From Peptococcaceae bacterium BICA1-7 (GTDB taxonomy: Bacteria; Bacillota; Desulfotomaculia; Desulfotomaculales; Desulfocucumaceae): DNA of 64,000 nt. Below the pieces are notes generated by a model. The model ran no database searches, was not told where the DNA came from, and was given only the letters and a program-made list of their open reading frames with translations. The stretch lies in the NCBI GenBank assembly GCA_000802095.1, contig JUEB01000033.1, forward strand, positions 62,001 to 126,000. The letters run 5' to 3'. A program made the translations under genes and the position numbers. This document shows positions 1-64,000 of this stretch, one piece after another; within the stretch, counting starts at the first letter, position 1, and each line of letters opens with the position of its first letter.

Positions 1-136
1 TCAGGATGGGTTTTTTGTTCCGCATAACCGGTGCATAAGCGAGAACAAAATGTAATATAAAAACATATATGGTTAAATTATCTTATTAAAGAAAATGGAA
101 TTTGTTACATATTTTTTAAAAAGGTTATTTTTCGTG

Positions 137-170
137 AAAAAAGGCCGCTGACTTCAATCTGTCAGCAGCC
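137..170 (-). terminator. Rho-independent terminator of the acyl-CoA synthetase operon
   Basis: On the minus strand a GGCTGCTGAC / GTCAGCGGCC stem with an 8-nt loop is followed by six T. It lies about 40 nt past the stop of the synthetase gene that ends at 210. Confidence 0.85.
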
Positions 171-209
171 TCAAATTAAATTCACCTGCGGTTTTTATAA
201 AGGATCCGG

Positions 210-1799
210 CTATTCCTTCAGAAGGCGGCGCAGAATTTTACCTACCGCCGACTTGGGCAACTGATCGCGAAACTCCACGAAGCGGGGCACCTTGTAGGCC
301 GCCAGCTTTGAGCGGCAGAAGGTTATGATCTCCTCTTCGGTGGCACTCTCTCCCTCTTTTAGAACTATGAAGGCCTTTGCCGTCTCACCCCGGTAGGCGT
401 CGGCAATGCCCACCACAACAGCCTCCTGGACCTTGGGGTAGGTGAAAAGAACATCCTCCACCTCCACAGGGTAGATGTTGAAGCCCCCGGCTATGATAAC
501 GTCCTTTTTGCGGCTGACTATATAAACATAGCCATCCTCATCCACCTCTACCACATCGCCTGTTTTAAGCCAGCCGTCCTCCAACACGTTGACCGTCTCA
601 TCCCATTTGTTCCAGTAGCCCCTCATAACCTGGGGACCGGTGATCCACAGCTCGCCGGGCTGTTTTTGCCGGCATTCTTCGCCGGTGCTTATATCTATTA
701 CCTTCATGTCGGTGTCCGGAACGGGAAGGCCTATGCTGCCGGTTTTTACTTTGCCGTTGACAGGGTTGCTGTGGGTTACCGGAGATGCCTCGGAAAGGCC
801 GTAGGCCTCCACCACCTCCACCCCGGTCAGCTTCATAAAGGAATCTTTTACCTCGTTGGGGAGGGGGGCCGACCCGCTTATGCAGGTATGCAGGCAGCGC
901 AGGTCGTAATTGTCAATGTCCTTGTAGCTGTTGATGGCGATTAGCATGGTTGGGCTGGCAAAAAATACCCCCACCTTGTAGTTGTCAATGGCCTCAATGA
1001 CGGCCTTCGGCTCGAAGCGCGGGAAAAGAATCATGGTCACCCCGGTGTATACCGACATATTCATGACGCAGGTAAGCCCATAAACGTGAAACAGCGGCAG
1101 TACGCCTATTACATGGTCATTGCCCCGCCGGTAGTTTTTGCCCAGCACTTCTACCGCCTGATATACATTGGCCACCAGGTTGTGGTGGGTAAGCATGCAG
1201 CCTTTGGATAACCCGGTGGTTCCGCCGGTGTATTGAAGCAGGGCCAGGTCTTCGGGGGCAACCTCAACTTTTTGATAGTCGGCGCTGTATTTTTCCAGGA
1301 TCAGCCCCAGATCGGTGGTGTCATCTCCGGTGGCAGCGGGCGATCCGTCAATGTTAAAGGTGATCATGTGTTTTAAGGAGGTGCTTTCCCTCACGTTTTT
1401 AACCTTGGGGTAAAGATCGGCCAGGCAGACTATGGTTTCGCTGCCAGAGTCGCTGAGCTGATGTTCAATTTCCCTCTCCACGTACATGGGGTTGTGCTGG
1501 ACCACCACTGCCCCGGCTTTGAGGGCGCCAAAGAAGGAAATGACGTTCTGTGGGCAGTTGGGGGCCATGATGGCTACCCGGTCGCCTTTCTTTACTCCCC
1601 TATCCTGCAGAAAGCGGGTGAACCGGCTGGACATAAGCTCCAGCTCCCGGTAGGTTATTTTCTGGTCAAAGAAAATTATGGCGTTATTATCGGGATACTG
1701 GCGGGAGCTGTTGGACAGAAAATCAAAAACGGGTATCCCGGGGTATTCCAGGGTGTGCCTGGTATCGGGCAGATAGTTTTTTAACCATATTTTTTCCAT
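210..1799 (-). CDS. Long-chain acyl-CoA synthetase (AMP-forming)
   Basis: Activates a carboxylic acid, probably a fatty acid, to its acyl-CoA with ATP through an acyl-adenylate. At 529 residues it is full length for the ANL superfamily. The AMP-binding loop YTGGTTGLSKG lies near residue 190. The C-terminal half carries GYWNKWDET, DGWLKTGDV, the hinge region SRKKDVIIAGGFNIYP, and near the end PKSAVGKILRR with the catalytic lysine. The ATG start has AAGGAGG nine bases upstream. It is the second gene of a two-gene operon, 35 nt behind another synthetase, ending in a strong terminator. Control is probably by the sigma-54 promoter at 3563-3577 and the neighbouring activator. The chain length of the substrate cannot be read from sequence. 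Confidence 0.93.
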   Translation of the reverse strand: MEKIWLKNYLPDTRHTLEYPGIPVFDFLSNSSRQYPDNNAIIFFDQKITYRELELMSSRFTRFLQDRGVKKGDRVAIMAPNCPQNVISFFGALKAGAVVVQHNPMYVEREIEHQLSDSGSETIVCLADLYPKVKNVRESTSLKHMITFNIDGSPAATGDDTTDLGLILEKYSADYQKVEVAPEDLALLQYTGGTTGLSKGCMLTHHNLVANVYQAVEVLGKNYRRGNDHVIGVLPLFHVYGLTCVMNMSVYTGVTMILFPRFEPKAVIEAIDNYKVGVFFASPTMLIAINSYKDIDNYDLRCLHTCISGSAPLPNEVKDSFMKLTGVEVVEAYGLSEASPVTHSNPVNGKVKTGSIGLPVPDTDMKVIDISTGEECRQKQPGELWITGPQVMRGYWNKWDETVNVLEDGWLKTGDVVEVDEDGYVYIVSRKKDVIIAGGFNIYPVEVEDVLFTYPKVQEAVVVGIADAYRGETAKAFIVLKEGESATEEEIITFCRSKLAAYKVPRFVEFRDQLPKSAVGKILRRLLKE

Positions 1800-1834
1800 G
1801 AGTAAAGCCTCCTTAGTTTTGTTGTAAAAGATAT

Positions 1835-3364
1835 CTATTTCAGCAGGTGCCTGATCAGCTTGCCGGTTGTGGTTCTGGGCAATTCCTTCACAAAAACATA
1901 GCGGTCAGGTATTTTAAAAGCAGCCAGCAAATCGCTTTCCCTTATAAAGCTGTCCAGCATTTCGGGGGTCAGCCCGCTGTCGCGGGACACCACGAAGGCG
2001 GTAATGGTTTTTTCGGATCCCTGGCCGGGCAGGCCTGCCACAGCCACCTCGGCAACCAGAGGGTGCTCACTGATAACTTTCTCTATTTCCTGTGGATAAA
2101 TGTTGTCCACTGCGGTGATGATGGCATCGTCCGCCCGGCCTGTAATCCACAGGTAGCCGTCCTCATCCAGCCGGCCCAAGTCTCCGGAATGATACCAGCC
2201 GCCGTAAAAGGCCCGGGCTGTTTTCTCCGGGTGCCGGTAGTAGCCTTGCATCATGCCGCTGCCGCGTATTAAAATCTCGCCTATCTGCCCGGTGTCCGCC
2301 AGATCTCCTGGTTCGGAGGGAACCTCCCGGCCAGGCCTGACTACCCGTATCTCGTGGTTTAAAAGGGCCTTTCCGGCAGATCCGCACTTAAGGGGGTGCT
2401 CCTCAGGGTAGAGCACTGTGACCACCGGTCCCATTTCGGCCATACCGTAGAGCTGGATTAATTCTGCCCGGGTTACTCCTTTTATCCTTTTAATGGTCTG
2501 CAGTGTCGCCGGGGAAGCCCCGTAGGGGATAAGGCGAAGGTCCGGCAGATCAATCCGGGGTGGATTCTTAAAAATACGTTCCAGGGTGACCGGGTCTCCG
2601 AACATCACGGTAATTTTTTCGGCGGCCAGCGTTGACCACACTTCAGGCTCATCCAGGTGATGCTGCAGTATATTGGCCGCCCCCACATGCACCCGGGGCA
2701 GAAAGAAGCAGTGCAGCTCGGCCACATGATACAACGGGGCCACCGAGAGTCCCCGGTCAGGGTATCTTAATCGCTGGGCCTCTATCATGCACATGCTGTG
2801 ATCCAGTATCTCCCGGTGCTGGTGGATGACCCCCTTGGGCCTTCCGGTGGTGCCGCTGGTGTAAACAATGGAATACCAGTCGGTTTCCGCCACCAGTATG
2901 TCGGGGCTGGTGTCCCGGCCGGATTTTAGAAACTGGTAATAGGATTCGGCGTAATCAGGCACATCGTCATCCACGTACAGCAGTTTTTGAACGGTGCGCA
3001 GGCGGGGAAGGACCTTTTTGACCCTGTCCCGGACGGCTCCCTCGAAAATAAGCACCCTTGACTCCGTGTCATTAAGTATGTAGGAGAGATCGGATGTGCT
3101 CAGGTGGCAGTTGATGGGGTTGAATACCGCCCCTATCTTGGCCGTGGCAAAGAGTGCCGTCACCAGCTCACAGGTATTGAACAGAAAAACAGATACCCTG
3201 TCTCCCTTGGCCACACCCCAGGACAGCAGTGCGCCGGCCAGGCGGTTTACCTGCCTGTCCCACTCCCTGTAGGTCCAACGTATTCCTTTGGCCGGGTACA
3301 CCAGGGCCTCCCGGCCGGGGTGCCGCTTCACGGCCTGCTCGAAAAGATCTTTTAGAGTATACAT
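1835..3364 (-). CDS. Acyl-CoA synthetase / AMP-dependent ligase
   Basis: Second ANL-superfamily ligase, 509 residues, full length. It shows YTSGTTGRPKGVIHQH as the P-loop near residue 167, GWYHSGDLGRLDEDGYLWITGR before the hinge, and PRTTTGKLIRHLLK with the C-terminal catalytic lysine. It differs clearly from the downstream ligase, so the pair is not a recent duplication and may act on different acids. It is first in the operon; its leader of about 185 nt begins at a sigma-54-type promoter. A run of AAGGGGAAAGGGG lies upstream of the ATG, further away than usual, so translation may be weaker. Candidates are medium- or long-chain fatty acids or aromatic acids; I cannot decide between them. Confidence 0.92.
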   Translation of the reverse strand: MYTLKDLFEQAVKRHPGREALVYPAKGIRWTYREWDRQVNRLAGALLSWGVAKGDRVSVFLFNTCELVTALFATAKIGAVFNPINCHLSTSDLSYILNDTESRVLIFEGAVRDRVKKVLPRLRTVQKLLYVDDDVPDYAESYYQFLKSGRDTSPDILVAETDWYSIVYTSGTTGRPKGVIHQHREILDHSMCMIEAQRLRYPDRGLSVAPLYHVAELHCFFLPRVHVGAANILQHHLDEPEVWSTLAAEKITVMFGDPVTLERIFKNPPRIDLPDLRLIPYGASPATLQTIKRIKGVTRAELIQLYGMAEMGPVVTVLYPEEHPLKCGSAGKALLNHEIRVVRPGREVPSEPGDLADTGQIGEILIRGSGMMQGYYRHPEKTARAFYGGWYHSGDLGRLDEDGYLWITGRADDAIITAVDNIYPQEIEKVISEHPLVAEVAVAGLPGQGSEKTITAFVVSRDSGLTPEMLDSFIRESDLLAAFKIPDRYVFVKELPRTTTGKLIRHLLK

Positions 3365-3562
3365 TTAATAGATGTTGTAAACCCCTTTCCCCTTTATGCG
3401 CTTTCGATGGCCTATGGGCCATAAAGGTAACTGGCACCGGTGCATCAGTTTGCATCACCTGTGAACGGGCGGCAGCTTTTTAAAAAATCCGCGTCCGGAC
3501 AGGTCCTGGCCGACCGGTTCAATATAGTGATGCAGTACTCTTGTTACTCATTAAAATATTTA

Positions 3563-3577
3563 GCAATTATCCTGCCA
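3563..3577 (-). promoter_or_regulatory. Sigma-54 (-24/-12) promoter for the acyl-CoA synthetase operon
   Basis: The minus strand reads TGGCAGGATAATTGC. It matches the consensus TGGCAC-N5-TTGC at GG(-24), CA and TTGC(-12), with exact spacing. The predicted start is near 3551. The neighbouring gene encodes a sigma-54 activator, which supports the call. This is a pattern match by eye. Confidence 0.75.
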
Positions 3578-3637
3578 ATAATTATAGTCAAGCCAGACAG
3601 ACTTTTTTGTATGACCGGCAGGAGGCTTTCCATAAAA

Positions 3638-3669
3638 CGCATCAATTGCGCATCGCTATGCATCGCATC
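3638..3669. promoter_or_regulatory. Candidate enhancer: helically phased GCATC repeats
   Basis: GCATC occurs at 3639, 3650, 3660 and 3665 (steps of 11, 10 and 5 bp), about 88-118 bp upstream of the predicted sigma-54 transcription start. Two more copies 10 bp apart (3442, 3452) lie in the leader. The position fits an upstream activator site for the adjacent Fis-type activator. It overlaps the last codon of that gene by two bases. Confidence 0.45.
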
Positions 3670-5401
3670 AGCCTTCAGCCGTATTGAGGCCGTGCTTTTT
3701 CATTTTTCTTACTACTGTTGACTGGTTGACTCCCAGCACCTCGGCAACCTTGCGGGTGCTGCGCAGGCGGCCATACAGCTCCCTGAGTATTTCCTTTTCC
3801 GGTGCCGCATGATAGTCTCCGTCCCGAAACGCCCTGCTGCGGCTTATAATGTTCCCGGGGAGGTCTTTGACAGCAATAATATTGTGGGGGGTTACTACCA
3901 GCATTCTTTCTATAAGGTTCTCCAGTTCCCGGACATTGCCCGGCCAGTCATAGGCGCCCAGCACATCCATGGCCTCGGCGGCAATGCTTTTGGTCATGTG
4001 GTATTTCTCATTGAATTTCCTCAGGAAGTGCGAAATAAAGAGGGTTATTTCATCACTCCGATCCCTCAGGGGGGGGACTGTAATGGGGATTACATTCAGG
4101 CGGTAATAAAGATCGTCCCTGAACTGTCCTGATTTAACCATGGCAGACAGGTCCCGGTTGGTGGCAGCCACCAGTCGCAGGTTCACCTTTACCGGCTTTG
4201 TTCCCCCTACCCGGGCTACCTCTCTTTCCTGGATTACAGTTAAAAGCTTCACCTGAAGGTGCAGGGGTAGCTCGGACACCTCATCAAGAAACAGTGTACC
4301 GGTCTGAGCCAGCTCAATAAGGCCGGGCTTGCCCTCCCGCCTGGCCCCGGTAAAGGCTCCCCTATCGTAGCCAAACAATTCCGACTCCAGCAGGTTTTCC
4401 GGTATAGCCCCGCAGTTAATCCTTATAAAGGGAGCGTCACTTCGGTGGCTCATCTTGTGGACCAGCCTGGCCACAATTTCTTTTCCCACACCGGACTCAC
4501 CCTGTATCAGAATGGTGGTATCCACTCTGGCTACACGGATGGCCAGGTCAAAACAGTTTCTCATGGACTGGTTTCCACACACGAAAGTATGGCCCAGGTC
4601 CCTGGACTTAAGTTTTTCCAGCTCGGACTGGTAGACCCCGGTCAGCTCCCTGCTGGCCTGCAGCTGCCTTTTTAAATCCGTCAGGCTGGAAATATCCCTG
4701 CAGTTGACCACAACCCGTGAAGTTTTCCCTGTTTCCCGGGAATATACAGGGTTGGCGGTGATAATAATCTCTTTTCCCTCCTCCAGGCGCTGCACCAGGG
4801 TAACAGGACTTTTACTCTGAACGGCCTGCCTGCTTACCTGCACAATGGGCAGCTTGAGGCCGCTTTTATACAGCAGCTCGTCCAGCGGGACCGGTTTGCA
4901 CTGCTGTGGCCCGGCTGTCCCGGCCACCAGGTCATGGAAGGCGCTGTTGAATTTTAGGGTATTGCCCTCTTCATCCACCACCAGTATGCCGTCGTAGGAA
5001 GAATTTATTATGGCGTCGGTTTCCTGGTACAGTGACTCAAAGGCGTTGGCCATGTCCATCCTGGTCATCATGGCCACCAGCCGGTTGCTGTAATCCACCA
5101 CCGGCAGCCTGCTGACATTATAGTCCAGGGCCATCTGCCAGGCATCCTCCACAGGCCTGTCGTGCAGTATGGTCCGGACATTTCTTTTCATAAGGGTGCT
5201 TACGGCGCTTTCAAAGGGGATCTTTTTTATGATGGCCCGGTATAGATGAGTTTTGGTTAAAATGCCCACTATTTCTTCGGCAGCATTGACCACAGGGGCG
5301 CCATCAATACCGTGCTCAAGAAAAACCTGCGCCGCTTTGAAAAGGGTGTCGCTTTCCTGAAGGGCCACGGGCTCCCTGTTTAAAAACTCGTTTATCCTCA
5401 T
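3668..5401 (-). CDS. Sigma-54-dependent transcriptional activator (CBS-CBS-PAS-AAA+-Fis)
   Basis: A bacterial enhancer-binding protein of 577 residues that should open sigma-54 holoenzyme promoters with ATP. Residues 1-120 form two CBS motifs (usually ligand or adenosine-nucleotide sensing), and about 125-240 a PAS domain. The AAA+ core starts near 270, with Walker A GESGVGKE, the sigma-54 contact loop GAFTGA, Walker B TLFLDEV and the arginine-finger region. The C-terminus holds a Fis-type helix-turn-helix ([26 protein letters not shown] region). The N-terminus has no phospho-receiver domain, so the input is probably a small molecule. The ATG start has TAAGGAG seven bases upstream. Its place directly upstream of the synthetase operon and its sigma-54 promoter suggests that it activates fatty-acid or acid activation; its own promoter also looks sigma-54 dependent. 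Confidence 0.92.
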
Positions 5402-5560
5402 CTTTTACTCCTTATAACATTTTTCCGGACCAACTTCCTTTTATCACAAACAAAAGTAATCCGCAAGCCTGTACAGCTATTAAGTTAACCTTGAGCTGTA
5501 AAGCATTCCAGGAAGGCAGCCCCTCCTTTTTCCAGTGCCGGCTCTTGTCTGAATTCAGTT

Positions 5561-5575
5561 GCAATTGTTGTACCA
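5561..5575 (-). promoter_or_regulatory. Sigma-54-like promoter upstream of the activator gene
   Basis: The minus strand reads TGGTACAACAATTGC: -24 GG and -12 TTGC at exact spacing, with one mismatch (T for C) in the -24 box. The predicted start is near 5549, about 150 nt before the ATG at 5401. It suggests autoregulation. Confidence 0.55.
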
Positions 5576-5582
5576 GAAAGAG

Positions 5583-5604
5583 AAAAAAACCGCCAATGCG
5601 GTTT
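5583..5604 (-). terminator. Terminator of the GH25 lysozyme gene
   Basis: AAACCGC-CAAT-GCGGTTT stem, followed on the minus strand by a run of T, about 30 nt past the stop at 5635. Confidence 0.85.
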
Positions 5605-5634
5605 AATGAAGGTATAGATTATGGTCTTTTACTT

Positions 5635-6282
5635 TCAAACAACTCTTCGCCGGGAGAGAAGAACTAGCCTGCCGGTATCCCCGTTATACTCATTCAGGTC
5701 AACGTTTCCGCTGATACCACTTACCCTGCCCCTGTCGGTGTACTGCAGGAACAGCCAGTGCTTCCACCCTGAGCAGCCGGGAGGCAGCTGGTCTCCGTAA
5801 TGGGCCAGCCAGAGCGGCGCACTGCCCAGACCTTCGTCCAGGAACTCACTGATAAAGTAGGAGTATGAATAGATGACTGGCTGAACAATGGCCTCCACCT
5901 TCACTTTTTGAACCCAGGCACTGACTATTTGAGAAATCTCTCTTTTACCCAGGCCCTGGTTTTTTTCAATGTCTATGACCGGCGGCAGGTCAAGCAGGTC
6001 AAAGCCCCCGTTAGCATTGACCACATTAATAAAGTGACCGGCCTCGTTTAAGGCGTCCTCTATAGTGGACGGGGTGCAGAAATGATAGGCCCCCACAAGT
6101 ATCCCGGCCTCTTTAGCACCCTTTATATTCTGGGAAAATTTAGGGTCCTGGTAGTCCACCCCTTCAGTGGCCTTTATAAAGGCAAAAGAGATCCCATCAC
6201 TTTTAACAAGATTCCAGTCAATATCCCCCTGCCAGTGGGAAACATCAGTTCCACGGCAATTACCCGGGCTTCTGGACTGCAT
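5635..6282 (-). CDS. GH25 lysozyme (N-acetylmuramidase)
   Basis: Glycoside hydrolase family 25 protein of 215 residues, one catalytic domain. It cleaves the beta-1,4 bond between N-acetylmuramic acid and N-acetylglucosamine in peptidoglycan. Family marks seen: GTDVSHWQGDIDW at the N-terminus (catalytic-site Asp), FAFIKATEG, GAYHFCTP, the acidic pair in PPVIDIEKN, and LWLAHYG plus WLFLQYTDRG near the end. There is no signal peptide or cell-wall binding repeat, so it may act in the mother cell or forespore, or leave by lysis. The ATG start has AAAGGGGG nine bases upstream. It is monocistronic, with its own terminator downstream and a perfect palindrome just upstream. Confidence 0.9.
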   Translation of the reverse strand: MQSRSPGNCRGTDVSHWQGDIDWNLVKSDGISFAFIKATEGVDYQDPKFSQNIKGAKEAGILVGAYHFCTPSTIEDALNEAGHFINVVNANGGFDLLDLPPVIDIEKNQGLGKREISQIVSAWVQKVKVEAIVQPVIYSYSYFISEFLDEGLGSAPLWLAHYGDQLPPGCSGWKHWLFLQYTDRGRVSGISGNVDLNEYNGDTGRLVLLSRRRVV

Positions 6283-6300
6283 GTCTGACCCCCTTTACAT

Positions 6301-6317
6301 ACAGCCGGACCGGCTGT
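6301..6317. repeat. Perfect 17-bp inverted repeat between ABC transporter and lysozyme
   Basis: ACAGCCGG-A-CCGGCTGT. It lies 20-35 bp upstream of the lysozyme start and about 70 bp past the stop of the transporter gene. No T-run follows, so it is more like an operator than an intrinsic terminator. Confidence 0.4.
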
Positions 6318-6387
6318 ATTCACAAGTATTTATTATATTTAGAGTATGAATAAAGCCGGGTTCCGGTTACAGCTGTGCAGGTCCTAG

Positions 6388-7809
6388 TTACCCGGCAGTC
6401 TGGCACAGGGAGGCCGGGCTGCCCTCAAGCTTAAGTTTTACTGAGGCCTGGAAAATCAGCTCCTCATTATGGTGGGATACGATCAATACTGTGTCTCCCG
6501 GCCTGGTTGTCCTTTTAATAAGCTGCATCATCCTCTTTTTTTGATTGGTGTCGGAGGAGGAAAAGGGCTCATCAAGCAGTATTACATCACCCCGGGCAGC
6601 CAGTGTTCTGGCCAGTGAAACTGCCTTCTGCATCCCCCCGCTGAGCTGCGGAGGATAGAGTTCACCGGGTATTCCCAAAACACCCAGCATTTCCAGGGCC
6701 TTTGCCAGAGCCTCCCGGTATGGCATCTGCCGGCGCAGCACCAGGGCGATATTCTGTTCTGCGGTTAGCCAGGGAAGGAGCCGGGGCTCCTGAAACATCA
6801 GGCAGGGAATCCTTCCATTCCGGCTGACCTGGCCGCTATCCGGTCTTTCCAGCCCGGCTATTATGCGCAGCAGGGTTGTCTTGCCCGTTCCCGAAGGTCC
6901 TGACAGAGATACTGTTTCCCCGGGCCTCAGGTTCAGTGAAAGGCTGTCCAGAACCCCAACGAAGGTCCCGTCCTGCCGGTAGCCCTTGGACATATTTTCT
7001 ATGGTTAGGCTTTCGCCGGCAGAGCTGCCCTGTCCTTTAGCCGTAGGCCTTACGGGAAGCCAGGCCAGCCCGGAGTGATAAATAGTGATAAAGAGCCCGC
7101 TTTTGATCAGCAGCCGCCAGGCCAGGTCACTGGTCAGGCCCAGTATAACCAGCAGCAGCGTCCAGGCCATCAGCCGGTCGGTCTGCAGGTAAGTCCTGCT
7201 GGTTTCCATGGCGAAGCCCACACCCCTGACGGAGGCAAAAAGCTCGGCCATTACCACTGACTTCCACATAATAGCTATGGCCACTGAAACACCGGCAGAG
7301 ATATGGCTTCCCACCGATGCCAGGTCTATGCTGTACCATTTTAAGACAGGGGGGAGCCGGAAGTTTTGGGACATCTCTCCCAGGTGGGGGCTAATGCTGT
7401 TAAGGCCTGTAATAGTATTGAGGTATATAACAGGCACAGTGGCTGTGAAAACCACAAAGGAAACGCTGGCGTCAGAAAAGCCGAACCAGATTATGGCCAG
7501 TAGTATCCATGATACCAGCGGCACGTTTTGCAAAAGAGTTATTACCGGGCGCAGGTAAGGTGTCAGGGGAGACAGCACTATGGCCATAAACACACCAGAC
7601 AGCACCGCGGCCAACATTCCGGCCAGCGCCCTGACGGCGGTGCCGGCGATTACAGTCCAGTTATGGGGCTCTATCAGTATACCCGCCAGACTTGCCACCA
7701 CCTGTTCCGGCGAAGGCAGCACCAGGCTGTTTGTGCCAAGTGATGCTATTTTCCAGACCAGCCCGAACAGTATAAAAGATATAATTGTTTTAGACAGTTT
7801 TAAAGGCAT
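6388..7809 (-). CDS. ABC transporter permease-ATPase fusion (SsuC/SsuB type)
   Basis: One 473-residue chain joins two parts that are normally separate. Residues 1 to about 245 are a BPD-type inner-membrane permease with several hydrophobic segments and the EAA-like loop region around residues 160-200. About 265-470 is an ATPase with Walker A GPSGTGKTTLL, Q-loop MFQEPRLLPWL, signature LSGGMQKAVSLAR and Walker B VILLDEPFSSSD. This layout fits uptake of a small organic anion such as a sulfonate, nitrate or pyrimidine precursor (NMT1/SsuA class). It follows the substrate-binding lipoprotein by 20 nt. The fusion is read without interruption in one frame, so it is not an obvious frameshift artefact. 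Confidence 0.88.
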   Translation of the reverse strand: MPLKLSKTIISFILFGLVWKIASLGTNSLVLPSPEQVVASLAGILIEPHNWTVIAGTAVRALAGMLAAVLSGVFMAIVLSPLTPYLRPVITLLQNVPLVSWILLAIIWFGFSDASVSFVVFTATVPVIYLNTITGLNSISPHLGEMSQNFRLPPVLKWYSIDLASVGSHISAGVSVAIAIMWKSVVMAELFASVRGVGFAMETSRTYLQTDRLMAWTLLLVILGLTSDLAWRLLIKSGLFITIYHSGLAWLPVRPTAKGQGSSAGESLTIENMSKGYRQDGTFVGVLDSLSLNLRPGETVSLSGPSGTGKTTLLRIIAGLERPDSGQVSRNGRIPCLMFQEPRLLPWLTAEQNIALVLRRQMPYREALAKALEMLGVLGIPGELYPPQLSGGMQKAVSLARTLAARGDVILLDEPFSSSDTNQKKRMMQLIKRTTRPGDTVLIVSHHNEELIFQASVKLKLEGSPASLCQTAG

Positions 7810-7829
7810 ATAAGCTTACCCGATTCTTT

Positions 7830-8798
7830 TTATTTAAGGTAGAAGGAGCTTTCCCGATCCGGTACTGTACCACCCACCGCCTCCGGATCGATTAAAAGGA
7901 GCTGGCCCAGGTATCCGTCCACAGCTTCTCTGGCCTCCCGGGCAGTCTGGAGCTTTAAGTTGCTTCGCCCCAGGGACTCCCGGATGACTTCCGCGGGAAG
8001 GGACAGTGCTTTTTCTTCTGCAGCCCCTATTTTTTCAGGATTGTTTACATAAGAAAGGAGACTATTATTGTATTTATCATAGAACTCCCGCCAGGCAGAT
8101 GGATTATCACCCGCGAAGCGGGCGCTGACAGCCAGGCCGGCCTGGGGCAGGCCCCGGGCTTCAGGGTAGGCCTTTAGCCACTCCTCTTCAAGGTTCATAA
8201 CTATTCCATACTCCTTGCTGCGGGAAAGCACCGAAGTAAGCAGGGGCTCCGGCAAAACTGCCAGGGAAATCTTTTTGGCAATGATCATTTGGGCAATCTC
8301 GGGGGAGGTCCCGTATATTATTTTAACATCTCTTTCGGAAAGCCCATTTTTTTTAAGAAGGCCCCTGAAAATAAGGTCCGGGCTGTACCCCATGGCCCCC
8401 ACGGCGACGGTTTTACCCTTTAAGTCAGCCCAGCCCTTAACCTGCGGGTCGCCGGAGACCAGGTAAAGTATTCCCCACGTGCTTACAGCCCCCAGCTGTA
8501 TATTGACACCCCTGTTATGTAGAACGGACATTGAGTTAACCGGTATTATGGAAACATCAACACTGTCCTCAATAATTCGGGACATGGCCTCATCGGCCTT
8601 GCTATACCAGATTACCTGCACAGCACTGTCTCCCAGCATGGAGACCAGGGGGATACTGGGAGGCGCCAGGGGGGCCTGGACCCTGATCACGCCGGCGCCT
8701 GTATTTGTATCCGAAGCCGGCGGTTTTTTTGAACAGCCGGCTACAGCCATAATTAAGGCTAACAGCAGCAGCGCGGCGGTGTATAATCTATTTCTCAT
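7830..8798 (-). CDS. ABC transporter substrate-binding lipoprotein (NMT1/SsuA type)
   Basis: 322 residues. The N-terminus is a lipoprotein signal (MRNRLYTAALLLLALIMAVAGC), so the mature protein should be anchored to the outer face of the membrane through Cys22. The rest has the two-lobe periplasmic-binding fold of the NMT1/SsuA group, with GWADLKGKTVAVGAMGYSPD and FRGLLKKNGL as typical segments. It delivers substrate to the permease-ATPase fusion encoded 20 nt downstream. A GGGGG ribosome site precedes the ATG. The substrate is unknown; neither sulfonate nor thiamine-precursor genes are nearby. Confidence 0.88.
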   Translation of the reverse strand: MRNRLYTAALLLLALIMAVAGCSKKPPASDTNTGAGVIRVQAPLAPPSIPLVSMLGDSAVQVIWYSKADEAMSRIIEDSVDVSIIPVNSMSVLHNRGVNIQLGAVSTWGILYLVSGDPQVKGWADLKGKTVAVGAMGYSPDLIFRGLLKKNGLSERDVKIIYGTSPEIAQMIIAKKISLAVLPEPLLTSVLSRSKEYGIVMNLEEEWLKAYPEARGLPQAGLAVSARFAGDNPSAWREFYDKYNNSLLSYVNNPEKIGAAEEKALSLPAEVIRESLGRSNLKLQTAREAREAVDGYLGQLLLIDPEAVGGTVPDRESSFYLK

Positions 8799-9008
8799 GG
8801 TTAAGTGACAACCCCCTTAAAACCTTTTCAGTAATTTTTTCTTTTGGTATAAACAATCCCGGGGTGCTTTTTCTATTATAAATCTTTTATCCACATACAG
8901 TAAGTTGAAATTAGCGCATCCCTGGTTAATTCACAGGGCTGCAGTATATTTAATCGGAACTGCACGCAAAATAGCACTGACGTCAATTTTTTGTGAGGTG
9001 AATATGTA

Positions 9009-9323
9009 TTGGTAATGCTGGGCAACCCTTTTGTGGCTAATGTCCCCAGGCAGCTGTCGGCTGAGGAGCTGGTGCAGGCACTGCGTGTTGACCTGGCGGG
9101 AGAGCTGGAGGCCATTATAGGATACGAGGCGCATGCCATGGCCTCAACAGACGAGAGAGTGAAAAAAGTTTTATACCATATTGCCGATGAGGAAAGGCAG
9201 CATGTGGGAGAGCTGCAGCAGCTTATTTACATGCTGAGCCCCAATGAGCAGCAGCAGGTGGAAAAAGGAAAGCAGGAAGTTATTCAGCAGCAGTCTCAGG
9301 GCTTTCAGCAGCCCATGCAGTAA
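9009..9323 (+). CDS. Small ferritin-like protein (EncFtn-like)
   Basis: 104 residues, a single two-helix ferritin-like unit. The first helix has GELEAIIGYEAHAMA and the second VLYHIADEERQHVGEL, giving the E...E..., then DEExxH pattern of metal-binding half-ferritins. Length and spacing resemble the encapsulated ferritin family, which forms a di-iron site between two subunits. The Gln-rich tail (residues 78-104) does not look like an encapsulin cargo peptide, and no encapsulin gene is present here. The TTG start is preferred because GAGGTGA lies nine bases upstream; an ATG two codons later is possible. The role is probably iron or peroxide handling. Confidence 0.75.
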   Translation: MVMLGNPFVANVPRQLSAEELVQALRVDLAGELEAIIGYEAHAMASTDERVKKVLYHIADEERQHVGELQQLIYMLSPNEQQQVEKGKQEVIQQQSQGFQQPMQ

Positions 9324-9349
9324 TGCTGTGGGTATTTGGCCTGGGATCA

Positions 9350-9377
9350 GCAAAAAACCGCCTCGGGGCGGTTTTGC
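9350..9377. terminator. Bidirectional terminator
   Basis: AAAACCGCC-TCGG-GGCGGTTTT, with A and T runs on both sides, between the convergent ferritin-like and CoA-transferase genes. Confidence 0.85.
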
Positions 9378-9385
9378 TATTTCTC

Positions 9386-10876
9386 TTATTGCATTGTCCC
9401 CTCCTGCAGCAGCCTGATATGCCAGGATAAAGCCTTTTCCAGAACATGGGGGGTGTGTCCGCCCCGGGAAAGGGCTTCCTGATAATACTCCTGCAGCTTT
9501 GGGCGGTAGGAGGGATGGGCGCACTTCTCTATTATTTCCACAGCCCTCCCCCTCGGGTGAAGGCCCCTCAAATCGGCAAGCCCCTGCTCTGTCACTATAA
9601 CATCCACATCGTGCTCGGTATGGTCCACATGGGAGGCCATGGGTACTATGCTGGACACCTTGCCTTCCCTGGCATAGGATTTGGTGCAGAAAATGGTCAG
9701 GCGGGCACTTCTGGCAAAGTCCCCGGAGCCGCCTATGCCGTTCATCATCCGGGAGCCTGCCACATGGGTGGAGTTTACGTTGCCGTATATGTCCACCTCC
9801 AGGGCGGTATTCATGGAAATAACCCCCAGCCTGCGAATAATGCCCGGGTTATTGGACATTTCCTGGGGCCTTAATACCACTCTCTCCTTGTAGCTGTCCA
9901 GTTTTGCATAGACCTGCGCCCTTCTTTCGGTAGACAGAGTCAGTGAGCAGCCCGAGGCAACGCAGACCTTGCCTGCGTCCAGCAGATCAAAAATGGAGTC
10001 CTGGAGAACTTCTGAATAGACCTCCAAATCCTTAAACTCCGACTGCAGAAAGCCGTGGCAAACAGCATTGCCCACAGAGCCCACACCAAATTGCAACGGG
10101 GTGAGCCGGGGGGGAAGGTGGCCCTTTTGCACCTCCTGCCGCAGAAAGTCAATAATAAACCGGGCCATTTTATTTGTTTCATCGTCCGGGGGCTCCAGCG
10201 CCTTGCTTTTCTCCGGGCGATTTGTGACAACAATGCCTTTAATCTTATCCGGGTTCACCACGATGGCTTTTGTGCCTATGCGCTGCCCTGCTGTTATAAT
10301 GGGCAGCGGCTTCCTGGATCCCTGCTCACCGGGGTCATAGATATCATGCAGTCCTTCCAGCCCGATAGGCTGGGCCAGGTTTAACTCAACAATAATCTCC
10401 CTGGCGTACTGGGCAAAAATATTGGAGTTGCCCACTGAGGAACTGGGTATGATGTGCCCCTCTTCAGTTATGGCGGTGGCCTCTATTACGGCAATATCAA
10501 TGGGCGGAAGAGCTCCGGAGCGAATCATCTCAGCCGTGTGGGAGAGGTGCTGGTCCACATATTTGACGGTGCCGCTGTTCACCAGCCTGTTCATCCTTTT
10601 TTCCGACTGGTAGGGAATGCGGAGTTCAACGATACCGGCGTCGGCCAAAACTCCGTCCACCGCCGGGCTGGTGGATGCCCCGGTGTAAACCTTTATTTTG
10701 AAAGGTTTATCCTCCTCCTTTACCCTTTCCGCCAGGGCGGCCGGAATAGCCTTGGCGTCTCCGCCGGTAAAGCCGCTGAATCCTATAGTCATTCCGTTTT
10801 TAATCCAGGAGCTGGCCTTATTTGAATTGACAATTCTCTCTTTCAGCTTCTCATTGCGCAAACGGCCCGATAGCAT
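9386..10876 (-). CDS. Acetyl-CoA hydrolase / acetate:succinate CoA-transferase family protein
   Basis: Family of butyrate/succinate/acetate CoA-transferases and acetyl-CoA hydrolases; it moves CoA between short acids through a glutamyl-CoA intermediate. The chosen ATG (MLSGRLRNEKL) gives 496 residues, the usual length, and has GGGAG nine bases upstream. A longer open frame to 11194 would add about 106 residues of non-family sequence overlapping the divergent gene, so it is rejected. Marks: GFSGFTGGDAKAIP at the N-terminus, ALEVDIYGNVNSTH where the family carries its active glutamate, GIGGSGDFARSA, and VTEQGLADLRGLHPRGRA at the end. Together with the ADP-forming synthetase subunits nearby it can link acetyl-CoA to acetate. 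Confidence 0.9.
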   Translation of the reverse strand: MLSGRLRNEKLKERIVNSNKASSWIKNGMTIGFSGFTGGDAKAIPAALAERVKEEDKPFKIKVYTGASTSPAVDGVLADAGIVELRIPYQSEKRMNRLVNSGTVKYVDQHLSHTAEMIRSGALPPIDIAVIEATAITEEGHIIPSSSVGNSNIFAQYAREIIVELNLAQPIGLEGLHDIYDPGEQGSRKPLPIITAGQRIGTKAIVVNPDKIKGIVVTNRPEKSKALEPPDDETNKMARFIIDFLRQEVQKGHLPPRLTPLQFGVGSVGNAVCHGFLQSEFKDLEVYSEVLQDSIFDLLDAGKVCVASGCSLTLSTERRAQVYAKLDSYKERVVLRPQEMSNNPGIIRRLGVISMNTALEVDIYGNVNSTHVAGSRMMNGIGGSGDFARSARLTIFCTKSYAREGKVSSIVPMASHVDHTEHDVDVIVTEQGLADLRGLHPRGRAVEIIEKCAHPSYRPKLQEYYQEALSRGGHTPHVLEKALSWHIRLLQEGTMQ

Positions 10877-11085
10877 AAAGTCACTCCCTGCCTGATAAGT
10901 ATTGTGCTGATTAAATAATAATACTTGATACTTTAGAAAAAACCTCCTTTTTACCTCCCCTGACATTTTCCTGACATAATAAAACTGTAATATATACATG
11001 TCCGGCTGCTTATTTGCATCAGATAGTCTGATTACTGACTGCTGATAGCCGATCGCCGAAATAATAAAAAAGGCAGGTGTTTTAC

Positions 11086-11697
11086 ATGTTCCAAAAAAAG
11101 CGCCTGATAGGCGCGCTTGTAGTGGCCCTTCTTCTGGCGGTGACCATAGCCGGTGTGGCCATGGCCACACCGGACCCGCAGTCTCAGCCGGCAAAGGCCA
11201 ACCTTTACCAGGATTTTATCGCAAAATTCGCGGCTAATCTGGGTGTGGACCAGGACAAGGTTACATCAGCCCTGGAGGCTACCAGGAAACAGATTCTGGA
11301 TGAGGCTGTTCAAAGTGGCAAGCTTACCCAGGAGCAGGCTGATAAAATGGCCACCCGCCTGGGTGGTGACATGGGCTGGTTTGCAGGCCGCATGCACGAC
11401 AAAAAAGAAAAATTTGGCGAGGATCGGGGCAGGAATGCCGGGGAACTGGCCAAGGCTATCGGTATGACCGAAGAGGAGCTGAAGTCAGAATTAGATTCGG
11501 GTAAAAAGCTGTCTGATATTTTAGCCGAAAAAGGCCTGGACGCTAATCAGCTCCACCAGAAGATGCTTGAAATTAAAAAAGAGGCACTGGCCCAGGCCGT
11601 TGCCGCCGGCAAGCTGACCCAGGACCAGGCAGATAAGATGATCCAGAGAATGGAACAGCATAGCTATAAAGCTACTCCTCCCCAAATAGATAAATAA
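11086..11697 (+). CDS. Secreted DUF2680-like helical-repeat protein
   Basis: 203 residues from the ATG at 11086, which follows AGGCAGG. The N-terminus is a signal peptide: basic MFQKKR, a hydrophobic run, then AMA cleavage region near residue 25. The mature part is charged and helical. Two related units are visible, LDEAVQSGKLTQEQADKMATRL and LAQAVAAGKLTQDQADKMIQRM, with a third diverged unit around the ELDSGKKLSDILAEKGL stretch. LTQEQADKM units of this kind occur in the YckD/DUF2680 group of secreted proteins, whose function is unknown. It ends in its own terminator and is divergent from the CoA-transferase. Confidence 0.8.
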   Translation: MFQKKRLIGALVVALLLAVTIAGVAMATPDPQSQPAKANLYQDFIAKFAANLGVDQDKVTSALEATRKQILDEAVQSGKLTQEQADKMATRLGGDMGWFAGRMHDKKEKFGEDRGRNAGELAKAIGMTEEELKSELDSGKKLSDILAEKGLDANQLHQKMLEIKKEALAQAVAAGKLTQDQADKMIQRMEQHSYKATPPQIDK

Positions 11698-11716
11698 CTG
11701 ATAAAACCGGCAGGAC

Positions 11717-11756
11717 AGCCCGTTTCACCCTCAGGGGGAAGCGGGCTTGTTTTTTA
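11717..11756 (+). terminator. Terminator after the secreted repeat protein
   Basis: AGCCCG / CGGGCT stem with a 19-nt loop, followed by TGTTTTTT. Confidence 0.75.
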
Positions 11757-11847
11757 TAACGCTTAGGAAAGTATAGTTCTCCTGAAGTTTCCCGCTTTCC
11801 GTTAAGAGTGTTTCAAAAAAGCTTCCTCTGACAGCATTCAGAAGGGC

Positions 11848-11868
11848 AAGCACTATTGGTGCTTTTTT
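11848..11868 (+). terminator. Second terminator or attenuator upstream of the acyl-CoA synthetase alpha gene
   Basis: AAGCAC-TATTG-GTGCTT followed by TTTT, 80 nt before the next start codon. It may be a back-up terminator or an attenuator in the leader; no clear alternative fold was found. Confidence 0.6.
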
Positions 11869-11947
11869 ATATTTAATTAGAGGGAAATTTTAATGTTTAA
11901 AAGAAATTATACTATAAAGTATTTTTTTTACCGGAGGTTATATTGTT

Positions 11948-13414
11948 TTGAATTCAGAAAATATGTCACAAAGGCTGGATGCTGTTTTTCATCCCCGTTC
12001 CATAGCGGTGGTGGGAGCGTCCAATACACCAAACACCTACGGCTACCTGTTCATGGACTATCTGATAAAGGCCGGCTACCGGGGCGTTTTATACCCCGTA
12101 AAACCTGGCAGTGAGGAGATCATGGGATTTAAGGCCTACCCGTCACTAAAAGACATACCGGGGGATGTGGACTATGTCATTTCCTGTATTGGGGCCAGAT
12201 ATGTCCCGGAAATGATTAGTCAGTGCCCGGAGAGAAATGTCAAATGCATACACCTTTTCACCGCCAGAATGAGTGAGACAGGTGATAAAAAGGGCCACGC
12301 CCTGGAGCAGGAAATAGCCTCGGAGGCTGCCAGACTGGGTATACCTCTGATAGGCCCCAACTGCATGGGGCTTTATCACCCGGAGGAGGGTATTTCCTTT
12401 GCCTATGACCTCCCCAAAAAGCCGGGCAAGGTGGGGGGGATATTTCAGAGCGGGGGTATAGCGGTTAATTTTGCACGCTATGCCGGGGTCAGGGGAGTTG
12501 CCTTCAGCAAGGTGATCTCCTATGGCAACGCCGCCGGTGTAAATGAGTGTGATCTGCTGGAGTACCTGGCCTGGGATAAGGAAACCAGTATTATTGCCAT
12601 ATATATCGAGGGTGTCAGAGACGGCCGCAGATTTTTTAAAACCCTCAGGGAGGTCTCCGCCATTAAGCCGGTAATAGTGCTAAAAGGTGGGAGGACCGGG
12701 GCCGGGACCAGGAGTTCCTTTTCTCACACCGCATCTATTGCCGGGTCCCTAAATGCCTGGGAGGTAATGTTTAAGCAGTGTAATGCCGTTCAGGCGGCGG
12801 ATATGGATGAGCTTGTAGATTTGACCGTGGCCTTTAACTCTCTTCCAGCTATTACAGGAAAGAGAGTGGGGGTGATCGGGGGCAGTGGCGGAAAAGTGGT
12901 GCTTTCGGCAGACGAGTGTGAGCAGTCAGGGCTGGATGTGGTAAGCATGCCCGGTGACGTTATGGATACCATCAGGGAAAAGGCGCCTGAATTGGTAAAC
13001 TGGCTGGGGAATCCGGTTGACTTTTCAATATTGGGGGGAACCAGCCTTAATCCAATGGATTTTATGCAGATAATGGCCGGAAGCATTGGGTTTGATTTCC
13101 TGATTTGTAATGTTACCGAGGAAAACCCCTTTGACCATACGGTATGGGCCCAGCTTATAACTATGGAAGTGAATGAGTATCTGAGAGTTTTATCCGGGGG
13201 TATGATGCCCCTGGTGGCCACCATTGCCAACCCGGGGCTGGGTCTGGGAAACACCGGTGAATGGCACTGGAAAAACCTGCTGGAGAGGCGTGAGGAGATG
13301 CAATCAAAGGGGATAGCCGTTTTCGACTCAGTCAGGAAGGCGGCCACGGCCTTAAGCAAGCTGGTAAATTACTATGAGAATAGGAAAAGTATCGGTCACG
13401 GAGGTTCTAAATGA
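11948..13414 (+). CDS. Acyl-CoA synthetase (ADP-forming), alpha subunit
   Basis: 488 residues. Makes ATP from ADP and phosphate while converting an acyl-CoA, classically acetyl-CoA, to the free acid. N-terminal CoA-binding Rossmann part (FHPRSIAVVGASNTP), then the two ligase-CoA domains: GGIFQSGGIAVNFARYAG near residue 160 and KGGRTGAGTRSSFSHTASIAG near 245, whose His is the expected phosphohistidine. The TTG start has GGAGG ten bases upstream. The next gene, the beta subunit, overlaps it by ATGA, so the two are translationally coupled and probably form one enzyme. The acid used may be acetate, or a branched or aromatic acid. Confidence 0.9.
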   Translation: MNSENMSQRLDAVFHPRSIAVVGASNTPNTYGYLFMDYLIKAGYRGVLYPVKPGSEEIMGFKAYPSLKDIPGDVDYVISCIGARYVPEMISQCPERNVKCIHLFTARMSETGDKKGHALEQEIASEAARLGIPLIGPNCMGLYHPEEGISFAYDLPKKPGKVGGIFQSGGIAVNFARYAGVRGVAFSKVISYGNAAGVNECDLLEYLAWDKETSIIAIYIEGVRDGRRFFKTLREVSAIKPVIVLKGGRTGAGTRSSFSHTASIAGSLNAWEVMFKQCNAVQAADMDELVDLTVAFNSLPAITGKRVGVIGGSGGKVVLSADECEQSGLDVVSMPGDVMDTIREKAPELVNWLGNPVDFSILGGTSLNPMDFMQIMAGSIGFDFLICNVTEENPFDHTVWAQLITMEVNEYLRVLSGGMMPLVATIANPGLGLGNTGEWHWKNLLERREEMQSKGIAVFDSVRKAATALSKLVNYYENRKSIGHGGSK

Positions 13415-14106
13415 AAGAGTCTATTCTTGAGCGATTAAAAGTAAAAGGGCAAAGCATACTGGCCGAGGTGGAGGCCAAGGAAGTGCTTCAGGAAGCGGGA
13501 GTCCCGGTAAATCCCACGGTTATGGCCAGGTCCAGGGAAGAGGCTGTTTCGGTAAGCATAAAGCTGGGGTTTCCGGCTGTGCTAAAGATAATATCCAGTG
13601 ATGTGCTGCACAAAACCGAGGCCGGGGGAGTGCGGCTAAATCTGACCGGTCCCGAAGAGGTGGGGGAGGCCTATGACGCTATAATGGCGGCGGCCCTTGA
13701 TAAATACCCCCGGGCCCTCATAGAGGGTGTTTCAGTCCAGAGGATGATAAAAGGGGGGACAGAGGTTATCATAGGCATGGCCAGGGACCCCCAGTTTGGG
13801 CCAATGCTTATGTTCGGGCTGGGAGGTATTCTGGTGGAGGTATTGCGGGACGTAGCTTTTCGGATAATCCCCTTGACTAAAAAAGACGCCAGGGATATGC
13901 TTTCAGAGATAAAGGGCTATCCGCTGCTCAAAGGTTTCAGGGGAACTGCCCCGGTTGACGAAGATGCGCTGGCAGAGGCGCTTTTAAAACTTTCCGGCTT
14001 TATTGATCAGCATCCGGAAATAGAGGAGCTGGATATAAACCCTCTTTTTGCGTCTGAAGGCGGGGTATTAGCCGCAGATGCCAGGATGGTGCTTAACTGG
14101 GACTGA
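13411..14106 (+). CDS. Acyl-CoA synthetase (ADP-forming), beta subunit (ATP-grasp)
   Basis: 231 residues, the usual size for the separate beta subunit. It is an ATP-grasp domain that carries phosphate between ADP and the alpha subunit. Seen: FPAVLKIISSDVLHKTEAGGV, where the His of LHKT is the second phosphohistidine of the family; GTEVIIGMARDPQFGPMLMFGLGGI near the middle; and EELDINPLFASEGG near the end, which supplies metal ligands. The start ATG overlaps the alpha stop by four bases. Directly after its TGA stop the remnant of another gene begins. Confidence 0.9.
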   Translation: MKESILERLKVKGQSILAEVEAKEVLQEAGVPVNPTVMARSREEAVSVSIKLGFPAVLKIISSDVLHKTEAGGVRLNLTGPEEVGEAYDAIMAAALDKYPRALIEGVSVQRMIKGGTEVIIGMARDPQFGPMLMFGLGGILVEVLRDVAFRIIPLTKKDARDMLSEIKGYPLLKGFRGTAPVDEDALAEALLKLSGFIDQHPEIEELDINPLFASEGGVLAADARMVLNWD

Positions 14107-14109
14107 TGA

Positions 14110-14331
14110 GGTTACCAGGAGGCCGCAAAGCACACAGGGTACCTGGTGGGAGGCACATCTCCCTTTGGAAACAAAAAAGACATCCCTGTTTATATGGAGG
14201 AAACAATTACCAGCCTCCCCAAAATATATATTAACGGTGGAAAGCGGGGCTTTCTCACCGGTATTGCTCCCGGGGAGGCGGTAAGAGTTCTTAAGCCGGA
14301 GCTGGTCAGGGTGGGAGTGGAAAAGGGATAA
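14110..14331 (+). pseudogene. C-terminal remnant of a YbaK/ProX-type aminoacyl-tRNA deacylase
   Basis: The frame directly after the TGA of the beta subunit reads QEAAKHTGYLVGGTSPFG and then KIYINGGKRGFL, both typical of the C-terminal half of YbaK/EbsC trans-editing domains. The first 85 or so residues of that fold are missing: the frame is closed by the beta-subunit TGA, and no deacylase sequence lies upstream in other frames because that space is coding for the synthetase. A GTG at 14146 could start a 61-residue product, but its ribosome site is 24 nt away. I read it as a decaying fragment left by a deletion or insertion of the synthetase genes. Confidence 0.7.
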
Positions 14332-14337
14332 AAAATT

Positions 14338-16290
14338 TCACTGATCTTCTGTCAGTATTATCTCCAGCCCCGGCATATGTCTCTTGCTCATTTTCTTGCG
14401 CTTTTTTCTGTTTTCCTTTGACTCCAGCACAATATCCAGGTCATAGTTTTCGGGGTAAAGCTTTTCAGCCTCCACATAAAGGCTTAGCCTTTTTTGATTT
14501 ACTTTTAGCTTTTGCTTCAGAACTATTACTCCCACCTCACCCCTCTTGTTGACCTCTTCATAAATTATGCCGGTTCGGCCCAGGCTGCTGATATATACAG
14601 AGTCCCCCAGTTTGAAGGGGCATTGGGACTGCTGATTTTGTAGCTGCCGGGCCTTTTCTATTTTTTTACCCAGCTCCGGCTGGCCGGACTGACCGGGCCT
14701 TTCCTCCCCGGGCTCCGCCGTGACCGGGGCCGCGGGCTGGAAGGGCTGGTATTCCCTGTGCTCGTGATAGGTTACCTCATGGGCTCTTTCGATCAGTCTT
14801 TTGTCCATGCCCAGGCGCAGGGCTATCAGGAGTGCGTTGCTTTCGCCCGCCTGCCCAATATGGAGGCGGTAGAGGGGCTGCAGTGTCTCAATGTCAAATT
14901 CCATGCAGCCTATGGTAAAGCCAGGCCTCCCGGCGGCAAAGGTTTTTATTTCGCTGTAATGGGTGGTGGCCAGCAGGGTGGCCCCGGTCTCAAAAAGCCT
15001 CTCCAGCAGGGCTATGGCAAGGCCGGTTCCTTCCTGGGGGTCGGTGCCCGCTCCCAGCTCATCAAGAATTACCAGGGTACGGCCGCCTGCTCCTTGCAGT
15101 ATGCCGATGATGTTGCGGATATGTGAGGAGAAGGTGCTAAGGGACTGTTCAATGCTCTGGCCGTCACCTATGTCCACCAGAATATCCTCGAATATGGCAA
15201 ACCGGCTCTCCTCCTCCACGGGGGGGTGAAGGCCGGACTGCACCATAAGAGAGAGCAGGCCTACAGTCTTCAGGGCCACAGTCTTTCCCCCGGTATTGGG
15301 GCCGGTGATTACCAGCGCCCGGCTTTGACCACCAAGGGCAATACTAAGCGGCACGGCGGCGCTGCCCAGGAGAGGGTGCCTTCCCTCCCTGATGTCAATT
15401 GTACCCTCTGTGTTTACCCTGACCCCGGCCCCTCTCAGAGCTTTGCTTAATTTCCCCTTGGCAAAGGCAAAGTCCAGCTGTGTCATGGCCTCAATATTTA
15501 CCGACAGCTCCTGGAGGCTATCACACACAAGGGCTGTCAGGGCGCAAAGCACCCGGTAGACTTCTTTTTCCTCCTGCATTCTGAGGAGGTTCAGATCATC
15601 CTGGAGCCGGGACACCTCCGCCGGCTCAATGTACACAGTAGAGCCGCTGGATGAGGTGTCCAGCACCTGGCCGCGAATGTTTTTGCGGTATTCGCTCTTC
15701 ACCGGGACCACGTAGCGCCCCCTTCTAATGCTCACCAGGCTCTCCTGCAAATAAGGCCTTAAGGCCGGAGATTTAAGTATGTCTTCAATCTTGTTCTTTA
15801 TCCGCTCGGTAAAAACAGCCAACCTTTTACGGATCTTTTCCAGGTCGGGACTAGCCTTATCATCCACCTGCCCGCCCCTGATGCTGCGCTGTATTTCTTC
15901 CACCAGATTCTCCAGCTCAGACATGGACAGGGCATAGGTGCTGATGGAAGGGGCCAGGTGCCCCTTGTCTCTCAAAAATCTCTTCATCCTTTTAACCTCT
16001 TCCAGGAAGCCGCAGATTTGAGACAGCTCCTCAGGTGTCAGGGTCAGTCCTTTATCCGGCTTTTCCATTATTGCCTCTATGCCGGTGAGGCTGTGCAGAG
16101 GAATGCTGGAGTACTGGTCCACCACGGCCCGGGCCTCGTCTGTCTCGGCCAGCCGGCCCTCAATCACCGTCCTGTTGACCGAGGGCTCCAGCCTGGCAAT
16201 CATCCTCCTGCCGGGGTCCGACACCGCAAAGTCCGTTAGAAGCCCCCTGACTTTATCAAATTCCAGTAAACCCATAGATTCTTTATGCAT
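14338..16290 (-). CDS. MutS2-type ATPase without Smr nuclease domain
   Basis: 650 residues. MutS2 proteins bind branched DNA or collided ribosomes. Here the lever/clamp part is residues 1 to about 300 and the ABC-type ATPase about 305-500, with Walker A GPNTGGKTVALK, the DGQSIEQSLSTFSSH signature region, Walker B LVILDELGAGTDP and the switch LLATTHYSEIK. Full MutS2 is near 780 residues and ends in an Smr endonuclease; here the chain ends in a basic KENRKKRKKMSKRH stretch with no Smr motif. RBS AAGGAGAG precedes the ATG. The gene lies 36 nt downstream of a strong terminator, so its own promoter should be in the short gap or it depends on readthrough. Confidence 0.85.
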   Translation of the reverse strand: MHKESMGLLEFDKVRGLLTDFAVSDPGRRMIARLEPSVNRTVIEGRLAETDEARAVVDQYSSIPLHSLTGIEAIMEKPDKGLTLTPEELSQICGFLEEVKRMKRFLRDKGHLAPSISTYALSMSELENLVEEIQRSIRGGQVDDKASPDLEKIRKRLAVFTERIKNKIEDILKSPALRPYLQESLVSIRRGRYVVPVKSEYRKNIRGQVLDTSSSGSTVYIEPAEVSRLQDDLNLLRMQEEKEVYRVLCALTALVCDSLQELSVNIEAMTQLDFAFAKGKLSKALRGAGVRVNTEGTIDIREGRHPLLGSAAVPLSIALGGQSRALVITGPNTGGKTVALKTVGLLSLMVQSGLHPPVEEESRFAIFEDILVDIGDGQSIEQSLSTFSSHIRNIIGILQGAGGRTLVILDELGAGTDPQEGTGLAIALLERLFETGATLLATTHYSEIKTFAAGRPGFTIGCMEFDIETLQPLYRLHIGQAGESNALLIALRLGMDKRLIERAHEVTYHEHREYQPFQPAAPVTAEPGEERPGQSGQPELGKKIEKARQLQNQQSQCPFKLGDSVYISSLGRTGIIYEEVNKRGEVGVIVLKQKLKVNQKRLSLYVEAEKLYPENYDLDIVLESKENRKKRKKMSKRHMPGLEIILTEDQ

Positions 16291-16325
16291 CTTTTACAGC
16301 TCTCCTTATCATTAAATTTGTATGC

Positions 16326-16364
16326 AAAAAAGGCCATAAACGGACACACACCCGTTTATGGCCT
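16326..16364 (-). terminator. Strong terminator upstream of the mutS2-like gene
   Basis: Perfect 13-bp stem AGGCCATAAACGG / CCGTTTATGGCCT with an 8-nt loop and a T run on the minus strand. It follows the small-RNA unit and precedes the mutS2-like start by 36 nt. Confidence 0.8.
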
Positions 16365-16425
16365 CAAAAATGAGCCAGCCCTCCACCTCCGAAAATGCAT
16401 TCCGGGGTATAGGCTATAAGGCATG

Positions 16426-16451
16426 AAAAAGCCGTGCGACACTGGCACGGC
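16426..16451 (-). terminator. Terminator of the small RNA
   Basis: GCCGTGC / GCACGGC stem, 7-nt loop, then TTTTTC on the minus strand. Confidence 0.8.
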
Positions 16452-16615
16452 ATTCTCTACCTTAAAAATATCAGAAGCCCGTGTGTCCTTAACCAGCACC
16501 TGAAGATCTACACAGCAAATACACCCTAACAGGGCTGAGTGATTTCTTCAGGACCATATAGATTTGGCTAGTTAAGCACACGCTCAGACATATTGCAAAA
16601 CTCCTATTCAATACT
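16426..16615 (-). ncRNA. Structured small RNA, about 190 nt (possible 6S-type RNA)
   Basis: The unit has its own promoter (TTGCGT-N17-TATAAT at 16622-16650) and ends in a GCCGTGC-CAGTGTC-GCACGGC-TTTTT terminator (16426-16451). No open frame fills it. On the minus strand it folds as a long rod. A closing helix pairs 16567-16581 with 16481-16497 (for example TTAACTAGC with GCTGGTTAA) and extends outward through AATAT/ATATT. After a bulge of about 14 nt on the 5' side, CCTGAAGA (16545-16552) pairs perfectly with TCTTCAGG (16499-16506), and a CCCTGTTAGGG hairpin caps the end. Length, rod shape and central bulge resemble 6S RNA, the RNA-polymerase decoy; that family name is inference. Confidence 0.6.
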
Positions 16616-16621
16616 GGTGCT

Positions 16622-16650
16622 ATTATATGCTAAATTAAGCCGGAACGCAA
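16622..16650 (-). promoter_or_regulatory. Sigma-A promoter of the small RNA
   Basis: TTGCGT (16645-16650) and TATAAT (16622-16627) on the minus strand with a 17-bp spacer, in the gap just after the hydrogenase small-subunit stop. Confidence 0.7.
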
Positions 16651-16654
16651 TAGC

Positions 16655-17365
16655 CTACAGCCTGTCCACCGCTGTAAGTATGCCCTTTAGGATGTGGGCC
16701 GGGGTGGGCGGGCACCCCGGGATGTAAACATCCACCGGTGCATGCCTTTCTACACCGCCCCCGGAGGCGTAGGCGTCTCTGAATAATCCCCCTCCGCAGG
16801 CGCAGGCTCCCACTGCCACCACCAGTGTTGGCCCGGGGCAGGCCTCGTAGGTTTTTTGCAGTGCTATCTCCATATTTCTGGTTACCACTCCGGTGATCAG
16901 CAGCATGTCGGCGTGGCGAGGTGAGGCCACAAAGTCCACCCCGTACTGCTGAATATCGTAAACGGGATTGGTCAGAGAGTTTATCTCGAAGTCACAGCCG
17001 TTGCAGGCCCCGGCATCAACATAGCGGATGTGCAGGGACCTCCTGCATATTTTTTTGATCCTCTCCCGAAGGACTGATCCTATTTCTCCGGTGACGGCTG
17101 TCTCCTTTATGATTGGTATCTCTGTTTCGCCTATGGCGTTTGCGGGGCACGCCTGACGGCAGGTGTGGCAGTATATGCACAGCCTTGGGTTCACGGTTTT
17201 TCCGGTAATGGCCCCGGTGGGGCAGGCCTCCTGGCAGTTGGCGCATCCCTTTGGACAGGCAGACCCGTCGATTAAAGGCAGTCCTCTTCCGCCCGTTTCT
17301 CCCCAGTTAAGGGGCCCTTCGGTGACGATTCTTGTTTTAGCCAATCCCTTAAATATCTTAAACAA
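16655..17365 (-). CDS. hyfI: Group 4 [NiFe] hydrogenase small subunit with N-terminal ferredoxin domain
   Basis: 236 residues joining two proteins that are separate in hydrogenase-3/4 (HycF/HyfH and HycG/HyfI). Residues 30-80 hold two [4Fe-4S] motifs, C37-x3-C41-x2-C44-x3-C48 (slightly wide) and C63-x2-C66-x2-C69-x3-C73. From about 112 on is the NuoB-like small subunit, with C121NGC124, a GACACGG cysteine and PGCPP, which bind the proximal cluster. It carries electrons between ferredoxin and the NiFe site at the membrane. The start is TTG with GGGGGTG eight bases upstream, 14 nt behind the large subunit. It is the last gene of the operon; no terminator follows directly, and the small-RNA promoter begins just behind its stop. 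Confidence 0.9.
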   Translation of the reverse strand: MFKIFKGLAKTRIVTEGPLNWGETGGRGLPLIDGSACPKGCANCQEACPTGAITGKTVNPRLCIYCHTCRQACPANAIGETEIPIIKETAVTGEIGSVLRERIKKICRRSLHIRYVDAGACNGCDFEINSLTNPVYDIQQYGVDFVASPRHADMLLITGVVTRNMEIALQKTYEACPGPTLVVAVGACACGGGLFRDAYASGGGVERHAPVDVYIPGCPPTPAHILKGILTAVDRL

Positions 17366-17379
17366 TTAATTTACACCCC

Positions 17380-18957
17380 CTACCTGTCCAGGCAGGCATA
17401 GCATAGTTCAAAGCTTTTGTTGATCAGCGGAAAGTCCGGCACGATGTTGCCCGGCAGGCATATAGGAACCACCGGCCAGTTGCAGTGGGAGGCCGATCTG
17501 ACCATATAGCGGTAGATGGTGTTCCCAGGCCCGCTCATTATCCAGTGGACATTGGCCCCCCGGGCCGACTCGGTACAGCCCACCGAGGTCCGATAGGGGG
17601 GCAGGTCCGGAATTTTCACCGCCAGCATCCCCCGGGAAAGCTTTTGGGCGGCCTGCCTCAGTATGCCGAAGGATTCCCGGCACTCGTCTATTCTCTGCTT
17701 AAGCCTGCGCAGTACGTCCCCCTGCTGTTGGACGGGAACGTTAAACTCCAGGTCCCCGTAAGCAGCGTGAGGTAAATCCCGCCTGAGATCCCTGTCTACC
17801 CCCGAGGCCCTTGCGGCAGGTCCCACCGCGCCCAGGTCCAGGGCTGCTTGAAGAGGTAAAACACCGGTGGTCTCCATCCTGTCCAGCAGCGAGTGGGAAG
17901 ACAGCATTACTTCCGTCAGTTCCCCTAAATCGGACTCCAGGCCGTTTAGCCCAGCTATTATTTCCGGAAGATTTTTGACTCCGGCCCTAACTCCCCCGGG
18001 AATCACCATGCCCCGCAGGTACCGGTGGCCGGCCAGGCGCATATTCATTCTCAGCAGACGCTCCTTCAAAATGGCCCCCCGGCTGACTACATAGGCAAAT
18101 CCTATCCCGGCGGACATGTTGCCAATGTCGCCCACGTGGTTGTAAAGTCTTTCCATTTCCAGCAGTATGGACCTGGTGTAGCTGGCCGCAGCGGGAATCT
18201 CCACCCCGGCAAGGGATTCCACCGCCTGGGCGAAAGAAACGGCATGGGAGACAGAACAGGCCCCACATATCCTTTCGGCCACCAGCACAGCATGGTTAAA
18301 ATCTTTTGACTCAGCAGCCTTTTCCACACCCCGGTGGGTGTAGAAAAGCTGGGCCTGAAGATCGATAACATCCTCCCCGAAGGCTGAAAATCTGAAGTGC
18401 CCCGGCTCAATTATGCCCGCATGGACCGGCCCTACCGGTATGTGGTAGATGCCTTCCCCCTCCACCGGACAGAATTCCATTTCCCCGCTCACCCTGGGCA
18501 CAACGGCCCCGGCGTCAAAGTCTTTTCTCAGTGGATGGACATCCGTGGGCCAGTCAGGGTGCAGCGCAAGCCTGCGGGGGTCCGGGTGACCAACGGGGGT
18601 TATTCCCAGAAGGTCTTTGATCTCCCTTTCCAGCCAGTGAGCCGATGGCACCACCGGTGTCAGGGCAGGGTAGACAGGGCGGTCCGGACTGATTACCGCT
18701 TCTATTTCAATAATCAGTCCGTCTTTGGGATTTGCAAAAACAGGGTATACTGCAAAGCACCCGTCAACCGGCCTGCGGTCCACACCGGCCATGGTCAGCA
18801 GGAAGGCGCCCCGGCCGGTTAGCAGCGAGGCTGCCTCCGGGAGTTTGTCAGCGGGCACTTTAACTCTGGCCGCCTGTTTTCCGGGGAGGTTATCGTCTGC
18901 AAGCACTTCCCAGTCTGAACGGCTTCTCAGTTCCTCTATTAAAGATAGTTCTGCCAC
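17380..18957 (-). CDS. hyfG: Group 4 [NiFe] hydrogenase large subunit (NuoC-NuoD fusion)
   Basis: 525 residues in the HycE/HyfG layout: residues 1-150 match the NuoC-like 30-kDa part and the rest the catalytic NuoD-like part. The four nickel ligands appear to be present: C231 and C234 in ERICGACSVSH and C519/C522 in the C-terminal SFELCYACLDR. The last motif is ELCxxC where active hydrogenases usually have DPCxxC, a notable variation. It should reduce protons or oxidize H2 at the cytoplasmic side, coupled to ion translocation. Its GTG start overlaps the preceding stop as TAGTG, so translation is coupled. No formate dehydrogenase or maturation genes are near. Confidence 0.9.
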   Translation of the reverse strand: MAELSLIEELRSRSDWEVLADDNLPGKQAARVKVPADKLPEAASLLTGRGAFLLTMAGVDRRPVDGCFAVYPVFANPKDGLIIEIEAVISPDRPVYPALTPVVPSAHWLEREIKDLLGITPVGHPDPRRLALHPDWPTDVHPLRKDFDAGAVVPRVSGEMEFCPVEGEGIYHIPVGPVHAGIIEPGHFRFSAFGEDVIDLQAQLFYTHRGVEKAAESKDFNHAVLVAERICGACSVSHAVSFAQAVESLAGVEIPAAASYTRSILLEMERLYNHVGDIGNMSAGIGFAYVVSRGAILKERLLRMNMRLAGHRYLRGMVIPGGVRAGVKNLPEIIAGLNGLESDLGELTEVMLSSHSLLDRMETTGVLPLQAALDLGAVGPAARASGVDRDLRRDLPHAAYGDLEFNVPVQQQGDVLRRLKQRIDECRESFGILRQAAQKLSRGMLAVKIPDLPPYRTSVGCTESARGANVHWIMSGPGNTIYRYMVRSASHCNWPVVPICLPGNIVPDFPLINKSFELCYACLDR

Positions 18958-20423
18958 TAATTTACACCCCCGGCAATCATATAGCTAACCACTTTACTCA
19001 GCATGCTCTGGACCATCCCGGGCATGTAAACTCCCTGCAGTACCAGCAGGCAGATCGGCAGCAGCATGAGCGCGTGGGCGGCGGAAAACCTCTCCCCTCT
19101 GGGAAAGCGGGAGGGCAGGTTGCTGAAATACATTTTCCCGGCGAAATATATCATTCCGGTGAACACCACGGCCACCACCATTAAAAAAATGAACCCCAGT
19201 ACCGGGCCGCTGGCCTCAAACCCTCTGGTGGCCACATTCAGCTCACTGATAAACAGCCCGAAAGGGGGTGACCCCCCTATGGCCAGCAGGCTGGCCATAA
19301 AAATGGCGGAGGTGATCGGAAGAAGCTGGCCTATCCCCTTTATCCTGGGGATTAATTTACTGTGGTAGCTCTGGGTCAGGGTGCCTGCGCTGAGGAACAG
19401 CACCGACTTGCCCAGGGCGTGGTTTACCATATGCAGCAACGCCCCGGTATAGCCCAGGGTGCCGCCCAGGCCCACCCCCAGCACTATAATTCCAATGTGC
19501 TCCACGCTGGAATAGGCCAGGAGTCTTTTTATATCCTTTTGTACCAGTATAAAGGGCAGTGCCCCGACCATTGACATTATTCCGAATAAAACCAGCAACC
19601 TGCCTGAAAAGTCCCCGGTGGCCGAGGCCAGCAGGTGAAAACGTATGATGGCGTAAATGGCGCAGTTTAAGAGTACTCCGGATAAAAGGGCGCTTACCGG
19701 GGAGGGCGCCTGGCTGTGAGCATCCGGAAGCCAGGTGTGCATTGGGAATAGCCCTGCCTTGGTGCCATAGCCCACCAGCACAAATACAAAGGCCAGTTTC
19801 ATAAGATTGGGGTTCAGACTGGACGCCACCGGGTACAGAAACCGCCAGCTAAGACTTATTTCTTCGGCCCCCAGTACCCCTCTGGCGGCGTGAAAGGTCA
19901 GTATTATGCCCAGCATGGCGAAGGCAATGCCCACAGTACATATAATTATATACTTCCAGGCTGCCTCCAGGGAGGTCCTGGTACCGTAAAAGCCAACCAG
20001 CAGGGCGGAGACAATGGTGGTTCCCTCAATGGCCACCCACATCACCCCCAGGTTGTCTGCCAGCACCGCCAGGTACATGGTGCCTACGAAAAGCTGCACC
20101 AGCCCGAAGAACCACCCGGTCTTCCGGCTGTCCATCTCCCCGTTGGCCCGGTCAGCCCGAAGGTAGGTGACTGTGTATAGGCAGCAGATGGTCCCGATGA
20201 CCCCGATGATAAACACCAGCACCGCAGAAAGCTGGTCTACCATCAGGAATCTGCCCGGCCAAAGGGGGCTGCCGGCCTGCAGCGTCTGCAGGGAAATGTA
20301 AAGTGCGGCAGTCCCGGTCAGTATGGATCCGACTACATTAAAACGCTCCCACCAGCGGGTGTTTAGCGGCAGGAAGCAAGCCACCGCCGTGAGGGCTGGA
20401 ATCAAAAGCAGAAGATAAAGCAT
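18957..20423 (-). CDS. hyfF: Hydrogenase-4 membrane subunit, antiporter-like (HyfF/NuoN type)
   Basis: 488 residues, almost wholly hydrophobic with about 14 membrane segments. This is the Mrp/NuoN-type proton-pump family. Seen: VAIEGTTIVSALLVGFYGT, GYGTKAGLFPMHTWLPDAHSQAPSPVSALLSG with the family lysine and proton path residues, and the second Lys/His region DIKRLLAYSSVEHIG. It should translocate H+ or Na+ using energy from the hydrogenase. It follows the HyfE gene by 5 nt and overlaps the large-subunit start by one base. Confidence 0.9.
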   Translation of the reverse strand: MLYLLLLIPALTAVACFLPLNTRWWERFNVVGSILTGTAALYISLQTLQAGSPLWPGRFLMVDQLSAVLVFIIGVIGTICCLYTVTYLRADRANGEMDSRKTGWFFGLVQLFVGTMYLAVLADNLGVMWVAIEGTTIVSALLVGFYGTRTSLEAAWKYIIICTVGIAFAMLGIILTFHAARGVLGAEEISLSWRFLYPVASSLNPNLMKLAFVFVLVGYGTKAGLFPMHTWLPDAHSQAPSPVSALLSGVLLNCAIYAIIRFHLLASATGDFSGRLLVLFGIMSMVGALPFILVQKDIKRLLAYSSVEHIGIIVLGVGLGGTLGYTGALLHMVNHALGKSVLFLSAGTLTQSYHSKLIPRIKGIGQLLPITSAIFMASLLAIGGSPPFGLFISELNVATRGFEASGPVLGFIFLMVVAVVFTGMIYFAGKMYFSNLPSRFPRGERFSAAHALMLLPICLLVLQGVYMPGMVQSMLSKVVSYMIAGGVN

Positions 20424-20428
20424 ATTTA

Positions 20429-21070
20429 TTACCCCTTCAGCCTGCTTAATTCTTTAGTGTCCAGGGTGTCAAAGGTGCCCCTTATTTTGTGGGTCATTAT
20501 CCCCATCACTATAGCCCCCACCAGGAGGTCGAAGAATATACCCAGCTCAATAATAAGCGGCATTCCCCCGGTTACGGCCAGGGCACACAGGAATAAGCCG
20601 TTTTCCATCTCGATGATCCCTATTATCTGATTGAAGGCCGACCGCCTGCTGACCATAAAGAAGCACCCCAGGAGAACAGTAGACAGCGCCACCGGGAAAA
20701 GCATTGTTTGGGAGTGAATCTCTATCAGCAGCACCGGCACTATATAGACGTAGGTCAGCGCCACCAGAAGCACCCCAATCAGAAGGGAAGGTCCCATTCC
20801 GATAGAGAGGGGCACCTCCCGGTATACCACTACCCTTATGGCGGTTCTGTACAGCAGCATGGGCAGGACTATAACCTTTACCGCCAGGGTAAGGCCGCCC
20901 ATAAACATCATGTGCCAGCTGATCTCACTCCCGGCAAATCCAAGGTAAAAGGCTATTCCGCTCAGGGCCGCCGATTGAATCGCCAGCAGGGTTATATTTT
21001 TGACTACTATTCTCCCGGACAGCATTAAGAGCCCCGCCATCAGGAACACAAAGGCCAATACTTCGGTCAT
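20429..21070 (-). CDS. hyfE: Hydrogenase-4 membrane subunit HyfE
   Basis: 213 residues, near the 216 of E. coli HyfE, with about six to seven membrane segments. It is similar in layout to NuoK joined to extra helices, and carries IIGIIEMENGLFLCALAVTG, the conserved Glu region of NuoK/HyfE. It forms part of the proton channel between the antiporter-like subunits. ATG start with TAGGAGG ten bases upstream. Its presence makes this a hydrogenase-4-like rather than a six-subunit Ech complex. Confidence 0.87.
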   Translation of the reverse strand: MTEVLAFVFLMAGLLMLSGRIVVKNITLLAIQSAALSGIAFYLGFAGSEISWHMMFMGGLTLAVKVIVLPMLLYRTAIRVVVYREVPLSIGMGPSLLIGVLLVALTYVYIVPVLLIEIHSQTMLFPVALSTVLLGCFFMVSRRSAFNQIIGIIEMENGLFLCALAVTGGMPLIIELGIFFDLLVGAIVMGIMTHKIRGTFDTLDTKELSRLKG

Positions 21071-21082
21071 TAAAAAGACCTC

Positions 21083-21982
21083 CTACATGATACTGTTAGA
21101 AAGGACTGCCAAAAGGCAAAAGGCAGCCCCGCCGGCCATAAGCTCGGGAAGTCTGAAAAGCCTCATTTTGGCAAGAACGCTTTCTGTTAAGGCCAGCCCC
21201 AGTCCAAGGGCCGTTACCTTAGCTGCTATAAGCCCCAGGGCAGCAGCCACCGGTATGCCCGTGGGCTGAGGCCAGAACAGGTGCACCAGCAGAGCCAGTA
21301 AAACCAACTGCTTGAGCATGGCGGCCCAGTGGAGAAACCCCAGCTGCCTGCCGGCATATTCCAGAAGCATGGCCTCGTGCACCATGGTCAGCTCCAGGTG
21401 AGTATCGGGGTTGTCCACCGGAATTCGCCCTGTTTCGGCCACCGTCACGATCATCAGCCCAATGAAGGACAGAGCTCCGGCCGGGTTCCAACCGGCTCCC
21501 GCCAGTGCCCCCAGGTCAGTGGACCCGGCCGTCAGCACAAGCCCGAAAAGCCCCAGCACCATTACCGGCTCAACCAGGGTGGCAATCATCATTTCCCGGC
21601 TGGCCCCCATTCCTCCGAAGGCGCTGCCCGGTTCCAGACCGGCCAGTCCCAGAAAAAACCTGGCCAGTGCGAACAGATAGGTAAAGGCTATCAGGTCACC
21701 AAAGACAATGCCCCGGTGATCCCAAAGGGGGATTATACTTCCCGCAGCCAGATAGGCCCCCAGGCAGACAAGGGGAGTCAGCAGGGTTATCCAGGAGGTT
21801 TGTACAGACACAACGGGATCCCTGCGGAGAAACTTGACAATGTCAAAATAGGATTGAAGAATTCCCGGCCCTCTCCGGCATTGGGTCAGGGCCTTGGCTT
21901 TTTTAATTACTCCGTTGACCAGTGGGGCCATAAGCAAAAGAAATGCCATCTGGCCCAGCACTGACAAAATATTTACTGTCAT
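21083..21982 (-). CDS. hyfC: Hydrogenase-4 membrane subunit HyfC/HycD (NuoH type)
   Basis: 299 residues from the ATG at 21982. A GTG three codons upstream lies on the ribosome site itself (AGGAGG, eight bases before the ATG), so it is rejected. The NuoH-like fold is clear: CRRGPGILQSYFDIVKFLRRD after the first helix, RFFLGLAGLEPGSAFGGMGASREMM, and ETGRIPVDNPDTHLELTMVHEAMLLEYAG, the conserved loop with acidic residues that contacts the small subunit. It anchors the soluble hydrogenase arm to the membrane. Confidence 0.92.
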   Translation of the reverse strand: MTVNILSVLGQMAFLLLMAPLVNGVIKKAKALTQCRRGPGILQSYFDIVKFLRRDPVVSVQTSWITLLTPLVCLGAYLAAGSIIPLWDHRGIVFGDLIAFTYLFALARFFLGLAGLEPGSAFGGMGASREMMIATLVEPVMVLGLFGLVLTAGSTDLGALAGAGWNPAGALSFIGLMIVTVAETGRIPVDNPDTHLELTMVHEAMLLEYAGRQLGFLHWAAMLKQLVLLALLVHLFWPQPTGIPVAAALGLIAAKVTALGLGLALTESVLAKMRLFRLPELMAGGAAFCLLAVLSNSIM

Positions 21983-21994
21983 CAGTAACACCTC

Positions 21995-23974
21995 CTATCT
22001 GACCCAGACCAGCAGTATTATCAGGGTGACGAATATATAGCCCAGATAAAGGTTGATGTTGCCGCACTGGATGCACCGCCATTTTTTTGACAGGGCTATG
22101 GTGAATTCTCTCAGTGGTTTATAAAGGAAATCTCTGATCACTGATTTTATTCTCTCTTCAAAATGCATCCGGTAATTAAAGTACGGAAGCAGGCTGTAAT
22201 CCGTGCTTACCTCCCGCTTAGGCTGCAGTATAAAACGGTAAACCCTTCTAACCGGCTGGGAGAAGGAGGCAGCTGTATATTCCATGGAGGCATCCGTCAC
22301 AATCCCGCAGCCCCAGGTTTCCGTCCGCCTTGCCCGTCCTCCCGGCAGGTTTGCCAGTCCCGCCAGCGCTGCTATAATGACCGCCAGCAGTAGGGCCAGG
22401 CTTAGGTTAAAGGCTCCTGGGAGAGGAGGCAGATCCGGGCCGGGAACAATTTGTGCCGCCACTCCCAACAGGCTGTTCATGACCACCTGGGGAATCAATC
22501 CCAGGGCCAGGCACAAAACCGCCAGGGGAGCCATGCCAATTCTCATCACCGGGGGCGCCTCTGACGCGCCGGCGGCCTTTTGACTCCTTGGCCGGGCCAG
22601 GAAGGAAACCCCGAAGGCCTTAACAAAGCAGGCGGCGGCCAGCGCCCCGGTTAAGGCAAGGGCAGCGCAGGCCAGCACCCCGGCGGCGCTCCAAAACCCT
22701 GAAACCTTGGCCAAAGACAGTGCCAGCAGCGACTGGTATATCTGGTACTCGCTGGCAAAGCCGTTAAAGGGCGGTATAGCTGATATGGACACCGCTCCCA
22801 CCAGGAAAAGAACAGCGGTCTGGGGCATTTTATGAATAAGGCCCCCAAGCTCTTCGATATCCCTGGTGCGGGTGGCGTAATATACTGACCCGGCCCCAAG
22901 GAAGAGAAGGCTTTTGAAAATGGCGTGGTTTAGCACGTGGAAAAGTCCGGCCGCCACGGCTATGGCCGCGGGCACCGGCATGGACCAGGAATAAAAAATC
23001 ATGCCCGCGCCCAGGCCCATCAGTATTATGCCTATGTTTTCAACGCTGTGGAAGGCCAGCAGGCGCTTGAGGTCGTGCTCCATCAGTGCGTAAAGCACCC
23101 CCACAATCGCTGATACTATCCCCACCGCCAGAACAAGCCCGCCCCACCAGGCCGGACCTGGTCCCAGAAGGTCGATGATCACGCGGATCATCCCGTATAT
23201 TGCGGTTTTCAGCATTACCCCGCTCATCACCGCCGAGACGTTGCTGGGGGCTGCAGGGTGGGCCGAGGGCAGCCACAGGTGCAGAGGCACCACACCCGCC
23301 TTGGTGCCGAAGCCTATCAGGGCGCAGGCGAAGACAAGGCTTTTGGTGGTGGCGGACAGAGATTCCGATCTGGCCGCCAGATCGGCAAACCCCCAGTCAC
23401 CACCGCCGGACAGGATAAAAAAGGCGCTTATGATAAAAACGGTGCCCAGGTGAGTCATTACAATGTAGCCGAAGCCGGCTTTCCTGACCTGCTGGTGGCG
23501 GTACTCGAAGGTCACCAGGAAGTAAGAGGCCAGGGTCATCAGCTCCCAGAAGATGAGAAAGACCACAGTGTTGTTAACAATTACCACTAGGCTCATGGAA
23601 AGTACAAACAGGTTGTAGCAAAAGCTCCACCAGGCCAGGTTTTCCTTTACATACATCTTCATATAGCCAATTGAATATAAGCTTGCCAGTGCGGCAATCA
23701 TTGAAATCGTGGCCAGAAAAAAGCCTGCCAGCCGGTCGATAAGAATGCCCAATTCCACACCGGGCAGTATGTAGCCTAGATTTATTACAAGCGGGTCCGG
23801 ATAAAGCATTCCCCATAGTCCCAGCGCCAGTCCCAGCGCTCCGGCGGCCACTCCCGGGCAGCAGCCCAGCAGCAGGGACATACTGGTGCTTCTCCTGAAC
23901 ATTAGGGGAAGCACAGCCCCGGACAGGTATAGGATCAGGGCTATAAAAAGTAATTTTTCCTGCAAGCCAGCCAT
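21995..23974 (-). CDS. hyfB: Hydrogenase-4 membrane subunit HyfB/HycC (NuoL type)
   Basis: 659 residues, close to the 672 of HyfB. About 14 antiporter-like helices and an extended C-terminus of more than 150 residues. Family marks: WELMTLASYFLVTFEYRH (family Glu), GFGTKAGVVPLHLWLPSAHPAAPSNVSAVMSG, and EHDLKRLLAFHSVENIGII. The tail contains a soluble stretch rich in Arg and aromatics (about 570-640) and a last helix. It is the first gene of the operon hyfB-C-E-F-G-I. The start ATG has GGGGGT six bases upstream. The operon's own promoter is not obvious in the AT-rich region upstream. Confidence 0.9.
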   Translation of the reverse strand: MAGLQEKLLFIALILYLSGAVLPLMFRRSTSMSLLLGCCPGVAAGALGLALGLWGMLYPDPLVINLGYILPGVELGILIDRLAGFFLATISMIAALASLYSIGYMKMYVKENLAWWSFCYNLFVLSMSLVVIVNNTVVFLIFWELMTLASYFLVTFEYRHQQVRKAGFGYIVMTHLGTVFIISAFFILSGGGDWGFADLAARSESLSATTKSLVFACALIGFGTKAGVVPLHLWLPSAHPAAPSNVSAVMSGVMLKTAIYGMIRVIIDLLGPGPAWWGGLVLAVGIVSAIVGVLYALMEHDLKRLLAFHSVENIGIILMGLGAGMIFYSWSMPVPAAIAVAAGLFHVLNHAIFKSLLFLGAGSVYYATRTRDIEELGGLIHKMPQTAVLFLVGAVSISAIPPFNGFASEYQIYQSLLALSLAKVSGFWSAAGVLACAALALTGALAAACFVKAFGVSFLARPRSQKAAGASEAPPVMRIGMAPLAVLCLALGLIPQVVMNSLLGVAAQIVPGPDLPPLPGAFNLSLALLLAVIIAALAGLANLPGGRARRTETWGCGIVTDASMEYTAASFSQPVRRVYRFILQPKREVSTDYSLLPYFNYRMHFEERIKSVIRDFLYKPLREFTIALSKKWRCIQCGNINLYLGYIFVTLIILLVWVR

Positions 23975-24143
23975 TTTTTTACCCCCACTGACATTGACTC
24001 TTTTAAACTTAAACCAATGATCATAAGTTCAATTTTCACGCAATTCGCACTATATATTAATAATACACAATGAACAAAGACTTATATATTTTACATCTCA
24101 TATCTAATTTAATCAACTACTATGTTATAGGTAAAAAGATTAT

Positions 24144-24162
24144 ATTTGAAAAAAATTCAAAT
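24144..24162. repeat. Perfect 19-bp dyad, possible operator for the hydrogenase operon
   Basis: ATTTGAA-AAAAA-TTCAAAT, about 180 bp upstream of the hyfB start. A partial second copy (ATATTCAAAT) follows near 24194. It resembles Crp/Fnr-class dyads loosely, but the odd-length spacer does not match the Fnr consensus. Confidence 0.3.
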
Positions 24163-24347
24163 GTAATTTTAGCAGAATAGGTATGTGAAAAAATATTCAA
24201 ATCTAGTTTACTATGTTAGGTGGTTGCCCTGGGGAATGGGAGTATTTGCTCTAATTATCACAAGTAGTCATAATTAATGTCATTGGTATTATAGAAGTGT
24301 TGCCTAAATTAAAAAACTTAGTTATGCAATTTTCGAGGAGAGGTTAT

Positions 24348-24449
24348 ATGACAAGGAGATATAATTCACAAGCACATGGTATAAAATTTGTAATTATATG
24401 CTATGGTAAGGCCAAAGATAATGTTTTAAGGATAATTTGCTTGTTATAA
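24348..24449 (+). CDS. Possible small protein, 33 residues
   Basis: An ATG preceded by GAGGAGAGG with a spacing of five bases opens a 33-codon frame (MTRRYNSQAHGIKF...). It is basic with a hydrophobic second half (FVIICYG, RIICLL). No family recognised. In such AT-rich DNA the frame could be chance; the ribosome site is the only positive sign. Confidence 0.3.
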   Translation: MTRRYNSQAHGIKFVIICYGKAKDNVLRIICLL

Positions 24450-24798
24450 ATAATGTGCTTATAGCTGTTTAGATTCAATACCCTTGGCGCCTATTATTGT
24501 ATGAACTGCTAAAAGCGCTGGAGTTAGCCTGATAAACAGGCCCGGGAGGGGGTTTTTGTTCAGTGGGTGGTATGCTGCAGCCTTGATAGTGGGGGGGTTT
24601 AGTAACACTGCCGGGCAAAGCTATATGCCCCTTTGAAAAATTTTTACCAGGGGTTCCCTCCATATAAATATTACATATAAATATAATAAAACAGATATTG
24701 ACTGTCCTCCATGTGCAGAGTCCATGTTGTTTATGAAGGAGCGGCCTCCCGACAGGTCTTTTTAAATCAGAGAGATAATCGAAAAGGGGGGAAATAGC

Positions 24799-25125
24799 TT
24801 GTGTAATACCGGGGGAATTGTGCTGAGTGATATAAAAGAGGGTGACGTGGTCGCCAGAAATTCCTACAATAGGGATATCTACTTCAAGGTTGTAAGGCTG
24901 TATACCGGTGAGGACGGGAAATTGTATGCCTGCCTTAAGGGACTGGACATGAGACTGGAGGCTAACGCTCCGCTGGACGACCTGGTGATGATTGAGCCTC
25001 CGGCGGTCTCGATGTACTGTGAAAAGAGACAGGCTGAATGTATGGAAAAGATTAAATATGTAATTATTCGCAGGGATGAATCCCTCCGGAGCAGGCTTAG
25101 GCTGGCCATCAACAGCCCTTCATAA
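24799..25125 (+). CDS. YabG N-terminal domain protein (truncated sporulation protease)
   Basis: 108 residues. The stretch EGDVVARNSYNRDIYFKVVRLY and CLKGLDMRLEANAPLDDLVMIE matches the N-terminal SH3-like part of YabG, the protease that trims spore coat proteins. Full YabG is near 290 residues; the peptidase part is absent and no remnant of it is seen before the next gene at 25157. TTG start with AAAAGGGGGG six bases upstream. It may be a free-standing domain or a truncated copy with a full gene elsewhere. It fits a spore-forming host. The stop codon lies in a hairpin (25112-25132). Confidence 0.6.
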   Translation: MCNTGGIVLSDIKEGDVVARNSYNRDIYFKVVRLYTGEDGKLYACLKGLDMRLEANAPLDDLVMIEPPAVSMYCEKRQAECMEKIKYVIIRRDESLRSRLRLAINSPS

Positions 25126-25132
25126 GGGCTGT
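25112..25132. repeat. Perfect hairpin over the stop codon of the YabG-like gene
   Basis: ACAGCCCTT-CAT-AAGGGCTGT, with no T run. It may slow or end transcription towards the convergent protease gene. Confidence 0.45.
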
Positions 25133-25156
25133 CCGGCCTGCTAAAAGCATAGGAGG

Positions 25157-26026
25157 TTAAAAATTCTGAGTCCTCCTGATGTTATCCAGCATATCCAGAG
25201 AAAGGCCCATTCCTGTGCCCAATATCGCCACCAGGAGCATGTAAGCAAGGCCCATTCTGAGCCTGAACGATGAATCTACCTGGTAATACTGAAGGGCACT
25301 GGTATTTCGTCTGTTTTTGAACACCTTGTAGCCTTCAAAAAGCCCCAGTATTAAAACCAGGAAAATCAGCGGACTGCCTGTTTTATAGCCTAGCACGCCC
25401 AGAACAGCCGCGCCGGGAATCCAAAGCCAGAGGGAAATGGAGGTGGCTATCCGGCCCCCGTCCAGAAAGCCCAGGGGAACAAGATTGAAGAGGTTCAGTA
25501 AGCAGCCGGTATAGCCCAGGGCCAGCCAGTATGGCTCATTAAAAGTATCGTACAGGAAAAAGCAGGCCAGGGAGGCGAGTCCCCCTAAAAGTGGCCCGCC
25601 CATCCCAATTATAGCCTCCTGCCGGGCGTTTTTGGGCATTTCCTTCATGGTTATGAAGGCTCCCATGAAGGGGATAAATATTGGCTTTGATACAGGCAGG
25701 CCTATTTTCTTAGCGGCCAGCATATGGCCGTTTTCATGAATCAAAAGCAGAATAACGAATCCCAGCGCAAACTTCCAGCCAAAAAAAAGTGAATAAGCTA
25801 TTAAAGTGACAAACATGGAAACAATGGTGGCCCCAAATTTACTGAATTTTAAAAGCACCAGCAGGGGTTTTAATAGTTTTCCTATAACTACCAGCGTAAC
25901 AAGTATGAAGCCTAATGACTTAAATGGCTTCTTTTTTTTCTTTACTGATTCGCTTTCGGGATTATCCCCCGTCAGGCTGTAGGAGTCCTGCCCTTCATGC
26001 TCATCAAAACGGTTTTTATCTTCCAT
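25157..26026 (-). CDS. Site-2 protease family membrane metalloprotease (M50)
   Basis: 289 residues. Zinc motif HENGHMLAAKKIG (HExxH) sits in a membrane segment near residue 97-101 and the third ligand in PLGFLDGGRIA near 185. Between them lie further hydrophobic segments, five to six in all. The first 40 residues are charged and cytosolic (KKKKKPFK). M50 proteases cut membrane-bound regulators or small peptides within the membrane. No PDZ or CBS domain is present, so this is the short form. RBS GGAGG before the ATG. It is not linked to an obvious anti-sigma substrate, so the target is unknown. Confidence 0.87.
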   Translation of the reverse strand: MEDKNRFDEHEGQDSYSLTGDNPESESVKKKKKPFKSLGFILVTLVVIGKLLKPLLVLLKFSKFGATIVSMFVTLIAYSLFFGWKFALGFVILLLIHENGHMLAAKKIGLPVSKPIFIPFMGAFITMKEMPKNARQEAIIGMGGPLLGGLASLACFFLYDTFNEPYWLALGYTGCLLNLFNLVPLGFLDGGRIATSISLWLWIPGAAVLGVLGYKTGSPLIFLVLILGLFEGYKVFKNRRNTSALQYYQVDSSFRLRMGLAYMLLVAILGTGMGLSLDMLDNIRRTQNF

Positions 26027-26042
26027 ATTTAGCCTCCGGATG

Positions 26043-26118
26043 AAAAATGGGCCCTTCTCCGGGTCCGTACGCCTCTTACATTATTATATACGGATTGCCC
26101 GGTGTCAGCCCATTTTTT
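26043..26118. repeat. Long nested inverted repeat between two minus-strand genes
   Basis: Three consecutive arms pair across about 75 bp: ATGGGC/GCCCAT, CCGGG/CCCGG and TCCGTA/TACGGA, with a 19-bp AT-rich loop. Eight T follow on the plus strand and A/T runs flank both ends. It may terminate the deacetylase transcript before the protease gene. Confidence 0.5.
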
Positions 26119-26154
26119 TTAACTCACCTGGAGGCCCGCTGGGATAGTTAACGC

Positions 26155-28197
26155 CTATGGAGCTATCTCTTCCACCTTGTAGGTTACTGCCGGGTCCCAG
26201 AGCAGCCAGGTATTTATATTATTATCCTCAGTGGCCTTTATTTGCGCCCTTATTTCATTTCTGCCGTAGGAGGGCTTTCCCCAGGTAAAGGCCTGCAGCC
26301 AGGGGCGGAGCTGGCAGCCGGTTGACTCAATCAGGGGCGTGAAATCCTTTAAAGAGGCGTCAATAACTTCATATGGATGGGCGTTGGGGTTGGCAAAGCC
26401 GTAATTACCGGGCCCGTAGTGGGACGGATAAGACATGGGTGAAAGGTAGTCAACAAAAGGGGCCATCCGCTCCGGGCGCTGACCAATGCCCTGGTCGTCC
26501 TCGGCAAAGGACATAAACCCGAATATAGTTGCAGAAAAAGGCCTGTTCCATGTTACTGACGACCTGACGTAGCTTAAGTAGTCAGCTATAACGTCGACCC
26601 GGGTGCGGGTGTCATTACCGGCCTTGCTGTTATATATAGCGGTTTTGGCTATTTTCCCTTCCGGAAACCTTATATAGTCAAACTGAACCTCATCAAACCC
26701 AAGGCTGTACGCTTCAACGGCCAGGGCTAAATTATAATCCTGCACTTCCTTGCTATAAGGGTCTACCCAGACTCCCCCGCCCAGAGGGCTGCCGTCGGCA
26801 GCTTTCACCATCAGGCCGGGTCTTTTTTGAGCTAAAAAGGGGTCCCGGAAAACCACTATACGGGCAATAGAATAGATGCCCCGGTCTTTAAGGTCGGAAA
26901 TGCGTTCTTTGACAGGCAGTATGCCCATGCCGGACCCTGTTTCACCGGCCAGCTTAACCTCGGACTTGTGGCCAATCCGCCCTGACTCGTCCTTTATGTC
27001 CAGCTGTACGGTATTTAGTTTGGCGCTGTCAATCAGGGATAGCACCTTGTCCCACCTGTCCTTTGACTCAGCCCACATAAAAGTTACATGCACACCCCTG
27101 GCATTGGAGGACACCTGGTCTTCTACGGGAGTGCGGCTGTCCTCTTGGAGATAGGTTACCATTTTTTTCTTGTATTCTTCCTTGGCGTTCTTCTCCCATC
27201 CACCGGGTGCCGCGAGGGTGTCTTTTCTGCCGTCACTGACAAACCTGGTGGCGCTTATTCTCTCCAGCCAGTTGACCAGTGAGCTGCGGCCGTTGTCATT
27301 AAAGGCCTGAATGCGCTGAATCCGGGCAGGGTCGTAATCCTTATGGAAGGGAGAGTTGGCGGAGCTCCAGGCCCACGATAGTATGGCGTTATGATTATAT
27401 TTTACTCCGCTGCTCTCTCCGCTGAGTCCCAGGGTGAGAGGCTCTTGCACGCTATCCTGCACAATGGCGAAGGCTTTGGGCTGGTAGCCCGGAACCGCCT
27501 GGTCAATTCGGGCCTGCAGGGAGGCGATCTGATCGGCCCCCTGCCCGGCAGGGAGGCCCTTTAAATCTGTATGGTTTAAAGTGTGGTTGCCTATTTCAAA
27601 TCCCCACTGGTTTAGCAGTTGCAGCTTTTTTTGCCAGTACTGCGGCTGGCCGAAGGGCTCGGCGTTAATAAAAAAAGTGGCTGAGTGCCCGAAACCGGGG
27701 TGTTTTTCTCCGAAATCCATCAGTATCCCCACAGCGCAGTCAGGGTCCGTTACAGTTTCACCGTTCTCCTTCTCCAGCAGCCGGAAATGGCCCGGTGTGC
27801 TGTCGTCGAAGGTTAAAACAGCCGGTGACTTGCCTGCCGGGATGTCAATGTTTCCGGTCACGTAGTCATTAAGGTTAACCAGCACATAATTCCTGTCGTA
27901 CAGTTCCTGCAGATCTTTTCTGAAATTTTCCGGCGTGCGGGACCAGCGGCCTTCCTCTTTGTCAATAAGATGGTAGACAAAAATGGGAATCTGTCCCAGT
28001 TCGTTGGCGCCCACCTTTTGGGCGTTTAGCTGGATCTCTTCCAGTGTGTCCGCCTGGGCCTCTGTGCTGCTGGCTGCCGGTGTTCCGTCAAATTTTACCT
28101 TGAAAGAGCCCTGAATAGGCTTCCAGGCCAAAAATCCGGTCACAGCAACCACAATCGCCAGTGCGGCAAGTAGAATGGCTTTTTTTTGCATGAACAT
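26155..28197 (-). CDS. Membrane-anchored polysaccharide deacetylase-DUF4015 (glycoside-hydrolase-like) fusion
   Basis: 680 residues. A single N-terminal membrane helix (KAILLAALAIVVAVTGFLAW) directs the rest outside. Residues 70-330 form a NodB-type deacetylase: TFDDSTPGHF (first Asp pair), FFINAEP, and EIGNHTLNHTDL with the two His metal ligands. Residues 375-680 form a DUF4015 TIM-barrel, related to GH13-like hydrolases: VHVTFMWAES, NTVQLDIKDESGRI, IARIVVFRDP, VWVDPYSKEVQDYNLALA, and FDEVQFDYIRFP with a likely catalytic Asp. It probably remodels cell-wall or surface polysaccharide. The two domains are usually separate proteins; the joint frame is intact. Confidence 0.85.
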   Translation of the reverse strand: MFMQKKAILLAALAIVVAVTGFLAWKPIQGSFKVKFDGTPAASSTEAQADTLEEIQLNAQKVGANELGQIPIFVYHLIDKEEGRWSRTPENFRKDLQELYDRNYVLVNLNDYVTGNIDIPAGKSPAVLTFDDSTPGHFRLLEKENGETVTDPDCAVGILMDFGEKHPGFGHSATFFINAEPFGQPQYWQKKLQLLNQWGFEIGNHTLNHTDLKGLPAGQGADQIASLQARIDQAVPGYQPKAFAIVQDSVQEPLTLGLSGESSGVKYNHNAILSWAWSSANSPFHKDYDPARIQRIQAFNDNGRSSLVNWLERISATRFVSDGRKDTLAAPGGWEKNAKEEYKKKMVTYLQEDSRTPVEDQVSSNARGVHVTFMWAESKDRWDKVLSLIDSAKLNTVQLDIKDESGRIGHKSEVKLAGETGSGMGILPVKERISDLKDRGIYSIARIVVFRDPFLAQKRPGLMVKAADGSPLGGGVWVDPYSKEVQDYNLALAVEAYSLGFDEVQFDYIRFPEGKIAKTAIYNSKAGNDTRTRVDVIADYLSYVRSSVTWNRPFSATIFGFMSFAEDDQGIGQRPERMAPFVDYLSPMSYPSHYGPGNYGFANPNAHPYEVIDASLKDFTPLIESTGCQLRPWLQAFTWGKPSYGRNEIRAQIKATEDNNINTWLLWDPAVTYKVEEIAP

Positions 28198-28378
28198 TAC
28201 GCCGGCATTATCTCCTTTCTATGTTATTTTGTGGTATCTATGGGTGTATTATTTCGACGCTGTTCGACAGTCATCCTTTCTTTGAAAATTGGTAAATTTT
28301 ATACAATTTGTGGTGAATATTAAAAGAAATAAAGAGGGGATATTATGTGCATAGTCTAAAATAGGGAGGTGTAACGAA

Positions 28379-28519
28379 GTGCCTGATGCTGAAAAGCTAA
28401 GATCAGTACCGGCTAAAAGGTTCAGGAGAGTTACCTCCGCTGGTTTAAGGGATATCCGTGCCGAAGAAATGAGGGATGTAACTTCCGGGGATTTGAAGGA
28501 GATGTACGAGGTGAAGTGA
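28379..28519 (+). CDS. Small conserved-looking protein, 46 residues, unknown
   Basis: GTG start with a very good ribosome site (AGGGAGGTG, seven bases away) opens 46 codons that end at 28519, one base before the stop of the convergent radical-SAM gene. The product is charged (PAKRFRRVTSAGLRDIR, then EEMRDVTSGDLKEMYEV), with two VTSxxL segments, and has no signal peptide or membrane segment. No family recognised. The ribosome site and codon pattern make it more likely than not a real gene. Confidence 0.5.
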   Translation: MPDAEKLRSVPAKRFRRVTSAGLRDIRAEEMRDVTSGDLKEMYEVK

Positions 28520-29491
28520 TTATTGAGGAAGGCCGGCGCCTGTATCAGTCAGTAAATGCAATGCGTCAGCCGCCTCTGCAGGGCTGAGCCGCCGGGGGTA
28601 GTTGTAAATCTCCCCGTCCGGACGCTCATTATAAAAGGGGCGGTTGCACATGGGGCAGCCCCCGGTCCGGAAGGCCTCTCCATCCGCCAGAATCTCTTCC
28701 AGCTTTTCCCCCGTCAGACCCGGACTGAGCAGGTATCCCTCCCGGTCAAATGAAAAACTGTCTATATCCGCGCCGTACCTGTCTATCAGGTGATAGACCG
28801 CCTGAATTCTCCTGTATCTGAGGAGGGGGGGAGGCTTATGCAGCTGCATCCTGGTGCCCTTAACCGGGGTGAAGGCAAATAGTCCCACCCTGACCTTCCT
28901 TTGCGCCATATCCTGCAGCAACGCTGTCACTTCCCGATCTGTTTCCCCCAGGCCCACTATTATATGAGTGCTTACTTTGCCAGCCCACCTGTGGGCCGCC
29001 TCATAGATTAAAGCCAGTTGTTTTTCCCAGCCGCCGCCCTTAACCTTATAAAAAATTTTCCCGGCGGCAGCATCCAGGGCCAGGCCGAAGCGCTGGGCTC
29101 CGCTTTCAAACCACTCCTGAATATGCTGTATGCTGCCGGCTGTGCAGCAAACGCTTACCGGTATGCCGCTGGAACAGGTAATCATCTTCAGTGCCCGCCG
29201 GGCCTGTGCCCGTGCCTCACGGTGGTGCACCACCTGCAGGCACACCCGGCCAAGGTCCCCCCGGAGGTAGGCCTGGTCTATGCTTTCAATTACTATTTTT
29301 GCGGGAAAAAGGGGCCAGGTAACCCGGGACAATAGATCAGCCGGTGATGAGCTGTCCCGGGAGCGGGAGCAGAAGCTGCAGCCTCTTAAACACTTTTCAC
29401 CCAGGAGTAAATAGGCGGTGGTCGGGGGGACCTCGCATTTAATATTATTTAGCCCCAAAACCCGGGCCGTGCCTGCCGAAACTCTGATCAC
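28520..29491 (-). CDS. lipS2: Radical SAM protein, LipS2-like (lipoyl synthase component)
   Basis: 323 residues from the GTG at 29491, which overlaps the upstream stop as GTGA; the longer frame to 29590 lies wholly inside the upstream gene. Radical-SAM motif CLRGCSFC (CxxxCxxC) lies near residue 38. The C-terminus carries CPMCNRPFYNERPDG and YNYPRRL, a motif I associate with the LipS2 group, whose partner LipS1 together inserts sulfur into octanoyl chains in organisms without LipA. It is distantly biotin-synthase-like. The operon order E3-LipS1-LipS2 supports lipoate formation. The cysteine pair near the end could bind the auxiliary cluster. The function is inferred from motif and context. 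Confidence 0.7.
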   Translation of the reverse strand: MIRVSAGTARVLGLNNIKCEVPPTTAYLLLGEKCLRGCSFCSRSRDSSSPADLLSRVTWPLFPAKIVIESIDQAYLRGDLGRVCLQVVHHREARAQARRALKMITCSSGIPVSVCCTAGSIQHIQEWFESGAQRFGLALDAAAGKIFYKVKGGGWEKQLALIYEAAHRWAGKVSTHIIVGLGETDREVTALLQDMAQRKVRVGLFAFTPVKGTRMQLHKPPPLLRYRRIQAVYHLIDRYGADIDSFSFDREGYLLSPGLTGEKLEEILADGEAFRTGGCPMCNRPFYNERPDGEIYNYPRRLSPAEAADALHLLTDTGAGLPQ

Positions 29492-30378
29492 AGCACACAA
29501 CACTCTTTTCTGTATTTTATTGTGAGTCCAAGACTCCGGGCCTCTGCCACCGCCTCCCGGGAGGGCATCACCAGGTGGTTGATGCCGCACCGCAGGCTCC
29601 AGAGATCCAGCTCTCTGCGGTACCGGCCCCCCGGGCGCATACAGCCAAGATGTATCGGCACATCCTGAAAAACTACCCTGGCCAGGGCCAGCAGATGAAC
29701 AACCTCATCGAGGGGTGGAGGCTTCTTATCCTCCAGACGGGTCCCCGGGGAAGGTATAAAGACTATAAATACCAGAGCCCCGGCGTTAAGCCCGGCCAAC
29801 AATTCCAGCGCCCTGTATTCTCCGGTGATTTTTCCTCCGTCCAGGCCTATGCAGATATGGGGAACTACCGGGACATTTGCCTTTATAGCTTTATACGAGG
29901 CTACATAGTCATCAACAGATCTGGATAGCCCCAGGATATTTTGTATAGTCCGGTCACTGCCCAAAAAATCAAAGGATACCACATCGGCCAGGCCCTTTAA
30001 AAGCTGCGCCTCTTTTTCCTCCACCAGCCCCACATGAAAATTAAAGCGCAGCATAGAGGCTTCCTTAATCTTTTTAAGTTCGCGCGCATGCTCCCAAAAG
30101 GGCACCTTCCCCTGCCTGTCACAGCCTCCGCTGATCAGGCAGCTTTTAACCTCAGCTTTTCCAGCCGGGCCGCCGTCTGCTTTTATACTTTTAAACCTTT
30201 CCCAGGGCATCATCTTTTTTATAAAGCGGCCTCCGCAGTGCCCGCACTGCAAATCGCACCTGTCACCGGTAAGGCTCACGGACAGTGTTTGCTCAGGGCA
30301 GTGAAAGGTTACCGAAGGGGGGAAGTTACGGGAGCGAGCCTGCCAGGCCTCCCTGATCAGAGCGCTGTTTAGCTGCAC
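29488..30378 (-). CDS. lipS1: Radical SAM protein, LipS1-like (lipoyl synthase component)
   Basis: 296 residues from the GTG at 30378, which has AAGGGGG eight bases upstream; the frame open to 30534 runs into the preceding gene and is rejected. Radical-SAM motif VSLTGDRCDLQCGHCGG (CxxxCxxC) follows FHCPEQTLSV. Further cysteines: SCLISGGCDRQG, LGCMRPGGRYRRELD, SLRCG and KECCVL at the end, enough for an auxiliary [4Fe-4S] cluster. This pattern resembles COG1856-type biotin-synthase homologues, the group that includes LipS1. It lies 61 nt behind the dihydrolipoamide dehydrogenase gene and overlaps its partner by four bases. Confidence 0.7.
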   Translation of the reverse strand: MQLNSALIREAWQARSRNFPPSVTFHCPEQTLSVSLTGDRCDLQCGHCGGRFIKKMMPWERFKSIKADGGPAGKAEVKSCLISGGCDRQGKVPFWEHARELKKIKEASMLRFNFHVGLVEEKEAQLLKGLADVVSFDFLGSDRTIQNILGLSRSVDDYVASYKAIKANVPVVPHICIGLDGGKITGEYRALELLAGLNAGALVFIVFIPSPGTRLEDKKPPPLDEVVHLLALARVVFQDVPIHLGCMRPGGRYRRELDLWSLRCGINHLVMPSREAVAEARSLGLTIKYRKECCVL

Positions 30379-30439
30379 TGTCAAATCCCCCTTAATAGCT
30401 AAAGTTATTTTACTCTTACTGAATCGGTGTCTAGTGGTT

Positions 30440-31837
30440 TTACACCATGTACAGAGGCTTGCCCCCAATTCCGTGGGCAGCCTCCATGATGCCCTCCGCC
30501 AGCGTGGGGTGGGCGTGGATGGTTTCTGCCACATCCTCTGCCTTTAAAGAATTTCGGACGGCCAGAGCTACCTCGGCGATCAGCTCGGCGGCGGTATAGC
30601 CCAGAATCTGGCCTCCCAGGAGGACACCTGTATTACGGTCGGCTATGAGCTTGATTAAGCCGCAGGTCTCACCCATGGCCACGGCCTTGCCCAGGGCCGC
30701 ATAAGGAAATCTGCTTACCAGCACCTTCCGGCCCAAATACTTGGCCCTATCTTCACTCAGGCCTACACTGGCCATTTCGGGGCAGGTAAAAATACACTCC
30801 GGAACAACGCTTAAATCAACTTTTTTATTGCCTCCCAGGGCGTTTTCTGCCGCCGCCGACCCCTGGGCCGTGGCGGCATGAGCCAGCATTGGCCCTCCGG
30901 TGCAGTCTCCCACGGCGTATATGCCGGGAATGTTTGTTTCCATCTTTTCATTTGTTTTTATGGCCAGGCCGTGCATCTCCAGGCCAAGAGCTTCAATATC
31001 TATGCCCTGGGTGGAGGGAGCCCGTCCGGCAGCGGCCAGTATAACATCAATATCACTGATGGCCGGGACCTCTTTGTTTTCACGGACCAGAGAGGCAGCC
31101 AGCTTATCATTAACACTTTTTATGGATTGCAGCCCGGTCTTTAAAAAAACCTCGACACCGGCTTTTTTTAAAAACGGCAGCAGACGTCTGGATATATCGG
31201 TGTCCATGGACTGAGCCAGGGCGGGCAGCATTTCAACCAACGCCACCCGGCTTCCCAGGCCGGAGAAAATGCCGGCGAATTCAAGGCCAATGACCCCTCC
31301 GCCGATTATCAAGAGTTTTTCAGGCAGTGTTTTAAGGTTTAGAATTTTTTCACTGTCCATTACCCCCGGCAGGTTTATCCCCTCGATGGGGGGAAGAACA
31401 CTGGATGAACCGGTGGCCAGAATAATATTTTTTGTGGAAAGGTATTCTTTTTTACCGGCCGGCATTAATAACCGCACCTCGCCTGGCTTTGATACCCCGG
31501 CGGCGGCATTTATAAGGCTGACTCTATTTTTTTTCAATAAAGTAAACAGCCCCTGGCGTAAGCTATCCACCGTCTTATTCTTTTCATCCATCAGGCGGCC
31601 CAAGTTTGGCCTCAGTGCTCCTTCCATAATACCGCTGGCCAGGCCCCTTTGGGCACTCCTTATTTTGCTGACTGAGTTGATTAGTGATTTGGTGGGAATG
31701 CATCCCCTGTTGAGGCACGTTCCGCCGGGGGTGTCCTTTTCCACCAGCACAACAGCAGCGCCGGCCTGGGCGCCCCTTATGGCTGCGGAGTAGCCTCCCG
31801 GCCCGCCGCCGATTACAATAATGTCCGCCTTATCTAT
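30440..31837 (-). CDS. lpdA: Dihydrolipoamide dehydrogenase (E3), apparent AUA start
   Basis: Oxidizes protein-bound dihydrolipoamide with NAD+. The frame read from ATA at 31837 gives 465 residues, the normal E3 length, and begins with DIIVIGGGPGGYSAAI, the FAD-binding motif. No ATG, GTG or TTG exists in frame between the upstream stop and the dinucleotide fold; the first GTG (31750) would remove the FAD loop. GGGGAGGG lies seven bases upstream of the ATA. Other marks: redox pair GGTCLNRGCIPTKSL, IGGGVIGLEFAGIF for NAD, YAVGDCTGGPMLAH, and HAHPTLAEGI with the catalytic His-Glu. It serves a lipoyl enzyme complex not encoded here, or the neighbouring lipoyl synthase. Confidence 0.88.
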   Translation of the reverse strand: MDKADIIVIGGGPGGYSAAIRGAQAGAAVVLVEKDTPGGTCLNRGCIPTKSLINSVSKIRSAQRGLASGIMEGALRPNLGRLMDEKNKTVDSLRQGLFTLLKKNRVSLINAAAGVSKPGEVRLLMPAGKKEYLSTKNIILATGSSSVLPPIEGINLPGVMDSEKILNLKTLPEKLLIIGGGVIGLEFAGIFSGLGSRVALVEMLPALAQSMDTDISRRLLPFLKKAGVEVFLKTGLQSIKSVNDKLAASLVRENKEVPAISDIDVILAAAGRAPSTQGIDIEALGLEMHGLAIKTNEKMETNIPGIYAVGDCTGGPMLAHAATAQGSAAAENALGGNKKVDLSVVPECIFTCPEMASVGLSEDRAKYLGRKVLVSRFPYAALGKAVAMGETCGLIKLIADRNTGVLLGGQILGYTAAELIAEVALAVRNSLKAEDVAETIHAHPTLAEGIMEAAHGIGGKPLYMV

Positions 31838-31844
31838 TTTTAAG

Positions 31845-31852
31845 CCCTCCCC
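31845..31852 (-). promoter_or_regulatory. Ribosome binding site that places the start at AUA
   Basis: GGGGAGGG on the minus strand, seven bases before ATA at 31837. It is the only strong site before the FAD-binding loop. Confidence 0.65.
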
Positions 31853-31892
31853 ATCTGTATTTGGGTCAATCTACCGGCTGCCCGCAGCACTT

Positions 31893-33902
31893 TTATTTAT
31901 TAATAATGGCAAAATCTTTAAGCTCCAAAGTCCTTACTCTCTTTTGGGGAGGATTTCTGGTGAAACGGGGCATAAGCCTTATTTTATCGGCCAGTATTTC
32001 TTTGGGGAGAGTCAGGCTGTAATCATTTTCCCTGTAATATAATGGTTTTGCCATCCCCGGAGACCTTTGACCCCTCAGGAATTGATAGTACAGGTGATAA
32101 AGCCGCCTCTCAAAAGGGTTAGCGGAAAAACAGCTTTCCGGAACCTGGCTCTCCCCGGTAAAGTGAAGCCGGGTAGTGCTGTAAATACCATAGTTAAGCA
32201 TTATATCCCAGAGACTGAATATTTTATCTCTCATGAAAGTAAACCAGCGGGTGTCATTCATGCTCTCCACGTTGGGGTGGAGATCCAGTTTAAGAATATT
32301 GTTCATGGCCAGGGTTAATTGGTGCTCCTTGCCTTTGGAGGAGGTGAAATAGCCCCAGGGGTAGCCGGTCTGGTAAAAAATAGCGTCAAACAGCCACTTG
32401 TTTCTTTTTATACTTATTTTTGCAGGATAACCCGGTGACCAGATATATTTTAAGCCTTTGCCGTGGAGATATTTTTTTATTTCCTTACAGTGGGAATCCG
32501 GTTTGAATTCTTCAGTGTGATAAAAGCCTGCCAGCACAACATTGCCATAATGGCCTGCCCCCTCAATACACTGGTCTATAAACCACCGGTAGCGCTCCAG
32601 GCTGTCCATGGGGCAGGGTATGCCTATAAAAACCTTTGGTTTAAAATCAGGCCGGCCGGCCTCCGCCTGTATTTCCCCTGCGGCTGTTTCTATCAGATTA
32701 TATATTCCGCCCGCCTTCATTAATATATCAAGGTACCAGCTCCATTCCGGCAGTCCCGCTGCCGGCTTATCCCCCATAAGAGACTTGCCGTTGTGCGTCT
32801 GGGCCATCACCAATAACCCGTCAAACATAATATCAGTGGCTCTTTTATCACTATCCAGGCAGCCTATGACCGATTTTACCCTGTTTTTGTCCCAGTTGTA
32901 CTCGCAATAGAGTATATAAATGTTGTCTATGTCCAAAAGTCTGGGCGGCAGTGCTTTGGCCCGTTTTTGAGAAGCGGCGTAAACCACTCCGGCATAATCC
33001 CAGTTATCCTGTATGTTTAAGGTATACAGCGTCCCGTCGGCATTATTTAGGGCCAGTATATCCCTGCCGTCGAAGCTAAACAGCGGTGTGTCTGAAAGCT
33101 CTTTTGCATAGCCAATACTGGCAATCTCTTTAAAGTCCATATCCAGCCAGTAAATTTTTTTTGAGCCGGCGCTTGTAACGATAACCAATTCCCCGTTATA
33201 CCCGATAATTGTATAGCCTCCCGCAATGCTCCCGTCAATAAAGGCCCCCTCTGCAATTCTACCTCCGTCAGCCTTATTAATAAGGGCCATCCGGCCTGAT
33301 TGGCTGCCCACTATAATAGTGCCTTCGGTATAATTTACCGCCCCGCTGTTAATGGCTGCCGCCCATGGGAGCGCAGGGTAAATTGTCTTTAAAAGAATGC
33401 CTTTGGGAGAATATTCTTGTATAACCCCACCCTTTACGGCATAGATGTTTTGGCCTGCAAATACCGTACGGGCGGTCAGGGGAATGGTCATTTTTACCTT
33501 TGCATTATAGCGGTCAACTTTAAAAAGGCAGTTGCCCTGTAATATTAAAACAGCCGCTTCATTTGGCATATATCCCATAGCCCTTGCACCGCAGCCATGG
33601 GGAATAAGCTTACTCATTTCTTCAGGACGGCCCCCCCAATTTTTACCATAGAAGGTCATTACGCCGCTGCAGTGATCATAATTAACCAGTCCAAAAACCC
33701 GGTATTTGCCATTTCTGGCGTGGCAATACAATGCTTCCGGCAGAGCCGTCCGGCGGCCTCTGGTAAAAAAGGCCTTAATAGCTACTACCCTTTTTGGGGT
33801 TTTAAGATCTACAATGATGGCCTGCTTTTCCCGCTCCTTCCAGGCCAGTGTATTGAACTCCGGCAGGGGTGGGAGGGTGACGCTATATTTTATTGTGATC
33901 AC
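31893..33902 (-). CDS. DUF4855-like protein with N-terminal propeller-like region
   Basis: 669 residues, no signal peptide or membrane segment. Residues 1-350 show repeated short hydrophobic beta units with YNAKVKM, GQNIYAVKGG, YNGELVIVTS, FDGRDILALNNADGTLYTLN, as in a beta-propeller of WD/PQQ type. Residues 365-600 resemble DUF4855: FDGLLVMAQTHNG, WSWYLDILMKAGGIYNLIE, KVFIGIPCPMDS, RWFIDQCIEGA, and KGLKYIWSPGYPA. DUF4855 may be a glycoside-hydrolase-like barrel of unknown activity. GTG start, with GAGG unusually close, so the exact start is unsure. It lies 55 nt upstream of the E3 gene on the same strand but is probably unrelated in function. Confidence 0.6.
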   Translation of the reverse strand: MITIKYSVTLPPLPEFNTLAWKEREKQAIIVDLKTPKRVVAIKAFFTRGRRTALPEALYCHARNGKYRVFGLVNYDHCSGVMTFYGKNWGGRPEEMSKLIPHGCGARAMGYMPNEAAVLILQGNCLFKVDRYNAKVKMTIPLTARTVFAGQNIYAVKGGVIQEYSPKGILLKTIYPALPWAAAINSGAVNYTEGTIIVGSQSGRMALINKADGGRIAEGAFIDGSIAGGYTIIGYNGELVIVTSAGSKKIYWLDMDFKEIASIGYAKELSDTPLFSFDGRDILALNNADGTLYTLNIQDNWDYAGVVYAASQKRAKALPPRLLDIDNIYILYCEYNWDKNRVKSVIGCLDSDKRATDIMFDGLLVMAQTHNGKSLMGDKPAAGLPEWSWYLDILMKAGGIYNLIETAAGEIQAEAGRPDFKPKVFIGIPCPMDSLERYRWFIDQCIEGAGHYGNVVLAGFYHTEEFKPDSHCKEIKKYLHGKGLKYIWSPGYPAKISIKRNKWLFDAIFYQTGYPWGYFTSSKGKEHQLTLAMNNILKLDLHPNVESMNDTRWFTFMRDKIFSLWDIMLNYGIYSTTRLHFTGESQVPESCFSANPFERRLYHLYYQFLRGQRSPGMAKPLYYRENDYSLTLPKEILADKIRLMPRFTRNPPQKRVRTLELKDFAIINK

Positions 33903-34113
33903 CTCATTTGGTATTGAAGGCCCTGGCTATCTGGCGTTTAATACATTTTATGTTGACCGCTTTTTTAATGACAGCATAGGGGCAGAAAAGGCCTGCAAGC
34001 ATTTAATAAATATTTAAGAAACTAATAAGTTTGATGTAATATTTATCAATTATACTTACCCTTAGTACAAACAGCCGGTGAGATTATAATTGAAAAAATA
34101 GGAGGTTATTTGA

Positions 34114-34488
34114 ATGACGGCTTTATTGCAGGTTTATAAGTGCGGTGTTTGTGGGAATATAGTAGAAGTTTTTCACGCAGGCAAAGGGCAGCTGGTCTGC
34201 TGCGGAATGCCCATGGACTTAATGAATGAAAATTCGGTGGATGCCTCCAGGGAAAAGCACGTGCCGGTGGCTGCACAAATGGAAGGGAAGATGATAGTCA
34301 AGGTTGGCAGCGATCCCCATCCGATGGCGGATAATCATTATATTGAATGGATTGAGATAATAGCCGGCGATAAAGTCTTCAGGAAGTCATTAAAGGCAGG
34401 GGACAGCCCCGAGGCGGAATTTTGTGTTCAGGGGGATCAGGTAACCGTTAGGGCCTACTGTAATCTGCACGGCCTTTGGAGAGCATAG
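34114..34488 (+). CDS. dfx: Desulfoferrodoxin (superoxide reductase)
   Basis: 124 residues, the two-centre form. The N-terminal rubredoxin-like centre I has YKCGVCGNIVEV and VCCGMPM (four Cys). Centre II, where superoxide is reduced to peroxide, uses the His of EKHVPV, the two in DPHPMADNHYIEWIE, and the Cys and His in YCNLHGLW. It works in the cytosol of anaerobes with rubredoxin as donor. AGGAGG lies nine bases before the ATG. Monocistronic, with a hairpin terminator just downstream. A single TTATAAT element near 34084 is half of a PerR box at best. Confidence 0.95.
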   Translation: MTALLQVYKCGVCGNIVEVFHAGKGQLVCCGMPMDLMNENSVDASREKHVPVAAQMEGKMIVKVGSDPHPMADNHYIEWIEIIAGDKVFRKSLKAGDSPEAEFCVQGDQVTVRAYCNLHGLWRA

Positions 34489-34516
34489 GTTAACATAAAA
34501 TGTAATGTACTTTATT

Positions 34517-34541
34517 GATAAACCGCATATGGCGGTTTATC
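34517..34541 (+). terminator. Terminator of desulfoferrodoxin gene
   Basis: GATAAACCGC / GCGGTTTATC with a 5-nt loop, followed by TTTG. It has the same AAACCGC core as other terminators in the window. Confidence 0.65.
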
Positions 34542-34644
34542 TTTGTTGATCCACAGCAGTCCTAAAATCCTTTTTTATTGTAAAAACGGCAGGAATACGG
34601 AAAAACAGATTGAATTTGTTTTTATGACAAAAGGGGGTATAAAA

Positions 34645-35601
34645 TTGCGCTATAAAAGAGCTGTCATTTTACTTGTTTTAGCAGTTATGGTTATGGCTGC
34701 AGGCTGCTCAGACAAGCAGGAAGAAAAAATCACCATAGGGCTTTTGCCCATCGTGGACTCGCTGCCCTTCTACGTGGCCTCGGAAAAAGGGTTATTCCAG
34801 GCTGCGGGAGTTAATGTTCAGCTGGTTAATTTCGACAGCGCCATGGAAAGGGACAGCGCCATTCAGGCCGGCGAGATAGACGGCACTTTGGGGGATGTGC
34901 TGGCCGTGGCTGCCCTTAACAACGCAGGCACTGCCGTTAAAATGGTGTCCCTAGGTCTGGGTGAGACCGGAAAAGAGGGGAGATTCGCCATACTGGCCTC
35001 TCCCGGTTCGGGGATCGCAGCTCCGGGGGATTTGAAAAATGTCCCCGTGGCTGTCTCCACCAACTCCATCATTGAATACGTTACCGACAGCCTCTTGCTG
35101 GACAGCGGCCTTAATCCGGACGAGATCAGAAAGGAAGCCATACCCAAAATACCGGTGCGCTTCAACCTGCTCCTGGAGAATAAAATAAAGGCTGCCTGCC
35201 TCCCGGATCCTCTGGCGGCAATGGCCCAGAATAAGGGGGCAAAGCTGGTGGCGGACGATACGGGATCAAACCTGTCCCAGACCGTTATCTATTTCCGCAA
35301 TGACTTTCTGGACAGGCATCCCGGGGCGGTAACCAGCTTCCTGAAGGCCTACGGCAGGGCGGCTGCGGAAATAAACGGCAATCCCGGGGCTTACAGTTCC
35401 ATGCTGGTAGAAAAGGCCAGGGTCCCCCGGGAGGCCTTGGATGTATTCGCCATGGATCACTATCCCGCACCGCAGCCTCCCGACAGGGCCCATGTGGAAA
35501 AGGTGGTCGGGTGGATGCTGGAAAAGGGGCTTTTAAAGAAGCAGTTTAGCTATGAAGACCTGGCCAGGACGGACCTCCTTCCGCCGCAGGCCAAACAATG
35601 A
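34645..35601 (+). CDS. ABC transporter substrate-binding lipoprotein (NMT1/SsuA type)
   Basis: 318 residues from TTG at 34645, chosen because AAAGGGGG lies seven bases upstream and the product then begins with a clean lipoprotein signal (RYKRAVILLVLAVMVMAAGC). Upstream in-frame starts add non-signal residues. The binding-protein fold shows KITIGLLPIVDSLPFYVASEKGLF, then DSAIQAGEIDGTLGD, as in the aliphatic-sulfonate/nitrate class. It is followed by ATPase and permease genes, overlapping the ATPase start as ATGA, so the three form one operon. The substrate is unknown. Confidence 0.88.
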   Translation: MRYKRAVILLVLAVMVMAAGCSDKQEEKITIGLLPIVDSLPFYVASEKGLFQAAGVNVQLVNFDSAMERDSAIQAGEIDGTLGDVLAVAALNNAGTAVKMVSLGLGETGKEGRFAILASPGSGIAAPGDLKNVPVAVSTNSIIEYVTDSLLLDSGLNPDEIRKEAIPKIPVRFNLLLENKIKAACLPDPLAAMAQNKGAKLVADDTGSNLSQTVIYFRNDFLDRHPGAVTSFLKAYGRAAAEINGNPGAYSSMLVEKARVPREALDVFAMDHYPAPQPPDRAHVEKVVGWMLEKGLLKKQFSYEDLARTDLLPPQAKQ

Positions 35602-36344
35602 TCAGAGTCAGCGGGCTGGAGGCGGCCTATATTAATAACAACACACTGATACCAGCCCTTGGAGAAGTAAGCTTTACCCTGGAAAGGGGACAGACCTGCG
35701 CCATAATAGGCCCTTCGGGATGCGGAAAGAGCACCCTGCTGTACATACTGGCAGGGCTTTTAAAGCCTTTGGCGGGAGATGTTGTCATCAGCGGGGAGCC
35801 GGTGCGGCCAAAGAGGAAAGAAACCGCGCTGATACTTCAGGACTACGGCCTTTTGCCCTGGAAGACCGCCCTTGCCAACACCACCCTGGGCCTGGAAATA
35901 AGGGGGTACTCAGTAAAAGAGGCGCTGGAAGGCGCCCGGGAGGCCATGACCGATCTGGGCATATGGGAGTTCAGGAGACACTACCCGGCCCAGTTGAGCG
36001 GCGGGCAGCGCCAGCGGGTGGCCATTGCCAGGTCGCTGACACTAAAGCCGGACCTCTTTTTAATGGACGAGCCCTTTTCTTCACTGGACGCCCTGACCAG
36101 GGAAAGTCTGCAGAAAACACTGCTGGATTTCTGGAAAAAGAAGAACTCCACCATGGTACTGGTTACCCACAGCATTGAGGAGGCAGTTTTTCTGGGCCAA
36201 AAAATACTTATTTTTACCTCGGGGCCGGGCAGGATACTGCAAACAGTTGAGAACTACGGTATGGGGGATGCCGGGTACCGAACCAGGCCTCAGTTTTATG
36301 AACGCTGCTCCATGGTGCGAGGAATTATAGAAGGGGGGCTGTAA
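35598..36344 (+). CDS. ABC transporter ATPase (SsuB/TauB type)
   Basis: 248 residues, typical length. Walker A GPSGCGKSTLL near residue 40, Q-loop LQDYGLLPWKTA, signature LSGGQRQRVAIAR near 135, Walker B LFLMDEPFSSLD, and the switch His in VLVTHSIEEAV. Energises uptake by the permease encoded next. The ATG overlaps the binding-protein stop (ATGA), which couples translation. Confidence 0.92.
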   Translation: MIRVSGLEAAYINNNTLIPALGEVSFTLERGQTCAIIGPSGCGKSTLLYILAGLLKPLAGDVVISGEPVRPKRKETALILQDYGLLPWKTALANTTLGLEIRGYSVKEALEGAREAMTDLGIWEFRRHYPAQLSGGQRQRVAIARSLTLKPDLFLMDEPFSSLDALTRESLQKTLLDFWKKKNSTMVLVTHSIEEAVFLGQKILIFTSGPGRILQTVENYGMGDAGYRTRPQFYERCSMVRGIIEGGL

Positions 36345-36346
36345 AT

Positions 36347-37111
36347 ATGGGTAGCGGCAGATCAAAACAGCTTCCGGCAGACTACGCCGTAGCCATTATT
36401 TTTTTGCTGGCCCTGTGGGAGATAACCTCCCTGCTGCTGAACAGGCCATATTTCCCGGGGCCCTATGCATCCCTGCTGGTATTTTTCCATGAAATGGCCA
36501 AGTACCTCTGGGCCCATCTGCTGGTAAGCACCGCCAGGGTGGTGGTAAGCCTGGCGGCTGCCCTGGTTCCGGCTGTTATACTGGGGATGGTCCTGGGCCG
36601 TGAGCAAAGGCTGGACCGCTATGCCTCCCCCTTGATTTACCTGTCCTACCCGGTGCCCAAAATAATTTTCCTGCCTCTGGTGATCACACTGCTTGGGCTG
36701 GGTGAATTGTCTAAAATATTTCTGATCTCGGTGATAGTGTTCTTTCAGATACTGGTTACCACCAGGGATGCCTCCCGCCAGGTTAGCAAGAGCATGGTTG
36801 ACTCGGTGATCTCCCTGGGCGCCGGCCAGCTGCAGATATACCGCCATGTCATCTATCCGGCCTGCCTGCCCAAAATACTGACAGCCCTCAGAATAAGCCT
36901 GGGAACAGCCATAGCTGTTCTGTTTTTCTCAGAGACCATAGCCAGCCGGGGGGGCATCGGAGGCATCGGCTACTACCTGATGGAGGCCTGGGCAAGAATG
37001 GAGTGGGATACAATGTTTGCCGCTATAATAGCCATGGGTATAATGGGCTTCGCTCTGTACATGTTTTTGGAGTGGCTGGAGAAAAGAACCTGCCCCTGGG
37101 AATTTTTATAA
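36347..37111 (+). CDS. ABC transporter permease (SsuC/TauC type)
   Basis: 254 residues with about six membrane segments and the EAA-type cytoplasmic loop near residues 150-175 (DSVISLGAGQLQIYRHVIYPACLPKI). ATG at 36347 two bases after the ATPase stop, with GGGGGG twelve bases upstream. Completes the operon that begins with the lipoprotein. This transporter uses separate permease and ATPase chains, unlike the fused one at 6388-7809. Confidence 0.9.
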   Translation: MGSGRSKQLPADYAVAIIFLLALWEITSLLLNRPYFPGPYASLLVFFHEMAKYLWAHLLVSTARVVVSLAAALVPAVILGMVLGREQRLDRYASPLIYLSYPVPKIIFLPLVITLLGLGELSKIFLISVIVFFQILVTTRDASRQVSKSMVDSVISLGAGQLQIYRHVIYPACLPKILTALRISLGTAIAVLFFSETIASRGGIGGIGYYLMEAWARMEWDTMFAAIIAMGIMGFALYMFLEWLEKRTCPWEFL

Positions 37112-37123
37112 AAACAATCTGTG

Positions 37124-37156
37124 CCCAAAATAAAAGAAGCCGTTTTATTGAACGGC
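37124..37156 (-). terminator. Terminator of the 73-residue Cys protein gene
   Basis: GCCGTT-CAATAA-AACGGC followed by TTCTTTTATTTT on the minus strand, 23 nt after the stop at 37179. It also lies between convergent genes. Confidence 0.65.
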
Positions 37157-37178
37157 AAAGCATATCAGCGCAAAGCTT

Positions 37179-37400
37179 TTAAACAATTTTCCTGTATTGT
37201 TCCTCTACATAGTTTTCTTCACTTATGTAATTGCTACAGGGCAGTGTAAAGCTGGAGACAAGACTCTCCACACCGTGATTATACAGTTCCATTTCCATAG
37301 AGCGGGCTGCTTTAAATAAAGCCAGCACTCTAAAGCACTCTATTCCATTTTTGTGTAAACAGGTTTCACAGGGGACTTTTATTTTGTCGGATTGTTTCAT
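37179..37400 (-). CDS. Small cysteine protein, unknown
   Basis: 73 residues with C11ETC14, C22 and C54. The N-terminal VPCETCLHKNGIECFRV could bind a metal, but the spacing does not match a known zinc ribbon. Helical middle part (VLALFKAARSMEMELYNHGVE). ATG start with AGAGGGTGA six bases upstream and a terminator downstream, so it is a single-gene unit. No family recognised. Confidence 0.6.
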   Translation of the reverse strand: MKQSDKIKVPCETCLHKNGIECFRVLALFKAARSMEMELYNHGVESLVSSFTLPCSNYISEENYVEEQYRKIV

Positions 37401-37545
37401 GCTATGCTATCACCCTCTTTTTTTAATTGATATAAGTTTAATAAATATTAAAATATAATGCAATATATTGTATACAAAATTATGAACAGATTAGGGTATT
37501 TTTTTTCTAAAAGTTGGAATTGCTTTATGGATATTTCAAAAAAAT

Positions 37546-37570
37546 AACGCTCCCGTAAGGAGGGAGCGTT
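37546..37570 (-). terminator. Terminator of the ferritin-like gene
   Basis: AACGCTCCC / GGGAGCGTT with a 7-nt loop and ATTTTTTTG on the minus strand. Confidence 0.85.
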
Positions 37571-37579
37571 ATTTGGCGC

Positions 37580-38077
37580 TTAGCGGCAGTTTAAGGTAAA
37601 CAGGTAGTTCCATTTAGACGCATGCTTTAATTCATCGGTATAGATTTCTGTAATCATATTCCTGTAGGGTAAAAACTCAAAGCCGAATAAAATTTTGCGG
37701 TACCTTTCAACTGCCCCCAGTTCCCCAAAGAGCGCCCTTGTAATTCCTTCACAATAATTTCTGGGCGTCTCAAAGGTCTCCTCTGGAGCCTGGGGGATTT
37801 CCCGGCCGGTTACCTCCCAGTATATTTCCCTGAACATTTTAGCGTGTTTCCTCTCATCATCTCTGATAGAAATTATTATCTCCCTTTGATCCGAGGGCGC
37901 CACACTTAATAAATAGTCATAAAAAAGCTCGTCTTCCCTTTCTGCGCCTACAGACTGCACTATCAGCTCCAAGGCCTCGGGGTAGGCATAAACCGGAACA
38001 TACTGGTAGGTAGGGTAATACTTATAGGTGGTGTAGGGGTAGCCCGGGTAAGGTGTACTCATAATATCCGAACTCAT
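37580..38077 (-). CDS. Ferritin-like domain protein with Tyr/Pro-rich N-terminus
   Basis: 165 residues. Residues 1-35 are rich in Tyr and Pro (YPGYPYTTYKYYPTYQYVPVYAYP). The rest is a four-helix ferritin-like domain with two Glu/ExxH ligand pairs: SVGAEREDELFYDYL, IRDDERKHAKMFREIYWEVTG, FGELGAVERYRKIL and EIYTDELKHASKWNYL. This is a complete di-iron site as in rubrerythrin relatives. The Tyr-rich head resembles coat proteins of spores, so it may be a CotJC-like or Mn/Fe protein in the spore coat. ATG start with AAAGGAGC ten bases upstream. Its own terminator follows. Confidence 0.72.
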   Translation of the reverse strand: MSSDIMSTPYPGYPYTTYKYYPTYQYVPVYAYPEALELIVQSVGAEREDELFYDYLLSVAPSDQREIIISIRDDERKHAKMFREIYWEVTGREIPQAPEETFETPRNYCEGITRALFGELGAVERYRKILFGFEFLPYRNMITEIYTDELKHASKWNYLFTLNCR

Positions 38078-38452
38078 TTATAAAAGCTCCTTTTGAAAAT
38101 ATTTGGAAAACTGCTTTGGGCCTGCTATATAATATACATTCTCTTCCATAATGTACATATTGGGATAAACTATTCTTTAGTATTTTTCTATCAATTAACC
38201 AATTCTCCATGATAACAATCAATCTTATAAATGTACTGCAGGCCGGACTTATAATGGCAGGCTGCAGACGCCCCCAGGGGCGTAGCCGCAGGTGAAGGTG
38301 CAATTGGGTGAAGCAGCGTTGTTTTTTTGCTGTTGCAGTCATCAATATTACAAAAGGTCCCACTGATTTTGCCGCGGAATAGCTAAAAAAAGCGGGTCAG
38401 GCCCATTGTTTACCAGGGCCTGACCCACATTGATCATTACTTTTTCATCCTA
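38078..38452. other. Intergenic region with hairpins
   Basis: About 375 bp. It holds a strong minus-strand terminator (38384-38426) and a GACGCCCC / GGGGCGT inverted repeat near 38267-38285. I see no supported gene. Confidence 0.5.
38384..38426 (-). terminator. Strong terminator after the amine-oxidase-like fragment
   Basis: Perfect 11-bp stem GGGTCAGGCCC / GGGCCTGACCC, 11-nt loop, then GCTTTTTTT on the minus strand. Confidence 0.85.
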
Positions 38453-38571
38453 TTAGTCTGCGGTAGTGCTGTCAACCCATAAAACCTCACATCCGAAGGA
38501 TTCCCCGACAAATCTCAGGGGCACCATAACCCGGGAATTAATTGTCTCATTTCCGGGTCCTATAAACCTTT
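38453..38571 (-). pseudogene. C-terminal fragment of a copper-amine-oxidase-N-type (stalk) domain
   Basis: A minus-strand frame of about 39 codons reads SRVMVPLRFVGESFGCEVLW and stops at TAA (38453-38455). This is the typical end of the copper amine oxidase N-terminal domain found in secreted Firmicute proteins (R-x-MVPLRF-xxE-xxG-xxV-xW). The frame is closed upstream by a TGA at the end of the next gene, no ribosome site or full domain is present, and a strong terminator lies downstream. It looks like the tail of a deleted gene, its terminator being retained. Confidence 0.65.
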
Positions 38572-39222
38572 TTATTCGTATAGATCAGGTCCCCTCCGGA
38601 GCTGCCTTAAAAAAAGCTTTCCTTTTCTGGACAGGCGGTAATATGTGTGATTCATATGTTTTACCCAGTCTTTTTCCCTGTGGTAGCCCTCCAGCATGGT
38701 GCCCTGGACTTTTTCCAGAAGCTCTTTTTCCAGAAGCGCCTCAATGCGGTCCCGGGCCTCCCTGGTATCTATGCCTATATTTATACTGAGTCTCCAGGCG
38801 TACTCCGGGCCTGCAAATTCAATGAATCTGAGGATACCCAAATCAGTGTCGTCAAGAAATTCCTCGCTTATATATCCTCCTTCCAGGAGCAGCCGGTACA
38901 TACGCCCTGCCTCGTCCCAGTATTCTCTGGTATATTCGAGGTGAAGCGGCTGAAGGTCTTCCTCATTTTCTGCCTCTTCATCAATGATCAATTCCAGCTC
39001 CTGAAGATCATTTAGCAGAGCGTCCATCTTTTTTTGAATATGGTATATCCGGTCAAGTTCATTAAACTTTCTTGCCAGCTCAGGCAGTGCGTCCAGATCT
39101 GACCCGGCGTCTGCAGTTGCCAGTAATTCAAAAAGCCGGTTGCGCTCGTTTATGATACCTTCAATTTTTAAGCGGACTTCTGCATCGCTGACTCTGCTGT
39201 TTAAAAAGGGCCCCCGGCCCAT
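38572..39222 (-). CDS. Protein with C-terminal winged helix (DUF2250-like)
   Basis: 216 residues from the ATG at 39222, which has AGAGGTGA six bases upstream; a GTG three codons earlier overlaps that site. Residues 10-80 are helical and likely coiled. Residues 105-210 resemble the DUF2250 winged helix: DTDLGILRFIEFAGPEYAWRLS, a recognition helix near DTREARDRIEALLEKELL, and then KVQGTMLEGYHREKDWVKHMNHTYYRLSRKG. It probably binds DNA or RNA, with the coil for dimer formation. The target is unknown. Confidence 0.6.
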   Translation of the reverse strand: MGRGPFLNSRVSDAEVRLKIEGIINERNRLFELLATADAGSDLDALPELARKFNELDRIYHIQKKMDALLNDLQELELIIDEEAENEEDLQPLHLEYTREYWDEAGRMYRLLLEGGYISEEFLDDTDLGILRFIEFAGPEYAWRLSINIGIDTREARDRIEALLEKELLEKVQGTMLEGYHREKDWVKHMNHTYYRLSRKGKLFLRQLRRGPDLYE

Positions 39223-39300
39223 GAAAATCACCTCTATAAAAAGGTTTCGCCATTGACCCGGGGAAACCTTTTCATTGCGCCCTGTATACGGAAGGTGAGA

Positions 39301-39756
39301 CTATGCCCTTTTAAAAAGAAGTTCCAGCCTGAATATTTTATGAAACTGGTAGAACAGCCAGAAAAGAACCCAGTCAGCCATATAAGAATGGTATATACTC
39401 CACCAGCTAAGGTGTTTCATGTGATCTGTGGTTAAAAATACCCATTCAATAAAAATGCTTACACCAGTCCATATAAACCAGTATCCTATCATTTTTAAAG
39501 GGGTTCTTTGGGAGGGCAGCCACTGTATAAATAGATACGGAATGACCATGTAAACCCCAAAATCATCCAGTGTATAGGTTAAAAAAGACTTGGGATTATG
39601 GTAACTCCATAAGGGGTAGAAATGAGTCAGAGTATCTGTAAAGCAGGCCAGGTGCGAAGCAAAAAAAGAGACCAAAAATAGCTCCCGCCATCTTTTTTTA
39701 TCGGCAAATATAATCCACATAAACCATGCTATAAAAAAGCAAACAACAAAGAACAA
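39301..39756 (-). CDS. CBO0543-type membrane protein
   Basis: 151 residues with about five membrane helices and an unusually high content of Trp, Phe and Tyr. Segments such as DKKRWRELFLVSFFASHLACFTDTLTHF, LDDFGVYMVIPYLFIQWLP, and HMKHLSWWSIYHSYMADWVLFW fit the CBO0543 family of uncharacterized Firmicute membrane proteins. TTG start with GAGGAGG seven bases upstream. Monocistronic. Function unknown. Confidence 0.75.
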   Translation of the reverse strand: MFFVVCFFIAWFMWIIFADKKRWRELFLVSFFASHLACFTDTLTHFYPLWSYHNPKSFLTYTLDDFGVYMVIPYLFIQWLPSQRTPLKMIGYWFIWTGVSIFIEWVFLTTDHMKHLSWWSIYHSYMADWVLFWLFYQFHKIFRLELLFKRA

Positions 39757-39910
39757 TTAATAGCCTCCTCGGAGGGCGGGCATCTTTTTACTATATTTAC
39801 CAAATAACTATAGCATGTATCAATGAATAAACTCCATAAATTGGTTTAAAAAGCCGTAAAAGGTGTTTGAAAGGCTAATTTTCATAACCCAATCGGGAAT
39901 AGTCTAGAAT

Positions 39911-39942
39911 AACAAAAACCGCCTCTGGGCGGTTTTTTGTTT
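39911..39942. terminator. Bidirectional terminator
   Basis: AACAAAAACCGCC-TCTG-GGCGGTTTTTTGTT, with T runs on either strand. On the minus strand it follows the hydrogenase-like sensor gene. Confidence 0.85.
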
Positions 39943-39975
39943 CCGTAGCAATTCCTGGAAGCTGCCTGCGGCTAT

Positions 39976-42162
39976 TTAAAAGCTTGACAGATCAGCTGCA
40001 GTCTGGGCAATATCCTTGATCCCTTCCGATGCTTCGAATATACTCTCCGCAGCACTTTGGGAACTGGCCGCTATGTCCCTTATTCTGTCAGTTATTGAAT
40101 TAACCCTTTCAGCCGCAGTAATAATGGCACTTGAAATATCCCCCGCCACAGCGGATTGCTCCTCTACCGCAGATGCAATGGTAGCTGTTATCTGGGTTAT
40201 CTCATCAATAACATGTAAGATTGTCCCCATTGCATTAACAGCGTTGGCCATATTTTTTTGCATTACATCGATTTGCTGGCTGATTTCTTCAGTTGACTCA
40301 GCTGTCTGTTTGGCCAGTTCCTTAACCTCACCGGCCACAACCGTAAAGCCTTTTCCTGCCTCCCCTGCACCAGCAGCCTCAATGGCGGCATTTAAAGCAA
40401 GCATGTTGGTTTGATCAGCAATGTCGTTAATAACTTTAACTATTTTGCCTATTTGTTTTGAAGAGACACTAAGATTCTCAATAATATTATTTGTATCCAT
40501 GGCCTTTGACTCCGCGTCCAGTGTTACGTTGGTGGAACGGCCGCAATTGTTGCTTATCTCGTTAAGAGAAATGTTAATCTCCTTCATGGCCATGGCTATG
40601 CTGTTGACCGAGCTGGATACATCATAGGCAAAACTGGAAACATTATTTGTATTATCGGCTATTTGGCTAACCATTTGGTTAACCTCATTTACCCCGGAAG
40701 AGGTTTTTTCTGATGCCAGGGCAAGCTTTTTGATGACATCAGCTATTTCCTCGGACTTTCTCAATCTTTCCTCTGAAAGGTTGTTAACCTTTTCCAATAC
40801 AGCATTCATCTCTATATTCTTGGTTTCCAGTTCCCTGGCTTTAAGTTCAAAATTGTTCTTTTCCAGCATAGCTTCCCGCCGGTTGAAATCCATACAGTTA
40901 TAAATAACATTTAAATTATTGTAAATAGCCTTTACCATATCACGGCAGGTATTATACCCGCAGGCTGAGCAATTAAGCTCGCGCTCTCTTTTGGTGTTTT
41001 TGTGCAGCTGTGCAAATATTTCATCATATACTGATTCGGAAGGCTCTTTAAGAGCAGGCATGCTGGCAGAATTATTGTACATCCTGATAAAATCATCCAG
41101 TTTAAGATTCTTGTCGAAATACTTATACAGCCAGTCCAGTTTCTTTGTCATCATTTTTCCGCCCTTGTCAGCCAATTTTTCAGCTTTTAAGGCGTTGAAG
41201 GTGAAATCAGCGTCATCGTCAGAAATGGTTTTTGCAGTGCCGGTGCCAATATTACAGCCCTTCGAGCAGTTCAATATGTCCACCAGCAGAGGAACAGGCT
41301 GATTACCTGCCAGTCTCCGGCTGTACTGATCCAGGTATGCATAGGCGTGATCATGGCCTTCCACCTGGCGTATCCATGCCCCCTGGACCTTTGCCTCGAC
41401 ATTTTCCCTGAGTCCTCCGGGCCTGCTGAACAAACAGCCCAGGCTACAGCCTATATCTTCAAATTCTTGCTTGCTATAGTTTGATAGATTTATCCCTTTC
41501 CTTTCCAGATACTCCAACATCTTTACATAGGTAATGTTGTATTGTATATAATTCTGGGTATTAGGGTCTTTTATTTCATTGGTTTTACCTATGCAGGGAG
41601 ATAAAAATGCTATATTACCGGAAACACCTGCGTATTTCCTTAAGTATATGGCTGTGCACATCATAGGACTGTGAATAGGGGCAAGGCTTTTGATTAACTC
41701 GGTCTTATATTTTTCAATATAGCTTACAATGGCCGGGCAAGGTTGGGCTATTACAGAAGAGAGGTTTTTTTCTTTGATGGCCTTTAGATAAGCCCAGGTG
41801 GTAATATCGGCTCCGAAGGATACATCATAAATAACATCTGCACCTTTGGATTTTAGAAAGCCAAACAGATTTTCATAATTGGGGAAATTTACACGGACAG
41901 AAGGGGCGGCAATAATGGAAATTCTTTTCCCCCTCTCCAGATCATCGAAAAACAAATCTATATCATCCATAAAGCTCCTGGCTTTATGATCACATACCTC
42001 TATGCACTTACCGCAGAGTATACACCTTTCCGGGTTGACCTTCACTTTATTTTGACCTTCGAAAAGATAAGCATTATTTGCGTCGAAAACAGGGCAATGT
42101 CTGATGCATTTATTGCAGCCGACGCAGTTTTCCTCCTCAACCAGGATCACCCTATCCTCCAT
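39976..42162 (-). CDS. [FeFe]-hydrogenase-like sensor fused to methyl-accepting chemotaxis domain
   Basis: 728 residues from the ATG at 42162 (GGAGGGG seven bases upstream). Domains in order: two [4Fe-4S] motifs (C13-C23 and C47-C57); an H-cluster domain (75-310) that retains the four H-cluster cysteines C142 (QPCP), C190 (SPCIGKTNE), C239 and C243, with another pair C299/C303; a further cluster motif C398/C401/C406/C423; then a coiled linker and a soluble MCP signalling domain (about 440-728) with the hairpin tip [27 protein letters not shown]. The proton-relay cysteine of catalytic enzymes is Pro here. It resembles sensory (group C/D) hydrogenases. No membrane segment, so it is cytosolic and may report H2 or redox state to CheA. 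Confidence 0.87.
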
Positions 42163-42207
42163 TTTATACCCCTCCACCAGATAAAGTTGGATTAAAAAAA
42201 TATACAA

Positions 42208-42441
42208 GAAATTATATCATACATGTAAAATATTGTCGATATTAACAAATAATACGCAACGCTTTGGCTTTGAGGCTGTTATATGGGTAATTATCTGCAG
42301 AAGGTTAATAAGCCAGTTCAGGGCTTAGCTGAAGACTTAACTAAATAGAAAAATGAACTAACTACAAAGTATGACAAGAATTTGATGCAATTGTTGAAAG
42401 CAGTAAATACTATCCTTAAATATGTCACATGCGAGGTGTTT
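42208..42441. other. Divergent promoter region, nothing recognised
   Basis: AT-rich gap between the hydrogenase-like sensor and the FAD oxidoreductase. I see no clear sigma-A pair and no strong repeat. Confidence 0.4.
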
Positions 42442-43533
42442 ATGAAGGTAGCCATCATTGGTGCAGGCACAGCTGGCTTGTCATGCGCAATTGAGCTGGA
42501 GAGAAATGGTATTTCCCCAACAATATTTGAGCGCCATGATTTTATCGGTGATTACCACCCCCATGTTTCTGCAATGATAAATATTGTTATCAGACCGGCG
42601 GTAGACCCAATTAGATATTTGGACAACAGGCTGGGAATAAAGCTGAAACCTTTAAATAGCTTTAGAAAAGTTATACACTACTCTCCCAATAATGAGACAG
42701 CCGTAACCGGCCCATTAGGCAGTTTTTTGATACGGGGAAAGGAAGAAAATTCAGTAAAAAAACAACTCCACAAATTTGTTAAAGCACAGGTTCATTTTAA
42801 TAGCTTTGTCCAGCCCGAAGAGATACAAAAAGATTTCGATTACATAGTAGTAGCTGACGGCCATTGGGCCGTTCCAAAGCGATACGGCATTTGGCAGGAA
42901 GTTATGCGGACATGGGTAAAGGGCGGTATTTTCGCCGGGGATTTTCAGGAGGATACCCTTCAAATGTGGTTGGACAACGAACTTACCCATGGAGTATATA
43001 TTTACTCCGCGCCATACAGCAAGAATAAAGGAGTAATCGCCCATGTGGTTCAGAATATAAAGCATGAGGAATTAAATGCTTACTGGCACCGTTTTCTCGA
43101 ATCACGCCAAATTCTAAAAAAGTATGATTTTATTGAGTCCTGGGAATTGCCTCACCATGCCGGCTTTGTAACCACCAACAAAATAGGTAAGATATTGTTT
43201 GTAGGGACTGCGGGGGGCGGTGTCGAGCCATTTTTGGGTTTTGGCCAGGTCAATGCAATAGTTACCGGAGTTATGGCTGCTAAAAGCATAGTAAAGGGTA
43301 TAGATATAGATATACTGCTAAAAGGTGTAAGAAAAAAAAGCATGGAATTATTTGCTCTTAGGAAACTGCTAAATGCCGCCACAAATAAAGATTTTGACAG
43401 TCTATTGACCGCCATGAAAACTCCCGGCTTCAGAAGTATAGTATATAAGACAAATATAGATATCGTTAAGATACTTTCATGTGGTCTAAAATATTTCGTT
43501 ACTGATGGGAAAATGGCGGACAGGGGGAGGTAA
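42442..43533 (+). CDS. FAD-dependent oxidoreductase (geranylgeranyl-reductase-like)
   Basis: 363 residues from the ATG at 42442, with GAGGTG eight bases upstream; the frame open to 42382 adds 20 non-family residues. The N-terminus is the dinucleotide fold KVAIIGAGTAGLSCAIELERNG with ERHDF after it. DYIVVADG near 145 and ILFVGTAGGGVEPFLGFGQVNAIVTG near 250 are the other FAD-contact segments of the p-hydroxybenzoate-hydroxylase/GGR superfamily. No membrane segment. The substrate is unknown; isoprenoid or quinone reduction is possible. A small zinc-ribbon gene follows 3 nt later and is probably co-transcribed. Confidence 0.75.
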   Translation: MKVAIIGAGTAGLSCAIELERNGISPTIFERHDFIGDYHPHVSAMINIVIRPAVDPIRYLDNRLGIKLKPLNSFRKVIHYSPNNETAVTGPLGSFLIRGKEENSVKKQLHKFVKAQVHFNSFVQPEEIQKDFDYIVVADGHWAVPKRYGIWQEVMRTWVKGGIFAGDFQEDTLQMWLDNELTHGVYIYSAPYSKNKGVIAHVVQNIKHEELNAYWHRFLESRQILKKYDFIESWELPHHAGFVTTNKIGKILFVGTAGGGVEPFLGFGQVNAIVTGVMAAKSIVKGIDIDILLKGVRKKSMELFALRKLLNAATNKDFDSLLTAMKTPGFRSIVYKTNIDIVKILSCGLKYFVTDGKMADRGR

Positions 43534-43536
43534 GAT

Positions 43537-43728
43537 TTGATTGGCTTTAGATTAGTCTGTGGTAATTGCGGATCAGACAGTGTTCTTGAGAAAAGCGGCC
43601 ATAAGCTGCTGGACTGCATAGAAGACCGTGCCAGGTACGGTGAAGGGATACAAAGAAAGTGCCTGGACTGCAGAAATGAGGAATTTATTATATTTAGAAC
43701 CTGGGTGGACTTGTATCACAGCACTTGA
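43537..43728 (+). CDS. Small zinc-ribbon protein
   Basis: 63 residues with two metal knuckles, LVCGNCGSD and RKCLDCRNE, spaced as in zinc ribbons. TTG start with GGGGGAGG about nine bases upstream, inside the end of the preceding gene, which suggests coupling with the oxidoreductase. It may bind nucleic acid or a protein; no specific family recognised. Confidence 0.65.
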   Translation: MIGFRLVCGNCGSDSVLEKSGHKLLDCIEDRARYGEGIQRKCLDCRNEEFIIFRTWVDLYHST

Positions 43729-43768
43729 GTAACCGGCTATAAAAAAGTATAAACTGAGGTTATCTGAG

Positions 43769-43897
43769 ATGAAGGTAAAAAGTTCTTTTGCAAAGGAATA
43801 CGAACTTCAGAGTCAGGCAGATAGGGCGCTCCCAAAGATGTGGCTTGATGAATTACTAAAGAAGATGTCTTTTATTGAGAAACAAAAACTCCTTTAA
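43769..43897 (+). CDS. Possible small protein, 42 residues, unknown
   Basis: ATG preceded by CTGAGG (about eleven bases) opens 42 codons: a charged helical peptide (KVKSSFAKEYELQSQ, MWLDELLKKMSFIEK). No signal or membrane segment. No family recognised. Possibly co-transcribed with the zinc-ribbon gene 40 nt upstream. The frame could also be a fragment of a longer lost gene. Confidence 0.35.
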   Translation: MKVKSSFAKEYELQSQADRALPKMWLDELLKKMSFIEKQKLL

Positions 43898-43998
43898 GAG
43901 TTATATCTTTTCTCTAAGGGAAGTTATCCTGGTTGAATAGTCCTCGTTTATACAACATACAGTTCCCTCTTGTTTTGGGTATTCTTCACAATAATGGA

Positions 43999-44027
43999 TT
44001 GACATTTTTGGATTACAGGTGTAATAT
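43999..44027 (+). promoter_or_regulatory. Sigma-A promoter of the blaI-blaR1 operon
   Basis: TTGACA (43999-44004), 17-bp spacer, TAATAT (44022-44027). It is near consensus and overlaps the first BlaI dyad. Confidence 0.85.
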
Positions 44028-44047
44028 TTATATATTACGAATGTAAT
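44012..44047 (+). promoter_or_regulatory. Two BlaI operator dyads
   Basis: ATTACAGGTGTAAT (44012-44025) overlaps the -10 region, and ATTACGAATGTAAT (44034-44047) covers the start region. The centres are 22 bp apart, two helical turns. Both fit the TACA...TGTA BlaI/MecI pattern. Confidence 0.75.
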
Positions 44048-44067
44048 CCAGGTGGAGGAATTTTGTA

Positions 44068-44445
44068 TTGAAAGCGATAGCGCAGATTTCAGAAGCTGAG
44101 TTGGAAGTTATGAAGGTATTGTGGGAACTGGGTCATGCAACAAGCTCGCAGATTGTAGACAGGCTTACACAAATGACTGAGTGGAAGCCTAAAACGGTCC
44201 AGACGCTGATCACACGTCTTGCCGCAAAAGGAGCGGTGAAGGCTGAAAAGACGGTAAGTAAGGCCTATGTGTATTGGCCGCTGGTCACCGAGGGTGAATA
44301 CAGGTCTTATGCCAACCATTCTTTTTTGCAAAAGATATATAACGGATCGGTAAATCTCATGCTGGCAAGCTTTGTAAAGGAGCAAAAGATCTCCAGGTCA
44401 GAGATAGACAGGCTGAAAAAGCTGCTGGATGAGGAGGACTGGTAA
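44068..44445 (+). CDS. blaI: BlaI/MecI-family transcriptional repressor
   Basis: 125 residues, normal length. N-terminal winged helix (ISEAELEVMKVLWELGHATSSQIVDRL, then WKPKTVQTLITRLAAKGAV) and a C-terminal dimer part where BlaR1 or a linked protease cuts, near LMLASFVKEQKIS. It should repress its own operon through the dyads at 44012-44047. TTG start with GGTGGAGG ten bases upstream. The BlaR1-type partner follows directly (TAAGTG junction). Confidence 0.92.
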   Translation: MKAIAQISEAELEVMKVLWELGHATSSQIVDRLTQMTEWKPKTVQTLITRLAAKGAVKAEKTVSKAYVYWPLVTEGEYRSYANHSFLQKIYNGSVNLMLASFVKEQKISRSEIDRLKKLLDEEDW

Positions 44446-46278
44446 GTGGAGGATATTTTTAGCGGTGTCCTGATAACGTCACTTTATGCCACCGTTGTGG
44501 GACTTGTCATTATTCTGATCAAGGGGATACTGAAAAATAAATTAAGCGCCAGGTGGCATTATCTTATTTGGTATGTGTTGATACTGAAGCTGATCCTGCC
44601 TTTTGGTCCTGAGAGCGCTGTAAGCCTGTTTAATGCTATGCCGGAAATGCCGCAGCAGAGCATGGCCGGGATGGCTTATCAAATGGATCAGCAGTACCAG
44701 TCTTCCCCGGGGGTAGAAAACCCACTGCCGTATAGTCCTCAGTGGCAAGACAGGGCGGCCGGGGCGGCAGCCTTCGTGGAGAGCCTGCTGCCCTATATTT
44801 GGGCTGCCGGCGCGGCGCTGATGCTGCTGTGGCTGGTCTTTGCATATTATTCTCTGCACAGGAAGCTTGGCAGGGGATCATTTGCGGCAGATGAAAGGCT
44901 GTTGTATATTCTTGAGTCCTGTAAAGCCAAAATGGGGATCCGTGGGAATATAAGGCTTGTATTGCAGAACACAGTAGGCACGCCATCCCTTTTTGGCCTG
45001 CTGCGTCCCCGGATATTGTTGATTCCCGCTGTGGCAGGTTTGAGCGATAAGGAAATTGAGTTTATTTTGCTTCATGAGCTGGCCCACCTCAAGCGAAAGG
45101 ATGTGCCGGTGAACTATCTTCTGACAGTGCTTCAGATTATTCACTGGTTTAACCCTGTGCTGTGGTATTGCTTCAAAAGCATCCGGCAGGATATGGAGGT
45201 GGCCACCGACGAGCTTGTGCTTTCAGTATTAGAGAGCACAGAACACAGGGATTACGGCAGGGCAATTCTTACTGTGCTGGAGGGTTTTTCCGACTTTAGC
45301 CTTGCCCCAAGGCTGCTCGGTATGGTGGATGACAGGAAAAATATTGAGAAGAGGCTTAAGATGATCAAGATGGCAGACTATTTCAGGCGCAGGAGAATAG
45401 CTGCCCTTGTCGTGGGACTCCTGTGTGTAACTGTGCTGAGCGGGGTGCTGCTGACCAGTGGGCTGGCCCGTAACAGTTCTCCGCCGGGCCCCGCCACAGC
45501 CTATAGCGCCGAGGCATTATTTAAATATAGGACTGCCTATGTGGGGGATAACAGCAAGGTTGTAAACCTTATCAATAACCTTCCCTATGCCCATTTGCGC
45601 CGGGAGGTTTCCCTGCATACCGAAAATCACCCCTATGGAATAACCGTTAATTATGATTTTAGCAATACCGATACAGATAAAGGGCAAATTGAGAGGACTT
45701 TTAGCAGTAATGCGGTGGCAATGTTTGCCCTCATAGATAATGTTGAGGCCATAACCTTTAAGGCGCAAGGAACAGGCGGCCAGCCTGAATACCAGTATTC
45801 CAGGGCTGAAGTCCAGAAAAATTTCGATACAGACCTGCGGGAGCATGCAAAAGACATTGAGGGGCTTGCGCTATTATTGGAAAAACTCAACTTTACTCTG
45901 CTGGTTTTCCCCGGAAAATACGCAGCCACTATGTCCAGCACGCCTGGCATACGCATTGCAGCTGAATATAAAGGTCCGGTATGGAAAGTGCGCTATTCAG
46001 CGGAGAGGGGTGTGCTGCTTACCTGGGATGCCGCTACCGGAAATGTATCCAAAGGTGTGCAGATAATTGATCTGCCCCAGGGTATTCCGGTTTACTGGTC
46101 ACCCCTTGGACAGAATGGCCAAATTGTTGAAGACAGGAGCAGCATTGTAACTGTGGAGCTTTTGGATGAAAAAGGCAAAAGTATAGATGAAAGACAGCTA
46201 ACCATTATTTACGACGGAACATTATTCTATGACGTTAATTCTTCGCCGGGCATTGCTGTGGGGTCAGAAACCCTTTAA
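44446..46278 (+). CDS. blaR1: BlaR1/MecR1-like M56 sensor peptidase with C-terminal DUF4825
   Basis: 610 residues. Residues 1-330 are the M56 integral-membrane metalloprotease: four or so membrane helices, zinc motif LLHELAHLKRKD near 208, and EVATDELVLS as the third-ligand region. Residues 340 onward lie outside the membrane. Unlike BlaR1 of staphylococci there is no penicillin-binding SxxK/SxN domain; instead KYRTAYVGDNSKVVNLINNLPY and later stretches resemble DUF4825, a domain of unknown ligand. So the signal is probably not a beta-lactam. GTG start one base after the blaI stop. Confidence 0.85.
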   Translation: MEDIFSGVLITSLYATVVGLVIILIKGILKNKLSARWHYLIWYVLILKLILPFGPESAVSLFNAMPEMPQQSMAGMAYQMDQQYQSSPGVENPLPYSPQWQDRAAGAAAFVESLLPYIWAAGAALMLLWLVFAYYSLHRKLGRGSFAADERLLYILESCKAKMGIRGNIRLVLQNTVGTPSLFGLLRPRILLIPAVAGLSDKEIEFILLHELAHLKRKDVPVNYLLTVLQIIHWFNPVLWYCFKSIRQDMEVATDELVLSVLESTEHRDYGRAILTVLEGFSDFSLAPRLLGMVDDRKNIEKRLKMIKMADYFRRRRIAALVVGLLCVTVLSGVLLTSGLARNSSPPGPATAYSAEALFKYRTAYVGDNSKVVNLINNLPYAHLRREVSLHTENHPYGITVNYDFSNTDTDKGQIERTFSSNAVAMFALIDNVEAITFKAQGTGGQPEYQYSRAEVQKNFDTDLREHAKDIEGLALLLEKLNFTLLVFPGKYAATMSSTPGIRIAAEYKGPVWKVRYSAERGVLLTWDAATGNVSKGVQIIDLPQGIPVYWSPLGQNGQIVEDRSSIVTVELLDEKGKSIDERQLTIIYDGTLFYDVNSSPGIAVGSETL

Positions 46279-46318
46279 GAAAGATAATTTAGGCGGGGAT
46301 TTGCCTATAAACATAAAT

Positions 46319-46342
46319 AAAAACCGCCATCTGGCGGTTTAA
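46319..46342. terminator. Bidirectional terminator
   Basis: AAACCGCC-ATCT-GGCGGTTT. On the minus strand the stem is followed by TTTTATTT, so it mainly ends the multicopper-oxidase operon. Confidence 0.75.
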
Positions 46343-46413
46343 GTGTTTTATGGTATAGGTGGGGATGGGGGCATTTATAATTCAGCGCCCCATTGAGGTT
46401 GTTCTCCAGTATG

Positions 46414-48234
46414 TTAGGCGGGAGTATTAACCATAATTTCGTTAGAGTAACCGGAATACCCTCCTGTTTTACTGTATGCCCTGACCCTGTAATAATAAAT
46501 AGTGTTTCCGGCAACCTGGAAATCAAAGTAGTAGAAGTTGTATTTATCAACTGAGCCTATTTCATTATATTCTGCTGCCCCGGATTTACGTTCAATTATA
46601 AACTCATCCTTATTGGTATAATTAAAATCCCATTTCAATATCACAAGATCTGATGAAATATAGACGGACTGTAGGTGTTCGGGTGCTCCAGGGGGAATTG
46701 CCGGAGTGGTAACGCCGCATTCATTGGAATAACACGAAGACTCAGTTGAGTTATAGGCCTGAACACGATAGTAATACCTGGTATTTGCTTCAACAGTGTC
46801 ATCACTGTAGGCTGTCATATCCCCGTCAACCTCGGCTATGACCAGGTATCTTTCGGTCTCCGCTGTCCTGCGCTCAATTATATAGCCGTTCGCATTGTAC
46901 GCGTTATTCGTCCACGCCAGGTCAATTTGATTGGCGGTTACGGCAATACAGGCCAGGTTTGCAGGTCCGGCTATAAGATCATGGGTGGTCACACTACACC
47001 GGTTGGAATAGCCTGAAAAACCTTTTGAATTATAGGCGCGAACCCTATACGTATAGCTGGTATTAGGAAGCACGTTTCTGTCCGTATATTCCGTCAGCCC
47101 GGGTGCAGTCAGGAAAGCTAATATTTCAAAATCCTCCACCCCGGTTTTACGCTCCACTACACAGCCTTCCTCATTGATGGCCCTGTCTCTCCAGTTTAGG
47201 CGGATTCCATTCCGGCAAATCACAGAACAGGCGAGTTGCGAGGGAGATACAGGCACATCTACGGGGTCGGCCTGCATTACATCCAGCCTGGTGGCCATGC
47301 CCCCGGGATACTGGCCGGCGTTGCAAAGATGATGGTGGTCCCGGTCGTGGAGATAATATTGTCCCTCCGGGCCTGAGATAAAAAGAAGGTCATAGCTTTC
47401 CCCCGAGGCAATGGTTATGGTATTTTTGAGATAGGTAGCATCAATTGAACCGGTCCCTGCAGCTAATGGCCAGCTGTCAACAGCCACTACCCGGGCAGTT
47501 ATACCTTCCAGGCGGAAGCTATGGTTTTGAGAGCCGGCGTTGAGACACCTTATAAGAATTCTTTTTCCAGGGGCAGCATTTACTTTGGAGCCTAGCGGCT
47601 GGCTAACGAGAATATCAACATCGTCCGGCAGCACTGTAAAAGGATATGATCGCCCGTTGATGAGCCAGTAGTCAGGTTCAAAATCCAACATATTAAAGGA
47701 GCTTCCCGAGTCCACTGCCAGGTTGAAACCGCTGTCCACTTCACTAAGAATTAGTACTTTATCCACATCGTAAAGGGAAGCGGTATTATTCCCATAGGCG
47801 GTATGGTAATCGGGATCAGAAGGATGATCAACTCCTGGAGGATAAATTACCATAGCTCCGTACAATCCCATGGGCACCTGTCTTTCCGGACTGGCGCCGC
47901 TCTCGTATAAGAACACCCCGGGGCGGGTGGCAGTGAAGGTATATGTCACAACTCCTCCGGGAGAGGCATGGGTATTGTACGAAGTGAATACACCGTTTTC
48001 TTTAACCGGAGTAGGAATATAATCCTGACCGGGAAATATGAGGGATACAAAATCACTCAGCTCATTGCGCAGTGTAATTTTTATAACATCTCCAACCCGG
48101 GCAATGATCACGGGGCCTGGAAGTTGCGGGTTTCCGCCGGCTGCAGCTGCAAATCCCCAGAAAGGAACCTCCACCCCGTCGGGAAAGGCTATTATCCCCT
48201 TCTTTGCCCACAAATCCTTGGTAATAACGGCCAT
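46414..48234 (-). CDS. Cupredoxin/multicopper-oxidase-like protein with three fibronectin III domains
   Basis: 606 residues from the ATG at 48234 (AAAGGAG nine bases upstream). Residues 1-320 follow the multicopper-oxidase fold (LPGPVIIARVGDVIKITLRNEL, GVFLYESGASPERQVPMGLYGAMVIYP, YWLINGRSYP), but the ligand motifs are lost: no HxHG, and YESG in place of HxH in the first domain. The C-terminal site reads YYLHDRDHHHLCNAG, rich in His but irregular. Then three FN3 repeats (about 325-425, 428-515, 520-606), each with SQLACS/NLACI starts and YTYRVRAYN-type ends. No signal peptide. Last gene of the four-gene operon. It may be a structural partner of the other two. Confidence 0.8.
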   Translation of the reverse strand: MAVITKDLWAKKGIIAFPDGVEVPFWGFAAAAGGNPQLPGPVIIARVGDVIKITLRNELSDFVSLIFPGQDYIPTPVKENGVFTSYNTHASPGGVVTYTFTATRPGVFLYESGASPERQVPMGLYGAMVIYPPGVDHPSDPDYHTAYGNNTASLYDVDKVLILSEVDSGFNLAVDSGSSFNMLDFEPDYWLINGRSYPFTVLPDDVDILVSQPLGSKVNAAPGKRILIRCLNAGSQNHSFRLEGITARVVAVDSWPLAAGTGSIDATYLKNTITIASGESYDLLFISGPEGQYYLHDRDHHHLCNAGQYPGGMATRLDVMQADPVDVPVSPSQLACSVICRNGIRLNWRDRAINEEGCVVERKTGVEDFEILAFLTAPGLTEYTDRNVLPNTSYTYRVRAYNSKGFSGYSNRCSVTTHDLIAGPANLACIAVTANQIDLAWTNNAYNANGYIIERRTAETERYLVIAEVDGDMTAYSDDTVEANTRYYYRVQAYNSTESSCYSNECGVTTPAIPPGAPEHLQSVYISSDLVILKWDFNYTNKDEFIIERKSGAAEYNEIGSVDKYNFYYFDFQVAGNTIYYYRVRAYSKTGGYSGYSNEIMVNTPA

Positions 48235-48269
48235 GGCCAAATCTCCTTTCTAAAAACACAGGCAGCGTT

Positions 48270-49478
48270 CTACAGCCCGTGAGATTCAACAGGAAGCATA
48301 CCGTGGTGGCGCTCCAGAGTACCGTTGGGATAAACGGCAATCATGGTCATCAATCCTCCGGGAAAAGCCCCCCAGTTGGTTATCTCGGGCTCGGCATGAG
48401 AGTGAAGCATAAAGTGGTATTCTCCAACCTCGTTATAAGAAACCATACCGGATGGAAGCTCCCCTTTGACTCCCAAATAAGGGCTGCCGCTCCACATGGT
48501 CATGCCCGTATGGCCAATTGCCATGTTCCTCAAATTGGGGATTACGGTGGGTATTTGGTTGGTAACCGGTTCAAAACCCAGTCCGGTCCATGTATATATC
48601 TGGTCATAGGTTTGGCCGGCTCCGGTGAGAACTGTAAATCTTTTGTACGAAAGGTCAGTTGTGTTGGAAAGGGTGCGGTTTTGTAATAGCCTGCCGTCCA
48701 TACCCACCAGCCGGGTATGATTACCGTGGGGGTGCAGAGGGTGGTTTTCCACTCCGGCCCCGGCGTAGCGAATAAGTACTTTTTCACCCGGCTCCAACAT
48801 TATCATGGCGCCGTGGGGCTGATTGGGCAAATGATCCACATTGTCGGGAAGCATGGTGTCATTGGCGCATCTTCCGTTCATTGTCCAGTACCTCGGTTTA
48901 TAAACCCTGGTGTCATACGGTTTACCAAGCTCAACAGCCTGATGGAGATCAGGGTCTATCTCCCCGACCACCAGAAGATATTCCCTGTCAAATTCAGTCC
49001 CGGTACCGGTGCCATAGGCAGTCTTATACCCGGTATGATCAGGCATGTAATCCTGGGGCCTGACAATAATAGCTCCATACAGCCCCATGGGCACCTGTTT
49101 GTGAGGATTGGTTCCGCTTTCATAGAGAAAAGTGCCGCTGTTTTCAGCATAAAAAGTATAGGTAATGGTTTCACCGGGCAGACAGTGGTTCGTAAGGGAA
49201 ATAAGGCTGCCGTTTTGATACTGGGGTTGAACCGGATTACCGTTAACTCTAACCTCACTTTGCCCGGGAAAAAGTATAGATACCGGTTCCGGCAGGCTGT
49301 TGGTCAGATTAACTGTAACCATAGTCCTGGCCGGAGGGTCCTGCCGCTTTATTATGATTGTTGGTCCGGGCAGCTGAGCAGAACCCCCCGCTTTATCAGT
49401 GAAGCCCCAGATATATATGCTTTTTCCATCCGGAGTGCTGATGTAACCGTCGACGGCCCACAAGTCTATGGTAGGCAT
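48270..49478 (-). CDS. Multicopper-oxidase-like protein with C-terminal copper motif, Cys replaced by Ser
   Basis: 402 residues, no signal peptide. The first cupredoxin part has lost its ligands (FLYESGTNPHKQVPMG near 117-131). The second part keeps N245HPLHPHGNH254, the type 1/type 2-3 histidine motif, and HFMLH359SH361AEPEITN where catalytic enzymes have HCH; the type 1 copper Cys is therefore Ser360. It could contribute the second-domain half of a trinuclear copper site but not a normal type 1 site. RBS AAGGAGA before the ATG. Third gene of the operon, 31 nt behind the protein with intact first-domain motifs. Confidence 0.83.
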   Translation of the reverse strand: MPTIDLWAVDGYISTPDGKSIYIWGFTDKAGGSAQLPGPTIIIKRQDPPARTMVTVNLTNSLPEPVSILFPGQSEVRVNGNPVQPQYQNGSLISLTNHCLPGETITYTFYAENSGTFLYESGTNPHKQVPMGLYGAIIVRPQDYMPDHTGYKTAYGTGTGTEFDREYLLVVGEIDPDLHQAVELGKPYDTRVYKPRYWTMNGRCANDTMLPDNVDHLPNQPHGAMIMLEPGEKVLIRYAGAGVENHPLHPHGNHTRLVGMDGRLLQNRTLSNTTDLSYKRFTVLTGAGQTYDQIYTWTGLGFEPVTNQIPTVIPNLRNMAIGHTGMTMWSGSPYLGVKGELPSGMVSYNEVGEYHFMLHSHAEPEITNWGAFPGGLMTMIAVYPNGTLERHHGMLPVESHGL

Positions 49479-49509
49479 AACACTATCTCTCCTTCGGGTT
49501 AAATTTGCA

Positions 49510-50562
49510 TTACGCCTGGTTCGGCTCTGTCTGGTGAGGCAAGGAGCCTGGCGCGTATATCTGCACTTCTGTTACCATCCCTCCGGGCTCTACCCCGCCT
49601 GAGTTGTTCTTTATAAGATTACGGTTGTAAAAAGGAAGCGTTAGAGGATACATATCCGGTGCCTCCGGAGCTGTGAAAATGGCGTCGTAAGACTGTCCGG
49701 GAGCTATATAGATAATGTTTTTATTATAAGAAAGGTCCTCACCATTCTGACCCAGAGGGCGCATCCCGTCTATACCGACCACTTTCAATACGGCACCAAG
49801 CAGCTCCATGGCGTGCTGCTGGAAGCCCAGATTTACAAACCGCAGCAGCACCCTCTCTCCGGCATTTGCCTTGATTAAAGCAGGCCATGGCTGGGACTGC
49901 AGCCTGCTGCCTCCCGGGGTGTCGATGGTATCCGGGTAGGCACGGCCGTTAATAAGCCAGTAAGTTGGCCTATATTCGGTCCAGTCAGGCTCCTGCACCG
50001 TTGCCACCAGGTTATGGATGCTGCAGTCCAGCTCGTTTAAAAAAACATAGTATTCACGGTGGTACTCAGTCCCGGTGCCATAGCCATACGCTGTTTTATA
50101 AGCTGGGTCGGAAGAGTCGTAATCGTGCGGATAAACCACCAGCGGCCCAACCATGCCCATTTGAATGTGCTCTACGGGTTCGTGATGGCAGTGGTACATG
50201 TAGGTTCCGGGGTCCAGCGGCTTATAGTAGTATTCAAGATCCCTGCCCACCGGAACGGCCACGGATGCCTCCGGCACTCCGTCATAAAAGGCTATCTGGT
50301 TGGGAAAGCCGTGGTAGTGAATGGTATGAGGGTCATCAAGATCCGGCCGGGTGGGAGTGCCCAGGCTGGTAAGGGTAACTATATATTCGTTCCCTGCCTT
50401 CAAAAGAAGGGGAGGGGCCATCAGTTCCGCCCTGGCCCTGTAATTCACCAGTTCATTCTCCGGTACCCCGGATATATCGCCAAAACCGAAAATGTAATGC
50501 GTTCTTCCGTCGGGGGTGTTGACCCACCCGTCAGTGGCGGAACGGCGTATTCTTGTAATCAT
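49510..50562 (-). CDS. Multicopper-oxidase-like protein with intact first-domain copper sites
   Basis: 350 residues, two cupredoxin domains, no signal peptide. Domain 1 has H82YH84G and Y123HCHHEPVEHIQMGM137, that is HxH for the trinuclear site plus Cys125, His132 and a Met, a possible type 1 site as in two-domain oxidases and nitrite reductases. Domain 2 lacks the matching motifs: only FQQHAMEL remains, and the end (FYNRNLIKNNSGGVEPGGM) has no HCH. So it cannot form a trinuclear centre alone and would need a partner, possibly the product of the next gene. ATG with TAAGGAGG nine bases upstream. Second gene of the operon, 50 nt after the giant protein. Confidence 0.85.
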   Translation of the reverse strand: MITRIRRSATDGWVNTPDGRTHYIFGFGDISGVPENELVNYRARAELMAPPLLLKAGNEYIVTLTSLGTPTRPDLDDPHTIHYHGFPNQIAFYDGVPEASVAVPVGRDLEYYYKPLDPGTYMYHCHHEPVEHIQMGMVGPLVVYPHDYDSSDPAYKTAYGYGTGTEYHREYYVFLNELDCSIHNLVATVQEPDWTEYRPTYWLINGRAYPDTIDTPGGSRLQSQPWPALIKANAGERVLLRFVNLGFQQHAMELLGAVLKVVGIDGMRPLGQNGEDLSYNKNIIYIAPGQSYDAIFTAPEAPDMYPLTLPFYNRNLIKNNSGGVEPGGMVTEVQIYAPGSLPHQTEPNQA

Positions 50563-50612
50563 GGCTTAAGCCTCCTTATTCTAGAAGCCCCTTCTGGACA
50601 TGACAGAACAAT

Positions 50613-53600
50613 TTATCCCTGATACTGGTCGGCCCCTATATCAATGGTTTGACCCCGGCTATCCCCGTCAAAGTCATCTTCCGGGGCACTGTAGCCGCCG
50701 TAAGACAGGGCGCCCTGGCCTATGACCGGGGAAACACCGGTTAGATGGTAGTCTCCCGTTAGTTCCGGCACATCTACAGCAATAATAATGCTTTTAAAAT
50801 CAGGCTGTGCGGCAAAGATAGCCGCCCTTACACTGGTGTCGTACTCATAGATGAATAACGGATTTACCGTCAAATTATTGCCTCCCCCGGGATATTCCGT
50901 GGTCAGGCTGCAGTAATTGGGGTTCAGTGTGCCCGGGGTGCCGAATACCTCCAGGTCAATTACCCCGCCGTCAGCTAACTGCAGTGTATTCAAATCAAAG
51001 TAATAGGCCCTGTTGTCCCAGAAGATATTGTTAAACAGCACCGGGTTGCTGAAATTGGGGGCGCCCGGCGGAAGGACGTTCTGGAAGGCAGCGCTGTGAA
51101 CTTCACTGGCCAGGCCTGCCCCGTGTGGCAGACGGTCGCTGTCTTCAGCCGTGGCAGTGGATATATTTTTGGCAATTGTATTGTTGTAAATAATCACCTC
51201 AGAGGCGTCGTCAAGGGCAATACCGCCGCCAAGGTCGGTGGACACGTTATTTACAATCATATTGTTATATATCTTTATCTGATAGGTGGTGGGCTGCAGC
51301 AGCCTGATGCCGCCCCCGTCATCATTGGCCAGGTTGCCCTGGACAAGGTTGTTGTAAATACTGACTTTACCCGAACCCGGAGAGAGATCCGCAGGCGGCC
51401 GGGGTAATTCCCCTCCCACCAGTATCCCTGCCCCTTCGTCAAAGGAGGCGTTATAGAGCACACAGTTGTGGTGGATACTTCCGTTATCGCTCAGGCCGAA
51501 GTGAGAAATGCCTCCGCCGTACTCGGCAGAATAGTTGCCGCAAATCTTGTTATAGGCCAGCTCGTAATTATCGGCGCCGTTAAATATTCCTATCCCTCCG
51601 GCCAGGTTGAGCCCGCCGTTGTTCAGAACACGGTTGTGATGGATATAAATGTTCTCATTGCGGCTGCTGCCTGCGTAGGGTTTACCGATGGTAATGCCCC
51701 CGCCGTAGCCTCCCGAGTTGCTTTGTATTACATTGTTGCTTATTTCCAGGTAGCGGCAGAATGCGTTGACATATATTCCACCTGCTCCGTTGCCCCTGGC
51801 GCCGGTAATGGTAAATCCGTCAATTAACGGGCTGTACTGTGGGGAAAAGTCCTGGTCTTTGGCAAGAACGGTAATAACCTGGCCTTCATAGATATTGGGG
51901 GTGTCAACAAAGTCATAATCCAGTGTGCTCAGAAGATTTTGCCATTTTGCAGGGTCCGTAAGGAAAAAACGTCCGTCAATGGTTGCGCCGGTTATGCCCA
52001 CGGGATTTCCTCCGGGGCCATCGGGATTGACGCCTCCAGGGCCTAATCCCTGAAGCCTGATCCTTTTTGCCGGGCCCCCCGCCGACCTGGTGTATAATAT
52101 TATATTTTCATAATAGATACCGGGATGGACCACAATCAAAGTGTCGCCGGCTGCCGCATCAACCGCTTCCTGAATGGTTGTGTAATCCCCGGCGCCATCC
52201 TGCCTTACATTGATTACAGCCGGATTATAGAGGCTTCCCAAAACGTGAAGGGTAATACCGGTGGGGGTGACCCTGCCGCTGTCGTTGGCAACCAGCAGCC
52301 GGGCCGTTCCACCCTGCCCTGACGAGAAAGAGGGCAGCACCTTCAGGGTGATCGAGGTATCACCCCAGGCCAGCACCTGGACATGATTATAGTCACCATT
52401 AAGACTTACTTTTCCTCCACCCTGATTTAAACCAAAGTCAAGCCCGGTAAGAGTAATCTCCTCCTGTTCCGATACCACGGCCTGGTTCACCCTGAACAGC
52501 TGTGGTGTCCCGCGCTGCACATCGCACTGAGGGGGCCGGGCAAACTGTGAGCCTGATGTGGCCACAAAGGCGGTTATGGGGAATACTGCAACATCAGCAT
52601 AAGTGGTCCTGCCCGGCCAGACATCAAAAACAAGCTGTAAAGTTTGATAATTGGGGTTATAGCCAAGGTTTGGCCTGTCCGGATCGCCGGGGTCATTTCC
52701 GATAATCCTGTACATGTAAGGAACTATTCCCGAAGGAGTAGGCACATTGCAGGTGTAGGTTGACGGCAGAAGAACTTCAAAAATACCGTTCTTATCGGTA
52801 TATACCGTAGTAATCAACTTACCTGTATAGTCCCTGACGCCAACCGGGGTATAGGGAATACCTCTTTTCCCTCCGTAATAAATAAGGCTGGGATCAGTCT
52901 CTATATTTACGTCATCCACCAGCAGCCCCAGTATCCTGCCGGGGATGGGAACATCCGTGAAAAGATAAAAGTCCGCCGCCGCGTTTTCACCCTCTCCCAG
53001 GATTACCTCTTTCATATTGCATAGGGGCCGGTACTGTCCGTTGTAAGGGCTGCGGGGGTCCTGAACCAGGTGCAGCTCACCGGCGCAGGGAGGAGCGGGT
53101 ATCCAGGCCCGGCTTTCTGCCGCCTGTTTTCTTTCCGGGCACACCGGCACACCGTTTTCCCGGCGGGCGAGGATGTCGTTAAGCACATAGCGGTCACCCT
53201 GGTCGGTATTCACCGATTCTTCGGCAACCACCCTGTACAGTGGTGTCGGGCTGCCGTCCGGAAGAGGATTGCCGGGATCTTCCGGGGGAACAACCTCCAC
53301 GTAATATTTTCCGGCCGGAAGCCGCTCTGTCAGGTATTCTCCGGTTTCCGGATCGGTTATCGGCCGGTTGCTGTCATCAAGTACCCACCTTTCTTCAAAG
53401 GCGTAGCCACCGTCAAAAACGCCCGGCCTTACCTGACCCTCCAGGCTGGGTTTTTCAATGCACCCGGGGTCCGGAGGGGCGTGGGGAGGCACACAGCCCG
53501 TGGGGTGCTCCCAGGGGTCTGTGGTAACAGTATTAATAAGCGTTAAAGAGCCATCGCTTTCTTTCTGGTAAAGGTTCACCGTTACTCCCGGGATTCCGGG

Positions 53601-55280
53601 CTCAAAGTCTTCTGCTGCGGCATACCGGGGATCAGTCTCATTGCGCATGGTGGCATAACGCACTATACCGGAAATGCCGCCATTTTCCCCGGGATCATAA
53701 GGGCGCTTGCCAAAATCGATATAGTTCGTGCCTCCGGCCCAGGTTATCACGGCGGCTGTCAAAGCCCCTTCAAACACCTCGGGTACGGGGTAACGATTCT
53801 CAGGATTGGCGGAAACAGCGGTGCGGGCCAGACGGGCAAAACCTACCTCCGCCACCGTAAAACGCTCCAGCTCAAATACCTCGTTGAATGTGTAATTGCC
53901 GTCAGGGTTGGTAAGGGTGAAATATTGAACGGTCCCGTCCTTGAAGCGGGTCAATAACTCGACTTCAGGCACTCCCGCTTCGCCGGGGTCATACAGGCCG
54001 TTTTCATTGCTGTCAATGAATACTTTGCCCTTTATCCACCCGTACCAGCGGGGAATACCTATCTGCCCGGGGTAATTGACCGGGTCATCCTCCACCACAA
54101 CGTCCATTGAGCCGTTCTTATCCGGCAGCTGCACCGTCCGGAAAGAAATTATATAGTCAAGGGGCTCATCCCAGAGTGCCATCTGGTAAAGTCCCGGGGG
54201 GACACTATTAATCAAAAACGAACCGTCCGCTTCTCCGCGTCCCAGGTATACCTGCCGGTCGTTGCCGCCTATGTCGGTAAGGGCAACCCAGGGACGCTCC
54301 ACCGGCGGGCCGAAGGAAACAGGTATGCCCGGTGTGTCAAATTCGAATACTGTGCGCACCACGCTCCTGATAGTGCCCCTGACCTCTCCGGGGAGAGGTT
54401 CGGGGAATTGCACAGGCCGGACAAAACCAAACCAGACCACAGGGAAGCGGTAGAGGTACTCACTGCTGTACCCTTCATTTCCCTCTTCCACCCAGGCGTC
54501 AATAACATGGGTGCCTTCAATGGTGGTGGTTTGCACCCAGTCGGTGCCGTCCGGAGGTATAGCCTGCACCTCGTATTTCCCCGGGGGAATATTTTCTACA
54601 ACGGCGTACCCGTTTGCATCGGTGAGTATCTTTATTCCGCCTGTGCCCGGTACCGGGACGGGATTGCCATCTCCATCGTAAATATAAGCGCCGCTGGTGT
54701 CCTTCTGGTACTGGGTGCCCAGCGGGTTTCCGTAGTAATCAACGGTTAATTCCCCCACCGCGTCTCCAATTACAACACGAAAGCCCTCCAGCCCCGGTTC
54801 GGAGGGAAGGTCCGGTTCTCCGTTAACCGGCTGGTGATCATGAAAAACAAGCACCCTTATCTTGCTTAGAGGAAGTGGGTTGGGCAGAAGTTCAACAGTT
54901 ATTTCCGCATCCCCGCCGTCTATGGTAACCCAGCTGCCGCCCAATTTATAGCCGGGAGCTTTAACTGATACCAAGTAGCTGCCATTTGGCACATAGACTG
55001 TCGGACTGGTGGAACTCCCCACAGCTGCAACCGGGCTGTGACTGGCCGGTGGTTTTAGTGAAGGAATCTTGCTTTCATCAACTTCATCCGGAGGAACCCC
55101 CACCTGAGGGTCCCCGACGTTATTTTCGTTGACAATAAACTGAAATTGGTCAATAGGGAGTGGTGCATTGTTGGAACTACCTCTCAAGACTTTTATAGTA
55201 AGTGCCCATTTTTCCGTCACTCTACCGGCGGCGAAAGAGTACTCTCCAATACCAGTTGACATTGATGTGACTTCAGCCAT
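50613..55280 (-). CDS. Giant 1555-residue protein: Ig-like/SdrD-B repeats, IPT/TIG domain and parallel beta-helix
   Basis: No signal peptide, anchor or membrane segment at either end; the ATG has GAGAGGAGG about eight bases upstream, so the start is well supported. Domains: about 130-290 and 300-400 carboxypeptidase-regulatory-like folds (GYAVVENIPPGKYEVQA; GSFLINSVPPGLYQMAL); 417-520 an SdrD-B-like unit (KVFIDSNENGLYDPGEAGVPEVEL, with Ca-binding-type Asp/Asn); 540-700 and 778-900 more such units; 925-1015 an IPT/TIG domain; 1020-1555 a right-handed parallel beta-helix (QDGAGDYTTIQEAVDAA, then repeated NNxI/GGGI turns) ending DIGADQYQG. First gene of the operon with three copper-oxidase-like proteins. 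It looks like a scaffold or adhesive layer protein. Its function is unknown. Confidence 0.85.
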   Translation of the reverse strand: MAEVTSMSTGIGEYSFAAGRVTEKWALTIKVLRGSSNNAPLPIDQFQFIVNENNVGDPQVGVPPDEVDESKIPSLKPPASHSPVAAVGSSTSPTVYVPNGSYLVSVKAPGYKLGGSWVTIDGGDAEITVELLPNPLPLSKIRVLVFHDHQPVNGEPDLPSEPGLEGFRVVIGDAVGELTVDYYGNPLGTQYQKDTSGAYIYDGDGNPVPVPGTGGIKILTDANGYAVVENIPPGKYEVQAIPPDGTDWVQTTTIEGTHVIDAWVEEGNEGYSSEYLYRFPVVWFGFVRPVQFPEPLPGEVRGTIRSVVRTVFEFDTPGIPVSFGPPVERPWVALTDIGGNDRQVYLGRGEADGSFLINSVPPGLYQMALWDEPLDYIISFRTVQLPDKNGSMDVVVEDDPVNYPGQIGIPRWYGWIKGKVFIDSNENGLYDPGEAGVPEVELLTRFKDGTVQYFTLTNPDGNYTFNEVFELERFTVAEVGFARLARTAVSANPENRYPVPEVFEGALTAAVITWAGGTNYIDFGKRPYDPGENGGISGIVRYATMRNETDPRYAAAEDFEPGIPGVTVNLYQKESDGSLTLINTVTTDPWEHPTGCVPPHAPPDPGCIEKPSLEGQVRPGVFDGGYAFEERWVLDDSNRPITDPETGEYLTERLPAGKYYVEVVPPEDPGNPLPDGSPTPLYRVVAEESVNTDQGDRYVLNDILARRENGVPVCPERKQAAESRAWIPAPPCAGELHLVQDPRSPYNGQYRPLCNMKEVILGEGENAAADFYLFTDVPIPGRILGLLVDDVNIETDPSLIYYGGKRGIPYTPVGVRDYTGKLITTVYTDKNGIFEVLLPSTYTCNVPTPSGIVPYMYRIIGNDPGDPDRPNLGYNPNYQTLQLVFDVWPGRTTYADVAVFPITAFVATSGSQFARPPQCDVQRGTPQLFRVNQAVVSEQEEITLTGLDFGLNQGGGKVSLNGDYNHVQVLAWGDTSITLKVLPSFSSGQGGTARLLVANDSGRVTPTGITLHVLGSLYNPAVINVRQDGAGDYTTIQEAVDAAAGDTLIVVHPGIYYENIILYTRSAGGPAKRIRLQGLGPGGVNPDGPGGNPVGITGATIDGRFFLTDPAKWQNLLSTLDYDFVDTPNIYEGQVITVLAKDQDFSPQYSPLIDGFTITGARGNGAGGIYVNAFCRYLEISNNVIQSNSGGYGGGITIGKPYAGSSRNENIYIHHNRVLNNGGLNLAGGIGIFNGADNYELAYNKICGNYSAEYGGGISHFGLSDNGSIHHNCVLYNASFDEGAGILVGGELPRPPADLSPGSGKVSIYNNLVQGNLANDDGGGIRLLQPTTYQIKIYNNMIVNNVSTDLGGGIALDDASEVIIYNNTIAKNISTATAEDSDRLPHGAGLASEVHSAAFQNVLPPGAPNFSNPVLFNNIFWDNRAYYFDLNTLQLADGGVIDLEVFGTPGTLNPNYCSLTTEYPGGGNNLTVNPLFIYEYDTSVRAAIFAAQPDFKSIIIAVDVPELTGDYHLTGVSPVIGQGALSYGGYSAPEDDFDGDSRGQTIDIGADQYQG

Positions 55281-55422
55281 ATATTGGCCTCCTCTCTGGA
55301 CATGGTAAATACAGTTTGTGTTATTCTATTACCAGTTATTATGTGGTGTTACAATTTATTTACTTTTACCGACGTCTCTCTGTGACAGGGGACAGCTATC
55401 TAACACATAAGAACCTCTGGAC

Positions 55423-55450
55423 AAAAAAAACCACCTTGCCTGGTGGTTTT
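55423..55450 (-). terminator. Terminator of the MscS gene
   Basis: AAAACCACC / GGTGGTTTT with a 6-nt loop and TTTTTTTT on the minus strand. Confidence 0.85.
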
Positions 55451-55531
55451 ATGCCGGTTTGGCGGTGATGGGGCGATCGCAGGAGTTTCCCTGAGGCGCA
55501 GGCTGCAGTTTAGATCAGGACCTTATCATCT

Positions 55532-56635
55532 TCACTCATGTTCAAAATCAACCTGAAGATTTTTGGCCAGGCCGGGGTCAATGCTGCGTATATGAAGGTC
55601 ACGCTGGGGAAAAGGAATTTCTATGTTATGTTCAAGGAACAGATCATAAATGTGGTGATTGAGGGCACTTTTAACCTTTATTCTCATAGCCGGATTGGGT
55701 ATCCAGTACAGTAAACGGAATTCCAGGGCTGATTCTCCAAAATTTAAAAAGTCCACCCGGGGCTCTTGCGGTTCGGTAAGTATGTCCGGGTGCTCCTGGG
55801 CTGCTTTTAGAAGCAGCTTTTCGACCAGGCGGACATTGGAGCCGTAAGCAACTCCTATAAAAATAAGCTCCCGTATCCTGGGATCCCCATATGACCAGTT
55901 AATCACCTGGTTTTCAATAAACTGGCTGTTGGGTATGATAATATGTTCGTTATTTCTGGTCCTTACCACTGTAGCCCTTATATTTATGTTTTCAACATCG
56001 CAGTGCAGGTCACCTATTTTTATCCTGTCACCCACCTTGATGGGCTGTTCAAACAGTATTATAAGCCCCGATACAAAATTGGAAATAATGTTTTGCATCC
56101 CAAATCCCAGCCCCAGGCCAAAGACTCCGGCAAAGACTGTTAATACACTTAAATCAAAACCTATGGTGGGCAAGGCCACCAGAATAGAAATTACAATTAT
56201 GAGGTAGTGGATCAACCGGTTGAAATTATAGCGCATGCCCTCGGCCAGGCTGTAACGGTCATAAATCCTTGCAAACAGGTAACTGGTAATAAGATCTGAA
56301 GCTTTAAAGGCAATGCCTATGATTAATATTGGAATGATAAAGGATAGAGTATTTACGGGGGTATTGCCCACCGTAAACCAGGTTTTGCCAAGCCACACGG
56401 TATTCCTGTAGTAGGCAATGGCGTAGAGAACTATTGCGTAGAATGTTCCCCAGTTAACCAGTGGTATTATTGCGGTGTAAAAACCACCATCTTTTTGTAT
56501 CCCGTTTATGGTTTTCCTGAGGAATTTGAGGAATAAGGAGCGGATAATAAAAAACAGGGGTATAAAAATAATAAAGGTAATTTCGTTCTTATATGGTACT
56601 GATTTCCACCATTCAATAAAGCTAAGCCCTTGCAA
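55532..56635 (-). CDS. Small-conductance mechanosensitive channel (MscS family)
   Basis: 367 residues. Four to five N-terminal membrane segments, then the pore helix and MscS core: TVFAGVFGLGLGFGMQNIISNFVSGLIILFEQPIKVGDRI near 165-205, and the soluble vestibule after it (NIRATVVRTRNNEHIIIPNSQFI). It opens on membrane tension and releases solutes in osmotic downshock. TTG start with AGAGGTGA eight bases upstream. Monocistronic with terminators on both sides. Confidence 0.9.
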   Translation of the reverse strand: MQGLSFIEWWKSVPYKNEITFIIFIPLFFIIRSLFLKFLRKTINGIQKDGGFYTAIIPLVNWGTFYAIVLYAIAYYRNTVWLGKTWFTVGNTPVNTLSFIIPILIIGIAFKASDLITSYLFARIYDRYSLAEGMRYNFNRLIHYLIIVISILVALPTIGFDLSVLTVFAGVFGLGLGFGMQNIISNFVSGLIILFEQPIKVGDRIKIGDLHCDVENINIRATVVRTRNNEHIIIPNSQFIENQVINWSYGDPRIRELIFIGVAYGSNVRLVEKLLLKAAQEHPDILTEPQEPRVDFLNFGESALEFRLLYWIPNPAMRIKVKSALNHHIYDLFLEHNIEIPFPQRDLHIRSIDPGLAKNLQVDFEHE

Positions 56636-56742
56636 ATATTGTCACCTCTACCCACGGATTAGTTGTTTTAGAATAACATATTAATAATTGTTTGACAATG
56701 AATAGTATTTTCCCCTGGAAATCCTCAGTATTGTTTCAGGAC

Positions 56743-56775
56743 AGCACAAAAACACCTTTACGGTGTTTTTGTGCT
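56743..56775. terminator. Bidirectional terminator after the histidine kinase gene
   Basis: Perfect 14-bp stem AGCACAAAAACACC / GGTGTTTTTGTGCT with a 5-nt loop. Its T runs lie inside the stem. Confidence 0.75.
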
Positions 56776-56814
56776 GATATTGTCGGTGGCCAAAGCATGT
56801 CGAGGAAAATCTTT

Positions 56815-58890
56815 TTACTTGGGCATTTGTATTATAGCCTTAAATAAATCTCCATCTATTTGTATATTAAAGCTTCCTCTTTGAATATTTATCAGACTTT
56901 TAGTAATGGATAACCCTAATCCGCTGCCCTGACTGCCTCTGGATTCATCGCCTCTTTTAAAACGTTCCATTAGCTCATCCGTAGAAATGTTTAGCTGATA
57001 GGCTGAAATGTTCTTGAATATCAGCATTACCTCTGTTCCTGAATCTTCAATATCTATATATACCCTTGACCCCTTAAGGGCATATTTAAATATATTGGAT
57101 AGTAAATTTTCTATAGCCCTCCATAATAATTTTCCATCTGCGTTAATATTAACTTTGTCGCTGGTGTAATTAAACTTAAATTCTAATTCAGACTCCCGTA
57201 TTTTGTCATCAAGCTCACCCATTCCCTGATTAATTAGAGATACTATGTCGATGTTCTCATAGTTTACCGGAATATTTCCACTAGAGGCCTTCGAGGCTTC
57301 AAATAAATCGTCGGTTAGTATTTTTAATCTATCGGATTTCTGTTCTATTATTTTTATATATTCCTGTGACTTTTCCGGGTCAGTTTCATTTTTCAATAAA
57401 TCCACATAGGTTATGATAGAGGTCAAAGGTGTCCGTATATCATGGGATACATTGGTAATTAATTCTGTTTTTAACCGTTCACTTTTCAGTTCATTGGCAA
57501 CTGCTTTTTTTAAGCCATCTGTAATACTGTTTACTGCGAAAGCAAGTCCGGCAAATTCTCCATTCCCGGCCACGTCTATTTTATGATGATAATCTCCTTT
57601 CTTGGCCTTATCCACACCTTCTTTTATAGCATTAAATTCCTTCACCTTTTTTAGGGCTATCCATACTCCCACACCTATAGTTACGGGGAACATGAAGAAT
57701 GTTAAGGCAACTAGCACTGGATACCCAATCACTATTAATACAATTTTTACTCCAACACTGCCGCTGTCATATATCTCCTTTATGAATACAGAAAGCTTTT
57801 TCAGTACAATATAGATTAATGTGTGCTTAATAATTGTCCCGCGCTTAATGTGCCTGACCAGGGATAAAACCATTATTAGTCCCAAGGTGGCGATTAAGAA
57901 AGTAACTGCGTCAAATATATATCCGTGAGTATTATTTTCGAACAGAAGCAGATTTGCAGCCCCGAACCACAGTGCTATAAGGATAAAGCACATTACTACG
58001 TTAAGATCATTGTGGATTCTATCAACAAAGCCCAGGTGAATCTCCTCATCCTCCGATGGTTTTCTGCCTATGACCCATAATAGATATATAAAGGACACTG
58101 CCAGCCCTGATGAGAAACCTATGATTTTGTACAGGCTATTGGTAACTAATACTTTGTTGTTTCCCCATTCCTCAACTCTAGGATCAAGGAATTCTGGAGT
58201 AAACGCAATATACATAGCATTATTTTGCTGCCCTATTGGATTAATATTTGATCCAACCCAGAAATAACGATTGCTTTCTTTAATCTCTGCCGGGTAAATT
58301 GTTTCTTCAGATTTATCAAAAATTATATATGAAGGTTGAGATTTAAAATAATTCTTGTCCGTGTTGGAACTGTTTGTAAATACATTATTACCATCACTTA
58401 TATAATAGATAAGCCCTCTATATCCTTCTAATTTGCGTAAAGCCAAATTATATTGCTTTAAATCTTCTTCAATCAAATTGCCACGTATTTTGGATATTTT
58501 GTCAGAGTAGACCTCCCGAAATAGTTGGTAGTTTTCTTTGGTGGATAAATTTGGGTTGTAGCTTTTGGAGAAATTTTGAAAATGAGAAAATAAAGTATCT
58601 TCTTCTCTTTCAATTTCATCTTCTTCAATTGTTCCTCCATTTAGAATATGTTCTTCACTTTTATACTCACCCACGAGTGTAATTAATGTTTCAGCAATTT
58701 GGTTGTTTTCTCCTGAAAAATTCTTGCTAATATAATAGTTGTCCTCTAAAGCAGGACCAAAATTACCTTGCAGTGATATTGCTGTATTTATAAATGTAGT
58801 TACCGCACCGGTAAAACAAGCTACCGTAATTAAAAAAACTATAACCTTTGTTATCAGGGAATGACTATATTTTTTCCACTTTATATCCAA
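56815..58890 (-). CDS. Sensor histidine kinase (HisKA, OmpR-linked)
   Basis: 691 residues. An N-terminal membrane helix, an extracellular region of about 210 residues, then several more membrane helices (about 245-420), a HAMP-like part (VKEFNAIKEGVDKAKKGDYHHKI), HisKA with the phosphorylated His in LITNVSHDIRTPLTSIITY near 490, and an ATPase domain with N box RAIENLLSNIFKYA and GSGLGLSITKSLI. TTG start inside the last 26 bases of the response regulator gene, so the two are coupled. The signal is unknown; the many-helix form resembles Clostridial kinases of the VanS-like class. Confidence 0.9.
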   Translation of the reverse strand: MDIKWKKYSHSLITKVIVFLITVACFTGAVTTFINTAISLQGNFGPALEDNYYISKNFSGENNQIAETLITLVGEYKSEEHILNGGTIEEDEIEREEDTLFSHFQNFSKSYNPNLSTKENYQLFREVYSDKISKIRGNLIEEDLKQYNLALRKLEGYRGLIYYISDGNNVFTNSSNTDKNYFKSQPSYIIFDKSEETIYPAEIKESNRYFWVGSNINPIGQQNNAMYIAFTPEFLDPRVEEWGNNKVLVTNSLYKIIGFSSGLAVSFIYLLWVIGRKPSEDEEIHLGFVDRIHNDLNVVMCFILIALWFGAANLLLFENNTHGYIFDAVTFLIATLGLIMVLSLVRHIKRGTIIKHTLIYIVLKKLSVFIKEIYDSGSVGVKIVLIVIGYPVLVALTFFMFPVTIGVGVWIALKKVKEFNAIKEGVDKAKKGDYHHKIDVAGNGEFAGLAFAVNSITDGLKKAVANELKSERLKTELITNVSHDIRTPLTSIITYVDLLKNETDPEKSQEYIKIIEQKSDRLKILTDDLFEASKASSGNIPVNYENIDIVSLINQGMGELDDKIRESELEFKFNYTSDKVNINADGKLLWRAIENLLSNIFKYALKGSRVYIDIEDSGTEVMLIFKNISAYQLNISTDELMERFKRGDESRGSQGSGLGLSITKSLINIQRGSFNIQIDGDLFKAIIQMPK

Positions 58891-59551
58891 TACCCCATAC
58901 CACCTTTAAATATTTTGGCTCCTTAGGATTTATTTCTATTTTCTCTCTTATTTTTCTTATATGGACTGCCACTGTATTTTCCGGATTAAAAGCAGTTTCC
59001 TTCCATACCTTTTCGTATATCTCATCTATTGAAAATACCCTGCCCGCATTTGCAGTCAAAAGTTTCAATATCTTATATTGCACCGGAGTAAGTTTAACCT
59101 CATCTCCATCAACAGTTATAAGCTTACTCTCATCATCTACCACAAGTCCTCCTGTTTTAAATACATTGCTTTTTGTGTCAAGACTGCCCAATGCTGTATA
59201 TCTTCTCAGCTGTGATCTAACCCTCGCAATTAATTCCAAAGGACTAAAGGGCTTGGTGACATAATCGTCAGCCCCTATATTTAATCCCATTATTTTATCA
59301 GTATCCTCGGATTTGGCCGAGAGCATTATCACAGGTATGTTATTTCCCTCTCTTATCTTCATTGTAGCCCGTAGACCATCCATTTTAGGCATCATAATAT
59401 CCATGATAATAAGATGTATATCATTATCCTCTATTATTTCCAGGGCTTCTATGCCATTAGAAGCCTCGTATACTTTATAGCCTTCGTTCTTTAGATAAAT
59501 TGCTATAGCATACAATATTTCCTTATCATCATCACAGACCAGTATATTCAA
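58865..59551 (-). CDS. Response regulator, OmpR/PhoB family
   Basis: 228 residues. Receiver domain with DDD near residue 7-9, phosphoacceptor in LIIMDIMMPKMDG (Asp51), Thr/Ser switch in VIMLSAKSE and Lys in YVTKPFSP. Then a PhoB-type winged helix: LTPVQYKILKLLTANAGRVFSIDEIYEKVW and NTVAVHIRKIREKIE. TTG start preceded by GGGGTGAT. A TTCTTAAGAT dyad upstream is the likely autoregulatory site. Partner kinase gene overlaps by 26 bases. Confidence 0.92.
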   Translation of the reverse strand: MNILVCDDDKEILYAIAIYLKNEGYKVYEASNGIEALEIIEDNDIHLIIMDIMMPKMDGLRATMKIREGNNIPVIMLSAKSEDTDKIMGLNIGADDYVTKPFSPLELIARVRSQLRRYTALGSLDTKSNVFKTGGLVVDDESKLITVDGDEVKLTPVQYKILKLLTANAGRVFSIDEIYEKVWKETAFNPENTVAVHIRKIREKIEINPKEPKYLKVVWGIGYKVEKI

Positions 59552-59583
59552 GAAGTATCACCCCGATATGTTGATTTGTACAA

Positions 59584-59664
59584 ATTATATCACACCCTTT
59601 ATTGTTTGCTTAAAGGTATGATACCAACTAATTCTTAAGATACCCCGGGTATAAATCTTAAGAA
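59584..59664 (-). promoter_or_regulatory. Candidate promoter and dyad operator of the two-component operon
   Basis: A TATAAT box at 59584-59589 (minus strand) without a good -35. Upstream lies a perfect inverted repeat TTCTTAAGAT-13 bp-ATCTTAAGAA (59632-59664), with TCTTAAGA units 23 bp apart and a third ACTTCTTAAT. This fits activation by an OmpR-type dimer. Confidence 0.5.
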
Positions 59665-59739
59665 CTTCTTAATATTACGCGCCCGCCTCGAAAAATCAAA
59701 ACCTGCGGGAGCCGCCAGAGCCTGGTGAAGAAGGTTGAA

Positions 59740-59807
59740 TGGGCTTTGCGGCCCAAATGGAGAGGCCATCGGGTATAGGGGCAAAGAATAGCCCATTACC
59801 GATGGCC
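59740..59807. repeat. Two hairpins in the gap between the two signalling operons
   Basis: TGGGC...GCCCA (59740-59755) and GGCCATCGG...CCGATGGCC (59764-59807, with an inner GGGC/GCCC). No T run follows on either strand, so these are not ordinary intrinsic terminators. They may end the upstream transcript or form a small RNA. Confidence 0.4.
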
Positions 59808-59838
59808 CCTGTTATATGTCCATGTCCTGCAAGCATTT

Positions 59839-61329
59839 TTACTTCAGCATTTTACCCATGTTTTTCTGGTCTGATTCCAAATCATTCAATAGAACCACCA
59901 GGGTGCCTGCATAGACCCCATCATCATCGTATACCGGGGAAATCTCACACGACAGCCCATACAGTGTTAAACCCAGCCTTTTAACAGTTCCCGACCCTAT
60001 ATTTTCATAAATAAATTCGGCCAGACGGGGATCAACAACGTCAATGCTGGTGCCTTTCTCCAGGTTCCCCAGATAACACTTGGCCATTAAATTGGCCGCC
60101 GAGATTTCGTGGTTTTTGTCCACATAGACAACGCCTTCGGGAATTATGTCCACAAGTTTATTCAGTACTATTCTAAAGTTTTTCTCTTCTTTTATATCAA
60201 CCCTGATTACGGTTAACGATCCCAGCCTTTTTCCTTTTTTTATTATGGGAGAGTGAATGGCCTCCAGAAATTTATCAGGCATTTTAAGTGTAAACATGAT
60301 TGCTTTTTCCTTTTCATCATGGATATCTTCCAAATGCCCCAATATTTCCTTCAGCCTTATATTAACAAGAGTGCTTTTTCTTTGAGCAAAAATTTCATTG
60401 GCGGTATTATTGGCAAATACAATTCTACCCGAGTTGTTGGTTATTATAACTCCCTCATTTACCTGATTAAGAATAGCGAAGTCTATATTCTCGAAGTATG
60501 TCTTGACGCTGTTGACCCCCCACAATTCCACCAGCAGCTGATAGAGGCAGCAATAGAGGGCAAACACCAGAAACAATATGGTTATTGTCCTGAATTGTTC
60601 AAAATTATTTTCTTTAAAGAAAAAATACATCCGCCAGGCAGGCTCTCCTATATCGCTGTGTATCACATTGTATTGCTGGGATTCACTATAAAATTCTTTA
60701 TGGTCCCGGGCGAATCTGTTCAGTTGATCACTGTCAAAAGGCCATACTACCGGGTTGTCCTCTGCGTCAAGAACAGCTATTTTATAATCTCTGTTGGCGA
60801 ATTCATGGATCATCTCTCTCTGGTACTGGTCCACACTGAAATCAATTCCCAGCCATACTGTATTGTTGGTTAAAGGAATAACCGCACTGACAATATTTGT
60901 TTGCAGCACTGGATCAATATGAACCTGGGATATTGTAACTTCCCGGCTGTTTTCCCGGACTGATTTTATAACGATCTGGCGGATATGAGGGTTTTCCCTG
61001 CGCTCATTAAGGGATTTGACTGTTGTGCCGTCAGCATCAAGTAAATAAACGTTGGTAATCCTGTGGTCATAGTCTGAAATTGCTTTTACTGAAGCCTCAA
61101 ATTTGTGGTCCTGTGGTTCAAGGGATTTTACCGATTTTTCGGAAATAGATTTAATATCATTTAAAAGCAGTGTTGTTTTATTAATGGCCACCTGTTTTAT
61201 GTTATCTTCATAATTGACCAGTATATTTTTTAAAAAGCCAAATTCAACAATCCCCAGGACAATAATAATACTGAGGAAGAATACGCCTATAAAGATAGGA
61301 GTGTTTTTTAGTTCAGTGAAGAATTTCAT
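59839..61329 (-). CDS. Membrane PAS/Cache sensor without output domain
   Basis: 496 residues. Membrane helices near 12-30 and about 245-265 enclose an extracellular Cache-like region (ITNVYLLDADGTTVKSL, TIVSAVIPL-type strand, VWLGIDFSV). In the cytosol two PAS domains follow (ILNQVNEGVIITNNSGRIVFANNTANEIF; VDIIPEGVVYVDKNHEISAANLMAK). The chain ends after the second PAS; no kinase, GGDEF, MCP or HTH part is present. It is co-oriented with a histidine kinase and NarL-type regulator and separated from the regulator by 21 nt, so it may feed signal to that kinase as an accessory sensor. Confidence 0.78.
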   Translation of the reverse strand: MKFFTELKNTPIFIGVFFLSIIIVLGIVEFGFLKNILVNYEDNIKQVAINKTTLLLNDIKSISEKSVKSLEPQDHKFEASVKAISDYDHRITNVYLLDADGTTVKSLNERRENPHIRQIVIKSVRENSREVTISQVHIDPVLQTNIVSAVIPLTNNTVWLGIDFSVDQYQREMIHEFANRDYKIAVLDAEDNPVVWPFDSDQLNRFARDHKEFYSESQQYNVIHSDIGEPAWRMYFFFKENNFEQFRTITILFLVFALYCCLYQLLVELWGVNSVKTYFENIDFAILNQVNEGVIITNNSGRIVFANNTANEIFAQRKSTLVNIRLKEILGHLEDIHDEKEKAIMFTLKMPDKFLEAIHSPIIKKGKRLGSLTVIRVDIKEEKNFRIVLNKLVDIIPEGVVYVDKNHEISAANLMAKCYLGNLEKGTSIDVVDPRLAEFIYENIGSGTVKRLGLTLYGLSCEISPVYDDDGVYAGTLVVLLNDLESDQKNMGKMLK

Positions 61330-61350
61330 TTTTAAATAACTCTCCTGCGC

Positions 61351-61965
61351 CTACTTTATAAACCCCTTTTTCACCGCCAGGGTCAGTGCTTCTTCAACAG
61401 TGCTGACCTTTAGCTTGGAACAGATGCCGTTTAACCTTCTTCTGAACGTAGACAGGCTGATGAAAAGCTGGTCGGCCATTTCTTTCTGAGTTTTTCCCGA
61501 TGCCATTAGCTGGAGTATATTTATCTCAAAATCAGAAAATCCCGGTTCCGAAAGATTCAGCAACTTATCAGCCCCAAGCCCGGGGTATATATAGGAGCCT
61601 CCCCTGGAGGTCATCAGTATCGCGGACTTTATTTCCTCATAAAAGGCGTATTTGGGCACGAATCCGTTTACACCGCACTCCATTGCCTTTTTTATATACA
61701 CAACGTCATCGTAAGTAGTCAGGGCAACAAATTTTATACCGGGGTATTTATCCTTAAGCCTGGAGCATAATTCCAGCCCATCCCCATCGGGAAGCCCTAT
61801 ATCCAGGAGCACCACATCAATATCCTCATTTGCTTTCTGCAGAGCCTCACTGATGGAACCAGCCTCCTCTGCCACGGTCATGTTATCCTCTAGCTCTAAA
61901 AGTTTTTTCAATCCCTGACGGAAAACGTTGTGGTCCTCTACAAGCATTATTTTAATTATTTCCAT
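61351..61965 (-). CDS. Response regulator, NarL/LuxR family
   Basis: 204 residues. Receiver part: EDHN near residue 10, phosphoacceptor Asp in VVLLDIGLPDGDG (55), VALTTYDD, and the Lys in FVPKYAFYEE. C-terminal LuxR-type helix-turn-helix: FSDFEINILQLMASGKTQKEMADQLFISLSTFRRRLNGICSKL. ATG start with GGAGGAG seven bases upstream, touching the kinase stop (TAAATG). It should be phosphorylated by the kinase encoded directly upstream. Confidence 0.92.
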   Translation of the reverse strand: MEIIKIMLVEDHNVFRQGLKKLLELEDNMTVAEEAGSISEALQKANEDIDVVLLDIGLPDGDGLELCSRLKDKYPGIKFVALTTYDDVVYIKKAMECGVNGFVPKYAFYEEIKSAILMTSRGGSYIYPGLGADKLLNLSEPGFSDFEINILQLMASGKTQKEMADQLFISLSTFRRRLNGICSKLKVSTVEEALTLAVKKGFIK

Positions 61966-63561
61966 TTAGACTCCTCCCGTTGATACAGGTACGGTCAGCA
62001 CCACACGGAATCCAGAATCGCTTCTGGTGAATATTATATCTCCTCCAATGAGGTTGGCCCGTTCCTTCATTCCCCACAGCCCGTTGCCCATGGTAAACTC
62101 TCCTGTACTTCCCCCATTGTCAGTAATTTCTATCTTTAAAGTATCGTGTGAAACAGTAAAATCTATGTCAATCTCGGTGGCGCTGGAATGCTTCGTAACA
62201 TTTGTCAGCGCTTCCTGAATGATCCTGTAAACAATTATCTCATCCTTTTTCTTTACACTGAGGGACCTGTCCTGGTATAGAGCGTAAACCTTTATATTGT
62301 TTAGTCTTTCAAGAGTGGTTATATATGACTCCAGAGCGGAAATAAGCCCTACCCGATCAATAAGATAGGGATGGATATCGTTCATTATGGCTCTCATTTC
62401 TATGGCGGCGTTTTGGCAGTGTACCTGCAGCGCCTTCAAATTTACCGGCAGGTCGTCACGGCGACCGTTTTCATTCAGCTTTAGAACATAGTCCAGAGAA
62501 TGGATCAGGGTTGACATGTGCCTGCCGATCCAGTCGTGTATTTCTATAGATATTCTTTTTCTTTCGGTTTCAAGTGTATCCAGTAGAACATGCTTGTCCT
62601 TTTGGGCCCCGGCGTGTACCGCTATAACTATAACCCCGTATAATCTATTCATTATAAAGAATGGAATATAATCAGCCACCAGCTCTATTTTTTTCCCGGC
62701 GCTATTATATGTGACATGGTGATTCTTCAGTTCTTTTCCATTATCAATTACATCATAAATTGGCTGCAAGATATTACGGGTATGAGGAAAGGCTGAAGCT
62801 ACTTCACTTATATTGTGACTTATATGGGTATCAATGTTTATTGCCATAAGGTCAGAAAATTTGTTGTTGTAATCCATCATTTCCCCTCTGTAATCTGCAA
62901 TAACTACGGGGTTATTTGTTGACTTTAATATATTTTCCAGGTAATAGTTTTTTATTATTATCGGTTTGGTTACTTTGTATATCTGGAAAAGCAACAGGGA
63001 CAGCACAATTATTGAGGATATTTGCAAGAAAAGGTATTTGTTTTCCTTGTTTCTGGCTCCCTGAAGGAAATTTTCCTCATAACTTCTGTCTGCTCCATAA
63101 ATAGTGCCAGCCTTTAAAATCATATCGAAGGATAACTGATTTAGTGTTGATTCTACCTGTTCTAGATCAGTTCTTCCTGACAATAATGCCGGAATCAGCT
63201 CCTTCTCAACGAAGGAAATATAATACCTGCTGGTCTCTATAAGCTCCATGGTTTCCTGTTTCTTCGACGGGTCTATAGAGCTGAATAACTCCATTTGATG
63301 ATTGATTACATCTGAACCTAAATGTTTGAAATCACTGGCAATGTTTTGATCGCGGCTTGATATCAGCACTTTTACAGTGGAATTGAGATTAACAACATCC
63401 TTATATGCTTCTTCTGACATACTCCTTTGCTTCAAGTTTTTGCTAATTTCCTTGGATATGGTGAGAGTGGTGTAGGAGTCGTGTAGTATGACCAGTGATA
63501 TAAAAATTAAACAGAGAAATATTATGGTAAGTTTAACTATTTCATTTTTATACCTTCTCAT
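61966..63561 (-). CDS. Sensor histidine kinase, NarX/DegS type (HisKA_3)
   Basis: 531 residues. Membrane helices near 10-30 and 180-200 flank an extracellular four-helix-type sensor. Then a PAS domain (NILKSTNNPVVIADYRGEMMDYNNKFSDL), the HisKA_3 dimer part with the phosphorylated His in RKRISIEIHDWIGRHMSTLIHSLDYVL, and a short ATPase domain with the N box IIQEALTNVTKHSSAT and GNGLWGMKERANLIGG. First gene of a three-gene operon with a NarL-type regulator and a PAS sensor. The signal is unknown. Confidence 0.9.
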   Translation of the reverse strand: MRRYKNEIVKLTIIFLCLIFISLVILHDSYTTLTISKEISKNLKQRSMSEEAYKDVVNLNSTVKVLISSRDQNIASDFKHLGSDVINHQMELFSSIDPSKKQETMELIETSRYYISFVEKELIPALLSGRTDLEQVESTLNQLSFDMILKAGTIYGADRSYEENFLQGARNKENKYLFLQISSIIVLSLLLFQIYKVTKPIIIKNYYLENILKSTNNPVVIADYRGEMMDYNNKFSDLMAINIDTHISHNISEVASAFPHTRNILQPIYDVIDNGKELKNHHVTYNSAGKKIELVADYIPFFIMNRLYGVIVIAVHAGAQKDKHVLLDTLETERKRISIEIHDWIGRHMSTLIHSLDYVLKLNENGRRDDLPVNLKALQVHCQNAAIEMRAIMNDIHPYLIDRVGLISALESYITTLERLNNIKVYALYQDRSLSVKKKDEIIVYRIIQEALTNVTKHSSATEIDIDFTVSHDTLKIEITDNGGSTGEFTMGNGLWGMKERANLIGGDIIFTRSDSGFRVVLTVPVSTGGV

Positions 63562-63942
63562 AATACCACCCTAAGTAATATTTTTTAAGATACTATATTT
63601 TCGACGATAAAGTGCTTTTCCCTTTATTTTAGGAAATCATTAAGGTTTAGTGGGAATGATTGACAATGATTCAGCATCGAAAAGAATTCTGAAAAATGAA
63701 CCAAATGTGTCATAAACGTGATTTATAAAAATCATTGTAGTGATAGGTTATAGCCAAACAGTTGATAAAAAGAGCCACACTGACTCAACTATATTGATTG
63801 CTTATGTAATTGATAATATCATCTTATTATTGAAAAGCCCGAAAAAATACGCAATGTATTGAAAGGAGCGAAGAGATGGTAAAAAGTGTCTGACCGGTAA
63901 AACGAAAGTACCCGGCTATTGGAAGTTGGGGGGTTTTCGGAC
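63562..63942. other. AT-rich upstream region
   Basis: About 380 bp between the divergent kinase and the probable gene at the edge. No clear sigma-A pair. AAAGGAG near 63862 precedes a 5-codon frame (63876-63893), which may be chance or a leader peptide. Confidence 0.35.
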
Positions 63943-63944
63943 AT
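63886..63944 (+). promoter_or_regulatory. Predicted hairpin that pairs with the start region of the edge gene
   Basis: GTGTCTGA (63886-63893) can pair with TCGGACAT (63937-63944) using G-U pairs. Inside, CCGGTA (63894-63899) pairs with TACCCGG (63909-63915), with CGAAAG in the loop. The outer stem includes the first two bases of the ATG at 63943, so it could control translation. No known riboswitch consensus is matched. Confidence 0.35.
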
Positions 63945-64000
63945 GGCTTTGGGCTTAAGTCTTGAAAAGCCAATAAGTATATTGACACTGGAGGGGAAAT
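63943..64000 (+). CDS. Probable gene start, cut by the window edge
   Basis: ATG at 63943 with GGGGGG about nine bases upstream opens a frame (MALGLSLEKPISILTLEGK) that continues to the last base. Only 19 residues are visible, and no family can be named. Confidence 0.35.
   Translation, partial: MALGLSLEKPISILTLEGK

Follow-up and report, generated by a model that had tools for sequence, protein, structure and literature searches.

The BIG-MCO3-MCO2-MCO1 operon of Peptococcaceae bacterium BICA1-7 encodes a very large beta-helix protein and three two-domain multicopper oxidases (MCOs), and the way in which copper ligands are distributed among the three suggests a single active site to which MCO3 and MCO2 each contribute a part, and not three oxidases. 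What appears to be new is a single copper centre divided between two paralogues; in its favour are the complementary way in which the ligands are conserved and a natural experiment on a small scale. As the best explanation of the operon we lean, by a small measure, towards a spore-associated split-site oxidase with BIG as its scaffold, made in the mother cell. More tentatively, and falling just short of what we would call probable, the operon may encode a heterotrimeric spore-surface MCO, composed of three tandem paralogues with a single T1/trinuclear centre across two gene products, which occurs in largely anaerobic-looking spore formers and is the unfused counterpart of ceruloplasmin and MnxG. 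No earlier description of this operon was found in the literature searched.

Results

Layout of the operon and its products

The operon lies on the minus strand of the window (the whole stretch of 64,000 nucleotides that was analysed) and is transcribed in the order BIG (50613..55280), MCO3 (49510..50562), MCO2 (48270..49478) and MCO1 (46414..48240). The intergenic gaps are 50 nt (BIG/MCO3), 31 nt (MCO3/MCO2) and 29 nt (MCO2/MCO1). Terminator-like hairpins on the same strand are found 3' of MCO1 (46321..46340) and upstream of BIG (55427..55450), where the preceding unit ends. Judged from this layout, the four genes are one unit with a terminator-like hairpin on either side, and the earlier note was correct in describing a four-gene operon at these coordinates.

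BIG (1555 aa) consists of SdrD_B-like and CarboxypepD_reg-like beta-sandwich domains followed by a C-terminal right-handed beta-helix (Pfam SdrD_B, CarboxypepD_reg and Beta_helix). Orthologues in 26 other genomes show conservation along the entire protein. The BIG of Tepidibacillus decaturensis is longer and is encoded by a 1960-aa ORF together with a second, N-terminal ORF; it apparently has additional domains (L040:2747-8943). Cu-oxidase domains were detected in all three MCOs by Pfam, and MCO1 also contains fn3 repeats (approximately 46414-47250, minus strand), which are present in some lineages only.

A segment resembling a signal peptide was searched for by hydrophobicity in the N-termini of the orthologues of all four families and was found in none. 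The best 12-residue Kyte-Doolittle mean within the first 45 residues did not exceed 2.2, compared with 3.1-3.4 by the same measure for three proteins encoded in the window that are exported or anchored in the membrane. The absence of signal peptides that had been proposed for the four proteins thus holds for them and for every orthologue. Neither an LPXTG motif nor a membrane segment was found at the C-terminus of BIG (..GQTIDIGADQYQG).

Fold and relationships of the three oxidases

The closest solved relatives of MCO1, MCO2 and MCO3 are the type C two-domain enzymes (2dMCOs) 3g5w and 2zwn in the PDB, identified by profile matches for MCO1 and MCO2 and by sequence matches for MCO3. An AlphaFold model of the MCO2 from the window, built with 66 family sequences (mean pLDDT 86.5, pTM 0.88), superimposed on 2zwn with Z 31.0 (282 residues, 2.5 A) and on 3g5w with Z 30.6 (285 residues, 2.5 A). 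This MCO2 model and the PDB matches of all three proteins conform to the two-domain 2dMCO fold. Domain 2 of MCO2 contains a conserved insert, about 50 residues long (IPNLRN..TMWSGSPYLG.KG; 48429..48581, minus strand), for which the confidence of the model was low.

By fold and motifs, MCO3, MCO2 and MCO1 are paralogous two-domain MCOs of the trimer-forming kind, with MCO3 providing the predicted domain-1 half of the site and MCO2 the predicted domain-2 half. Each of them formed a separate clan in the tree (support 0.998 for MCO1, 1.0 for MCO3 and a low 0.31 for MCO2). The triplication would therefore be older than the spread of the operon, a conclusion to be taken with caution in view of the MCO2 value. 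The host genome carries a further multicopper oxidase gene (G000:C28:21379-22632, a 569-aa open frame scoring over the Cu-oxidase_3 cut-off), which is only distantly related to the MCOs of the operon.

Division of the copper ligands between MCO3 and MCO2

In the alignment with 3g5w, domain 1 of MCO3 contains HTIHYH, HCH and then H132 and M135/M137, i.e. the T1 ligands together with four trinuclear histidines. H79-T-I-H82-Y-H84 (50311..50328, minus strand) supplies one T1 and two trinuclear ligands, whereas in the segment comprising H124-C125-H126, the T1 ligand H132 and M135/M137 (50152..50193, minus strand) two trinuclear histidines flank the T1 cysteine. MCO3 thus has its T1 site (H79, C125, H132, M135/M137) in the N-terminal domain, as is typical of type C enzymes; MCO1 and MCO2 do not. 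Domain 2 of MCO3 is degenerate and the ligand equivalents are lost (QQHAMELLG, YNRNL). MCO2 shows the complementary pattern: the ligand positions of domain 1 are occupied by ILFPG and FLYESG, and domain 2 carries the other four trinuclear histidines in HPLHPH and HSH. Two of these are in H246-P-L-H249-P-H251 (48726..48743, minus strand), which also includes H246, and two in H359-S-H361 (48396..48404, minus strand), between which the T1 cysteine is missing. Both ligand halves are absent from MCO1, which has no recognisable copper site. Four of the six domains of the three proteins are consequently degenerate, and the full T1 and trinuclear set is present in no single chain and is complete only in MCO3 and MCO2 together. 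The earlier description of three MCO-like proteins was therefore right as to their Cu-oxidase domains, whereas the copper ligands are incomplete in each of them taken alone.

The two halves are conserved side by side. HxxHxH/HCH/H of MCO3 was kept in all 28 genomes having both MCO3 and MCO2, and HxxHxH/HSH of MCO2 in 27 of the 28, the exception being Desulfocucumis palustris (L041, H359N). Two genomes from different families, L088 and L157, have MCO3 and MCO1 without MCO2. In L088, MCO3 reads HTIYWE and HCY, so that the T1 ligands remain although trinuclear ligands are lost; L157 has hardly any of the ligands left. The MCO3 ligands were intact in 28 of 28 genomes with MCO2 and in neither of the two without it (Fisher p = 0.0023), these two being the only MCO2-less genomes with MCO3 in the sample. 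The absence of MCO2 was checked genome-wide; one of the two genomes is 72% complete, with MCO3 and MCO1 directly adjacent. Loss of the MCO3 ligands in the absence of MCO2 is what a shared site predicts. Since L088 and L157 both lack BIG as well, the ligand loss could also reflect general decay.

Distribution of the operon and its decayed copies

A search for the same four-gene set in other genomes, as the earlier note had suggested, recovered the gene order BIG-MCO3-MCO2-MCO1 in 27 distinct genomes of the phylum, with protein identities of about 40-80%. The preservation of the order at this degree of divergence means that the arrangement is not due to chance. Counted by MCO2 matches, the set was present in 20 of 398 sampled genomes of the phylum, and further relatives also carry it. 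Two of these 20 are decayed copies in which a true MCO2 is missing. Desulfallas sp. Bu1-1, Thermincola ferriacetica bins and Tepidibacillus decaturensis are among the named carriers. The four genes behave like a single unit, given that the operon is patchily distributed within genera and that its flanking genes vary between species. Among the loci compared, no neighbouring gene indicative of a pathway was widely shared.

Several loci have lost parts of the set. A distant relative (G417, locus L087) has kept MCO1 but of BIG no more than the first 580 residues, and its MCO3 and MCO2 are deleted. In the decayed copies of G102 and G851, both MCO2 and BIG are gone. In Desulfocucumis palustris (L041/G006) the three MCO genes are kept and BIG was not found in a genome that is 84% complete; this locus possibly represents an early stage of decay.

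Link to sporulation

The SpoIVA gene was found in 19 of the 20 positive sampled hosts and in 336 of the 398 genomes overall. This difference is not significant by itself, and with SpoIVA present in 84% of the phylum as sampled, its occurrence in the hosts is weak evidence. The one exception (G381) has SpoIIR, as have thirteen other genomes checked. The earlier note had named occurrence of the operon in non-spore-formers as grounds for rejecting a spore function; it was looked for and no such case was found, all the hosts checked having SpoIVA and/or SpoIIR.

The region upstream of BIG was more informative. Boxes of the sigma-K type (AC-N16/17-CATANNNTA) with at least seven of the eight consensus bases were present in 13 of 20 BIG upstream regions (after removal of near-duplicates), compared with 15 of 90 control upstream regions taken at the same loci (Fisher 3.6e-5; Mann-Whitney p = 1.6e-6). 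This enrichment was matched by none of 150 permuted motifs, other spacings gave smaller differences, and no enrichment was seen on the reverse strand of the BIG upstream regions. The −10 matches alone also differed from the controls (p = 0.002). No enrichment upstream of BIG was observed with sigma-E, sigma-G and sigma-A motifs, nor with the sigma-F motif, which was tested against shuffles. The upstream regions of dpaA, used as a positive control in the same genomes, contained AC-N17-CATATA(T/C)T(G/A) in most cases. In the window, the candidate sigma-K-type promoter of the operon is AC-N17-AATAGAATA (55322..55349, minus strand), with seven of the eight consensus bases. The host encodes a sigma-K-like factor above the family cut-off. 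The operon is thus predicted to belong to the sporulation sigma-K regulon.

An intact sigma-K-like gene of the host genome is located at C26:296264-296911. A second one, outside the window (G000:C17:232170-241061), is divided into two co-linear halves (model positions 6-117 and 108-226) about 8.2 kb apart and looks like a sigK interrupted by a skin-like element.

Some neighbours of the operon are spore-related: a Coat_F gene adjoins it in L037 and Mn-catalase (CotJC-like) genes precede BIG in L082-L084. Most of the genes flanking the operon copies are not spore genes. Elsewhere in the window (37580-38077) there is a gene for a small protein which resembles rubrerythrin and whose N-terminus is rich in Tyr and Pro (YPGYPYTTYKYYPTYQYVPVYAYPE); it is possibly another spore-surface or ferritin-like protein.

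Discussion

Comparison with known systems

To our knowledge, known MCOs have all their ligand motifs on one polypeptide, which acts as a homotrimer or as a three- or six-domain fusion. The MCOs of the operon are most similar to the type C 2dMCOs, represented by the Nitrosomonas europaea blue copper oxidase (3g5w) and a metagenomic two-domain laccase (2zwn), with which they share a chain folded throughout into two cupredoxin domains (Z about 31 for the MCO2 model), the T1 motif of the N-terminal domain (MCO3) and the same HxxHxH and HxH motifs. In contrast to these homotrimers, in which one chain contains all the ligands, the ligands in the operon are split over two paralogues, a third paralogue has none and signal peptides are absent.

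CotA, the spore-coat laccase, is likewise an MCO without a signal peptide, and the MCOs of the operon resemble it in this respect and in their apparent mother-cell control. The complete site of CotA is contained in a single chain of three domains, whereas MCO1, MCO2 and MCO3 are two-domain chains with incomplete ligand sets.

With the six-domain oxidases, ceruloplasmin and MnxG of Bacillus spores, the operon shares the total of six cupredoxin domains, a single surviving trinuclear site and the partial loss of sites after triplication (PMC3600357), but it encodes three separate two-domain proteins in all the loci and not one six-domain chain. In the bacterial six-domain enzymes, the cluster was reported to lie between domains 2 and 3 (PMC3600357). 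MnxG is an oxidase of the exosporium of spores (PMC5622069 and references therein), and the Mnx manganese oxidase is the nearest biological precedent, similar in domain count and proposed location (PMC5622069). It differs in that MnxG is one chain and has different partners, and it is set beside the operon by description; MnxG was not among the best 60 PDB sequence relatives listed for MCO1 and MCO2.

BIG is similar to SdrD-type MSCRAMM adhesins and choice-of-anchor beta-helix proteins in its SdrD_B-like domains and right-handed beta-helix. Unlike these, it has no signal peptide, LPXTG motif or membrane anchor, i.e. neither of the two sorting features (signal peptide and C-terminal sorting signal) that characterize an MSCRAMM, and it adjoins oxidase genes in nearly every genome in which it occurs. 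To judge from its domain types and this linkage, BIG may be the scaffold that keeps the oxidase in one of the outer layers of the spore.

Proposed assembly and its alternatives

In 2dMCO trimers, the trinuclear cluster is bound by the domain-1 histidines of one protomer and the domain-2 histidines of its neighbour (PMC13151041), and six-domain oxidases are thought to have been derived from a triplicated two-domain protein through site loss (PMC3600357). MCO1, MCO2 and MCO3 probably form a hetero-oligomer, most simply a heterotrimeric ring of one each. In such a ring, which would be produced late in sporulation in the cytosol of the mother cell, only the interface between MCO3 and MCO2 would be live and would hold the one complete T1/trinuclear site, and MCO1 would be a structural filler. 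BIG as a scaffold would place the oxidase in an outer layer of the spore. The T1 copper of MCO3 would accept electrons from a reductant (a metal ion or a phenolic compound), the substrate being oxidized there as in any complete MCO, and the shared cluster would reduce O2. Many of the operon hosts are presumably anaerobes and would therefore have no obvious need for an O2-reducing enzyme, which counts against this explanation.

The three proteins might instead form separate homo-oligomers, with MCO3 acting as a T1 electron-transfer cupredoxin, MCO2 holding a T2/T3-like metal site and no cluster being shared. We consider this improbable. MCO3 and MCO2 both retain the fold of the trimeric two-domain type, and the T1 ligands survive without MCO2 in L088. 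An AlphaFold model of the tethered MCO3-MCO2-MCO1 of L073 (pLDDT 59.6, pTM 0.37, with an alignment of 11 sequences) speaks neither for nor against a complex; the three MCOs of this locus share one frame, and for the modelling the in-frame stops were replaced by serine. However, the trinuclear histidines in domain 1 of MCO3 would be useless without a partner and they are lost where MCO2 is gone. Less readily dismissed, but still unlikely, is a structural layer of the spore surface without oxidase activity, in which the cupredoxin folds and BIG would serve as building blocks and the remaining histidines would be structural or bind another metal. The degeneration of MCO1 and of most of the cupredoxin domains, the nature of BIG as a typical scaffold protein and the persistence of MCO1 and MCO3 without trinuclear ligands in L088 and L157 are in accord with it; nevertheless, all eight trinuclear histidines and the T1 set were kept in 27 of the 28 genomes having both MCO3 and MCO2, exactly complementary across two genes.

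The resemblance of BIG to secreted adhesin-like proteins would fit an extracellular or surface oxidase of vegetative cells, exported by an unrecognised route and engaged, for example, in metal redox chemistry. Some hosts are Thermincola ferriacetica or Tepidibacillus decaturensis, which are iron reducers. The sigma-K-type boxes, the sporulation genes of the hosts and the lack of an export signal in any orthologue make this reading very improbable. The absence of an export signal is expected of coat and exosporium proteins, and the mother cell is the predicted compartment of synthesis. From the sigma-K-type boxes, the missing signal peptides and the spore-forming hosts we infer a location at the spore surface, a reading that is reasonably supported. 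The oxidase-bearing spore-surface layer envisaged in the earlier note is thus indirectly supported in its spore association, whereas its three separate oxidases have given way to the putative split site.

Significance

If the split-site spore oxidase is real, the two-gene centre would be a living intermediate between the homotrimeric two-domain enzymes and the six-domain oxidases, for which an origin by triplication followed by site loss has been proposed (PMC3600357). It would also give the conserved four-gene operon a testable function and provide a candidate spore-surface oxidase for spore formers outside Bacillus, with a bearing on the oxygen tolerance of anaerobic spores and on metal chemistry.

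Follow-up and report, generated by a model that had tools for sequence, protein, structure and literature searches.

Can two neighbouring proteins, neither of which carries the full copper ligand set of an oxidase by itself, build one active site between them? The question is raised by a pair of adjacent genes in the window (the whole 64,000-nucleotide stretch of DNA analysed here), for which the original prediction was an obligate hetero-oligomeric multicopper oxidase. A canonical trinuclear copper centre is formed by eight histidines, four per domain (PMC3600357). Two-domain oxidases are trimers in which this centre draws its histidines from the first domain of one monomer and the second domain of its neighbour, and those of type C have their type-1 copper in the N-terminal domain (PMC13151041). 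A trinuclear centre shared between two chains is therefore to be expected, because the two-domain architecture places the centre between protomers (PMC13151041). Here the two chains would be the products of different genes.

Copper ligands divided between neighbouring genes

The two genes, A and B, belong to a run of four on the minus strand, transcribed in the order D, A, B, C (Table 1). The intergenic gaps are 50 bases between D and A and 31 bases between A and B, a purine-rich, ribosome-binding-like stretch precedes both A and B, and in some loci A and B share a frame with a stop codon in between. Gene C is taken to start at the ATG at 48234, with a TTG at 48240 as the alternative.

Table 1. 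Genes of the D-A-B-C run and sequence features of A and B, with positions in the window
Feature	Position	Strand	Description
Gene D	50613..55280	-	1555 aa; first in the run; large protein of surface type; SdrD_B-like and carboxypeptidase-regulatory-like domains, beta-helix
Gene A	49510..50562	-	350 aa; two cupredoxin domains, the second degenerate
Gene B	48270..49478	-	402 aa; two cupredoxin domains, the first without ligands
Gene C	46414..48234	-	606 aa; two ligand-less cupredoxin domains and fibronectin-III repeats
A motif HTIHYHG, residues 79-85	50308..50328	-	H79, putative type-1 ligand; H82 and H84, putative trinuclear ligands; aligned to HTIHWHG of 3g5w
A motif HCHHEPVEHIQMGM, residues 124-137	50152..50193	-	H124 and H126, putative trinuclear ligands; C125, H132 and M137 or M135, putative type-1 ligands
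B motif HPLHPHG, residues 246-252	48723..48743	-	H249 and H251, putative trinuclear ligands; H246, relic of the type-1 position
B motif HSH, residues 359-361	48396..48404	-	H359 and H361, putative trinuclear ligands (within LHSH, 358-361)
B-specific insert, residues 310-347	48438..48551	-	highly conserved among B proteins; no confident model (pLDDT below 50)

A, B and C each belong to the two-domain multicopper-oxidase superfamily. Both halves of all three match Cu-oxidase Pfam families, and the multicopper-oxidase matches exceed their cut-offs with best E values of 2.4e-11 (A) and 1.4e-12 (B). The AF2 model of B (68 rows; pLDDT 87.5, pTM 0.88) finds its best structural matches (VIA-align) in 2zwn, a metagenomic two-domain laccase (Z 30.8, rmsd 2.6, 283 residues), and in 3g5w, the blue copper oxidase of Nitrosomonas europaea (Z 30.3, rmsd 2.7, 286 residues), both of them two-domain enzymes of type C. 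The model of A is poor (one prediction from 14 rows, pLDDT 59.5), and the fact that 2zwn again ranks first in the PDB lends only weak support.

The first domain of A (A.D1) holds a complete type-1 set together with the four domain-1 trinuclear histidines (H82, H84, H124, H126), and the second domain of B (B.D2) holds the four domain-2 trinuclear histidines (H249, H251, H359, H361), with Ser in place of Cys between the last two. The motif HTIHYHG of A and its residues 123-137, YHCHHEPVEHIQMGM, line up residue by residue with HTIHWHG and YHCHVNVNEHVTM in domain 1 of 3g5w. HPLHPHG and LHSH of B align with HAIHTHG and IHDH in domain 2 of the same protein, with weak scores (13.9 and 2.3 bits). M137 is the residue we take to be the type-1 methionine, by the spacing found in nitrite reductase, with M135 as the alternative. 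The likeness to type C thus comprises two cupredoxin domains per chain in A, B and C, a type-1 site in the N-terminal domain (in A only), and the residue-by-residue alignment of HxH/HCH of domain 1 and HxH/HxH of domain 2 (in A and B). However, type-C enzymes carry all ligands on one chain and form homotrimers, whereas here the domain-1 and domain-2 sets lie in two proteins and the third chain is empty. If a two-domain oxidase is defined by a single chain with all eight trinuclear histidines, A (domain-1 set only), B (domain-2 set only) and C (none) do not qualify, and they fall by definition outside the homomeric two-domain oxidases because no chain holds the full set.

The original prediction had assigned the domain-1 motifs (HYHG and YHCH...H...M) to one protein and the C-terminal motifs (HPLHPHG and HSH) to the other, stating that neither could supply the trinuclear ligands alone and that the pair supplied all eight histidines. 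All of this held, and both reading frames are as stated: the first protein is A and the second B, neither A.D2 nor B.D1 has a full set in sequence, and four histidines of A and four of B make up the eight. It had overlooked the third sister (C), gene D upstream of A, and the lack of a full site in A.D2, in B.D1 and in both domains of C.

Copper nitrite reductase (NirK) was considered as an identity for these proteins and rejected, with scores of 29.2 (A), 34.9 (B) and 31.4 bits (C) on the NCBIfam equivalog model TIGR02376, which has a cut-off of 296.3 bits. NirK resembles them in its two-domain fold; the copper of NirK is also interfacial, which is a further likeness. It differs in that A has HCH and the eight histidines are kept in the A-B pair.

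Distribution, conservation and ancestry of the gene run

A, B and C were found together in 28 genomes, and the order D-A-B-C recurs across the bacterial phylum. The class search covered 113 genomes, 16 of them with a match at 1e-20, and the phylum search 398 genomes, 35 of them with a match at 1e-25; the latter comprise 18 with A-B-C, four with partial clusters (G155, G276, G470 and G198) and 13 recovered via a self-sufficient gene, P. Twelve of the 28 come from the class sample (the window's genome included) and 15 more from the phylum sample; the last, G500, was the one new A-B-C genome from class-level searches around G155, G208, G311, G133 and G181. The only test beyond the phylum, a single short-pattern scan of genome contigs, returned four loci, all in near relatives. 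A, B and C lie on the same strand, in the same order and mostly tens of bases apart, except in G176, where A stands at the end of one contig and B at the start of another. Gene order and orthology are thus shown. Named carriers include Desulfoscipio geothermicus, a Desulforudis MAG, a Firmicutes MAG (UBA1874) and one MAG labelled Actinobacteria. The last, 'Actinobacteria bacterium FK_Sedi_B_Bin.80' (G027; L009 / L038), carries the cluster under a public label that looks wrong, because taxonomy puts this MAG in the window's own genus.

The division of the ligands and its conservation are likewise shown. All nine candidate ligand positions of A are invariant in the 27 aligned A proteins whose genomes also hold B (the core alignment omits L100, L049 and L099), and so is the whole of HTIHYHG except for the Tyr between the histidines. 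The four ligand positions of B are intact in 26 of 27 aligned genomes (L100, a misassigned A fragment, and the partial L050 were omitted, and L041 was set apart as a test row); the single exception is L041 in genome G028, where H359 is replaced by N, and H361 is kept in all 27. G500, added after the alignments were made, has the same motifs. Since the ligand positions are near-invariant across aligned A and B, the motifs are more than chance matches. When the corresponding positions are compared, A.D2, B.D1, C.D1 and C.D2 fall short of a full ligand set in every aligned row, and for C as a whole the count is 0 in 34 rows. In the 27 aligned genomes, then, exactly one first domain (of A) and one second domain (of B) out of six keep their ligands, B of G028 excepted, and the type-1 site is found in A alone (27/27) and not in B or C.

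With P as the outgroup, a branch separates each of A, B and C from all other sequences (support 89, 100 and 98, respectively), B and C are sister clades (support 100), and all three stand apart from P; the tree omits L100, L050 and L116, and the fibronectin tails of C were trimmed by script. The groups are more secure than their branching order, because the program issued a warning about long branches that meet between B+C and P. Branch lengths correlate across shared loci (r = 0.82 for A/B, 0.87 for A/C and 0.88 for B/C).

The P family comprises 16 loci, with the P gene of G232 left out: a paralog in the window's own genome (L053:7308-8951, contig C28, 547 aa) and 15 others. In 15 of the 16, one chain carries all eight trinuclear histidines and the type-1 site. 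P shares the superfamily with A, B and C, and differs from them as one gene without their partition of ligands. The sixteenth, a P-type oxidase at L103:4834-6240, has degraded ligands (HTVHILG, YHCF, YVHG).

Fate of the ligands after loss of B

If A and B share a centre, loss of one would be expected to release the other. Two genomes, G004 (L049) and G155 (L099), have lost B and retain A and C as neighbours, 47 and 9 bases apart, respectively. No further copy of B was found in either (completeness is 98% for G155 but only 72% for G004). The A protein of G155 has lost three of the four trinuclear histidines (H82Y, H84E, H126Y) and kept all five type-1 candidates; that of G004 has lost all four (H82D, H84R, H124Y, H126P) as well as H79 and H132. 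Among the 79 positions that are invariant in the 27 A proteins with B, 19 are changed in G155 and 26 in G004, and the trinuclear histidines are over-represented among the changes in both (3/4, P = 0.041; 4/4, P = 0.010); the type-1 positions are not (0/5 and 2/5). Trinuclear loss in A is therefore seen in 2/2 loci where B is absent and A intact as a gene, as opposed to 0/27 with B (Fisher 0.0025). A third locus without B, in G276 (L100), has a frameshifted A whose ligands are all still there, and counting it gives loss in 2/3 (Fisher 0.0069).

It should be noted that these Fisher and hypergeometric values ignore relatedness and that no more than two or three independent losses underlie them. 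The A proteins of G155 and G004 do sit in different parts of the tree. Two cases speak against a strict pairing: in G028 (L041) B has lost one ligand beside an intact A, and in G276 the broken A retains its ligands without B. In G028, where D is absent, B has changed at 15 of 105 conserved positions in all. On balance, co-loss is shown, and we consider the evolutionary test of a shared centre passed, because the two ligand sets persist together across the phylum and the trinuclear histidines of A decayed after the loss of B.

Alternatively, A and B could be degenerate cupredoxins, each binding copper by itself (type-1 in A, mononuclear in B) without any shared centre. In its favour, A of G155 kept its type-1 positions without the trinuclear histidines, which suggests that a type-1-only A is viable. 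However, separate binding does not account for the invariance of the trinuclear histidines in 27/27 A and 26/27 B proteins, nor for their decay in A once B is gone, and we regard it as very unlikely.

Further relics of the cluster, namely a D fragment with C in G470 (L101), the second domain of C alone in G198 (L116) and the broken A with C but no B in G276, indicate that the module has been lost repeatedly.

A putative heterotrimer among copper enzymes

We suggest that A, B and C likely form a heterotrimer with one shared four-copper site (probability about 0.72), in which the trimer itself, its stoichiometry, the copper and the catalysis are inferred. The claim of an obligate hetero-oligomeric oxidase is thus supported by ligand pairing and decay, and extended, as the unit is probably A+B+C rather than A+B. 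In this view, the simplest one, the three would be diverged copies of a two-domain, type-C-like oxidase whose ancestor resembled P. Of the three interfaces of an ancestral homotrimer, A.D1-B.D2 alone would retain a trinuclear centre, the other two having lost it on both sides, and A.D1 alone would retain a type-1 site. With only these kept, a trimer would hold four coppers, as a laccase monomer does, and not twelve. A reducing substrate would donate electrons to the type-1 copper of A (H79, C125, H132, M137 or M135), from where they would travel over the H124-C125-H126 bridge and reach the trinuclear centre (H82, H84, H124 and H126 of A; H249, H251, H359 and H361 of B), where O2 would be reduced to water; C would close the ring. 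As the site would be shared at A.D1-B.D2, A and B would depend on each other for O2 reduction. The role of D and the location of the complex are inferred too, and there is no physical evidence of complex, copper or activity.

The place of C deserves particular caution, since no ligand evidence bears on it: its membership is inferred from synteny, conservation and the three-fold symmetry of the relatives. Full-length C orthologs range from 312 to 629 aa, with a fibronectin-III tail of none to several repeats. One could argue that A and B alone are the oxidase, as an A-B dimer or as mixed A/B trimers, with C separate or merely structural. A and B do hold all eight trinuclear histidines and the type-1 site, none of the 34 rows of C shows a complete set of ligands, and C alone survives beside a D remnant in G470. 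However, C follows B in every locus where the downstream side of B could be read, the distances of B and C track each other (r = 0.88), the solved relatives are trimers, and C remains with A after the loss of B in G004 and G155, which suggests an A-C contact. We therefore find the A+B-only reading unlikely and retain the A-B-C heterotrimer.

Linkage and co-loss also point to D as a partner. The three genomes whose centre is damaged (G028, G004 and G155) all lack D, and 26/26 with an intact one have it (Fisher 2.7e-4, again ignoring relatedness). D is also present in G500 and interrupted in a few genomes; in the fragmentary G005 no D was found, and only C and part of B (HSH intact) could be read. 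We infer that D is a dedicated partner, for which scaffold, substrate or anchor are all possible roles. In the proposed mechanism it would be perhaps scaffold or substrate in a structure built without export signals, possibly the spore surface. The B-specific insert, with many invariant residues (R317, G325, T327, W329, G331-G336, K338), is a possible contact for D or for a substrate.

No signal peptide was detected by hydropathy in A to D (best 14-residue mean 0.44 to 1.0) or in the P protein of L053, and two exported-looking controls from the window reached 2.78 and 2.95. Missing export signals would fit spore-surface proteins, which are built from the mother cell, and this remains possible. 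The link to sporulation is weak, because neither the promoter test nor co-occurrence with SpoIVA gave more than would be obtained for any gene of the phylum. Upstream of D (23 loci), sporulation promoters were no commoner than in shuffles (SigK-like 1/23, shuffle mean 0.85; SigE-like 1/23, mean 0.46; SigG-like 0). Several SigK-like matches from a looser, uncontrolled scan were discarded after the shuffle-controlled one. SpoIVA was counted by hand in 20 of 21 cluster-bearing genomes (the exception being G434) and in 334 of the 398 genomes sampled from the phylum, no clear excess. The carrier lineages are largely anaerobic. An O2-reducing copper enzyme without an export signal in such lineages is unexplained in itself.

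Six cupredoxin domains, one trinuclear centre and the loss of other potential sites are also features of six-domain oxidases such as ceruloplasmin and MnxG-like proteins (PMC3600357). It might thus be asked whether a six-domain oxidase of this kind has been split into A, B and C, as three two-domain chains make six domains with one centre and MnxG works on spores within a multi-protein complex (PMC5622069). However, six-domain oxidases are single chains with the centre at domains 1/6 or 2/3 (PMC3600357) and type-1 copper in even-numbered domains. Because the A-B-C site joins domains 1 and 4 in gene order, the run is not a gene-order split of the known six-domain proteins. Moreover, the loci read contain no A-B or B-C fusion, only separate genes with their own stops, and the best PDB matches are two-domain oxidases rather than ceruloplasmin (MnxG was outside the comparison). 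We consider a split six-domain oxidase very unlikely. The Mnx manganese oxidase of a spore former, MnxE3F3G, likewise assembles several proteins around an oxidase (PMC5622069), but there all oxidase domains reside in MnxG, and its partners MnxE and MnxF are small and have no known homologs.

In the scheme proposed for the origin of six-domain oxidases, triplication of a two-domain unit leads to a hypothetical ancestor that carries three sites of each kind, trinuclear and mononuclear, before sites are lost (PMC3600357). Returning to the A-B-C heterotrimer, we lean, if only slightly, towards a bolder reading: the genes were triplicated, two of the three trinuclear and type-1 sites were lost, and no fusion followed. 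What remains would be a counterpart of ceruloplasmin in separate chains, working with a partner of its own, D, which no genome with a damaged centre retains. A conserved, unfused A-B-C with one surviving site would mean that paralog divergence and site loss can precede fusion, or skip it; it makes such a course testable in the laboratory and may hint at the possible beginnings of large copper enzymes, ceruloplasmin among them. If the heterotrimer is real, oxidase activity could be switched by mixing subunits, and the genomes without B would be natural controls.

The open-access literature searched yielded no two-domain oxidase that is heteromeric and shares a centre between its chains, which is no proof of absence as most subscription papers lie outside it. 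Heteromeric laccase oligomers of unclear role have been described (PMC8517187), and the sections of that paper bearing on them report no split site.

Elsewhere in the window, positions 16655-23974 hold an operon that we named by eye as hydrogenase-4/formate-hydrogenlyase-like, with a ferredoxin, large and small subunits and proton-pump-like membrane subunits.
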